From Ignavibacteria bacterium (lineage in GTDB: Bacteria > Bacteroidota > Ignavibacteria > UBA10030 > SZUA-254): 37,097 nucleotides of DNA. The notes under the pieces were generated by a model that was given only the letters and a program-made list of their open reading frames with translations, did no database searches and had not been told where the DNA came from. Positions within the stretch are counted from its first letter, which is position 1; each line of letters opens with the position of its first letter. The DNA lies in NCBI GenBank assembly GCA_016178625.1, contig JACOSX010000019.1:1-37097 (forward strand), written 5' to 3'. The position numbers and the translations under genes were made by a program. This document shows positions 1 to 37,097 of this stretch, piece by piece.

Positions 1-1
1 C

Positions 2-943
2 TACACGGGAAAACCGGTCTTTTCTCTTACCGTTCCTGTCACTGCCGGCTGGAATATGATCGGGTCTCTGTCTCAGCCCTTAGCAGTTCGTAAGATCGAC
101 ACAGCCAATATCGTCTCTGGCTTTTTCACATACCTGCCGACTGGCTATGCCGTTGTCGATACACTGAAACCAGGCAGGGCGTTTTGGGTGAAGGTACGGA
201 ACAATGGCTCGATTGTCTTAAACAGTTCATCGTCACTTGACGGACCACTTCCTCCTTCATCGGTGCAGCCACCTTCGGCGCCAACTCCTAATCCTCCCGC
301 GGCACCCGTTCTGTCTTGTTCCAACTGCACCACGCCCGACGCTCATCCTTCTTTCAGTTGGACGGCAAGCAGCGGGGCAGTGAGCTATAAACTTTACAGG
401 TATTCTTGTCCATGGAGCGAAGGTGATTGTAATGGTGCCGGCTTAGTGATATATTCGGGAAGCGGGCTCGCTGTAACAGACAACGAGGTTACGGTTTTTC
501 ACAAGACAGGGCAGCAACTCACTTCCAGCACGACCTACTTCTACTACGTGAAGGCAGTTGACAATTTCGACCAGCTATCGAGCGCATCGAACAAGGTCAA
601 TGTCAATTCTGGTACGGGAGGTGATCCAACAAAGCAAGCGTTTAATCCCACACTGGAGACTGAACCACTGCCGACGCCGACAGAAACCAGACTGATTGGT
701 ACTCTTCCTAACCCGTTTAACCCGACAACCATCATTAAGTATACTCTGGCAGAAGATGCCAAAGTGAGCATCAAAGTCTACGATCTGCTCGGTCGTGAGG
801 TGGCAACATTAGTCGATGAGGTTAAATCGGCGGGCTATAAGTCGGTGGAGTTTGATGCGAGTAAATTGCCGAGTGGAATCTACTTCTACCACATGCAGGC
901 AGGTGTGTACACTTCTGTCAAGAAGATGGTCTTGATGAAATAA
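2..943 (+). CDS. Secreted protein with C-terminal T9SS sorting domain (5' truncated)
   Basis: The reading frame is open from the window edge, so only the C-terminal part of about 313 residues is seen and the true start lies upstream. The first ~70 residues resemble the Trp/Phe-rich region (GWNMIG, GRAFWVKV) common in FCB surface proteins. A Pro-rich linker follows, then a fibronectin type III-like module with strands around SFSWTAS and TYFYYVKAVD. The last ~80 residues are a type A sorting domain: NPFNPTT, then VYDLLGREVATLV, then LPSGIYFYH and a final VKKMVLMK. In this family the domain directs export through the type IX secretion system, is cleaved, and leaves the protein at the cell surface or outside. 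The catalytic or adhesive part is missing, so the substrate role cannot be named. A hairpin follows the stop. Confidence 0.85.
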   Translation, partial: YTGKPVFSLTVPVTAGWNMIGSLSQPLAVRKIDTANIVSGFFTYLPTGYAVVDTLKPGRAFWVKVRNNGSIVLNSSSSLDGPLPPSSVQPPSAPTPNPPAAPVLSCSNCTTPDAHPSFSWTASSGAVSYKLYRYSCPWSEGDCNGAGLVIYSGSGLAVTDNEVTVFHKTGQQLTSSTTYFYYVKAVDNFDQLSSASNKVNVNSGTGGDPTKQAFNPTLETEPLPTPTETRLIGTLPNPFNPTTIIKYTLAEDAKVSIKVYDLLGREVATLVDEVKSAGYKSVEFDASKLPSGIYFYHMQAGVYTSVKKMVLMK

Positions 944-965
944 TCCCGTAATGGTGTTTAGTTCG

Positions 966-1007
966 AAAGAGCCAGGCTTTTTCTCTTGTGAGCTTGGCTC
1001 TTTCATT
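966..1007 (+). terminator. Hairpin terminator after the T9SS substrate gene
   Basis: AAAGAGCCAGGC (966-977) pairs with GCTTGGCTCTTT (992-1003) to form a 12-bp stem with one G-U pair and a 14-nt loop. The T run is short (TTTC), so termination strength is uncertain. Confidence 0.6.
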
Positions 1008-1098
1008 GCCCTTTCCACCAATTCCTTGTAAGTCTACGAATATTTTCCTACATTGGCAGAGATTTTTGATGTCAATCCAATCACCAGGAGAGAAAATT

Positions 1099-1866
1099 AT
1101 GTATCGGTTACTCTTAATCCTATGTACGTTGTTTGTTTTGGAGATGCCGGCTCTTGCACAAGAAGATGAGGAGGAACCACTTCCACCGAGACGACACACG
1201 CAAGCAAAAATTGGTGGCGCAGGAGGCTTCACACAGAACTTATTATTCCTTGATCTCGATCCGATTAACGAAGTATTGCGAAACTCGAATGCCGCAGAAT
1301 TCGAGAAGGGTCCGATGCTGTTAGTCGGCGGTCAAGGGTACGGATACATTCTTGTTATTCCAAATCTCAGGATTGGTGGAATCGGTGGCAGTGGGACAAT
1401 CAAATCAAAATCGCTCGATCTTTCGACCAAAACCAGGCGTGATGTCGAACTCTCTGTTGGTTTCGGCGGTGTAACGATTGATTACGTCATCCCGGTGATA
1501 CCTCGTTTAGATGTTGCATGTGGGGTTCTTCTTGGGGGCGGTGGCACAACGATCAAGATGACACGCGACCAAGGTGCACCAAAAGTATGGAGCGATTTGT
1601 GGAGCGGGTTCGGCGATGTTGTCGGATCGACGAATGAATACTCACGGACTTTGTCCGGATCATTTTTTGTCTATCAACCATCAGTGAATGTGGAGTACGC
1701 CGTCCTTCGCTGGCTGGGTCTACGTGCTGGCGTGAGCTATTTGGGTATGGCAGGAAATAATTGGAAGCTCGATGATAAATATGAACTTGTCGGCGTTCCT
1801 GATAGGGTGAGTGGTAAGGGGTTCATGTTCAACGGTGGAATTTTCTTAGGAACGTTCATCTTTTAG
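1099..1866 (+). CDS. Exported protein of unknown function, probably outer membrane
   Basis: 255 residues. The ATG at 1099 is preferred over upstream in-frame codons because AGGAGAG lies 7 nt upstream and it begins a clear signal peptide (MYRLLLILCTLF...PALAQ, likely cleaved after ~ALAQ). The mature protein starts with an acidic, Pro/Arg-rich patch. It continues as Gly-rich alternating strands (KIGGAGGF, LLVGGQGYGYIL, LRIGGIGGSG) and ends on the aromatic residues FIF, which suggests a small beta-barrel or an envelope protein. I do not recognise a named family. It stands between two hairpin terminators and so looks like a single-gene unit. Confidence 0.75.
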   Translation: MYRLLLILCTLFVLEMPALAQEDEEEPLPPRRHTQAKIGGAGGFTQNLLFLDLDPINEVLRNSNAAEFEKGPMLLVGGQGYGYILVIPNLRIGGIGGSGTIKSKSLDLSTKTRRDVELSVGFGGVTIDYVIPVIPRLDVACGVLLGGGGTTIKMTRDQGAPKVWSDLWSGFGDVVGSTNEYSRTLSGSFFVYQPSVNVEYAVLRWLGLRAGVSYLGMAGNNWKLDDKYELVGVPDRVSGKGFMFNGGIFLGTFIF

Positions 1867-1893
1867 CTCCGCCTCTCCCCAGAAATTCTTTTG

Positions 1894-1926
1894 GCACCAC
1901 ACTTGTCACATGTGGTGCTTTTGTTT
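1894..1926. terminator. Bidirectional hairpin terminator
   Basis: GCACCACA (1894-1901) pairs perfectly with TGTGGTGC (1911-1918) across a 9-nt loop, followed by TTTTGTTTT on the plus strand. It lies between the exported-protein gene and the convergent acyl-CoA ligase stop and could serve both. Confidence 0.7.
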
Positions 1927-3680
1927 TATGCACGCGCTCTCTCTGTGAACTGGACTCTCTTCCATCGTTCAAAGAGAGGCTTGAGTTTATTCCTCTGGTA
2001 CTTGCCAGTCGATGTCACCGGGATGTCATTTCCGAAAAGCACCACCTTCGGACTTTTCTGGAACGAGAAAAACTTTCTACAATGGCTGATCACGTCATCT
2101 TCACCCAGAACAATTCCATCTCCGAGTTGGACGTACGCGCCCACTTCTTCCCCGTACCAGTCATTTTCGAATCCGACTGCCAGTCCTGCGTTCACGCCAG
2201 GCATATTCATCAATACTTCGTCGATCTCGAAGGGTGAGATATTGGTTCCACCTCTGATGATCAACTCTTTGATCCGACCGGTGATGAAGAAAAAGGCTCT
2301 TCCGTTTGCATCCATTTTGTAAAATCCCTCATCGCCACTTCGGAACCAGCCGTGGGCAAACGTGCTCTCATTCGCTTCAGGATTCGCGTAGTAACATTTC
2401 ATAATATTATGTCCGCGGATGACGATTTCGCCTCTGGTTCCTTCCGGTAGGGGATGTCCTGAATCGTCATGGATCGCCATCTCATTCGGAGGGATCGGAA
2501 CTCCAATCGACGGGAAACCGAACTCCGAAAGCCAGCGCTGATGTTCTTTTGCCGACAAATCTAGAGGGAGAAAGCAAGAATAACACGTTGTTTCGGAAAG
2601 ACCGTACCCGTGCACGATCGGGATGTGAAAATGTTCCTCGAACCTCATCGCAAGATCGACTGTGAGTGGACCTGCACCGCAGATAATATGCCGAAGCTGG
2701 GAAATATCGTAGTTTGACATGTCGGGCTTCTCGTGAAGAAGAAATTGGAGAAGCGTCGGAACGACGCTGACAACGTGGACGTTCTCGTTTGTGATACGCT
2801 CGAAGAATTTGCTGGAGTGAAACTTCTGATTCAACACAACACTTCCGCCGTAATAGAGTGGCGTCATCAGCGTGACTATCGTTCCATTCACATGATGGAT
2901 GGGGAGGACGCACATCATACGTTGGTTGGGCGTCATTTGGTGCCATTCGGTGATCGCTTTTGCGTCGATGAGAAGATTATACTGGGTGAGCATAACCCCT
3001 TTCGGCAACCCTGTTGTCCCGGACGTGTACACAATCAGCGCTTCATCTTCGAGGGAGGCGTCTGGGAGATGGCAAATTTCGGATTGGTGATTTTGGATCG
3101 ACATGTAAAAGTCAAGATGCTTCCATGCTTTGCCAGCCGTCATCCTGACCGAATCCGCCGAAGGTGTAGAAGTCGATGGAGAGAGCGCGCCGACCCTGAC
3201 GATCGTCTTCACTGATGGGGTTTCCACAAAAATCTTCTCCACTCGCTGGACAAACTGTTCTCGAACAAACACCAGCTTCGATTCTGAGTTCTTGAGAATA
3301 TATCCAATGCGTTTGTCATCCTCCCCGACATTGATGGGAACAACCACAGCGCCGATCATCCATGCTGCGAAATACTGGATAACAGTATCGGAATGATTGA
3401 ACGATACAGTCGCGATTCGATCTCCCCGAGTGATCCCTTGGTTCAACAGGAAATTCGCCGTCTTGCAAACGAGTTCATAGAATTCTTGATATGAGTATTC
3501 CGTCCGCCCCTTCTCATCCGAATAGAAAATTATCCAGGGTTTCCTGCCATATCTGTTTGCCTGCACTCGAAGGAGCTCGCCGATGTTTTGATGCGGTACT
3601 TGATAGTCGGTAGGGGCAATCTTGCCTACGGTTCGCGCTTTAAAAATGTTTGATTCTGTTTCTTCAGAAAGATCTGTCAT
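1926..3680 (-). CDS. AMP-dependent acyl-CoA synthetase/ligase
   Basis: 584 residues from the ATG at 3680; a TTG six codons further upstream is possible. It belongs to the ANL superfamily, which activates a carboxylic acid as acyl-AMP and passes it to CoA or another thiol. Visible motifs are the phosphate-binding loop TSGTTGLPKG (~219-228), YGLSET (~359-364), GWFRSGDEG, the hinge/A8 region (GRIKELIIRGG), and the A10 lysine in TSTGK (~560). No carrier domain follows, so it is a stand-alone ligase. No signal peptide is seen. The substrate cannot be told from sequence; medium/long-chain or aromatic acids are all possible. It begins 44 nt after the stop of the hybrid kinase gene on the same strand, so the two are probably co-transcribed, which is an unusual pairing. 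Confidence 0.85.
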   Translation of the reverse strand: MTDLSEETESNIFKARTVGKIAPTDYQVPHQNIGELLRVQANRYGRKPWIIFYSDEKGRTEYSYQEFYELVCKTANFLLNQGITRGDRIATVSFNHSDTVIQYFAAWMIGAVVVPINVGEDDKRIGYILKNSESKLVFVREQFVQRVEKIFVETPSVKTIVRVGALSPSTSTPSADSVRMTAGKAWKHLDFYMSIQNHQSEICHLPDASLEDEALIVYTSGTTGLPKGVMLTQYNLLIDAKAITEWHQMTPNQRMMCVLPIHHVNGTIVTLMTPLYYGGSVVLNQKFHSSKFFERITNENVHVVSVVPTLLQFLLHEKPDMSNYDISQLRHIICGAGPLTVDLAMRFEEHFHIPIVHGYGLSETTCYSCFLPLDLSAKEHQRWLSEFGFPSIGVPIPPNEMAIHDDSGHPLPEGTRGEIVIRGHNIMKCYYANPEANESTFAHGWFRSGDEGFYKMDANGRAFFFITGRIKELIIRGGTNISPFEIDEVLMNMPGVNAGLAVGFENDWYGEEVGAYVQLGDGIVLGEDDVISHCRKFFSFQKSPKVVLFGNDIPVTSTGKYQRNKLKPLFERWKRVQFTERARA

Positions 3681-3724
3681 GCTACTGTTTTGTCTCAACG
3701 TAGGCAGTGTGCAGCGAGCAGGTA

Positions 3725-6700
3725 TTATGCATTATGCTGATCCAATACGTGTCGAATCTTTTTCAAGATTTCATCAGGCACGTATGGTTTCTGGATGAAA
3801 CCCTTTACGCCAGCCTTGAACATTTCGTTCTTGATTGTTGGCTCCATGTATCCGCTGGCGATGATCACCTTAACTGCAGGATTGGTTTCTTTCAGTCTGA
3901 GGAACACATCTCTTCCTCCTAGTTTAGGCAGCCCCAGATCCGAGAGAACGGCAGCAATTTCATGGTGTTTCTGGACATAGAGAGACACCGCTGCTTCTCC
4001 ATCTCCAGCAATGAGGGTCTCGTACCCCTTTCGTGAAAGGATCGATTTCACTAATTCCTGCAGCATCTCCTCATCCTCAACGACCAGAATCGTTTCATTG
4101 CCACCGGGGATCTCCTCCCGCACTACTTCTTTCATTTCCGGTATCGTCATACCACGAGGATGGACGGGGAAGTAGAGGTTAAAGGATGTACCTCGTCTTA
4201 GTTCGCTTTCGACATCGATGAAGGCACTATGACTCTCGACAATTCCATACACACTCGCCAATCCCAGACCGGTTCCTTTCCCCAACTCTTTTGTGGTGAA
4301 AAAAGGCTCGAAGACGCGACTTCGTGTAGCCTCGTCCATTCCTACACCCGAATCCGCTACTTGAATGAGAACATATTCTGTATCGGTGGCCTTAGTGTAT
4401 TTTGTACGGACGACGCTGCCGGCAATCAGTGCCGTTGTCATTTGAAGCGTTCCACCGGATGGCATCGCATCTCGGGCATTGACGCTAAGGTTAAGCAACA
4501 CCTGGTGAAGTTGATTGGCGTCGGCAATAATGGAGGGGAGACGGTCCTCGAGCTGAACCGTAATGGCGATCGTTTTTGGAAAAGTTTGCCTCAAGAGATT
4601 CACCACTTCGTTCACGGTATCATTCACACGGACTGATTCCAATAACACATCTGTTTTTCGCGCGAATGTCAGCAATTGTCGCACTAACCCAGCACCGCGC
4701 TCCGAAGCTTTGGCGATGACGTCGATGCTATGCGACAACTTCATTGGGTCCTGCTTCGCACTACTAAGGATAGATGCGTGACCCAGAATAATACCAAGAA
4801 TATTATTGAAATCGTGTGCGATCCCGCCAGCCAACGTACCGAGGCTCTCCAATTTTTGCGCTTGTCGAAGTTGATCTTCAAGTTGCGTTCGTTCAGTGAT
4901 GTCGATATACATTCCCGTGATGCCGACAAGTTCGTTTTCGAGCACGATCGGATACCCTGTGAAGCTCACATTAACCAATGTTCCATCTCTTCGCTTCCTC
5001 ACCGTCTCCCGTTGAGTAATCTGGCGTTGTTGCGGCTTCATCGACAGCTCGAAAGCCTCTTCGAGATATGATTCGGGAACGATGAGTTCGTTCAGGTTTA
5101 CTCCTCGTATTTCGTCAATGGTGTATTGAAAGATATGTTCAAAGGCTTTGTTCACATTGATGACAAGATCGGCCTCGTTCATGATGACAATCCCCGCAGG
5201 AGAGTTCTCGAAGAGGTGCTGAAAGTATGATTGTTGTATTGCCAGAGCCTCTTGCCTGCGCTTGCGATCGATGGCTTTCGCGACCTGGGAGGAGACGAAC
5301 TCGAGAATTTGTTGTTCTGACGCTCCGTATGCCTTTTCATCCGAGTAGTGTTGAACCACCATCACGCCGATCGGTTTCTCTTCAATGATGAGAGGAACAC
5401 CGAGCCAGACGGGGGAGGAAACGCCAACAAGTTCAACCTCGCCTCGACGCAACAGCTCCCTATCCATCGCTTCGTCACAGAGCAGAGATTTTCCTGTGCG
5501 CAAGACATATTCCGTGAGTCCTCTGCCCAGCTTATGAGGGGGGGAAGGTTCATCAACCTCGTCGACAAAATACGGAAAACTCACCACGTCTTCCTGTTCA
5601 TCATAGAGCGCGATATAAAAATTCTGCGCCGGCATCACTTCTTGAATGATTCCGTGAATCAATCTGAAGAGATCATCTAGGTTAACAGCAATGTCAGCGG
5701 TTTGAGAAATACGGTAGACGGCACTCTGGATTTCTTCCGATCGCTTCCGATCAGTGATATCGAACGCTGTCCCGACGAGGGCTGGCGTTCCATCGTATTC
5801 GATTATCCCTGCGGTGAAATCCAGCCAACGTTCTTCACCAGTTTTTGTGATCATTTTGAATTCATATCGGGGGGGGACGGACTCACCGCGTTGGCGCGCC
5901 AAACCGCGTTCGCGCACCAGGTCCCGAAAGTCGGGATGGACAAGATCCCAAAACTTTATCCCTGATAATTCATTGCGCGAATATCCCGTGAGGGTCTCCA
6001 CTGTGTGGTTTACATAGCGAATCTTGTCGCTCTGGTAGATGAAGATCGCGGAGGCAGTGGAGTCTGTCAGCGCTCGAAACCTCGCTTCGCTCTCCCGAAG
6101 AGCGCTCTCCGATTGTTTTCGTTCTGTGATATCTCGAGCAACCCAGATGACGGAGGTGTCCGTCAATGGCGAAATAGTGCTTGAAAACCACAAATCTCGA
6201 CCTGCAATTCTCAGATCGTATTCAAAATTTACTGTCTCCCGCGTTTCGAGGGTGCGTTGAATATGGCTGAGAAAGAAATCAGCCTGCTCATGGGGAAATA
6301 CGTCGTGTAGTCGTTTGCCCATGAGTTCATCCGATGGTCTGTAGAGGAGTGAAGGGTTTGTGGAGGCAATCTTTAGATATCGTCCGGAGGCGTCGAGCAC
6401 GAGAATCAGGACGTTCATCGATGTGAAAAGAGCACGCAATTCAGCCTCGGACGCTCGTAATGCTTCTTCGGCGCGGTTTCGCTCAGTGCCATCAAGCGCG
6501 AGGACTATTCGGACGGGGTTGTCCCCAAGCATTAAGGAATGCACTATAATGTTCACATCAATGATTGTTCCGTCTTTCTTCCGGTGACTCCACGTCCCCG
6601 TATTCTTACGAATCGATGTTTCGGATTTTATCTCATCAAGAAGGATTGGAATAACTTCGGCCGGGTACAGATCTTTGAGGGTCATCGACAAGAATTCTTT

Positions 6701-7258
6701 CTCTGAGTATCCAAAGAATTGAGTTGCTGCGTCGTTCACGGAGAGGAACTTTAGGGTCCGCGGATCAATGACCCAGATCGGGTATGGACTATTCCCCAAT
6801 AAAGGTTCGTATTGTTGTTTGGATTGTCTCAGTTGGGTTTCTACGGGTCGGTTCTTGCCAATTTCCTCTTGGAACGCTTCACGCCCTCTATCAAGTTCGT
6901 TTGCCTGTTGCTTCAATGTTCTCACCAAGTCGCTCATCCATCCGGAAACCCAGCCGACAACAATTGAAGCAATGTACGTCGGTATCGGACTTAGCATGGT
7001 CGTGAGACTAATGATGCCGACTTGACGGTAGAGAAAGATGTTTATTGGAATGGTCGCGATAGCCGCATAAATCCCAAGGCGGCGCCCGAACAGCCATCCA
7101 GAAAGTGCAGAGAGGAGTATAGTGAGGACAGTAGTTTCGTTACCTATAACAGCATACAGAGGTTTGAATGCTAGGACATATAACGCAACCGCAGCCAAAA
7201 CGATGGCAATACGGACGCGATGTTGTGGGGTGCTCGAGGGCGAGAACAGTCGCGTCAT
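3725..7258 (-). CDS. Membrane-anchored multi-PAS/GAF hybrid sensor histidine kinase
   Basis: 1177 residues. Residues ~15-110 hold several hydrophobic helices resembling the DUF4118-type sensor kinase membrane region, followed by a helical linker. PAS domains lie at ~145-262, ~270-382, ~390-505 and ~676-792, each ending in a (D)ITER/ITDRK-type junction. A GAF domain occupies ~511-668. The dimerisation domain carries the phospho-accepting His in GGIAHDFNN (H815). The ATPase domain has the N box (N927), DSGVGM and the lid GKGTGLGL. A C-terminal receiver domain (~1055-1177) has the acidic pair ED, phospho-acceptor D1107 and K1157. No HPt or DNA-binding output is attached, so phosphate probably moves to a partner elsewhere. 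The signal is unknown. A GAGGGG stretch lies ~13 nt upstream of the ATG. Confidence 0.92.
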   Translation of the reverse strand: MTRLFSPSSTPQHRVRIAIVLAAVALYVLAFKPLYAVIGNETTVLTILLSALSGWLFGRRLGIYAAIATIPINIFLYRQVGIISLTTMLSPIPTYIASIVVGWVSGWMSDLVRTLKQQANELDRGREAFQEEIGKNRPVETQLRQSKQQYEPLLGNSPYPIWVIDPRTLKFLSVNDAATQFFGYSEKEFLSMTLKDLYPAEVIPILLDEIKSETSIRKNTGTWSHRKKDGTIIDVNIIVHSLMLGDNPVRIVLALDGTERNRAEEALRASEAELRALFTSMNVLILVLDASGRYLKIASTNPSLLYRPSDELMGKRLHDVFPHEQADFFLSHIQRTLETRETVNFEYDLRIAGRDLWFSSTISPLTDTSVIWVARDITERKQSESALRESEARFRALTDSTASAIFIYQSDKIRYVNHTVETLTGYSRNELSGIKFWDLVHPDFRDLVRERGLARQRGESVPPRYEFKMITKTGEERWLDFTAGIIEYDGTPALVGTAFDITDRKRSEEIQSAVYRISQTADIAVNLDDLFRLIHGIIQEVMPAQNFYIALYDEQEDVVSFPYFVDEVDEPSPPHKLGRGLTEYVLRTGKSLLCDEAMDRELLRRGEVELVGVSSPVWLGVPLIIEEKPIGVMVVQHYSDEKAYGASEQQILEFVSSQVAKAIDRKRRQEALAIQQSYFQHLFENSPAGIVIMNEADLVINVNKAFEHIFQYTIDEIRGVNLNELIVPESYLEEAFELSMKPQQRQITQRETVRKRRDGTLVNVSFTGYPIVLENELVGITGMYIDITERTQLEDQLRQAQKLESLGTLAGGIAHDFNNILGIILGHASILSSAKQDPMKLSHSIDVIAKASERGAGLVRQLLTFARKTDVLLESVRVNDTVNEVVNLLRQTFPKTIAITVQLEDRLPSIIADANQLHQVLLNLSVNARDAMPSGGTLQMTTALIAGSVVRTKYTKATDTEYVLIQVADSGVGMDEATRSRVFEPFFTTKELGKGTGLGLASVYGIVESHSAFIDVESELRRGTSFNLYFPVHPRGMTIPEMKEVVREEIPGGNETILVVEDEEMLQELVKSILSRKGYETLIAGDGEAAVSLYVQKHHEIAAVLSDLGLPKLGGRDVFLRLKETNPAVKVIIASGYMEPTIKNEMFKAGVKGFIQKPYVPDEILKKIRHVLDQHNA

Positions 7259-7653
7259 TTACTCTAAAGTTTCCCCTCTTCTGAATTACTGGCGTTCATT
7301 TAGCCCGTTGAGTATTCCACTGAAGCCTGTCGAGCTCCAATTTATTGTTTTATTGAACAAGGATCAGGCAATACTTTCGTGATGAATATTGTAACTCACG
7401 TTCAATCTTGTGATAATGTAACGGATAAGGGGAGAAATGTCAAGAACATATGTGAGAAGAATGGGGTATCATTCATCCCAAGGCAGGTGGATTGGCCGAT
7501 TCTATCTTGATTCTAAATCGTGTCCGTTCTTTTTCTAAATTGACAAATCCCTTCGACGGAACGCGCAAGAGTCACTACGAATCTCCTAAACTGATCAGTC
7601 TGATCCTCACGGAAGTGTTCACAGGCTTTTGCTCCTATCACGTTGCCAAGGTT
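7259..7653. other. 395-bp intergenic region upstream of the kinase
   Basis: No convincing gene is visible. It holds a good sigma70-like promoter pointing to the kinase (7415-7443, minus). The part next to the flavin reductase stop (7600-7653) shows no strong terminator hairpin. Confidence 0.5.
7415..7443 (-). promoter_or_regulatory. Sigma70-like promoter for the kinase-ligase operon
   Basis: On the minus strand TTGACA (7443-7438) is separated by exactly 17 nt from TACATT (7420-7415). The -35 box is a perfect match and the -10 matches 4 of 6. The kinase ATG lies about 150 nt downstream. Confidence 0.5.
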
Positions 7654-8280
7654 TCACACGTTCTTTAGTTCGCCCGCTTTCGGTCTGACTAAGTCGAATC
7701 GATCCATCGTGCGAGTGTACGTCGGTCCGCCCATACGTCCGATCGCCTGCAGCTTGTCAGGGTCGATCTTGAAATTGTCAAGCAGCTGGTCTTGAATGTG
7801 AAACCGAACCACTTCACCGAAGACGGTACTCCCACCGCCGGGTCCTTGACCGAAATGAATAATCTGGACAAGTTTACACTCCATTTGGATGCGCGATTCC
7901 TGGACGCGCGGCGCCTTTACGAGATCGCTGGGAATGGGTGTTAAACCAGATTCTTTAAACTCATCCACATCCGGAGGAAAGTCGAACGAGCATATATTCA
8001 TCTCTTCACCAAAATCCTCGGAGACGATATTTATGACAAACTCTTTCGTTGCCTCGACATTGTTCAGGGTGTCTTTGTGCCCACCGTCTTTTCGAATGAC
8101 GGTCGAGAATAACACGATCGGCGGATTCGAACATACTCCGTTAAAGAAACTGAACGGAGCGAGGTTCCGAATCCCATCCCTACTCACGGTCGAGACAAAC
8201 GCGATCGGTCGGGGAACAATCGAACCGATCATGAGTTTATAGATGTTGCTGTAGTCGTAATCTTTGGGGTCAATGGTCAA
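7654..8280 (-). CDS. Flavin reductase family protein (FMN-binding split barrel)
   Basis: 208 residues. The family binds FMN and either reduces flavin with NAD(P)H or feeds reduced flavin to a monooxygenase. Typical features are the N-terminal IVPRPIAFVSTVS stretch, the FMN-loop region LAPFSFFNGVCSNPP, and the internal HKDT...EFVINIVSE segment. The frame has no ATG at the expected N-terminus. The TTG at 8280 gives MTIDPKDYDY, which fits the family, and AAAGGA lies ~10 nt upstream. It is the last gene of the tyrosine-catabolism series on this strand. No flavin-dependent monooxygenase is encoded here, so its substrate is unknown; a role tied to aromatic breakdown is inferred from context only. 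Confidence 0.85.
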   Translation of the reverse strand: MTIDPKDYDYSNIYKLMIGSIVPRPIAFVSTVSRDGIRNLAPFSFFNGVCSNPPIVLFSTVIRKDGGHKDTLNNVEATKEFVINIVSEDFGEEMNICSFDFPPDVDEFKESGLTPIPSDLVKAPRVQESRIQMECKLVQIIHFGQGPGGGSTVFGEVVRFHIQDQLLDNFKIDPDKLQAIGRMGGPTYTRTMDRFDLVRPKAGELKNV

Positions 8281-8300
8281 GGCTTGTGAATCCTTTATTT

Positions 8301-8384
8301 GATGGTAGATATGCGATGTGGGATGCTGGATGCTCGATGTCCGATGTTGGATTCTCGATGTGAGATATGCGTACTGAGATGTGC
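8301..8384 (+). repeat. Heptamer tandem array, GATNNNN x ~12 (left array)
   Basis: Twelve consecutive 7-bp units occupy 8301-8384. Eleven begin with GAT (for example GATGTGG, GATGCTG, GATGCTC, GATGTCC, GATGTTG); the unit at 8371 is degenerate. Only the first three or four bases are conserved; the last three vary. The array lies between the four-helix gene stop (8397) and the flavin reductase start (8280). Too short and irregular for CRISPR. Confidence 0.8.
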
Positions 8385-8396
8385 GCAGAAAAATAC

Positions 8397-8810
8397 TTAA
8401 GTTTCGTATTCAATAGTTTGGTCTTTCACATAGGCGGGGGGCATGTGGTCGGATGATACCGCCTCGATGAAACGAAACAACATCTTGCTGAGGTGATCGT
8501 ACCGTTCAACAAGGTCATCGTAGGCTTTCTGATCGGCCAATGATTTTGTTTCAAACAGAATTCGGAGATGGAGCGACGTTTCCTCACAAGAGCCAAAGGC
8601 ACGGTGCAGATATTGGAGATATTCATTCTTATGTCTTCGTAAGCAGTACCCTTCGACAATATTCGACGGGATTGATTTTGCAGAGCGACGAATCTGACTC
8701 CCTTCCTCATACATCTTGAACTTCGGCAACGAAAGCGATATCTTATGAATCTCTATTGCCAGTTCTTCAGAGAGCTTGTAAATATCCAGTTTTTCATATC
8801 CCTTCTCCAT
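8397..8810 (-). CDS. Four-helix bundle protein (S23/IVP family, Avd-like)
   Basis: 137 residues from the ATG at 8810. That start is chosen because GGGAGGA sits 4 nt upstream, by far the best ribosome site in this region; a GTG at 8834 would run back into the repeat array. Family features are the opening YEKLDIYKLSEELA, the central RRSAKSIPSNIVEG turn, and a third helix rich in Tyr/Leu around EYLQYLHRAFGSCEET. Proteins of this fold are encoded in 23S rRNA intervening sequences, and related ones serve as accessory (Avd) proteins of diversity-generating retroelements. No reverse transcriptase or variable repeat is in the window. Their free-standing function is unknown. The gene is bounded by inverted heptamer arrays and interrupts an otherwise metabolic operon. 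Confidence 0.88.
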   Translation of the reverse strand: MEKGYEKLDIYKLSEELAIEIHKISLSLPKFKMYEEGSQIRRSAKSIPSNIVEGYCLRRHKNEYLQYLHRAFGSCEETSLHLRILFETKSLADQKAYDDLVERYDHLSKMLFRFIEAVSSDHMPPAYVKDQTIEYET

Positions 8811-8823
8811 AATTCCTCCCTTC

Positions 8824-8858
8824 GATGAGCTCACATCTCATGTCACATATCGCATATC
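8824..8858 (-). repeat. Heptamer tandem array, inverted orientation (right array)
   Basis: Read on the minus strand the units are GATATGC, GATATGT, GACATGA, GATGTGA and GCTCATC. It begins 5 nt after the homogentisate dioxygenase stop and runs up to the four-helix ribosome site. The 23 nt at 8829-8851, reverse-complemented, match 8364-8386 of the left array at about 18 of 23 positions, so the two arrays form imperfect inverted repeats. Confidence 0.7.
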
Positions 8859-8863
8859 GGTTT

Positions 8864-9964
8864 TCATTTTTCCGCCCAGCTCTTCCAATACTCTTTCCAC
8901 TCGGCGGCTTCGCCGGCAGGAAGAACATTGATAGGATTCAAGCCGTCCAGCATCACCGCATATTCATCAGTGTGCGTCTTCGTCGCCTGATTCTTCAACG
9001 CTTTTGGATGAGGACCGTGATGGATGCCTCGCGGATGAAGCGTGACCATGCCCGCGCCAATATTGTCCTTGCTGAAAAAATTCCCGTCGTGGTAGAAGAT
9101 GAACTCATCGTAATCTGTGTTGCGGTGGAAAAAGGGGACTTTTATTGCTTCAGGATCTTCCTCAAGCGGACGCGGCAAGAAACTGCAGACCACCGCCCCC
9201 TGCGTGACAAACGTTGTGTGCGCGCTTGGAGGGAGATGTGCTCGCGGACTCATAATCGGACGGATGTCGCGCATGTTGAGCTTCCATACGGTGAGATCGC
9301 CTTTCCACCCAACAACATCAATTGGGTTGAATGGATAGAAGATGGATGAGAATTCATCATCGACCTTGATACGAACTTCCCATTCCTTATGGTCGTCAAG
9401 AATCGGTTTCGGTTCCGGTGTCGTGATTACTGCCGGATCGTACAATGCATGTTGACCAATAAGCCCTTTTTCTGGCTGTTCGAATTCTGTTTTCGATTGA
9501 ATGATAAGCAAGAAATTGTCCTTCGTCCTCGGTACGATACGGTAGGTCACTGCACGTGGGATATTGATGTAATCACCTTTCTCGAAATCCAACGGACCGA
9601 AATCCGTCTCGATCGTTCCCTCTCCGCGATGAATGAAGTATAATTCATCACCATCGGCGTTTCGGCAATAGAACGGCATCGGTTCCGAGCGACGAGACAC
9701 ATACAACTTCACGTCATTATTGCCAAGGAACGCAACCGGCGAGCCTTTCGCATCCTTGAAATCCGTAGGCTGGAGCTTGTTGCAATCGATGCAGTGGGGT
9801 CTCAACTTTCCTTCGAAACGAATCCATCCTGTCGGTGGATGGACGTGGTAAAGATGAGCTGATTTTCCGTAGAAACCTTTTCGTCCGTGTTCTTCCTCGA
9901 AGGTTCCGTTCGGAAGTCCAACGTGTGCTTGTTTGGCAGTCTTACCCTTTTGCAGTGGATACAT
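8864..9964 (-). CDS. hmgA: Homogentisate 1,2-dioxygenase
   Basis: 366 residues, a short bacterial form of the cupin enzyme. It opens the ring of homogentisate with O2 to give maleylacetoacetate, the third step of tyrosine breakdown, in the cytoplasm. The C-terminal half carries the iron-binding pattern: H280 in FFHRN, E287 in YDEFIF and H316 in the IHHGPHP loop. The N-terminal LYHVHPPTGW and DELYFIHRGEG stretches also fit. The ATG has GGAGAG about 7 nt upstream. It lies downstream of fumarylacetoacetase and 4-hydroxyphenylpyruvate dioxygenase genes on the same strand. The 183-nt gap upstream contains a short heptamer array. Confidence 0.93.
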   Translation of the reverse strand: MYPLQKGKTAKQAHVGLPNGTFEEEHGRKGFYGKSAHLYHVHPPTGWIRFEGKLRPHCIDCNKLQPTDFKDAKGSPVAFLGNNDVKLYVSRRSEPMPFYCRNADGDELYFIHRGEGTIETDFGPLDFEKGDYINIPRAVTYRIVPRTKDNFLLIIQSKTEFEQPEKGLIGQHALYDPAVITTPEPKPILDDHKEWEVRIKVDDEFSSIFYPFNPIDVVGWKGDLTVWKLNMRDIRPIMSPRAHLPPSAHTTFVTQGAVVCSFLPRPLEEDPEAIKVPFFHRNTDYDEFIFYHDGNFFSKDNIGAGMVTLHPRGIHHGPHPKALKNQATKTHTDEYAVMLDGLNPINVLPAGEAAEWKEYWKSWAEK

Positions 9965-10108
9965 GATTCTCTCTCCAATCTTAGTGTTGAGATTTCATAT
10001 CTGTTGTTATAGGAAGTCTTAGTTTACTGTTGATGGTTCGGCGTTAGACGATCTGGGTCAATGCAAAGTGAAAAATTCAAAAGTAAGAAAAGATATTAGA
10101 TAAGGTGT

Positions 10109-10136
10109 GTTCATCGAACATCCACTGTCGAATATC
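10109..10136 (-). repeat. Short heptamer array between fah and hmgA
   Basis: On the minus strand four consecutive 7-bp units read GATATTC, GACAGTG, GATGTTC, GATGAAC. This is the same GAYNNNN pattern as the arrays around the four-helix gene, in the same orientation as the right array. Confidence 0.5.
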
Positions 10137-10147
10137 TGACATGCATC

Positions 10148-11137
10148 TTAACCTCTGACAACTTTATTTCTCAACACTCCGATTTTTTCGATTTCAAGTT
10201 CCATCAGATCTCCTGGCTTGACCCATCGATCCAATTCCAGCCCACAGCCGGTGCCGACGGTTCCCGAGCCGATCAGATCGCCTGGGTAGAGAGTCTCATC
10301 CTGCGAGGCGAACGCGATCATCTTTTCAAATGAATGGTAGATGCTGTGCGAGTTTCCTTCAGACCAAACTTCACCGTTGATTTTTGCTGTCATCTTGAGC
10401 TTGTACGGATCGCCGATTTCGTCAGTAGTAACAAGCACAGGACCGATGGCAGTTGCAAAATCTTTACCCTTAGCGGGACCGAGGCGGACTTTCATTTCCT
10501 TCCGCTGCATATCCCGTGCGCTGAAGTCGTTCATAATGGTGAAGCCGGCGATGTACTCTCGTGCTTTAGTTTCAGGGATGTTTCGGCCCTGCTTACCGAT
10601 AATGATAGCAAGTTCCAGTTCATAATCAAATTTTTCTGTGTATGAGGGCCAGTGGACGTTTTCATCCGGACCGATGATGCTCCAATGCGCGCCTTTGTAG
10701 TAAACCGGCATCTCGTACCACTCAGGCGGCATCTGCTCGCCGCGTTTCTCGAATCCCTTCTTAACGTGCTGCTCGAACGCGTAAAAGTCACGCATGGATG
10801 TTGGACGAGGGAGCGGAGCTCTGAGCGTAACGTCGTTTCGGTTGAAGACAATCGTTGTTTCATTCAGTCCGACTGGTGTTGTGCCGGATTTCATTTCTTG
10901 CTGTACGTCATCAAGCGATGCCTTCGCGAATGTCATTGAAGTAAGCTCGCCCTGAAGAAAGTTGAGCATGTTTGATGGGACAAGCGCGTTCGCCAGGCGG
11001 AATGGTTGCGCTTCACCTTTTTTCAGTAGATGCCATGCGCAGGCAGCGTTAAGATCGACGATACCCTGTTCCATTACCGCGCCAAGGCGTTGGTGTTTAC
11101 CGAGGGCGGTTGTGAACTCCATTGTGCAAAGTTTCAT
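10148..11137 (-). CDS. fahA: Fumarylacetoacetate hydrolase family protein
   Basis: 329 residues. The enzyme splits fumarylacetoacetate into fumarate and acetoacetate, the last step of tyrosine breakdown. Residues matching the mouse enzyme's site are visible: D117 in RDFYAFE, H124 seven residues later (the catalytic His position), E173 and E175 in DYELELAII, and D204 in NDFSARD. The GSGTVGTGCG segment near 290-299 is also typical. The family includes other beta-diketone hydrolases and decarboxylases, but the position between hppD and hmgA supports fumarylacetoacetase. The start has no clear Shine-Dalgarno site. Confidence 0.88.
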   Translation of the reverse strand: MKLCTMEFTTALGKHQRLGAVMEQGIVDLNAACAWHLLKKGEAQPFRLANALVPSNMLNFLQGELTSMTFAKASLDDVQQEMKSGTTPVGLNETTIVFNRNDVTLRAPLPRPTSMRDFYAFEQHVKKGFEKRGEQMPPEWYEMPVYYKGAHWSIIGPDENVHWPSYTEKFDYELELAIIIGKQGRNIPETKAREYIAGFTIMNDFSARDMQRKEMKVRLGPAKGKDFATAIGPVLVTTDEIGDPYKLKMTAKINGEVWSEGNSHSIYHSFEKMIAFASQDETLYPGDLIGSGTVGTGCGLELDRWVKPGDLMELEIEKIGVLRNKVVRG

Positions 11138-11182
11138 CGGTGAGCGATAGAGTGGTGAGTGGATTTATTCATAGCAGATTTC

Positions 11183-11208
11183 AGCCAAAGGCTGATGAGC
11201 CTCTGGCT
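11183..11208. repeat. Palindromic hairpin element between hppD and fah
   Basis: AGCCAAAGGCT (11183-11193) and AGCCTCTGGCT (11198-11208) form an 11-bp stem with one mismatch and a 4-nt loop. Each arm is itself a small hairpin (CAGCC-AAA-GGCTG and GAGCC-TCT-GGCTC). No T run follows on the transcribed (minus) strand, so it looks more like a REP-type palindrome than a terminator. Confidence 0.55.
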
Positions 11209-11270
11209 CAAATGGATTAACGGATGCTGTTGTCAATTCGTTCATCGTTTCATCTGCTGTGAATTTCATC

Positions 11271-12404
11271 CTACAGATTTCCTCTGTCTGCTTGCTCTCT
11301 CTCAATCGCCTCAAACAATGCCTTGAAGTTTCCCTTGCCAAAGCTTCGGCTGCCTTTGCGCTGGATGCATTCGAAGAAAAGCGTAGGTCGATCCTCAACG
11401 GGCTTGGTGAATATTTGAAGCATGTAGCCTTCGTCGTCTCGGTCGACGAGGATGCCAAGGTTCTTCAGTGTGTCGATGGGCTCATCGATCTTTCCAACAC
11501 GGTTCTGTAACTCATCGTAGTAGGTGGAGGGTACTCGGAGAAATTCTATGCCCTGCGCTGTGAGCCTGCTGACGGTCTCGATAATATTGTCTGTCGCCAT
11601 TGCAATATGCTGGACACCAGGAGAGCGGTAATACTCGAGGTATTCTTCGATTTGTGATTTGCGCCGGCCCGCTGCCGGTTCGTTGATCGGAAATTTAATC
11701 CTGTCATTTCCATTTGCCATGACCTTCGACATCAGCGCAGAATACTCGGTGGAAATATCCTTGTCGTCAAAATGTTGGTAGAGGCGGAAGCCCATGACAT
11801 TCATGTAGAACTCAACCCACTTGTTCATCCCACCAAGCTCGACATTGCCGACGCAGTGATCGACATATTTTAGTCCGACCGGACGAGAGATAGGATCTTC
11901 CTTTGGCGTTGCTTTGTACCCCGGCATGAATGCGCCGCGATAGTTTTTCCGTTCGACGAACGTATGGATTGTATCCCCATAAATCGCGATGGAAGATTTC
12001 TTAATCACGCCAAACTCGTCTGAAAAAACAGTCGGTTCCATAACGCCTCGAGCTCCCCGCTTTGTCGTCTCGAAATACGCAGACTCCGCGTCGTCAACCC
12101 ACAGTGCGATATCACGGACACCGTCGCCGTGAACCTTAATGTGTTCCGCAATAGCTTGTTCCGGCTGAAGAGGTGTAGTGAGAACGAAACGGATCTTGTC
12201 CTGTTGAAGCACGTACGAAGTTCTGTCGCGTAAGCCGGTTTCAAGTCCGGCATATGCTATAAGGTTGAACCCGAAGGCAGCGCGATAATAATACGAGCTT
12301 TGTTTAGCATTTCCGACATAAAACTCAATGTAGTCTGTACCGTTGATTGGCAGATAGTCTTTTTCGACCGCTGCGTTGGTCTGTGGTTGAGTTGCGTTTG
12401 CCAT
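11271..12404 (-). CDS. hppD: 4-hydroxyphenylpyruvate dioxygenase
   Basis: 377 residues, normal length. It converts 4-hydroxyphenylpyruvate with O2 to homogentisate and CO2 using non-haem Fe(II). The two vicinal-oxygen-chelate halves are seen. The metal triad is H183 (VDHCVGNV), H266 (GVQHIAMAT) and E345 (LFFECIQRKG), followed by the C-terminal helix region FGKGNFKALFEAIE, which covers the site in known structures. A strong AAGGAG site lies 7 nt before the ATG. It sits 63 nt downstream of the aminotransferase gene, so the two are probably in one transcript. Confidence 0.95.
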   Translation of the reverse strand: MANATQPQTNAAVEKDYLPINGTDYIEFYVGNAKQSSYYYRAAFGFNLIAYAGLETGLRDRTSYVLQQDKIRFVLTTPLQPEQAIAEHIKVHGDGVRDIALWVDDAESAYFETTKRGARGVMEPTVFSDEFGVIKKSSIAIYGDTIHTFVERKNYRGAFMPGYKATPKEDPISRPVGLKYVDHCVGNVELGGMNKWVEFYMNVMGFRLYQHFDDKDISTEYSALMSKVMANGNDRIKFPINEPAAGRRKSQIEEYLEYYRSPGVQHIAMATDNIIETVSRLTAQGIEFLRVPSTYYDELQNRVGKIDEPIDTLKNLGILVDRDDEGYMLQIFTKPVEDRPTLFFECIQRKGSRSFGKGNFKALFEAIEREQADRGNL

Positions 12405-12467
12405 AATCGATCTCCTTCTATATCAGTTCTTTCTTTTGATCTCGTCAGTCATGTAATCTTATCAAAT

Positions 12468-13574
12468 TCAGGCAAGTGATTTCACCAATATCTTCTTCAG
12501 TGCATGGATCAACATTTTGTTTTCCTCGTCCGTACCGACCGTAATGCGGAGACACTTGGAAAGTCCGAATGCTTTCAACGGGCGGACGATAACTCCCTGC
12601 TTGAGTAACTCCGAATAGATCGTGCTCACATCGTCCTCACTCTCACGGACAATCATCACGAAGTTCGCTTCAGAGGGAACGACATTCATCTCAAGCTCAC
12701 GAAGCGCCTGACTGAGATAATCCATGCCCTGAGCATTCACTTCTAACGATCGATGCAGGAATTCTTTATCCTTTAACGCCCCAATACCCGCAGCCTGCGC
12801 AAGCGTGCTCGGCTCGAATGGAAGCTTGACTTTCAGCAAATTTCCGATGAGTCGATCGTGTGCAAAACCGTAACCAATGCGAATGCCTGCGAGACCATAA
12901 ATCTTTGAGAACGTTCGGAGAGTGATGACGTTATCGTAACGATAATACATAGAGTCGGGGTAGATGGGGTTATCCCGCGCATACTCGAAGTATGCTTCAT
13001 CTAGAATAATAAGCACTCGCTCAGGAACTTTTTTGTAGAACTCGTCGAACTCCTGCTTTGTAAATATCGTTCCTGTCGGATTGTTGGGATTGGCAAGATA
13101 AATGATTTTGGTGTGCCCGTTGATTTGACGCGCGAGTGCTGGAAGATCGTAATGCCAATCGCGATAAGGAACGGTTCGGTACGTAACTCCGCGCGATCGG
13201 GCAAGCACCTGGAACCCAATAAATGCCGATTCCGTTGTGAGGACTTCATCGTCATCGCAGAGGAACGTCCGAATGATGTTCGACATGATCCCTTCTGATC
13301 CGCTTCCAACAATCACGTTGGCAACCTTTAAATTAAATTTCTCTGCCAGCACGAGACGAAGATCATAACCGCCATTGGGGTAATAATGGAGTTCTCCGAG
13401 ATGCTTTTTTATTTCCTCCATTGCCAAGGGTGATGGTCCCAACGGATTTTCATTCGAAGCGAGTTTAACGACGCGCGCGAGTCCTAATTCTCGCCTTACT
13501 TCCTCAATAGGCTTGCCAGGTTTATAAGGCTGGAGCGACTCGATATATGATGGAACGAGCGGCATGTTAATCAT
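12468..13574 (-). CDS. hisC: HisC-type class I/II aminotransferase, probably aromatic in this context
   Basis: 368 residues from the ATG at 13574 (another ATG at 13565). The open frame extends to 13739, but that extension does not resemble the family. A PLP-dependent fold type I enzyme: LASNENPLGPSP at the N-terminus, GSGSEGI cofactor phosphate region, NPNNPTG, DEAYFEY, and the PLP lysine in TFSKIYGLAGIRIGY. By family it would make histidinol phosphate, but HisC homologues often accept tyrosine and phenylalanine. As the first gene before hppD it would supply 4-hydroxyphenylpyruvate. No other his genes are nearby. The functional assignment to tyrosine is inferred; the family assignment is firm. 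Confidence 0.88.
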   Translation of the reverse strand: MINMPLVPSYIESLQPYKPGKPIEEVRRELGLARVVKLASNENPLGPSPLAMEEIKKHLGELHYYPNGGYDLRLVLAEKFNLKVANVIVGSGSEGIMSNIIRTFLCDDDEVLTTESAFIGFQVLARSRGVTYRTVPYRDWHYDLPALARQINGHTKIIYLANPNNPTGTIFTKQEFDEFYKKVPERVLIILDEAYFEYARDNPIYPDSMYYRYDNVITLRTFSKIYGLAGIRIGYGFAHDRLIGNLLKVKLPFEPSTLAQAAGIGALKDKEFLHRSLEVNAQGMDYLSQALRELEMNVVPSEANFVMIVRESEDDVSTIYSELLKQGVIVRPLKAFGLSKCLRITVGTDEENKMLIHALKKILVKSLA

Positions 13575-13704
13575 CGAAGCTGAAGAACTTGAGGTTTTGA
13601 GATCGTACGACAAGCCCTTCAGTGATTGATGGATGAGGATGCATAGGCATTCATGCACAAGATAGCAAACACCTGTTATAAAATCAATAGGTAACCCACG
13701 ATCT

Positions 13705-13733
13705 TTGGATATCTGGCAGAATTTCCTTACAAT
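13705..13733 (+). promoter_or_regulatory. Possible sigma70-like promoter for the giant OMP gene
   Basis: TTGGAT (13705-13710), 17-nt spacer, TACAAT (13728-13733), about 75 nt before the ATG at 13809. The -10 matches 5 of 6, the -35 only 3 of 6. I found no convincing promoter for the divergent aminotransferase operon. Confidence 0.35.
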
Positions 13734-13808
13734 AATCAAAAGACTTTCCCACTTCCTGGAGACTGATGGAACAGTTCTATTAATTCGCTTTCACATTCTT
13801 CTGATTGG

Positions 13809-16800
13809 ATGCGGTCCATCTGTCTTATTTTCCTTCTTGGATGTCTTCTTGGATTCGTCGTCGCAGGTAGCGGTATACGCGTTCGTGCCCAACAAGCCGT
13901 TAACCTCCGTGCAGGTCCATCTCACCAGGTGCAATTTACCTTGACTAGAGGCGGTGATACTTCATTCACGCTTCCACATCAATTTATTCTTGCCGGTTCA
14001 GACTCTGTCTTCTTGGATTCGGCTCGACTCATTCCCCAGAACGAGTATATTTTAGAAACGCGAATAGGTTTCCTCACTTTCAGCCGAGAGATGCTGTCGA
14101 TGTATTTGGTTGACACCCTTCCTCATATACTCCGTGTTCACTATCGATCGCTACCGTTTGGCTTCAAAGGGAAATATCAACATCGAGAACCTGTAACTCG
14201 GGTCGACACGGCATCGGGGGAAGTGATCAAGGTTTCAAAACCGCCGTCGAAATTTTCTCTTGATGATCTTTTCGGCGCGAATCTTCAAAAGAGTGGAAGC
14301 TTGGTGCGTGGATTCACGATTGCCACCAACCGTGATCTCTCGCTCAACTCGGGCTTTCGGATGCAAATGTCTGGCAACCTCACCAACGATCTCGAACTTG
14401 TTGCAGCGCTCACCGACGAAAATTCTCCTATCCAACCCGAAGGGACAACGCAGACATTGCAGGAGATTGACAAGGTATTTATCGAACTTCGAGGCGAGCA
14501 TGTGCGTGCAACAATGGGAGACTTCAACCTCAGCCTCTCAGGAAATGAATTCGGTCGATTGAACCGGAAACTTCAGGGGGCACAGGGACTTGCGAGTTAT
14601 CGTGCGGGTGATGTACAGGGTGAATTCCTGATCTCCGGCGCGGTGACAAGGGGAAAATTTGCAACTAACCAGTTTGAAGGACTTGATGGCGTTCAGGGTC
14701 CCTATCGGTTGGCTGGTCAGAGTAATACTCGGACGATCATTGTCATCGCAGGAACTGAGCGTGTTTATGTCAACGGTGAAAAGATGGTACGCGGCGAGAA
14801 TAGCGACTACACGATCGATTATGCAAATGCAGAAGTAACATTTACTCCCCGGCGGCTTATTTCACGCGGCTCGCGTATCACGGTCGATTTCGAATATTCC
14901 GACCGCCGGTTCACTCGTAGTCTTCTCGCGGCGAAATCTGGAACAAGTTTCTTCAACAATCAATGGTTGTTCAACGCGACAGTTGTGCGAGAAAATGATG
15001 ATGAGAATTCACCAATCGATGTTGCTATTGCGGATTCGGATAAGGTTATACTGCAGAACGCGGGCGATGATGCGTCGAAAGCCTCGCGGTCGGGTGTAGA
15101 GGTAGTCGGACCGGGTAAAGGTCAATACATCCGAGTGGATACAACCGTAGTGTTGGCAACGGGAGGAGATAGCACAATCACTATCTATCGGTACACGCCT
15201 GAAGATACACTGCGGGCAATTTACTCGGTTACGTTTAGCTTGGTCGGTAGGGGAAGTTACAAAAAAGTTTCCGTGGGGCAGTATCAGTTTATTGGGCTTT
15301 ACCAGGGAAGTTACGACCCTATCCGCTTTTTGCCTCTGCCTCAGTCCCATACCTTGACGGATTTTGACATCACCGGTCAGGTTTGGGAGAACGTTAAGAT
15401 CATGGGTGAATACGCGCTGACAAACTTTGACCCGAATCGTTTCTCCGTTCTTGATGATGACCTTCATACAGGATCTGCGGTGAAGTTCAGCATGCAATTC
15501 TCCCCCAAAAACATTCGCATCGGCGGGAACAATATCGGTTCGCTTAATCTTAGCATGAAGGAACGATATGTGAACAGTAGATTTGTCGCGCTTGACCGAA
15601 CGAACGATGTAGAATTCAATCGTAAGTGGAATGTCGCGGATTCATCGTCGACTGATGAAGAGATCCGCGAAGGACTGATGACATACCAACCGATTGAACA
15701 GATTGCTATCGATGGCGGAATCGGCTGGATCAAGCGCGGTGAACTTTTTTCTTCCAAGCGTTATTCACTATCGGGTCGCCTTGCTGATAAGACAATACCT
15801 CAAGCAAACTACGACGTCGAATTGATTAAGAGCAGAAATGAAGGATCCGGTTCTTCCGGGCATTGGACACGACAACGCGCGACCCTTCAGTATCGAATCG
15901 GCGTTGTGGAGCCAGCAGTTCGGTATGCCGATGAACTACTTGCAAACCGAAACACGATTTCAGATACAATGATCACTGGAAGTTATCGTCTCCGTGAAGT
16001 TGTCCCGGGTCTCTCGTTCGGGACTGCTGAGAATCGATTCGCGAATGTAGAGATAGGATGGCGTTGGGATGACTCACTCGCTGAAGGTTCATTGCAGCGC
16101 GCCTCCAGAACGTTTACGCATCGGTATGTCGCTCAACTTCCGGAATGGAAATCATTCGCCTCGTCGATAGATCTGACAATTCAGAATCGGAAGTTTTCGG
16201 ACGTCTTTATTCGACGCAGGAATACAGATGGTCAGACAATCCTGCTTCGCTGGCAAACGAGATTCAGCCCATGGAATAGAGGAGTGGAATCGGACTGGTT
16301 CTACGAACTTGCAACTGAACGATCGGCAAAGCTGGAGAAAATCTTTCAACGTGTAGGGAAAGGGACAGGTAATTATGTTTACGCGGGTGATCTCAATGGA
16401 AACCACATCATTGATTCGCCCGATTTTCAACTTAGCAGGTTCGACGCGGATTTCATCGCACTTACCGTTCCAACAGACGAGCTCATCCCAGTTATCGACC
16501 TAAAAGCAAGCACGCGAATACGGCTGGCTCCAGCATTGATCTTTGCGCCCGATGGATGGGTGAGAAAAGCAGTTTCGACCCTCTCGACGGAAACATATCT
16601 GAGGGTCGAAGAAAAAAGCAGCGAACCCGACACCCGGCAGATCTATCTGCTTCACTTCAGCCGGTTTCTGAATGACCAAACCACCATTGCGGGAAGCAAT
16701 CTCCTTACGCAAGATATTTATTTTCAGGAGAATAGAACTGATTTTTTCGTCCGCTTCCGATACTCCCAGCGTCGAGCGTTAACCCAATTTGCGCTTGTGA

Positions 16801-17327
16801 ATGAGAGAACCTATTTACGTGAGCAATCCCTCCGGCTGCGGTGGCAGTTGATCCCGGAAATTGCAAACCAAATCGATTATTCTCTTCGAAAGGATGCATT
16901 AGCGGCAACCCAATTGAGTAACCGACTGAGGGATGTTTCTTCCAGTGTGTTAAGTTCGGATTGGTCGTACCGTCCTGATCAAAAAGTAGAACTTGGCTTT
17001 AAAGTAAGTGCCGGGACATCGACAAATTTTGACACGACCGTAGCTGATTTAAACGATCAGTCGGTGAGGTTGATTTATTCTATTGGTGGAAGTGGCCAAG
17101 CAAGAGTAGATCTCGCGCGAGAGGAAGTGCAGCTATCTCGACAAGGGAATTCCGTGCCATTCGAGTTGACAAATGGAAAGATCGCAGGGAGAACATGGTT
17201 GTGGCGAATCGCTTTTGATTACCGTCTTACTCAGTTCATCCAGGCAACAGTCGGCTATGATGGACGCAGTGAAGGTGACCGCGCTCCTGTCCATACAGCC
17301 AGAGCAGAAGTTAGAGCATTTTTCTGA
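13809..17327 (+). CDS. Giant outer-membrane beta-barrel protein, unknown function
   Basis: 1172 residues. A signal peptide (LIFLLGCLLGFVVA, likely cleaved after ~RVRAQ) is followed by ~160 residues of soluble beta-rich sequence. Repetitive alternating strands then run to a C-terminal Phe (EVRAFF), the usual end of barrels inserted by BAM. Around 285-330 there is a block GAVTRGKF...GPYRL...ERVYVNGEKM...DYTIDYANAEVTFTPRRLI...ITVDFEYSDRRF. This pattern (declared value, then Y-x-x-x-Y-x-x-x-x-V-x-F) recalls repeats in the T9SS barrel SprA and in large FCB barrels, but this protein is about half SprA's size. A Ca-loop-like DLNGNHIIDSPDF segment lies around 865. Function is not known; surface assembly or export is only a guess. 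Confidence 0.8.
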   Translation: MRSICLIFLLGCLLGFVVAGSGIRVRAQQAVNLRAGPSHQVQFTLTRGGDTSFTLPHQFILAGSDSVFLDSARLIPQNEYILETRIGFLTFSREMLSMYLVDTLPHILRVHYRSLPFGFKGKYQHREPVTRVDTASGEVIKVSKPPSKFSLDDLFGANLQKSGSLVRGFTIATNRDLSLNSGFRMQMSGNLTNDLELVAALTDENSPIQPEGTTQTLQEIDKVFIELRGEHVRATMGDFNLSLSGNEFGRLNRKLQGAQGLASYRAGDVQGEFLISGAVTRGKFATNQFEGLDGVQGPYRLAGQSNTRTIIVIAGTERVYVNGEKMVRGENSDYTIDYANAEVTFTPRRLISRGSRITVDFEYSDRRFTRSLLAAKSGTSFFNNQWLFNATVVRENDDENSPIDVAIADSDKVILQNAGDDASKASRSGVEVVGPGKGQYIRVDTTVVLATGGDSTITIYRYTPEDTLRAIYSVTFSLVGRGSYKKVSVGQYQFIGLYQGSYDPIRFLPLPQSHTLTDFDITGQVWENVKIMGEYALTNFDPNRFSVLDDDLHTGSAVKFSMQFSPKNIRIGGNNIGSLNLSMKERYVNSRFVALDRTNDVEFNRKWNVADSSSTDEEIREGLMTYQPIEQIAIDGGIGWIKRGELFSSKRYSLSGRLADKTIPQANYDVELIKSRNEGSGSSGHWTRQRATLQYRIGVVEPAVRYADELLANRNTISDTMITGSYRLREVVPGLSFGTAENRFANVEIGWRWDDSLAEGSLQRASRTFTHRYVAQLPEWKSFASSIDLTIQNRKFSDVFIRRRNTDGQTILLRWQTRFSPWNRGVESDWFYELATERSAKLEKIFQRVGKGTGNYVYAGDLNGNHIIDSPDFQLSRFDADFIALTVPTDELIPVIDLKASTRIRLAPALIFAPDGWVRKAVSTLSTETYLRVEEKSSEPDTRQIYLLHFSRFLNDQTTIAGSNLLTQDIYFQENRTDFFVRFRYSQRRALTQFALVNERTYLREQSLRLRWQLIPEIANQIDYSLRKDALAATQLSNRLRDVSSSVLSSDWSYRPDQKVELGFKVSAGTSTNFDTTVADLNDQSVRLIYSIGGSGQARVDLAREEVQLSRQGNSVPFELTNGKIAGRTWLWRIAFDYRLTQFIQATVGYDGRSEGDRAPVHTARAEVRAFF

Positions 17328-17704
17328 GGTTTTTCTTTCTATGTCTGAAGTGTGCCGCTCTGAGTATCTCGATCGTTTGCCGTTTTGTTTCACAGCGTTT
17401 CACGTGACAAAAATATTTTTGACGAAATCAATGAAACCATTATCGATGTCTGACACTCCCCTCAAAAAAAAATTTCCTCGGGATTGTTTTTTGTCTTGCT
17501 TTTCTTTTTCTTTATCCTTATAATTATCCCGCGTCGATTTTCTCTTACATCACTTTCTGATTACAAGGCTCACCGGTAGTTCATCTGTTAAAAATTTAAG
17601 AAGGGGTTTTCCAGGGGGAACGCCTAATACTTACTGAGTAACGTTGAACAATCCACGACATCATTTATCGAACAAGTTTATTGCCCCAGTAAATTACCAA
17701 TGTT
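17328..17704. other. 377-bp intergenic region before ogt
   Basis: No gene is supported. The middle (17461-17524) is strongly T-rich on the plus strand and contains a promoter-like pair at 17496-17524. No good terminator hairpin for the upstream barrel gene was found. Confidence 0.5.
17496..17524 (+). promoter_or_regulatory. Sigma70-like promoter upstream of ogt
   Basis: TTGCTT (17496-17501), 17-nt spacer, perfect TATAAT (17519-17524). The gene start is ~180 nt downstream, a long leader, so this may be a chance match in a T-rich tract. Confidence 0.4.
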
Positions 17705-18328
17705 ATGTTAGACGACCTTGCAACACTCGAAACAGTAAAAGTTGCAAACGCGATCAAGAAGAAATTCAAAGGAGATGGAGAGAGAGTAACAAGCGGCGAA
17801 ATAGACGGTCAACGTGTATCAACCAAAGTGTATTGTACGTCATTCGATTCACGTATCGGTCGGATTTATGTCGCCTCGACGGCACGCGGCGTATGCAAAA
17901 TCAGCGTTCCACGCGAGTCTCGCAAGGATTTCTTTGATTGGCTGAAAGATCACTTTGACCAGGAGACTGTCTCCGATAATCGTGCAAAGAATAAGGAAGT
18001 AATCGATCAGCTTACCAGATATTTTAATGGGAAGCTCGCGAAATTCACTTGCCCGATTGATCTCATGGGGACTCCATTCCAAGTTCGCGTGTGGAAGGAA
18101 TTGGCGAAAATACCATACGGGTCAACAATTACCTACAAGCAGCTGGCAAAGCGCGTGATGACGCCTCGTGCTTCGCAAGCTGTTGGCCGCGCCAATGGTG
18201 TTAACCCGCTGCCAATTATCATTCCCTGCCACCGCGTACTCGGCTCTGATGGATCTCTTGTTGGATACTCCTGCGGTATTAAGACGAAAGAATTTCTCTT
18301 GCGCCTTGAGGGTGCCATCATCGTGTGA
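17705..18328 (+). CDS. ogt: Methylated-DNA--protein-cysteine methyltransferase
   Basis: 207 residues. It repairs O6-alkylguanine (and O4-alkylthymine) by moving the alkyl group to its own cysteine. The acceptor is C175 in the invariant PCHRV motif. The helix-turn-helix region around YGSTITYKQLAKRV, with the arginine-finger helix ASQAVGRANG, and the GSLVGYSCG loop are present. The N-terminal ribonuclease-like subdomain is seen at ~40-100. It is about 35-40 residues longer at the N-terminus than usual Ogt proteins; no Shine-Dalgarno site supports the ATG at 17705, so a later start is possible. It stands 202 nt before the helicase gene. Confidence 0.93.
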   Translation: MLDDLATLETVKVANAIKKKFKGDGERVTSGEIDGQRVSTKVYCTSFDSRIGRIYVASTARGVCKISVPRESRKDFFDWLKDHFDQETVSDNRAKNKEVIDQLTRYFNGKLAKFTCPIDLMGTPFQVRVWKELAKIPYGSTITYKQLAKRVMTPRASQAVGRANGVNPLPIIIPCHRVLGSDGSLVGYSCGIKTKEFLLRLEGAIIV

Positions 18329-18530
18329 GTTGTCGTTCACGCATGTGATCGATGTAGTTGCGGGGGGACGGTGTTGAACCCTAGTTGTTCGCCCATGTAC
18401 TACTTCGTGATCTTTTTATCTCATCTCAGTAAATCCCCGTTGTTGCTCAGCGATTGACTCCCGTCGTTGTCCTTGGAGGAGAAAAAAATATTTTTAACCT
18501 TCTAACTGAACCAATACTATCGGAAGTATC

Positions 18531-20759
18531 ATGTCATCTCTGAGTGAAGTCAACCTGAAGCAGCAAGAAGCGATCCGCGCAGTTCAAGGACCTGTCATGG
18601 TGATCGCGGGACCCGGGAGCGGTAAGACCCGTGTCCTCACATTCCGGATAGCCCATCTCGTGACCATCGGTGTACCTGCTTACCAAATTCTCGCGCTTAC
18701 GTTCACCAACAAAGCGGCAAACGAGATGAAGGAACGCATCACTCATCTGGTAGGAGATAAAAGCCGGCATCTATGGATGGGAACCTTTCATTCGCTGTTT
18801 GCACGACTCCTCAGGACGGAATGTGAGAAGCTTGGTTTTCAAAAAAATTTCTCAATCTACGATTCACAGGATTCACTCGGGCTGATCAAGACCGTTATGA
18901 GTGATCTGAGTATCCCTTCCCAGCAGTTTAACCCCCAAGCCATTCGGTCACGCATCAGCGGTGCGAAAAACCAGCTTATCACTCCCGAGGATTACTTGAA
19001 GAGCGTCATCGATCTTTTTGAAGAGAAGACTGCGAAGGTGTATATCGAATACCAGAAGCGACTGAAGCAGAACAACGCGATGGATTTTGATGATCTGCTC
19101 TTACGACCAATAGAGTTATTCACTCATCACAACAAGATTCTCTTGAAATATCAGGATCGGTTTCGGTTTATCCTCATCGATGAATATCAGGACACAAACC
19201 GGGCGCAATATGTTCTCATCAAGCTGCTTGCCGATCAATATCGGAATATCTGTGTGGTGGGAGACGACGCGCAGAGCATTTACGCATTTCGAGGTGCCGA
19301 CATCAGAAACATTTTGGATTTCGAACGTGATTACCCGAACGCGGTCATCGTCCGCCTCGAACAGAATTATCGATCTACCAGGACGATCCTCTCTGCTGCT
19401 GATCAGGTGATCAAGAAGAACATCGATCAGATCACGAAGGATCTCTGGACGGAAAATCAAGAAGGTGACAAGATCACTATCCTTGCTTGCGAAGATGATC
19501 AAGATGAAGGAGCCACAATTGTCTCACGGATCTACGAAGAGTCGAACAAACTGAAACTTCAGTTTAAGGACATTGCGATCATGTATCGTACCAATGCACA
19601 ATCGCGTTCCCTTGAGGATGCTCTTCGAAAGAATAGCATACCCTATATGATCATCGGTGGTGTGGAATTTTATCAGCGCAAAGAGGTAAAGGATGTTTTG
19701 GCATACTTGCGGTTGCTTGTAAATCCTCGAGATGACGAGAGTTTCATGCGTATTGTGAACGTTCCCGCTAGGGGTTTGGGGGATGTTGCTGTTGGACGCC
19801 TCCGAGACTTTGCCGCCACAAAGTCTCTCACTCTTTTTGAGGCAACAGACCATGCATCGGAGGTTTCCGGGCTGACATCAAAGGCAAGGACCAGTGTTGA
19901 AGCACTGTCCGTAATGTTCAAGAAGTATCTGAGGCTTACCTCCGAGATGTCAATGAGCGAGCTTTCACGGGCTCTTGTCGATGAGATTGGGATTCTGCCC
20001 CTATTGAAAGAGGAGGGAACGGTGGAGGCAATGTCGCGTTGGGAGAACATTCAGGAGCTCCTTTCGGCGATTACTGAGTTTTCAGAGCTACGAGCGGATG
20101 CAACACTGGAAAATTTTCTGCAAGAAGTTTCACTCGTCTCTGACATCGATACATGGGAAGAGACCGCGAACGCCGTAACACTCCTTACGCTTCACAGCGC
20201 GAAGGGGTTAGAATTTCCGATCGTCTTTATTGCGGGTTTAGAAGAGGGGCTTCTTCCATTGTATTCAACTGTGGTGGAGAGGAAGGAACTGGAAGAAGAA
20301 CGACGTCTTTATTACGTCGGGATGACGCGCGCGATGAAGAAGTTGTATCTCTCGTATGCGAAAGTGCGGTTCAGATTTGGCGAGATGAGCTACCAATCTC
20401 CTTCTCGCTTCCTCGATGAAATGGAAGGCGATCTCGTCGAAACAGTTGTGAGTAGTCGTCGCCATGTATCGCGAGACATGCGTTCGTTCAGCTTGGGAGA
20501 TCGCAATCGCGATCGAAAGGATCGAAAAAAAACAGATGCGGAATCCCACTATTTCTCAGATACGATGCCCGACTATGAGAATGCATCAGATGTCTCCAAT
20601 CAAGTCCGGGCTGGGAACATCGTCGAGCATGAAGTCTTCGGTCGGGGAAAAGTGCTTCACGTGTCCGGGAGCGGAGAATTCCTCAAAGCAGTGGTTGACT
20701 TCCCTGCAGCAGGAAAGAAAAACTTGATGCTCAAGTATGCTCGCCTAAAGGTGCTCTGA
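18531..20759 (+). CDS. pcrA: UvrD/PcrA-type 3'-5' DNA helicase
   Basis: 742 residues, full length for superfamily 1A. Motifs in order: Q-motif region LNLKQ-like start, Walker A GPGSGKT (27-33), Ia TFTNKAANEM, GTFHSLFARLLR, Walker B LIDEYQDTN (~217), III GDDAQSIYAFRGA, IV LEQNYRST, V TLHSAKGLEFPIVF and VI RRLYYVGMTRA. The C-terminus (EHEVFGRGKVLHVSG to the end) is the Tudor-like domain that in PcrA contacts RNA polymerase. Role: unwinding in nucleotide excision and mismatch repair and removal of stalled complexes. GGAAG lies close to the ATG. The stop codon overlaps the presumed CTG start of the next gene. Confidence 0.95.
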   Translation: MSSLSEVNLKQQEAIRAVQGPVMVIAGPGSGKTRVLTFRIAHLVTIGVPAYQILALTFTNKAANEMKERITHLVGDKSRHLWMGTFHSLFARLLRTECEKLGFQKNFSIYDSQDSLGLIKTVMSDLSIPSQQFNPQAIRSRISGAKNQLITPEDYLKSVIDLFEEKTAKVYIEYQKRLKQNNAMDFDDLLLRPIELFTHHNKILLKYQDRFRFILIDEYQDTNRAQYVLIKLLADQYRNICVVGDDAQSIYAFRGADIRNILDFERDYPNAVIVRLEQNYRSTRTILSAADQVIKKNIDQITKDLWTENQEGDKITILACEDDQDEGATIVSRIYEESNKLKLQFKDIAIMYRTNAQSRSLEDALRKNSIPYMIIGGVEFYQRKEVKDVLAYLRLLVNPRDDESFMRIVNVPARGLGDVAVGRLRDFAATKSLTLFEATDHASEVSGLTSKARTSVEALSVMFKKYLRLTSEMSMSELSRALVDEIGILPLLKEEGTVEAMSRWENIQELLSAITEFSELRADATLENFLQEVSLVSDIDTWEETANAVTLLTLHSAKGLEFPIVFIAGLEEGLLPLYSTVVERKELEEERRLYYVGMTRAMKKLYLSYAKVRFRFGEMSYQSPSRFLDEMEGDLVETVVSSRRHVSRDMRSFSLGDRNRDRKDRKKTDAESHYFSDTMPDYENASDVSNQVRAGNIVEHEVFGRGKVLHVSGSGEFLKAVVDFPAAGKKNLMLKYARLKVL

Positions 20760-21643
20760 AGCGTCGGCTTTCGAAGGGGGTCATTCCTGCAGTTCGCTCG
20801 ATCCCTTATTATCTTCGCGGATTCTACAGCCGATTTAAAGAAGAGAATGTTTTCTTTCTGTCGTCAGGCATTGCCTTTAATGCCGTCTTATGTCTGATCC
20901 CGGTTCTGCTTCTTCTAACGTCCATCTTGGGGATGTTTATTAGCTCTTCACACGTCCCTGACCAAAAGCTCGATGATATGTTGAATGCGGTCTTTCCGCC
21001 ACAGCCGTATGCTCAAAAGATCAAGGCGTCGATCAAAGGGGTTATCGTTGATATCGTGCGCTATCGAAAAACATTTGGGATCACAGGTGTTCTCATCTTT
21101 GGATGGACAGCCACCTCCCTCTTCGGTGCCCTGCGGATAGTTCTCAACCAAATGTATAGGATCAAAACGAAAAAGCTGCTGATCATCAAGATTATTGAAC
21201 ATATCATCCTTGTTATACTCATGGGTGTGCTGTTCTTTGTTGCCAATGCGTTAACGTGGTTTCTCCTGTTCATTGATTCGCTCCTCAAGGGGTTGCCCAC
21301 ACGTGACATCATCAGCCTCGGATATGTCGCTAAGACCATACCAACGGTATTATCGTATATCTCTGCCTTGATCCTGTTCTATGTCATCAATCGTTATATC
21401 CCCGATGAAAAGATTCCGACAAAGGTCGCACTCGTTTCGGCACTCACGACGACATCGTTGTGGTGGATAGCGGGTAAGGGCTTTGGCTGGTATCTCAGTA
21501 CGTTCCATCCCTATAGTAGGCTGTATGGAACATACGCTTTTCTTCTGGTTTTCCTTGTATGGATTTACTACTCTTCAGTTGTCTTCGTTGTAGGAGTCAT
21601 CATTGGTCATCTCTATCGGGAAAGACGACATGTGAGTAGATGA
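20756..21643 (+). CDS. YihY/BrkB family inner-membrane protein with a non-canonical start
   Basis: About 295 residues if translation starts at CTG 20756. The family signature begins with YYLRGFYSRFKEENVFFLSSGIAFNAVLCLIPVLLLL, which lies upstream of the first TTG (20927) and first ATG (20933), so a start there would cut off the conserved N-terminus. The frame opens after a stop at 20696-20698 and contains no ATG, GTG or TTG before 20927. CTG 20756-20758 overlaps the helicase TGA (CTGA) and has AAAGGTG just upstream, suggesting coupled re-initiation. Six or so membrane helices follow, ending in the conserved YGTYAFLLVFLVWIYYSSVVFVVG region and a basic tail. The family is a set of integral membrane proteins of unclear role. 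Assembly error is the alternative to a CTG start. Confidence 0.8.
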   Translation: MKRRLSKGVIPAVRSIPYYLRGFYSRFKEENVFFLSSGIAFNAVLCLIPVLLLLTSILGMFISSSHVPDQKLDDMLNAVFPPQPYAQKIKASIKGVIVDIVRYRKTFGITGVLIFGWTATSLFGALRIVLNQMYRIKTKKLLIIKIIEHIILVILMGVLFFVANALTWFLLFIDSLLKGLPTRDIISLGYVAKTIPTVLSYISALILFYVINRYIPDEKIPTKVALVSALTTTSLWWIAGKGFGWYLSTFHPYSRLYGTYAFLLVFLVWIYYSSVVFVVGVIIGHLYRERRHVSR

Positions 21644-21758
21644 TTAAAGATTCGACCCCTTCTTACCTGCTTTTCCTGATTTTCTTATCCTACCATTCAT
21701 CTTATCCTCAAACTATGATCCCCATCAAGGTTGAAGAAGGGAATTCTTTACATTTTAT

Positions 21759-21787
21759 TTGACATTCACATCGCAGTGGTCTAAATT
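21759..21787 (+). promoter_or_regulatory. Sigma70-like promoter upstream of the pilin-like operon
   Basis: Perfect TTGACA (21759-21764), 17-nt spacer, TAAATT (21782-21787; 4 of 6). Located ~340 nt before the first pilin-like gene. Confidence 0.45.
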
Positions 21788-21839
21788 TTTATAGTAGTCT
21801 GAACTCGGATAGCGAGTAAATCATCTCTGGCTTAGCGAT

Positions 21840-21870
21840 CTAAATCTTGATGAAACATACAGAGATTTAG
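21840..21870 (+). other. Leader hairpin upstream of the pilin-like operon
   Basis: CTAAATCT (21840-21847) pairs perfectly with AGATTTAG (21863-21870) across a 15-nt loop, about 55 nt after the predicted -10 box. No T run follows. It could be part of a structured leader; no known RNA class was recognised. Confidence 0.3.
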
Positions 21871-22126
21871 GTGTTGCCCGGAACGCGTGAAACAATTCCC
21901 TTTGAACCATTAGTTACTGGATACTCCACATTACTGAATTACTGAATTTCCAAGAAGGCTGAGGGTCTTGACAATGGGTGAGTGAGATGGAATCGGTGGT
22001 TGCGTATGTACATCCGTAGATAAAAACCTTTCGCTGATTACCCTTTGGGCTACGAGATCGTCCTCAGTTCTTATCTCCAGGTTCAGACACGAAATAAGTA
22101 AGCTTTTGGGAGATCCAACGATTCGT

Positions 22127-22642
22127 ATGAACATGCTCTTAACGATCTTCTCCTTTGTATTGTTCGGGACGTTACTCGTCTCTGACAATAATCTTGTCTC
22201 AAATAGCATTCAGATTTCTGCAGAAAATGAAATGTCGATTGCCGCGCTTGGATCTGCTCAAGCAGTTATTGATGAAGCGAAGACAAAAGCATTCGATCAA
22301 AGCACGGCGGGTGGAATCGAGGTTGCCGACAGCACCTCCATGAGTTCGACGCTTGGTACGGAGGCTGGTGAATTGGTGAGCCTTCCCGATACTTTAGCTT
22401 CCGGTAGTTATAGGTCAGTGTCTGTCTTCAACGATGTTGATGACTATAACGGATACTGGCGTCTTGTCAATGTATCATCCAATGCGCCTGATACACTCAG
22501 GGTAGTCGTTCATTACACCACTGTAGCGAATCCTGATTCGATTGTGATGGGGGTGAAGATGTACGTCAAAAAGATGACGGTGACCGTGAAAAGCCCATTC
22601 ATTTCTCGACCCTGCACCCTTTCGTATGTATTCAGCTACTAG
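22127..22642 (+). CDS. Pilin-like protein A (N-terminal membrane helix, no classical prepilin motif)
   Basis: 171 residues from the ATG at 22127; a TTG at 22106 also keeps the frame open. A hydrophobic segment lies at ~3-20 (MLLTIFSFVLFGTLLV). An amphipathic stretch follows (SAENEMSIAALGSAQAVIDEAKTKAF), which looks like the extended N-terminal helix of type IV pilins. The rest is a beta-rich domain with an ordered end (CTLSYVFSY). No G-F-T-L-x-E cleavage signal is seen. Six nucleotides separate it from the next gene. A pseudopilin-like role is inferred from architecture and from the PilB/GspE ATPase downstream, not from a sequence family. Confidence 0.6.
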   Translation: MNMLLTIFSFVLFGTLLVSDNNLVSNSIQISAENEMSIAALGSAQAVIDEAKTKAFDQSTAGGIEVADSTSMSSTLGTEAGELVSLPDTLASGSYRSVSVFNDVDDYNGYWRLVNVSSNAPDTLRVVVHYTTVANPDSIVMGVKMYVKKMTVTVKSPFISRPCTLSYVFSY

Positions 22643-22648
22643 AATTTC

Positions 22649-23248
22649 ATGAGTTCAGTGCTTGATAATGTTTTTTCCTTAGTGATTGGTGGCATCGTGG
22701 TGGTCTTGCTGAGTAGTTTGATGCTTAATATGAGAAGCTCGTCCGCGAGCCAGACTCTGAACACCGTTGTCCAATCGAACATGACTTCGCTAACAAGTGT
22801 CATCGAATATGATTTTCGAAAGATTGGTTACAAAGTTCCGGTTCCACCAGCGGATAGCAGCATCAAGTATGCTGGAAGAGATTCAATAGTCGTACGCGGT
22901 GATGCGGATAATGATGGAACCATTGATGTTGTGGGTTACTTCATCGGCAAAACGAAGCCCGCGAACAATATCAATCCAAGGTCTCGCTATCTCTACCGCA
23001 GTGTCAATGGTGTTACTCAAGCGATGAATTTGGGAGTCACGAATTTCAGGCTTATGTACTTTGACACATCTGGTATTGAACTCACAGCATCTCCCGCGGT
23101 GACAAATCCATCGAAGATCTATTCGATCAAGCTTGCCATCAGCATGGAAAGTGCGTTTCCTTCTCAGATCAACAAGAATGATACAGTCTACTCATATACT
23201 ACGTGGGAACAAACGATGAGGCCTCGCAATTTGAGAGTCGCACTATGA
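22649..23248 (+). CDS. Pilin-like protein B, PilW-like minor pseudopilin candidate
   Basis: 199 residues. One membrane helix at ~8-27 (VFSLVIGGIVVVLLSSLML) is followed by a polar helix (NTVVQSNMTSLTSVIEYDFRKIGY), a pattern shared by PilW/GspJ-type minor pilins, in which the line IExDFRxIGY-like is frequent. A DADNDGTID loop near residue 88 looks able to bind calcium. The C-terminal third alternates strands (RLMYFDTSG, YSIKLAISME). No standard prepilin peptidase site is present. Its stop overlaps the start of the next gene by ATGA, so the two are translationally coupled. Confidence 0.65.
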   Translation: MSSVLDNVFSLVIGGIVVVLLSSLMLNMRSSSASQTLNTVVQSNMTSLTSVIEYDFRKIGYKVPVPPADSSIKYAGRDSIVVRGDADNDGTIDVVGYFIGKTKPANNINPRSRYLYRSVNGVTQAMNLGVTNFRLMYFDTSGIELTASPAVTNPSKIYSIKLAISMESAFPSQINKNDTVYSYTTWEQTMRPRNLRVAL

Positions 23249-24417
23249 TCGGGCGTGCACTGATACTCACGATCTTTGCGATGTTTGTCGTCTCGATGAT
23301 GGTCACGAGAGTCATCACACGGTCGACAACAGCACAAAATGACAACGTGGTCAGACACTTCCAGCGTGTGACGGGTAGAGACATCGCGCAGACTGGCGTG
23401 AATCTCGCTCTGCGTCGACTTGCAACGAATTCTTTATGGAGAACGGGATATTCGAAGCTCGGAGTCTCAGGCGGCAAGGTAACGGTCAGTTTTCTAGATA
23501 CGGTATTTCGTCGAGATAGCCAATCGCCCCTTATTGCTGCTGTCAAGATTATCTCTACTGCCTACGTACCTTTCATCTCAGCTACTGACACAGTCTCAGA
23601 CAGGGACACGAGTTTTACAACGATCGCATACATTCCGAGGGGCTTTGTACCATCTGGCAACGGTGGTGTCAGAGGTGTCATCACCACACACAACCGCATC
23701 ACCACTGGTGGAAACGTTACGATCGATGGGAGGGACCATGATACTTCAGGTACAGTACTTCCTAACCAAGGAATGTTTGGCGTATGGACGACCGACACTC
23801 TTATCCAGGGTGGTAGTTCAACCATCGGCGGAACAAATATCCGAGGAGTGGATTACGCTCCTGTCGGGAAAACCCCAGGACCGGATACAAGCATTATTCG
23901 ACAGAAGCAACCAGGACCATATCCAGGTACCCCCGATAGTGTGATGGGAGGGGCGGTGAATGGTTATCCTGAAGGAACTCTAAAATCCATCGCACAGAGC
24001 GGCATCAACGGCAGTCAATACGTCACCAGCCCGACCTTCCTAACTTATCCCTTGAGAGGGGTTACTTACGTAGAACTTCCAGATACCAATGCTGCGATCT
24101 TCTGGAATCCCTGTAACATCAGAGGCTCGGGAATACTCATCTGCCACAACGCCTCAAAAACTGCCTTCATGAAAGATATCCAACCGAGCACTTTCTATGG
24201 TTTGTTAATCGCTGATGACATTGCACACATCAATTCGACATTTACAGTGTACGGTGCGGTCGTGGGGCTAACATCAAATCCCTCCACGGTGAACGACCTT
24301 GGTAATGGTAATTCTAAAGTACTTTTCTCCAGCATAGCAATCGAGAATGCCACATCGCTAATTAAGCCGATCATCATCAACACTTATACCAACAAAGTCC
24401 TTGCGTGGTGGGAATGA
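23245..24417 (+). CDS. Pilin-like protein C, PilX/DUF4900-like
   Basis: 390 residues from the ATG at 23245; this start is chosen because it overlaps the previous stop (ATGA) and begins directly with a membrane helix (MIGRALILTIFAMFVVSMMV). Residues ~35-55 (VTGRDIAQTGVNLALRRLA) resemble the PilX N-terminal helix. The middle is Gly/Thr-rich. The C-terminal ~110 residues contain a repeated G-x-G-I-L-I...G-L-L-I-A-D-D...V-Y-G-A-V-V pattern (GSGILICHNAS, FYGLLIADDI, FTVYGAVVGL), which suggests a right-handed beta-helix like that in PilX-associated proteins. The role is probably as a minor or tip component of a pilus-like filament, inferred from architecture. Confidence 0.65.
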   Translation: MIGRALILTIFAMFVVSMMVTRVITRSTTAQNDNVVRHFQRVTGRDIAQTGVNLALRRLATNSLWRTGYSKLGVSGGKVTVSFLDTVFRRDSQSPLIAAVKIISTAYVPFISATDTVSDRDTSFTTIAYIPRGFVPSGNGGVRGVITTHNRITTGGNVTIDGRDHDTSGTVLPNQGMFGVWTTDTLIQGGSSTIGGTNIRGVDYAPVGKTPGPDTSIIRQKQPGPYPGTPDSVMGGAVNGYPEGTLKSIAQSGINGSQYVTSPTFLTYPLRGVTYVELPDTNAAIFWNPCNIRGSGILICHNASKTAFMKDIQPSTFYGLLIADDIAHINSTFTVYGAVVGLTSNPSTVNDLGNGNSKVLFSSIAIENATSLIKPIIINTYTNKVLAWWE

Positions 24418-24565
24418 CTTGCCCAGCAGAATATCCATATCTTGGCGAGAACAATATCTGCAACGCTACCGGGTTTTCAACCATCTCAAGCGCAGTCGGC
24501 TCCGAGGGCTTTATTCCTATACAGCAACCGTTGAGAAATCTTTATGACAACTTGTAATATTGATC

Positions 24566-26521
24566 ATGCCTAATCTGAACGACGAAATACGACCCACCTC
24601 ATCCAGCCAATTTGACCGAGAGAACGAAACGCCGATACATGGCAATGGTAACCAAGAGACGAAGGCATCTCCACCTCCATTAACTGCGGTCAAGAAATGG
24701 TTGCCGTTCACCCATATGAACCGAAAGAGCCAAACTTCTGGAGAAACGAGGGCAACGTCGGTAACTGATGGCGTATCCGGTTTTGTGGAGAGTTTGGTCC
24801 GCGAGGAGATTGTGTCGAAAGAAATGGTCGACGGCGCTGTCGCGTGGAAGAAATCCCGAAGAGAAAGCGATAAGCGTCTCCTGTTTCAGGTTCTCATCGA
24901 AGAATTCAATGTTGATCGCGAGTCGGTATACGCGGAATTTGTGCGGTATTATTCTTTTAAGACTATAGACCTATCCTCGATAGAGATGGACAGTGACCGG
25001 CTCACCTTCATTAATAAGACGCTCGAATATCTTCCGCAGAAGATTCGAGAGCTCGCAGTCTCGAATAAAGTGTTACCGTTCCAGGTCGCCGAAGGTGAAC
25101 CAGCGAAAATTCAGATCATCACACCGGACCCCACTAATACAGAGATTGCAACAATTGCACGTGCCTTTCCTTTTCCCAAGTACGAAGTCTTCTATGTTGT
25201 CCTGAATAGTTACGAGGAACTCTGCCGCGAGCTGTTGGTGGACACCCAAAGCAAGCCCACCGCCAGGGCGATGGAGTATATCGATGACGATCAGGAAGTA
25301 TTGCTTGACGAGCTCGATGAAGAAATTCGTAAGGGTCACCTCAACGAAATCATTGATACTATTTTTTCCGATGCTGTCCGGTTGAACGCAAGCGACATCC
25401 ACGTCATTCCACGCGGGGCTCGCAAGACCGAGATCCATTTCCGTCTCGACGGTCACTTAACTCTTTGGCAGACGATTGATGATTTGCGGGCGGATGCTGT
25501 TGCTGCCGTCATTAAAGACGTTGCGAAAGGGACCGATAGATTCGAGCGTAACATGGCTCAGGATGGATTTGTGCAGAGGACGGTTGATGGGAAGATCATT
25601 CGCTTTCGCGTATCGGTTATTCCCCTTATCGGTAAAGAACTGAAGGTGAAGTTGGAGTCGATCGTTCTTCGTGTGTTGCGCGATCCGGAAGCGAGCATTA
25701 CCGTGGAAAATATCGGATTCCAGCAATACGCGCTGGAGCGGTTTAGAAAGGCGATCGAGAAACCGTACGGCATTGTGATTCTGACGGGACCAACCGGTAG
25801 CGGCAAGAGCACGACCCTCCTTGCGGCGTTACGCGCAGTGATGGATCCCAGTCTTAACATCATTACCGTCGAAGACCCTGTAGAGTATTTCATTGATGGC
25901 GCCCGGCAAGTCAAACTCAATCCGAAGTTAGGGTTCGAGGAGGCTCTACGAGCAATCCTCCGCCACGATCCAGACATCGTGATGGTTGGTGAGATCCGCG
26001 ATAGACAAACGGCGGACCTTGCCATCAAACTTGCCAACACGGGACATCTGACCTTTTCAACGCTGCACACCAATGATGCACCGAGCGTGATCGCCCGTTT
26101 GTACAAAATGGGCGTCGAGCCGTTTCTTCTGGCGTACGCTATCAACATTATTGTTGCACAGAGACTCGTCCGGAAGCTCTGCGAACGCTGCAAAGCCGTC
26201 GATAACGAGATAACGCATAAATCGTTGGAGCGCCTTGGATTCCCGAAAGAGGAGATCTCCAAAACGAAATTCTATCGATCGGTTGGATGCCTGCACTGTC
26301 TGAAAGGATACAAAGGACGAACAGCTATTCATGAAGCTCTTTATTTCACAAAAGAGATTCGGGAACTCATTATGGAATCCGGCTCGACGATTAACGAAGA
26401 GGCATTGCGCCAACTTGCCGTCAAGCAGGGCATGCAAACATTGCGTCAGGCGTCCTTCGAACTTCTCCGTCAGGGCATCTCAACAATTGAAGAAGTTGCG
26501 AGCACAACCATGGAAGATTAA
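24566..26521 (+). CDS. PilB/GspE-type secretion/pilus assembly ATPase
   Basis: 651 residues from the ATG at 24566 (an in-frame TTG lies two codons upstream). A polar 60-residue extension is followed by an N-terminal MshEN/T2SSE-like domain (~70-225). The ATPase core has RLDG, Walker A GPTGSGKST (408-416), the Asp box ITVEDPVEY, Walker B region IVMVGEIRD (471-479) and the His box (TLHTNDA). A tetracysteine zinc knuckle is present (C539, C542, C575, C578), as in PilB and GspE rather than retraction ATPases. It powers assembly of type IV pilus or type II secretion pseudopilus filaments at the inner membrane. The gap to the pilin-like trio is 148 nt. No PilC/GspF, prepilin peptidase or secretin gene is in the window. 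Confidence 0.93.
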   Translation: MPNLNDEIRPTSSSQFDRENETPIHGNGNQETKASPPPLTAVKKWLPFTHMNRKSQTSGETRATSVTDGVSGFVESLVREEIVSKEMVDGAVAWKKSRRESDKRLLFQVLIEEFNVDRESVYAEFVRYYSFKTIDLSSIEMDSDRLTFINKTLEYLPQKIRELAVSNKVLPFQVAEGEPAKIQIITPDPTNTEIATIARAFPFPKYEVFYVVLNSYEELCRELLVDTQSKPTARAMEYIDDDQEVLLDELDEEIRKGHLNEIIDTIFSDAVRLNASDIHVIPRGARKTEIHFRLDGHLTLWQTIDDLRADAVAAVIKDVAKGTDRFERNMAQDGFVQRTVDGKIIRFRVSVIPLIGKELKVKLESIVLRVLRDPEASITVENIGFQQYALERFRKAIEKPYGIVILTGPTGSGKSTTLLAALRAVMDPSLNIITVEDPVEYFIDGARQVKLNPKLGFEEALRAILRHDPDIVMVGEIRDRQTADLAIKLANTGHLTFSTLHTNDAPSVIARLYKMGVEPFLLAYAINIIVAQRLVRKLCERCKAVDNEITHKSLERLGFPKEEISKTKFYRSVGCLHCLKGYKGRTAIHEALYFTKEIRELIMESGSTINEEALRQLAVKQGMQTLRQASFELLRQGISTIEEVASTTMED

Positions 26522-26632
26522 GAATCTCTCCTGGTCAATTCGCCCTCCTCATTTTCTTTGCATCTGACTTCAAGATTGTGTAAGTTTCTCCATAAGTCAG
26601 TATTAGCCCTCACAAGCTATTGGAGGACCGCC

Positions 26633-26863
26633 GTGGAAAAATTCATCTCAATTGCAACTTACACCAATGAAGTTGAGGCGGAGCTTGCACAGGCCACCCT
26701 TGCAGCGGCAGGCATTGAATCGTACCTGAAGTACGAAGACACTGGCGGTATGATGCCCGTCCTTCAACAAAGCGAAGGCATCAAGCTTCTCGTGGATGAG
26801 GAAGATGTCATAGAAGCGAAAGCTGTGCTGACCGATCAGGCGAAGATAGAGCCAGACCTCTAA
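26633..26863 (+). CDS. Small DUF2007-type protein
   Basis: 76 residues from the GTG at 26633, chosen because GGAGG lies 6 nt upstream. The frame runs further back to 26558, but nothing there looks coding. The sequence fits DUF2007: opening (V)EKFISIATYTNEVEAELAQATLAAAGIESYL, a central QQSEGIKLLVDEEDVIEAKAVL, acidic tail. The domain is a ferredoxin-like fold of unclear role, sometimes called a putative signal-transducing protein. It is a probable separate cytosolic protein; it may share a transcript with the ATPase. Confidence 0.8.
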   Translation: MEKFISIATYTNEVEAELAQATLAAAGIESYLKYEDTGGMMPVLQQSEGIKLLVDEEDVIEAKAVLTDQAKIEPDL

Positions 26864-26892
26864 TTTTTTCTTGTCTACGACACCTTGTAGAC

Positions 26893-26921
26893 TTGACTCT
26901 CTCAATATCTTTCCATAAGTT
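26893..26921 (+). promoter_or_regulatory. Possible promoter for the amino acid permease
   Basis: TTGACT (26893-26898), 17-nt spacer, TAAGTT (26916-26921). The -35 matches 5 of 6 and the -10 only 3 of 6; the permease ATG is 31 nt downstream. Confidence 0.3.
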
Positions 26922-26952
26922 TGCTAATCATTTTTTCTGACTACGAGGATCT

Positions 26953-28446
26953 ATGTTCCGCCAACTGTTCAGAACGAAAAGCCTCGATGCGATTTTGCAT
27001 GAGGGGGAAGTTCCGCAGCATCAGTTAAAGCGAGTGCTCGGCGCCTTTGATGTTGTGATGCTGGGGATCGGCGCGATCATCGGTGCGGGAATCTTTGCCA
27101 CCATAGGAACCGCCGCCGCCGGTGACATTGCCCGACCGGGCGCCGGACCTTCGCTGATCCTTTCTTTCATCCTCACGGGCTGCGCGTGCGGATTTGCTGC
27201 GCTCTGCTATGCCGAGTTCGCTGCGATGGTACCGATCTCCGGAAGCGCTTATACATACTCGTATGCCACGTTAGGTGAACTCGTCGCGTGGATCATCGGT
27301 TGGGATTTGATCATTGAGTACGCGGTCGGCAATGTAGCAGTTGCCATCAGCTGGGGAAATTATTTCAAGACGCTTGTCGCTGGATTTGGGATTGTCGTTC
27401 CTGACTGGCTATCGACAGATTACAGGACGGCAGCGCACATACCAGGACTCTTTGAGAGCGCGCCACACATCTTCGGCATCCCGATCGTCTTCAATGTTCT
27501 CGCCTTCGGCATCGTCACCCTGATCACCATCGTCCTCGTCATCGGCATCAGAGAAAGCGCCTCGATGAACACCGGCATGGTGCTGCTAAAGTTACTTGTG
27601 CTTGGATTTTTTGTATGGGTTGGATGGAAGTATATGAAGACAGAGAACTGGCATCCCTTTGCACCGAATGGTTGGGCGGGCGTCCAAGCGGGCGCGGCAA
27701 TTGTGTTCTTTGCATACATCGGGTTCGATGCGGTCTCTACTGTGGCTGAAGAGGTGCGCAACCCGAAGCGAGATCTGCCGATTGGCATCATCGGTTCGCT
27801 GATTGTCTGCACGCTCATTTATGTTGTTGTGGCAGCGGTGTTTACCGGTATCATCCCTTATCCGGATCTCGTCAAGAAGCTTGCCACTGAGCAGGCTGAG
27901 CCGCTAACGATGGCCTTGCAATATGCAGACATCGGCAAGTGGAGCGGTTTGTTTGTCGGGATTGTTGCGTTCGGGTCCGTCGTTGCGCACACCGCAGTCT
28001 TGCTTGTCTTCCAGCTCGGTCAGCCGAGAATTTTCTTCTCGATGGCACGTGACGGTCTGCTTCCACAGAGTTTTGCAAAAGTGCATCCCAAGTTCCGCAC
28101 GCCGCACGTTACCACAATTCTCACAGGCGTTGCCGTTGGTGTCTGCTCGATGTTCACGAGTATCGACGAGATGGTCGATTTGACAAACATCGGGACACTC
28201 TTCGCGTTCGTCCTCGTTTGTATCGGGATCCTTATCTTGAGAAAACGCGACCCGGATCGTCCGAGGGGATTCAAAACACCGTGGGTGCCGGTGATTCCTG
28301 TCCTCGGGATTCTTTCTTGCCTGTACTTGATGACCGGCTTGCCGTGGGTGACATGGGTGCGCTTTGGCCTGTGGCTCGCCGTTGGCTTGACGATTTATTT
28401 TTTGTATGGATATAGGAAGAGCTGGCTGCACAAAGAGACTGTCTGA
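26953..28446 (+). CDS. APC superfamily amino acid permease (CAT/YfnA-like)
   Basis: 497 residues with about 12-14 membrane helices. The first helix motif GIGAIIGAGIFATIG is the unwound Gly-rich substrate-binding helix of the APC fold, and GFDAVSTVAEEVRNPKRDLPIGI is the TM6-loop signature. The final helices end in a basic tail. Family members carry amino acids, often cationic or branched chain, with H+ as co-substrate; the exact substrate is not clear. GAGG lies 8 nt before the ATG. A strong terminator follows the stop. Distribution of the ABC transporter, the symporter and this permease in one window suggests amino acid use as carbon source. Confidence 0.9.
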   Translation: MFRQLFRTKSLDAILHEGEVPQHQLKRVLGAFDVVMLGIGAIIGAGIFATIGTAAAGDIARPGAGPSLILSFILTGCACGFAALCYAEFAAMVPISGSAYTYSYATLGELVAWIIGWDLIIEYAVGNVAVAISWGNYFKTLVAGFGIVVPDWLSTDYRTAAHIPGLFESAPHIFGIPIVFNVLAFGIVTLITIVLVIGIRESASMNTGMVLLKLLVLGFFVWVGWKYMKTENWHPFAPNGWAGVQAGAAIVFFAYIGFDAVSTVAEEVRNPKRDLPIGIIGSLIVCTLIYVVVAAVFTGIIPYPDLVKKLATEQAEPLTMALQYADIGKWSGLFVGIVAFGSVVAHTAVLLVFQLGQPRIFFSMARDGLLPQSFAKVHPKFRTPHVTTILTGVAVGVCSMFTSIDEMVDLTNIGTLFAFVLVCIGILILRKRDPDRPRGFKTPWVPVIPVLGILSCLYLMTGLPWVTWVRFGLWLAVGLTIYFLYGYRKSWLHKETV

Positions 28447-28488
28447 GCGCGGGCGGTGGTAATTTTCTTCAACGAGTTTGAAAAAATG

Positions 28489-28520
28489 AAAAGGGCGATG
28501 AGACAATCGCCCTTTTTTCA
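28489..28520. terminator. Strong hairpin terminator after the permease
   Basis: AAAAGGGCGAT (28489-28499) pairs perfectly with ATCGCCCTTTT (28506-28516) over a 6-nt loop, and a T run follows. On the minus strand the A run before it (28481-28486) gives a matching T run, so it can also end the convergent gene. Confidence 0.85.
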
Positions 28521-28543
28521 TCGGTATCCAATACCCTGTCTTT

Positions 28544-28891
28544 CTACTGGCTCACCTTCTTCGCCGCTATGCTGTAGAAGGTCACCAGCCCGATTCCCAC
28601 GAACAGGCACACCATCCCAACGATGACCCCGTCGTTGGCGAAGTAGTTGTCGCGCAGGTAAACGCCGAGCAGCACAGCCAATCCGCCAAGAACAAAAAGA
28701 ATTCCCCATTTCAACGACGAGAGTGGGTCACGATTGATTTGTCGAACGTACAACGCTTTGATATCTTCACTGGACATTCCTTTTTCGACCATCGCCATCC
28801 TTTCCTTATGTCGGGCAGTAATGTGGGCTATGATAACGCCTCCAAGAAAAATAAAAAAGGCAAGGGGTACTAACACCTCTTCTCCACTCAT
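28544..28891 (-). CDS. Small membrane protein, DUF6249-like
   Basis: 115 residues. Helix one at ~7-24, then a cytoplasmic basic segment (HITARHKERMAMVEKGMSSEDIKALY), then two helices at ~62-80 and ~90-108. The K-E-R-M-A-M-V-E-K-G stretch is typical of small membrane proteins that sit next to ECF sigma factor systems in FCB genomes; I hold the DUF number with moderate certainty. Function is unknown. AAAGGA lies upstream of the ATG. It is divergent from the sigma factor gene, 165 nt away. Confidence 0.75.
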   Translation of the reverse strand: MSGEEVLVPLAFFIFLGGVIIAHITARHKERMAMVEKGMSSEDIKALYVRQINRDPLSSLKWGILFVLGGLAVLLGVYLRDNYFANDGVIVGMVCLFVGIGLVTFYSIAAKKVSQ

Positions 28892-29011
28892 TGGTTGTTC
28901 CTTTCCTGCTTAGAATGATTATTTTGCTGTCTGTACCTTTTGACTCCAGTTTTCAAGGGAGGGTTTCACTTTCAAAAGGAAATTTTGTACCATAGGGGCG
29001 AAACCAGAAAT

Positions 29012-29040
29012 GAAACCCAGTGGGAAAGATTCGAGTCTAA
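29012..29040 (+). promoter_or_regulatory. Possible ECF-type promoter of the sigma/anti-sigma operon
   Basis: GAAACC (29012-29017), 17-nt spacer, GTCTAA (29035-29040), close to the -35 (G/T GAAC-like) and -10 (GTC) pattern of ECF promoters. The sigma factor ATG is only 17 nt past the -10, giving a leader of about 10 nt. Self-activation is inferred. Confidence 0.4.
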
Positions 29041-29056
29041 ACGGACAGAAACGACA

Positions 29057-29635
29057 ATGCCCCTATCCGACAGCGAGATCATCAATAGAATCCGCAGCGG
29101 TGCAAAGCGCGATTTTGCCCTGCTTGTTAATCGCTATAAGGATAAAGGGATGACACTGGCAATGCGCATGCTACGAAGTCGTGAGGACGCAGAGGAGGCA
29201 ACACAGGATGCGTTTATTCGGGCATATAACGCATTAGACAAGTTCGAAGGCGCCGCTCGATTTGGAACATGGTTCTACAGGATACTGTATAATGTGTGCC
29301 TCACGAAGCTCGGACAGCGAAAGGAAGCGTTTCAGTCGATCAATTACGATGACGGAAAAGAGAATGATGCCGTGGAAACAGCGTCGATGTCCAGTCTTGA
29401 GGACGAGCTTGCAATGAAAGACATGGTGACATTTGTCCGGAGTATTATCTCAGGGCTCCCCGAAAAATACGCAACGATCCTCTCGTTGTTCTACCAACAA
29501 GAATTATCGCATGAAGAAATTTGCAAAGTGACGGATCTTCCTCTTGGAACAGTGAAGGTTCACTTGTTCCGCGCTCGAACACTTTTGCAAGAACGGCTCC
29601 GAAATGAACTTCGCATGGAGAACTCAATCGTATGA
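29057..29635 (+). CDS. ECF-family RNA polymerase sigma factor
   Basis: 192 residues from the ATG at 29057; the in-frame stretch from 28940 is not sigma-like. Region 2 is seen in FALLVNRYKDKGMTLAMRML, DAEEATQDAFIRAY and FGTWFYRILYNVC. Region 4 is seen as LPEKYATILSLFYQQE, LSHEEICKVTDLPLGTVKVHLFRARTLL, a helix-turn-helix for the -35 element. Region 3 is absent, as in the ECF group. The stop overlaps the start of the anti-sigma gene (ATGA), so they are co-translated. Target genes are unknown. Confidence 0.93.
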   Translation: MPLSDSEIINRIRSGAKRDFALLVNRYKDKGMTLAMRMLRSREDAEEATQDAFIRAYNALDKFEGAARFGTWFYRILYNVCLTKLGQRKEAFQSINYDDGKENDAVETASMSSLEDELAMKDMVTFVRSIISGLPEKYATILSLFYQQELSHEEICKVTDLPLGTVKVHLFRARTLLQERLRNELRMENSIV

Positions 29636-30180
29636 ATCATTTGACCTCGAATCAGCTCCAAGATTATGCCGATGGGGTGGCAACAGATCGGAACGATCTG
29701 GAGATCCATCTTCGCACATGTCCTGTGTGCACGGCAAGGCTCGATGCGCTGCGAAAACTTGAGACGGCACTCCGCTCTGTCCCTCTCGACCGAGTCTCGA
29801 CGGACTTCACTGAAACAATGATGAAGCGTCTGGGCATCAAAGAATCTCCCTCCTTCGCTTGGACGATCTTCAGGAATATGGCGCCGCTGTTTGCTCTCAC
29901 CATCGTGATCGGCATCGCGCTCATGGCACTGAAATTCTCCGGTGTGTTTCAAGGATCAAATATCGGTCAGTCGATTGAAGCTACTCGGTCTGTGTACACG
30001 TCGGCGGGAAGTAGCATTGCTACGGGAGTAACCACATTCAATGAGTGGGTTGGAAGGTACTTCTCATTCGCCTTTGCTAAAAGTAGTTTTGGATTAACTA
30101 TGTTCCTGCTCGCCTTCTTTGGCGTGATCGCGCTATTGGACAAATTCATTTTTATGCCGATGAGCCGGAGGAGAGTGTAA
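29632..30180 (+). CDS. Membrane-anchored zinc-binding anti-sigma factor
   Basis: 182 residues. The N-terminus has the ZAS zinc motif (H27 in LEIHLRTCPVC, followed by the C-x-x-C pair), which in this family binds the partner ECF sigma factor. One membrane helix lies at ~82-105 (LFALTIVIGIALMAL) and another near the C-terminus (~148-170, LTMFLLAFFGVIALL). The region between is probably periplasmic. It is coupled to the sigma factor by a 4-nt overlap, and ends 5 nt from the convergent UppP gene. The trigger for release is not visible. Confidence 0.85.
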   Translation: MNHLTSNQLQDYADGVATDRNDLEIHLRTCPVCTARLDALRKLETALRSVPLDRVSTDFTETMMKRLGIKESPSFAWTIFRNMAPLFALTIVIGIALMALKFSGVFQGSNIGQSIEATRSVYTSAGSSIATGVTTFNEWVGRYFSFAFAKSSFGLTMFLLAFFGVIALLDKFIFMPMSRRRV

Positions 30181-30185
30181 GGAGA

Positions 30186-31019
30186 TCAGATGCTGTTCAT
30201 GCTTAGAAGTATCCAGAGAAGTGCCCCCAGCGACAATCGGTAAACGATAAACACGCCGGTGGAGTGTGTCCTCAGGTATTTGAGGAGGAAAGCGATCGTC
30301 GCATATCCGACAACGCCTGAGACGATTGTCGAGATGACGAGTGGAGCAATTCCGATATCACCGATTTGATGACGTATTCTATACAGTTCAAACAGTCCAC
30401 TCGCAACGACGGCAGGAATACTTAGCAGAAATGAAAACCGGGCTGCTGTTTCTCTGGTCAAGCCGAGGAAAAGTCCAGCAGTGATCGTTGTCCCGGACCG
30501 GGATGAACCAGGGATCAATGCACATGCTTGCGCGATACCTACAATCAACGCATCTCTCCATGTCGTTTGTTCCTGGCTCCGGTTTCGTTTACCTGCCTTT
30601 TCTGCCCACCAGAGAACCAGCGCGAGCACGATCAGACTTGTGGCGATCGTACTAATCTCTTTCGTGAATGTGCCCTCAATAATTTTCTTGAACGCCAGTC
30701 CAATCACAACAACGGGTAGGGTGCCTATAATGATCTTGCCCGCCAATCGTGACTCGTTACTCCACGTTGTGGACGATCCTCTCGATCGGAGATCTGCGAA
30801 AATATGCTTGGTCATCGAGAGGAGATCATTAAGAAAATAAATAATAACCGCAGCCACTGTACCGAGTTGTATGATGGCAATAAATGCAGTCCACTCTTGC
30901 GGATCGGAGACGAGTCCCAACATTTTTCCTGCAAGCGTTAAGTGTGCCGTGCTGCTGATCGGGAGGAATTCTGTAAGACCTTGAATCGTTCCCAGAAGAA
31001 TGGCATACCAGAGGTTCAT
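30186..31019 (-). CDS. uppP: Undecaprenyl-diphosphatase
   Basis: 277 residues, usual length. It removes a phosphate from undecaprenyl diphosphate so that the lipid carrier for peptidoglycan and surface polymers can be reused; overproduction gives bacitracin resistance in other species. Motif one GLTEFLPISSTAHL is at ~14-27 (the catalytic Glu is in TEFLPISS) and motif two PGSSRSGTTI at ~170-179. About eight membrane helices. It is 12 nt downstream of the symporter gene on the same strand, so it is probably at the end of the liv-symporter transcript. Confidence 0.95.
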   Translation of the reverse strand: MNLWYAILLGTIQGLTEFLPISSTAHLTLAGKMLGLVSDPQEWTAFIAIIQLGTVAAVIIYFLNDLLSMTKHIFADLRSRGSSTTWSNESRLAGKIIIGTLPVVVIGLAFKKIIEGTFTKEISTIATSLIVLALVLWWAEKAGKRNRSQEQTTWRDALIVGIAQACALIPGSSRSGTTITAGLFLGLTRETAARFSFLLSIPAVVASGLFELYRIRHQIGDIGIAPLVISTIVSGVVGYATIAFLLKYLRTHSTGVFIVYRLSLGALLWILLSMNSI

Positions 31020-31031
31020 AAAAGCAAAGGT

Positions 31032-32270
31032 TCAGTTATTTGCGGGGATTGTTTCGATCGCGGCGCGATTTGGCTGGAACTCGCCTTCCCATTTTGCGAT
31101 CACCGCGCTTGCAAGACAATTTCCCACAACGTTCACGGTCGTTCTGCCCATATCGAGGATTTCATCTACTCCCAAAATGACTGCGACGCCTTCCAACGGA
31201 AGACCGAATGAACTCAACGTTCCCGCGAGGATCACGAGTGATGACCGGGGTACGCCGGCGACGCCTTTGCTTGTCAACATCAGGGTCAACATCATCAGCA
31301 CCTGCTGCATGATTGTTAACTCAACCCCCGCCGCCTGCGCGACGAAGATCGCTGCAAGCGAAAGATACAATGTAGAACCATCGAGATTAAAACTGTATCC
31401 TGTGGGAATGACGAAAGCGACAATCCGCCTTGGAACCCCAAGCCGCTCCATCACCTCCATCGCTTTAGGTAACGCTGCCTCAGAGCTTGTTGTCGAGAAT
31501 GCGATGAGCGCAGGTTCTTCCACAGCGGCTATAAATTTCTTGACTGGAATTCTAGCGACCAGAGCCACACTACCCAGGACGAAGACGATAAAGATGATCA
31601 ATGCAATGTACATCGTGAGGATTAAAAGCCCCAGATTGATCAGCACCGATAGGCCTTTACTGCCGACAGTGACCGCGATCGCCGCTCCCACACCGATCGG
31701 CGCGTAGCGCATGACGATGCCGGTGAACTTGAACATCGTCTCGGCGAGTGAGTCACAGAAGGAAAGCATGACCTGCCTTTTTTCCGTTGGGATCATCGCC
31801 AGCGCAAAGCTAAAGATGAGAGTGAAGACGACAATTTGCAAGACCTCGCCTTCAGCAGCGGCTTGAATAAAACTCTGCGGCACGATGTGTGTGATGACTT
31901 CAGCTATTGTCTGTTTTTTCGCTACGATGTCAGTCACGTGATCGGGCGGAGGGAGATGTACACCCACACCCGGTTTGATAAGGTTCACTGCAACGAGTCC
32001 GATCAGGAGGGCGAGCGTTGTGACGATTTCAAAATAAATAATTGACTTGAAGCCCATTCTCCCGACTTGCTTCAAGTTTCCATGCCCGGCAATACCGACA
32101 ACGAGTGTTGCAAAGATGAGCGGTGCGATGATCGATTTGATGAGTCGGAGGAAGATCGTGCTCAGAGGTCGAAGAGTGATCGCCACATCCGGCGTGAGCC
32201 ATCCGACCGTTAATCCGATTCCCATGCCGATGAAAATCCACTGGGTGAGTGAGGGGCGGGGGAGTCTCAT
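31032..32270 (-). CDS. DAACS-family dicarboxylate/amino acid:cation symporter
   Basis: 412 residues, the size of DctA/GltP proteins. Marks of the family: the Ser-rich re-entrant loop HP1 (FSTTSSEAALPKAME), TM7 GYSFNLDGSTLY, HP2 (TSKGVAGVPRSSLVILAGTL) and TM8 DMGRTTVNVVGN with the substrate-binding Asp and Asn. It imports C4-dicarboxylates or acidic amino acids with Na+ or H+; the substrate cannot be decided from sequence. It is 34 nt downstream of livF and 12 nt upstream of uppP, so it probably lies in the same operon. Fumarate is an end product of the tyrosine cluster, so dicarboxylate transport would make metabolic sense. Confidence 0.92.
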   Translation of the reverse strand: MRLPRPSLTQWIFIGMGIGLTVGWLTPDVAITLRPLSTIFLRLIKSIIAPLIFATLVVGIAGHGNLKQVGRMGFKSIIYFEIVTTLALLIGLVAVNLIKPGVGVHLPPPDHVTDIVAKKQTIAEVITHIVPQSFIQAAAEGEVLQIVVFTLIFSFALAMIPTEKRQVMLSFCDSLAETMFKFTGIVMRYAPIGVGAAIAVTVGSKGLSVLINLGLLILTMYIALIIFIVFVLGSVALVARIPVKKFIAAVEEPALIAFSTTSSEAALPKAMEVMERLGVPRRIVAFVIPTGYSFNLDGSTLYLSLAAIFVAQAAGVELTIMQQVLMMLTLMLTSKGVAGVPRSSLVILAGTLSSFGLPLEGVAVILGVDEILDMGRTTVNVVGNCLASAVIAKWEGEFQPNRAAIETIPANN

Positions 32271-32304
32271 AAGATGGAAGGCATCATGGTTTCGACAGAA
32301 TACG

Positions 32305-33015
32305 TTAAGTCTCGCCGAGATATGCTTTTCGGACGTCCTCGTTCTTGGCGATCTCGGAGGCTTTTCCTTCGATCACCATCTGACCTGTTTCAATCACGTA
32401 GGCGTAATGTGCAATCTGAAGCGCGAGGTGGGCGTTCTGTTCGACGAGGAGTATTGTCATCCCAAGCTCACGGTTGATCTCGACGATCTTATCGAAGATC
32501 GTTTTGACGAGGATTGGTGCGATACCGAGTGATGGCTCATCGAGCATGAGGAGCCCCGGTCGAGCCATGAGCGCGCGACTGATGGCGAGCATCTGCTGCT
32601 CGCCGCCGGAGAGTGTCCCGCCCGGCTGCTTCATCCGTTCTTTCAATCGGGGAAAGATCGAGAAGGCAAAGTCGAGGTCTCTCTGGATTTCCGCTCTGTC
32701 CTTGCGGAGGTACGCTCCCATCCTGAGGTTTTCCTTCACCGTTAGGTTCGAGAAGATCATCCTGCCCTCGGGCGCTTGAGCAATTCCCATCGCAACAATT
32801 TCATGGCACGGTTTATTGGTGATGTCGCGATCTCCGAAGTGAATTGTACCCCCTGCCGCTTTGATGAGACCGGAGATTGTACGGAGGGTCGTTGTCTTGC
32901 CTGCACCGTTTGTGCCAAGAAGTGTAGCGATTGTTCCACGCTCGATGGTGAGTGAGATGCCTTTCACTGCAGCAATGGCACCGTACCGCACTTGAAGATT
33001 TTGAACGCGCAGCAA
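32305..33015 (-). CDS. livF: Branched-chain amino acid ABC transporter ATPase LivF
   Basis: 236 residues. Walker A GTNGAGKTT, Q-loop, signature LSGGEQQ, Walker B LLMLDEPS and the H-switch near VEQNAH are present. It energises import with LivG as partner. The frame has no ATG; the TTG at 33015 gives MLRVQNLQVRYGAI, the usual LivF beginning, and an in-frame TAG lies just upstream. The start has only a weak GAGAA site. It is 35 nt downstream of livG. Confidence 0.93.
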   Translation of the reverse strand: MLRVQNLQVRYGAIAAVKGISLTIERGTIATLLGTNGAGKTTTLRTISGLIKAAGGTIHFGDRDITNKPCHEIVAMGIAQAPEGRMIFSNLTVKENLRMGAYLRKDRAEIQRDLDFAFSIFPRLKERMKQPGGTLSGGEQQMLAISRALMARPGLLMLDEPSLGIAPILVKTIFDKIVEINRELGMTILLVEQNAHLALQIAHYAYVIETGQMVIEGKASEIAKNEDVRKAYLGET

Positions 33016-33050
33016 GTTCTATTCTCGATGGTAATGGTTGACAAATTGAG

Positions 33051-33818
33051 TCACGAAACTACTTCGCCGAGGTAAGCCTCGATGACTTTCGGATTGTTTT
33101 TGATTTGACCCGGGGTTCCTTCCGCGATCTTCACACCGTAATCCAAGACGAAGATCCGTTCGCAAATGCCCATCACCACCTTCATATCATGTTCGATGAG
33201 CAAGATGGCGATGTTGAATTGCTCTTTCACGGACTTGATCAATCGCATGAGGTCGACTTTCTCTGTAGGATTCATGCCTGCGGCAGGTTCATCCAGCAAG
33301 AGGAGTTTTGGTTTTGTAGCGATCGCGCGAACAATTTCAACCCTACGTTGATCACCGTACGGCAATGATGTCGCTAATTCGTCTTTCACACCTTCGAGCT
33401 TGAAGATTGTTAGAATCTCCATAATCGTCTCACGTACGGAATGCTCTTCTTTATGGAAATTCTTCAGTTGGAGGATCGAATGGGAGAACCCGTGCTTTAA
33501 ACTTTTGTTGAGTGAGACCTGGACGTTTTCGAATACCGTGAGGTTTGGGAAGAGCCTGATATTTTGAAACGTTCTAGCGATTCCGGCCGCCACGATCTCG
33601 TATGGCCTGAAGTCGTTGATCTCCTGACGATCAAAAACGACGCTTCCGCTTGTGGGTTGGTAGATGCCGGTGATCATATTGAACACAGTAGTCTTGCCTG
33701 CGCCGTTTGGACCGATCATTCCAACAAGGTCAGTTGATCCAATCTCTACGTTCAGTTCGGAGACTGCGGTAAGTCCACCGAACTTCATACAACATTCTTT
33801 TAGTTCAAGGATGTTCAT
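33051..33818 (-). CDS. livG: Branched-chain amino acid ABC transporter ATPase LivG
   Basis: 255 residues. Walker A GPNGAGKTT, signature LPYGDQRRVEI (the LivG-type form of LSGGQ), Walker B LLLLDEPAAGMNP and switch His in IEHDMKVV are visible, with the usual LivG C-terminus AEGTPGQIKNNPKVIEAYLGE. Paired with LivF. It starts 14 nt after the livM stop. Confidence 0.95.
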   Translation of the reverse strand: MNILELKECCMKFGGLTAVSELNVEIGSTDLVGMIGPNGAGKTTVFNMITGIYQPTSGSVVFDRQEINDFRPYEIVAAGIARTFQNIRLFPNLTVFENVQVSLNKSLKHGFSHSILQLKNFHKEEHSVRETIMEILTIFKLEGVKDELATSLPYGDQRRVEIVRAIATKPKLLLLDEPAAGMNPTEKVDLMRLIKSVKEQFNIAILLIEHDMKVVMGICERIFVLDYGVKIAEGTPGQIKNNPKVIEAYLGEVVS

Positions 33819-33832
33819 TGATCGGTTCGGTC

Positions 33833-34795
33833 TTAAGCAGACATTGGAGGTCGTCGAAACTTAGCCACCAACTCCTTCAATCGAAAACTTTTCCCGAAGA
33901 GTCCTTGCGGTCGTGAGATCATGATGACGACCAACATGAGCGAGTAGATAACCATTCGGTACTCGGCAATCCCGCGGAGAGCTTCGGGAAGGATCGTGAG
34001 CACAATGGCTGCAATGATGACGCCGACGGTGCTTCCCATGCCGCCGATGATGACCATAACGACGATCTCGATGGATTTGATGAAGCTGAACTGCTGCGGA
34101 TTGATGTAGGAGATGAAGTGGGCGTAGAGTCCCCCGGCGATTCCCGCGAAGAATGCTCCGGTGATAAATGCGATAACTTTGTACTTGGTTGTGTTGATAC
34201 CCATCGCTTGTGCTGCAATCTCGTCGTCACGGACAGCGAGGAACCCTTTTCCGTACGTCGAATTGATCAGGTTGGAGATTGCGAACACTACAATTGAGAC
34301 GACGGAGAAGACCCAGAAGAAATTCGCAAGTTTCGGAATCCCGGTGAACCCGCGAGCTCCTCCGAGAAAGTTCAAGTTTTGTATGACTACCCGAATGATC
34401 TCGCCGAACCCTAGCGTCGTAATTGCAAGGTAGTCTCCCTTCAGACGCAGGGTTGGAATACCGACAAGTAATCCGGCGAGTGCTGCGACTGCGCCGCCAA
34501 GCAGAAGAGCCAGAGGGAGTATGAGAATATCTACAGGATTGCCGCTGCTCGCATGTAGTGTCGACGACACGAGAGAGGCTGTATACGCACCGAGCGACAT
34601 GAAGCCGGCGTGCCCGAGTGAAAATTGCCCGGCGAAGCCGTTGATGAGATTTAAGCTTGTGGCAAGAATAATATTAATGCCGATGTAGATGATAATCTGA
34701 AAGTAGTAGGGATTGATTTCATCTTGAAAGAATGAGACGAGGAGACTCGTAAGAATCGCGACAAAGAGATATAGTTTTGAAGAGTACGTTTTCAA
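33833..34795 (-). CDS. livM: Branched-chain amino acid ABC transporter permease LivM
   Basis: 320 residues with about 10 helices. FAGQFSLGHAGFMSLGAYTA, GIPTLRLKGDYLAITTLGFGEIIR and the coupling-loop region VRDDEIAAQAMGINTTKYK mark LivM. The start is TTG at 34795, two nucleotides after the livH stop, with AGAAGG about 8 nt upstream, so translation is probably coupled. The C-terminus RPQGLFGK is typical. Confidence 0.93.
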   Translation of the reverse strand: MKTYSSKLYLFVAILTSLLVSFFQDEINPYYFQIIIYIGINIILATSLNLINGFAGQFSLGHAGFMSLGAYTASLVSSTLHASSGNPVDILILPLALLLGGAVAALAGLLVGIPTLRLKGDYLAITTLGFGEIIRVVIQNLNFLGGARGFTGIPKLANFFWVFSVVSIVVFAISNLINSTYGKGFLAVRDDEIAAQAMGINTTKYKVIAFITGAFFAGIAGGLYAHFISYINPQQFSFIKSIEIVVMVIIGGMGSTVGVIIAAIVLTILPEALRGIAEYRMVIYSLMLVVIMISRPQGLFGKSFRLKELVAKFRRPPMSA

Positions 34796-34797
34796 GG

Positions 34798-35703
34798 TTA
34801 GACCTTCTCGGCTTCGTACCGACCCAGGATTCCGGACGGTTTGAACAATAAAATGAGAATGAGAATACCAAAGGCGATCGCATCGCGGTACGTGGGCGAG
34901 AGATAGCCTGTAACGAACGTTTCAGTCATGCCGATGATCAATCCTCCGAGGGCAGCGCCAGGAATGTTGCCAATTCCTCCCAGCACTGCGGAGATGAACG
35001 CCTTGAGGCCCGGAAATATTCCCATTAACGGATTAATGCTTGGATACAGCGTACCGTAGAGAATCCCGCCTGCGGCCGCCAGACTCGAACCAAGAACGAA
35101 CGTAAAGGAGATGACCGTATTAATGTTGATCCCCATCAGACTTGCGGCTTGCTGGTTAAACGATACTGCCCGCATCGCCGTACCCATCTTTGTATTCTGC
35201 ACAATGAATCGCAGCAGCACTATGAGGATGATTGCGGTTCCGATGACGATGACCGGTGTCGTAGTCAGTATGAGATTCTGAGAATCGATCAGCGTTGTTG
35301 AAGGTATGAGAGTTGGAAATGATTTCGGATCAGGGCCGAAGAGTAGCTGACCGCCGAATTCAAGAAACAGCGAAATGCCGATGGCAGTGATCAGGATTGT
35401 CAACTTTGGTCTGAATCGAAGAGGCTTATACGCAAGCTTTTCTATCGTCACACCGAGAATGGAACATACAGTCATCGCTAACAGAAGGACGATGGGACCG
35501 GCAAGGATTACGGATCCACCCACCAGCGGCATAATGTGCGGCGCTGCATAATACCCAACGAATCCGCCGATCATAAAGACATCGCCGTGAGCGAAGTTGA
35601 TGAACCGCAGTACACCGTAGACCATGGTGTACCCGATCGCGATCAGGGCGTAGATGCTACCGAGGGAAATACCGTTGATGATCTGTTGTAGCAGTTCGCT
35701 CAT
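34798..35703 (-). CDS. livH: Branched-chain amino acid ABC transporter permease LivH
   Basis: 301 residues. Eight or so helices with ISLGSIYALIAIGYTMVYGVLRFINFAHGD near the N-terminus, the coupling loop TKMGTAMRAVSFNQQAASLMGIN, and GGIGNIPGAALGGLIIGMTE toward the end, all typical LivH. It lies 37 nt downstream of the binding-protein gene. Partner of LivM. Confidence 0.94.
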   Translation of the reverse strand: MSELLQQIINGISLGSIYALIAIGYTMVYGVLRFINFAHGDVFMIGGFVGYYAAPHIMPLVGGSVILAGPIVLLLAMTVCSILGVTIEKLAYKPLRFRPKLTILITAIGISLFLEFGGQLLFGPDPKSFPTLIPSTTLIDSQNLILTTTPVIVIGTAIILIVLLRFIVQNTKMGTAMRAVSFNQQAASLMGININTVISFTFVLGSSLAAAGGILYGTLYPSINPLMGIFPGLKAFISAVLGGIGNIPGAALGGLIIGMTETFVTGYLSPTYRDAIAFGILILILLFKPSGILGRYEAEKV

Positions 35704-35740
35704 GCAGCAGGAATGGAATGTGCGCTATCGTGATGGATGG

Positions 35741-36931
35741 TCAGGGTTGAACAGTCTCCCTGTAGGTTAATTTCCCATTCCTAATAGCAAGGATGACGGC
35801 AGGTTTGGTCGCGTTGCGCTCGCCGTTGATGGTAATGCTTCCGGTGACGCCGTGAAAATTTTTTGTTGCCGCGATAGCATCGCGAAGTTTCGAACCGTCC
35901 ATGGTACCGGCGCGTTGGATCGCATCGGCGAGGAGTTTCCCTACATCATAACCGAGCACCGCGTTCACATCGGGGGTTTCGTTGTACTTCGAGCGATACT
36001 TCGTCACGAAGTGTTGTACGACAGCGTTGGTATCCATGGCACTGTAGTGTGTGCAAAAGTAAGTGTTCTCCATTGCACTACCCCCGATCTCGATGAGCTT
36101 CCCGGAATCCCAGCCATCGCCGCCGAGGAATGGAATTGTGATGTTAAGCTCACGCGCCTGTTTGACGATCAAAGCGGATTCGGTATAATAACCCGGCACA
36201 AAAATCAATTCCGGCGATGATGCTTTGAGTGCTGTGAGTTGTGCCTTGAAATCGTTATCCCCCTCGCTGTACGCCTGTTCCGCAACAATTGTTCCGCCCG
36301 ATTCCTTGAATTTGGTTGCGAAAAATTCTGCCAATCCGATACTGTACTCGTTCTTGACGTCTTTCAAGATTGCTGCATGTTTCACATTGAGTGAATTGTA
36401 CGCAAAGTTCGCGCAGACCGTTCCTTGAAAAGGATCGATGAAGCAGATGCGGAAAATATAATCACCTACCTGTGTCACTTTTGGATTTGTCGATGAGGGT
36501 GAGACCATCGGGATGCTGTTCGCCTGGCAAATCGGAGCGGCGGCGAGACTGCGCGATGAGGCATTTTCACCAATGATTGCCTTTACCTTATCTCGCGTAA
36601 TGAGTTTTGTCACCGCCGTTGCAGCCTCCTCGGGCTTTGATTGATCGTCCTCAGTCAGCACCTTGATTTTTTTCCCGAGAACTCCTCCAGCATCATTGAT
36701 TTCCTCTACAGCAAGGGCGAGAGCGTTGTGCGTGGATGTTCCGAACGTTGCGGCAGTCCCGGTCAGGGATGAATACTCGCCGATGAGAATTTCATTTTCG
36801 TCCGCTGCCCGACCGCATCCCGGAACTATCCCTCCGATGATGATCAACAGGGACACGATGCTTATGCCAAACACGAAATACAATTTTTTCGATAGGAACG
36901 ATAGGCTTTGCCCATCCCGTTGTATTTGCAT
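35741..36931 (-). CDS. livK: Branched-chain amino acid ABC transporter substrate-binding lipoprotein
   Basis: 396 residues from the ATG at 36931, chosen because AGAGGAT lies about 11 nt upstream and the product then begins with a short basic segment and a lipoprotein signal (hydrophobic core FGISIVSLLIIIGGIVPGC). The frame is open to an ATG at 36979. The mature part is a type I periplasmic binding fold: IGEYSSLTGTAATFG, EEINDAGGVLGKKIKVL, and SSTNPKVTQ around the ligand-binding Ser/Thr. Ligands in this family include Leu/Ile/Val, and also amides or aromatic acids. It is the first gene of the transporter series. Confidence 0.92.
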   Translation of the reverse strand: MQIQRDGQSLSFLSKKLYFVFGISIVSLLIIIGGIVPGCGRAADENEILIGEYSSLTGTAATFGTSTHNALALAVEEINDAGGVLGKKIKVLTEDDQSKPEEAATAVTKLITRDKVKAIIGENASSRSLAAAPICQANSIPMVSPSSTNPKVTQVGDYIFRICFIDPFQGTVCANFAYNSLNVKHAAILKDVKNEYSIGLAEFFATKFKESGGTIVAEQAYSEGDNDFKAQLTALKASSPELIFVPGYYTESALIVKQARELNITIPFLGGDGWDSGKLIEIGGSAMENTYFCTHYSAMDTNAVVQHFVTKYRSKYNETPDVNAVLGYDVGKLLADAIQRAGTMDGSKLRDAIAATKNFHGVTGSITINGERNATKPAVILAIRNGKLTYRETVQP

Positions 36932-37066
36932 GTTGAGTATATCCTCTGCGAAAATTGTTATTGTGCGATTCAAGGTCATGCGCGAGGGCCCCCTGTATCA
37001 AAATCATTCCTTATTGTTGTGTACTCGGGCACGGGATTTCGTCTGGCGACCACCAAGTTTTGGAAA

Positions 37067-37094
37067 AGTATACAAAAAATTTCTTTTTCTTCAA
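37067..37094 (-). promoter_or_regulatory. Sigma70-like promoter for the liv operon
   Basis: On the minus strand TTGAAG (37094-37089), 16-nt spacer, TATACT (37072-37067). The -10 matches 5 of 6. It lies about 135 nt before the livK start, at the edge of the window. Confidence 0.45.
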
Positions 37095-37097
37095 AAC

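Follow-up and report, generated by a model that had tools for sequence, protein, structure and literature searches.

The closest known system to the locus described here is the 23S rRNA IVS carrying an IVP/S23p ORF, as in Leptospira and Coxiella, together with the insertions in the 16S and 23S rRNA genes of CPR bacteria. The Coxiella IVS bears three to four tandem GACAGAT heptamers before its ORF (PMC4990558). In CPR rRNA genes, insertions with and without an ORF have been reported at the same sites, for the insertions as a class (PMC11270868). In addition to these CPR rRNA insertions, IVP genes are already known from cas operons (PMC3936711).

Tandem heptamers have also been described on their own. 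X. campestris has 186 arrays of GGGAATC, mostly of four units, which lie between aligned ORFs near stop and start codons and in 70 cases form convergent inverted pairs (Rehm 2015, PMC4692102). Nostoc has arrays of GGGGA(C/T)T, published together with GGGAATC as G-quadruplex repeats unassociated with mobile elements (PMC4692102). The GGGAATC arrays resemble the gene-less arrays of the present study in their period of seven, their usual four units and their layout; unlike the modules described below, the Xanthomonas and Nostoc heptamers were published without an associated gene. In Beggiatoaceae, TAACTGA occurs as dispersed intergenic direct repeats near start codons (MacGregor 2015, PMC4679880) and is shared patchily with cyanobacteria (PMC4679880). 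Unlike the arrays studied here, these repeats form almost no inverted pairs, and no four-helix-bundle (FHB) gene was discussed with them. In the open-licence literature, we found no link between an FHB gene and such arrays beyond the Coxiella IVS heptamers, and no report of arrays as a general partner of FHB/IVP genes.

The window, which is the whole stretch of DNA that was analysed, comprises 37,097 nucleotides of an Ignavibacteria bacterium. The features discussed are as follows.

8301..8858, minus strand: the whole module (array, FHB gene, inverted array), between the hmgA-like and flavin reductase genes
8301..8384, plus strand: twelve heptamers GATNNNN, one degenerate; the array on the 3' side of the gene
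8397..8810, minus strand: FHB/23S rRNA IVP family gene, 137 aa, ATG start (by profile matches)
8811..8823, minus strand: ribosome-binding site region of the FHB gene, GGGAGGAATT (direct reading)
8824..8858, minus strand: four to five heptamers GATNNNN; the 5'-side array, inverted relative to the 3'-side array
8864..9964, minus strand: homogentisate 1,2-dioxygenase-like gene, the upstream neighbour (context)
7654..8280, minus strand: flavin reductase-like gene, TTG start, the downstream neighbour (context; orthologues in relatives)

The original prediction described an S23/IVP-type gene framed by opposed GATNNNN arrays, and this description proved exact, with the array positions, unit counts, arm-to-arm match and distances to the neighbouring genes all confirmed and the pattern far beyond chance. 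In the left array, GAT starts 11 of the 12 heptamers, the exception being unit 11 (GTACTGA). The right array reads, on the minus strand, GATATGC, GATATGT, GACATGA and GATGTGA, followed by one degenerate unit. After reverse complementing, the best 23-mer match between the two arms has 18 of 23 identical positions, vs 12 of 23 in direct orientation; none of 2000 shuffles reached 18 (maximum 17). Window-wide, four consecutive GATNNNN units (one mismatch allowed) were found 11 times against 0.62 expected, a number that none of 100 shuffles reached. From the stop codon of the hmgA-like gene it is 5 nt to the start of the right array, the left array ends 20 nt from the TTG start of the flavin reductase gene, and the FHB gene has a good Shine-Dalgarno sequence (GGGAGG). 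Encoded within the module we found no nuclease, recombinase or reverse transcriptase. As for the host, which had been called a catabolic operon with hmgA, the junction stands while the gene name does not: the 8864–9964 product is HmgA-like only, its match to homogentisate dioxygenase being weak (E 3e-18) and falling far short of the TIGR01015 cut-off. It may represent a distinct subfamily. The operon is apparently one of tyrosine degradation.

Compared with the 23S rRNA IVS, the module shares the IVP protein family, the sense orientation in the host transcript and the terminal inverted repeats, which in the window surround the IVP ORF. It differs in its position, which is intercistronic, between two protein genes of an operon rather than inside an rRNA gene; in its ends, both of which are tandem arrays of a 7/8-nt unit specific to the module; in encoding a protein under purifying selection; and in an arm pairing that bears no sign of RNA-stem selection.

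Regarding the protein itself, the family assignment is secure: the 137-residue product scores above the curated cut-offs of both TIGR02436 (93.9 bits against a cut-off of 24, 6e-27) and PF05635 (94 bits against 33.8, 8e-27), and its AlphaFold (AF2) model is a confident four-helix bundle with a pLDDT of 89. The best PDB match of the model is XCC0516 (2gsc, TM 0.94, normalised by target), a toroidal homopentamer (PMC4990558); BT_0352 (2rld) and Avd (4dwl, TM 0.84, normalised by target) were matched as well. Among Flavobacterium FHB orthologues dN/dS is about 0.11, and the protein is evidently under purifying selection.

The hmgA-like gene adjoins the flavin reductase gene in six genomes of the family, the window genome included. 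In G004, whose hmgA is 92% identical, the junction holds a related FHB gene (69% identical) with GAT-type arrays as in the window. In G005 (75%), it holds a different FHB gene (45% identical) bounded by an inverted array of its own, GTGATAGGTG / CACCTATCAC. In the remaining three, G008 (87%), G013 and G014, the junction is empty (loci L009, L011 and L012), with no array and a stop-to-start gap of 0 to about 65 nt. Since some relatives are empty and G005 has a different module, the insertion must have been gained, lost or exchanged, and this one junction appears to have received two different modules. The idea that a discrete module had entered the operon is thus borne out, by the empty junctions in three relatives and by related modules with the same unit elsewhere. 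As empty sites exist and other FHB genes carry inverted arrays, in many phyla (below), neither a gene fixed at this place in all relatives nor array-free FHB genes elsewhere, the two outcomes named as contrary to the prediction, is what we found.

To what extent the arrays belong to the gene family was examined in a main set of 158 distinct FHB genes (TIGR02436), drawn from the family to which the window genome belongs and, across many phyla, from named genomes whose record labels include Bacteroidota, Omnitrophota, Atribacterota, Nitrospira, Planctomycetota, Moranbacteria/Paceibacteria and others. By eye, inverted short-period sequence flanks each of the six FHB genes in the window genome; one of the six (L004, G000:C44) is apparently frameshifted. 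For the 158 loci, the inverted match between flanks had a mean local-alignment score of 18.1, vs 9.9 for flanks exchanged among loci and 11.4 for direct orientation, and 68% of loci outscored all 12 of their swapped controls (8% expected). Neighbouring control genes (87) scored 12.2 on average, and 9% of them exceeded 18.5 vs 46% of FHB genes. A period of 7 or 8 fitted best in the upstream flank of 143 genes and in the downstream flank of 132 (of 158 each), whereas shuffles were flat over 5–12. Strong arrays were present on both sides of 90 of the 158 loci, and in 85 of these the periods were concordant (57 of 7/7, 27 of 8/8 and one of 9/9). Units agree within a locus and vary widely between loci (TAGTGAA, AGTCGTA, GGAGTATT, AGGGGCAA and others). 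Arms typically have four to five units, the window module having 12 and 4–5, and they are polar: on the strand read from outside towards the gene, G exceeds C in 86% and 78% of arms. In an independent replication set of 19 loci, collected solely by similarity to XCC0516 and with one flank partly masked, 15 of 19 had both arms, and 32 of the 38 flanks had a period of 7. The phylum search for the context of XCC0516 itself returned no Xanthomonas-like genome in its sample, the best match being 60% identical. Across these loci, inverted arrays are a general feature of the FHB gene family.

The pattern has exceptions. At about a third of loci the inverted match is not clear; single arms were found at L334, L336 and L348, and direct arms at L331. 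FHB genes on cyanobacterial plasmids are bordered by heptamers that are often G-rich (AGTAGGG, AACAGGG, GTCAGGA) and mostly inverted, with some arms one-sided and one pair direct; the G-rich borders of those on Nostoc and Calothrix plasmids recall the Nostoc GGGGA(C/T)T arrays. The cyanobacterial STRR, judging by their units, may be the same thing as the FHB arrays. Three of the plasmid modules (L331, L346, L350) lie within CRISPR-cas operons (cas6/cas4; cas10/cmr3). The two arrays of L360 differ in period: the 5' one repeats ATCGTGA (period 7) and the 3' one that unit with an extra A (AATCGTGA, period 8), suggesting that a spacing of either 7 or 8 nt is tolerated. At L307 and L315, the 5' array is followed, ahead of the FHB start, by an extra inverted array, which makes a gene-less hairpin beside the module, and at L132 the downstream tpiA-like gene contains, in the 5' part of its coding region, a short 8-nt array of the type that the module itself bears.

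If array, gene and array form one module, FHB genes that are close relatives at unrelated loci should share a unit. This is what we observed. Unit similarity averaged 0.594 for FHB pairs that share at least 70% identity but lie at non-syntenic loci (25 pairs, partly non-independent), vs 0.636 for syntenic pairs and a background of 0.144; pairs less than 55% identical were at background level. For example, the genes of L077 and L099, whose record labels are Proteobacteria and delta proteobacterium, are 94% identical over 377 nt and have unrelated flanking genes; both carry TAGTGAA arrays, with different copy number and order. Likewise, in a different genus and a different operon, L131 holds a relative of the window module (74% protein identity, GAT unit). 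From the shared units of such relatives it follows that array, gene and array travel as one module.

A Flavobacterium site allows lineage to be separated from location. At the junction of gene A and NdpA, compared in 50 genomes of which two were left unassigned, a recognised FHB gene is present in 36 and absent from about a dozen. Three FHB lineages occupy this junction, each with its own unit type: class T with CTAAGGTT, class A with CAAAGGTT, and a third lineage, about 27% identical, with GTTTAAA-type arrays. Class T and class A proteins share 58% identity on average, vs 79% within T and 71% within A, the latter figure being lowered by a simple unit rule that put two third-lineage members into class A; the identity of the host gene A is the same within and between FHB classes (0.89). 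Three lineages with three units at one junction mean that the unit follows the FHB lineage, not the site or the host. In some species the junction lacks FHB and has a compact inverted hairpin, a one-arm scar or a clean 13-nt gap. No target-site duplication of the kind expected of DDE-type IS/MITE elements was obvious in this comparison, where the empty sites are strongly diverged and the module ends are the arrays, and in the genome comparisons we saw no recent insertion that bears such a duplication. The unit common to both module ends evidently accompanies the protein lineage from one locus or phylum to another, and modules appear to have been gained, lost and exchanged at operon junctions; movement between loci is probable on the same comparative grounds.

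Arrays also occur away from any FHB gene, as counted in sampled stretches of genomes. In 768 kb from five FHB-positive genomes there are 35 arrays of period 7/8 (a few of them FHB arms), and in 305 kb from two FHB-negative relatives there are none, a contrast uncorrected for phylogeny and GC content; arrays of control periods are almost absent from the same stretches. Over 119 genomes of the class, the count of ATTNNNN arrays of five units rises with that of FHB genes (rho 0.52, uncorrected for phylogeny; 0.61 in low-background genomes), an exception being G219, which is free of FHB yet has many arrays. Dispersed arrays resemble the FHB units of their own genome slightly more (0.294) than those of other genomes (0.222; p=0.046). 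Two heptamer arrays of the window genome lie in frame inside intact genes, where they apparently add about 20 residues. One, forming an inverted hairpin, is in a Ser/Thr kinase gene (L021, G000:C127:3630), and the other is in a dihydroorotase/allantoinase-like gene (L022, G000:C155:20146). In FHB-carrying genomes, gene-less arrays and hairpins are thus scattered.

Several known kinds of element were compared and set aside. REPIN/RAYT systems (REPtrons) are similar in that a single gene is bounded by inverted repeats and accompanied by many dispersed gene-less copies. The FHB module, however, has no Y1 transposase, ends in tandem arrays rather than single REP palindromes, and comes with many different units in one genome; membership was rejected, as the module has no Y1 gene and Y1 genes have different ends. 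Avd of the diversity-generating retroelements shares the pentameric four-helix-bundle fold, but no reverse transcriptase, TR/VR or target gene accompanies the FHB module, and most FHB-rich genomes are RT-free, so that this class, too, was rejected. Phage-borne cargo was dismissed, as no FHB match was found in 50,697 phage records or in a viral-contig scan; the scan looked for exact peptide patterns taken from a consensus query and thus detects close relatives only. Across G000–G014, RAYT-like Y1_Tnp and FHB genes co-occur almost perfectly, with differing ends.

Among the explanations that remain, the most serious rival, which we nevertheless consider unlikely, is an mRNA-borne IVS: the arrays would pair in the operon transcript, RNase III would cut the stem, and the module would be excised as from 23S rRNA, with selection acting on the RNA pairing. 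The Coxiella IVS, which has a protein of this family between inverted ends and carries heptamers too (PMC4990558), speaks for it, and so do the predicted arm duplex, at −49.5 kcal/mol (swapped arms, −35.9), and the orientation of the modules, 137 of 154 being co-directional with both neighbours and one opposed to both by crude ORF calls. Such co-directionality means that the FHB gene is usually transcribed with the host operon, but that is also usual for ordinary operon genes, and about four of 17 FHB genes on cyanobacterial plasmids are antisense to both neighbours, several of them keeping their arrays. Moreover, G-U compatible mismatches between arms are not enriched (147 vs 172; in Flavobacterium 31 vs 70), and the arms match by unit and phase while their exact unit order is out of register. 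The absence of a wobble bias and the lack of register disfavour selection on an RNA stem.

The other rivals fare worse. That the arrays are ordinary, slippage-prone simple repeats in or near which FHB genes land or persist by chance would agree with the abundance and variable copy number of heptamer arrays in some genomes (PMC4692102). We regard it as improbable given that other periods are near absent, that unit and period are common to both ends, that units track FHB lineage rather than host or site, and that control genes lack the pattern. A Y1/RAYT (HUH) transposase recognising the ends in trans, with the module as a REP-like passenger, seems to us equally improbable: Y1_Tnp is present in 10 of 11 FHB-positive genomes of the family, with none in three of the four FHB-negative genomes and one weak match in the fourth, yet at 40 Y1 loci the genes are bounded by conventional REP hairpins rather than period-7 arrays, and G011 has four FHB genes and no Y1 match. 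We identified no transposase sharing the module's ends. Least credible of all is a retroelement passenger, in which the module of an Avd-like FHB would be copied in trans by a reverse transcriptase. The Avd fold match and the sense orientation within operons agree with the trans-mobilisation proposed in the original prediction, but RVT_1 was found in only three of 15 family genomes, the FHB-rich G003, G004, G007, G009, G010 and G011 have no reverse transcriptase, and one FHB-negative genome carries two copies. The proposal is thus left unsupported.

The explanation that we favour, and hold to be reasonably probable, is that the window block is a copy of a widespread mobile cassette made up of a pentameric four-helix-bundle ring protein and inverted arrays of 7/8-nt units, to which the protein would itself bind. 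The best reading of this cassette is an IVS-related one. A ring of about five subunits, set beside arrays of four to five equal units, suggests that each subunit may read one unit, such that the ring would bind its own unit repeatedly, roughly one subunit per unit, with the arrays as the cognate terminal sites of their own FHB ring. Such binding could keep the two module ends matched and let the module be copied or moved by host machinery, and gene-less arrays might be copied or moved in trans in the same way. We would note that the parts are ordinary and the whole is unexpected; it is well supported that the array-gene-array cassette is very general and exchanged horizontally between operon junctions.

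A wider proposal, on which we are almost evenly balanced and lean slightly to the negative, is that these cassettes form a distinct class of recombinase-free element, in which a ring protein would recognise its own 7/8-nt arrays and spread gene-less ones. The class would be the common source of the Xanthomonas, cyanobacterial (STRR) and Coxiella IVS heptamers and of other orphan heptamers, and the 23S rRNA IVS would be the branch of it that resides in rRNA genes. XCC0516, the FHB protein with a crystal structure, comes from X. campestris, and we predict that the GGGAATC arrays are linked to FHB proteins such as this one; Xanthomonas GGGAATC, Nostoc GGGGAYT and Coxiella IVS GACAGAT may all belong to the same phenomenon.

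FHB/IVP proteins are present in very many genomes and have solved structures, while their function is not known; the sequence that travels with each FHB lineage is a concrete candidate ligand. The dispersed heptamer repeats of several bacteria likewise gain a candidate partner gene, and hence a testable origin. If FHB proteins do act on their arrays, a selfish cassette could persist in operons without a recombinase of its own.
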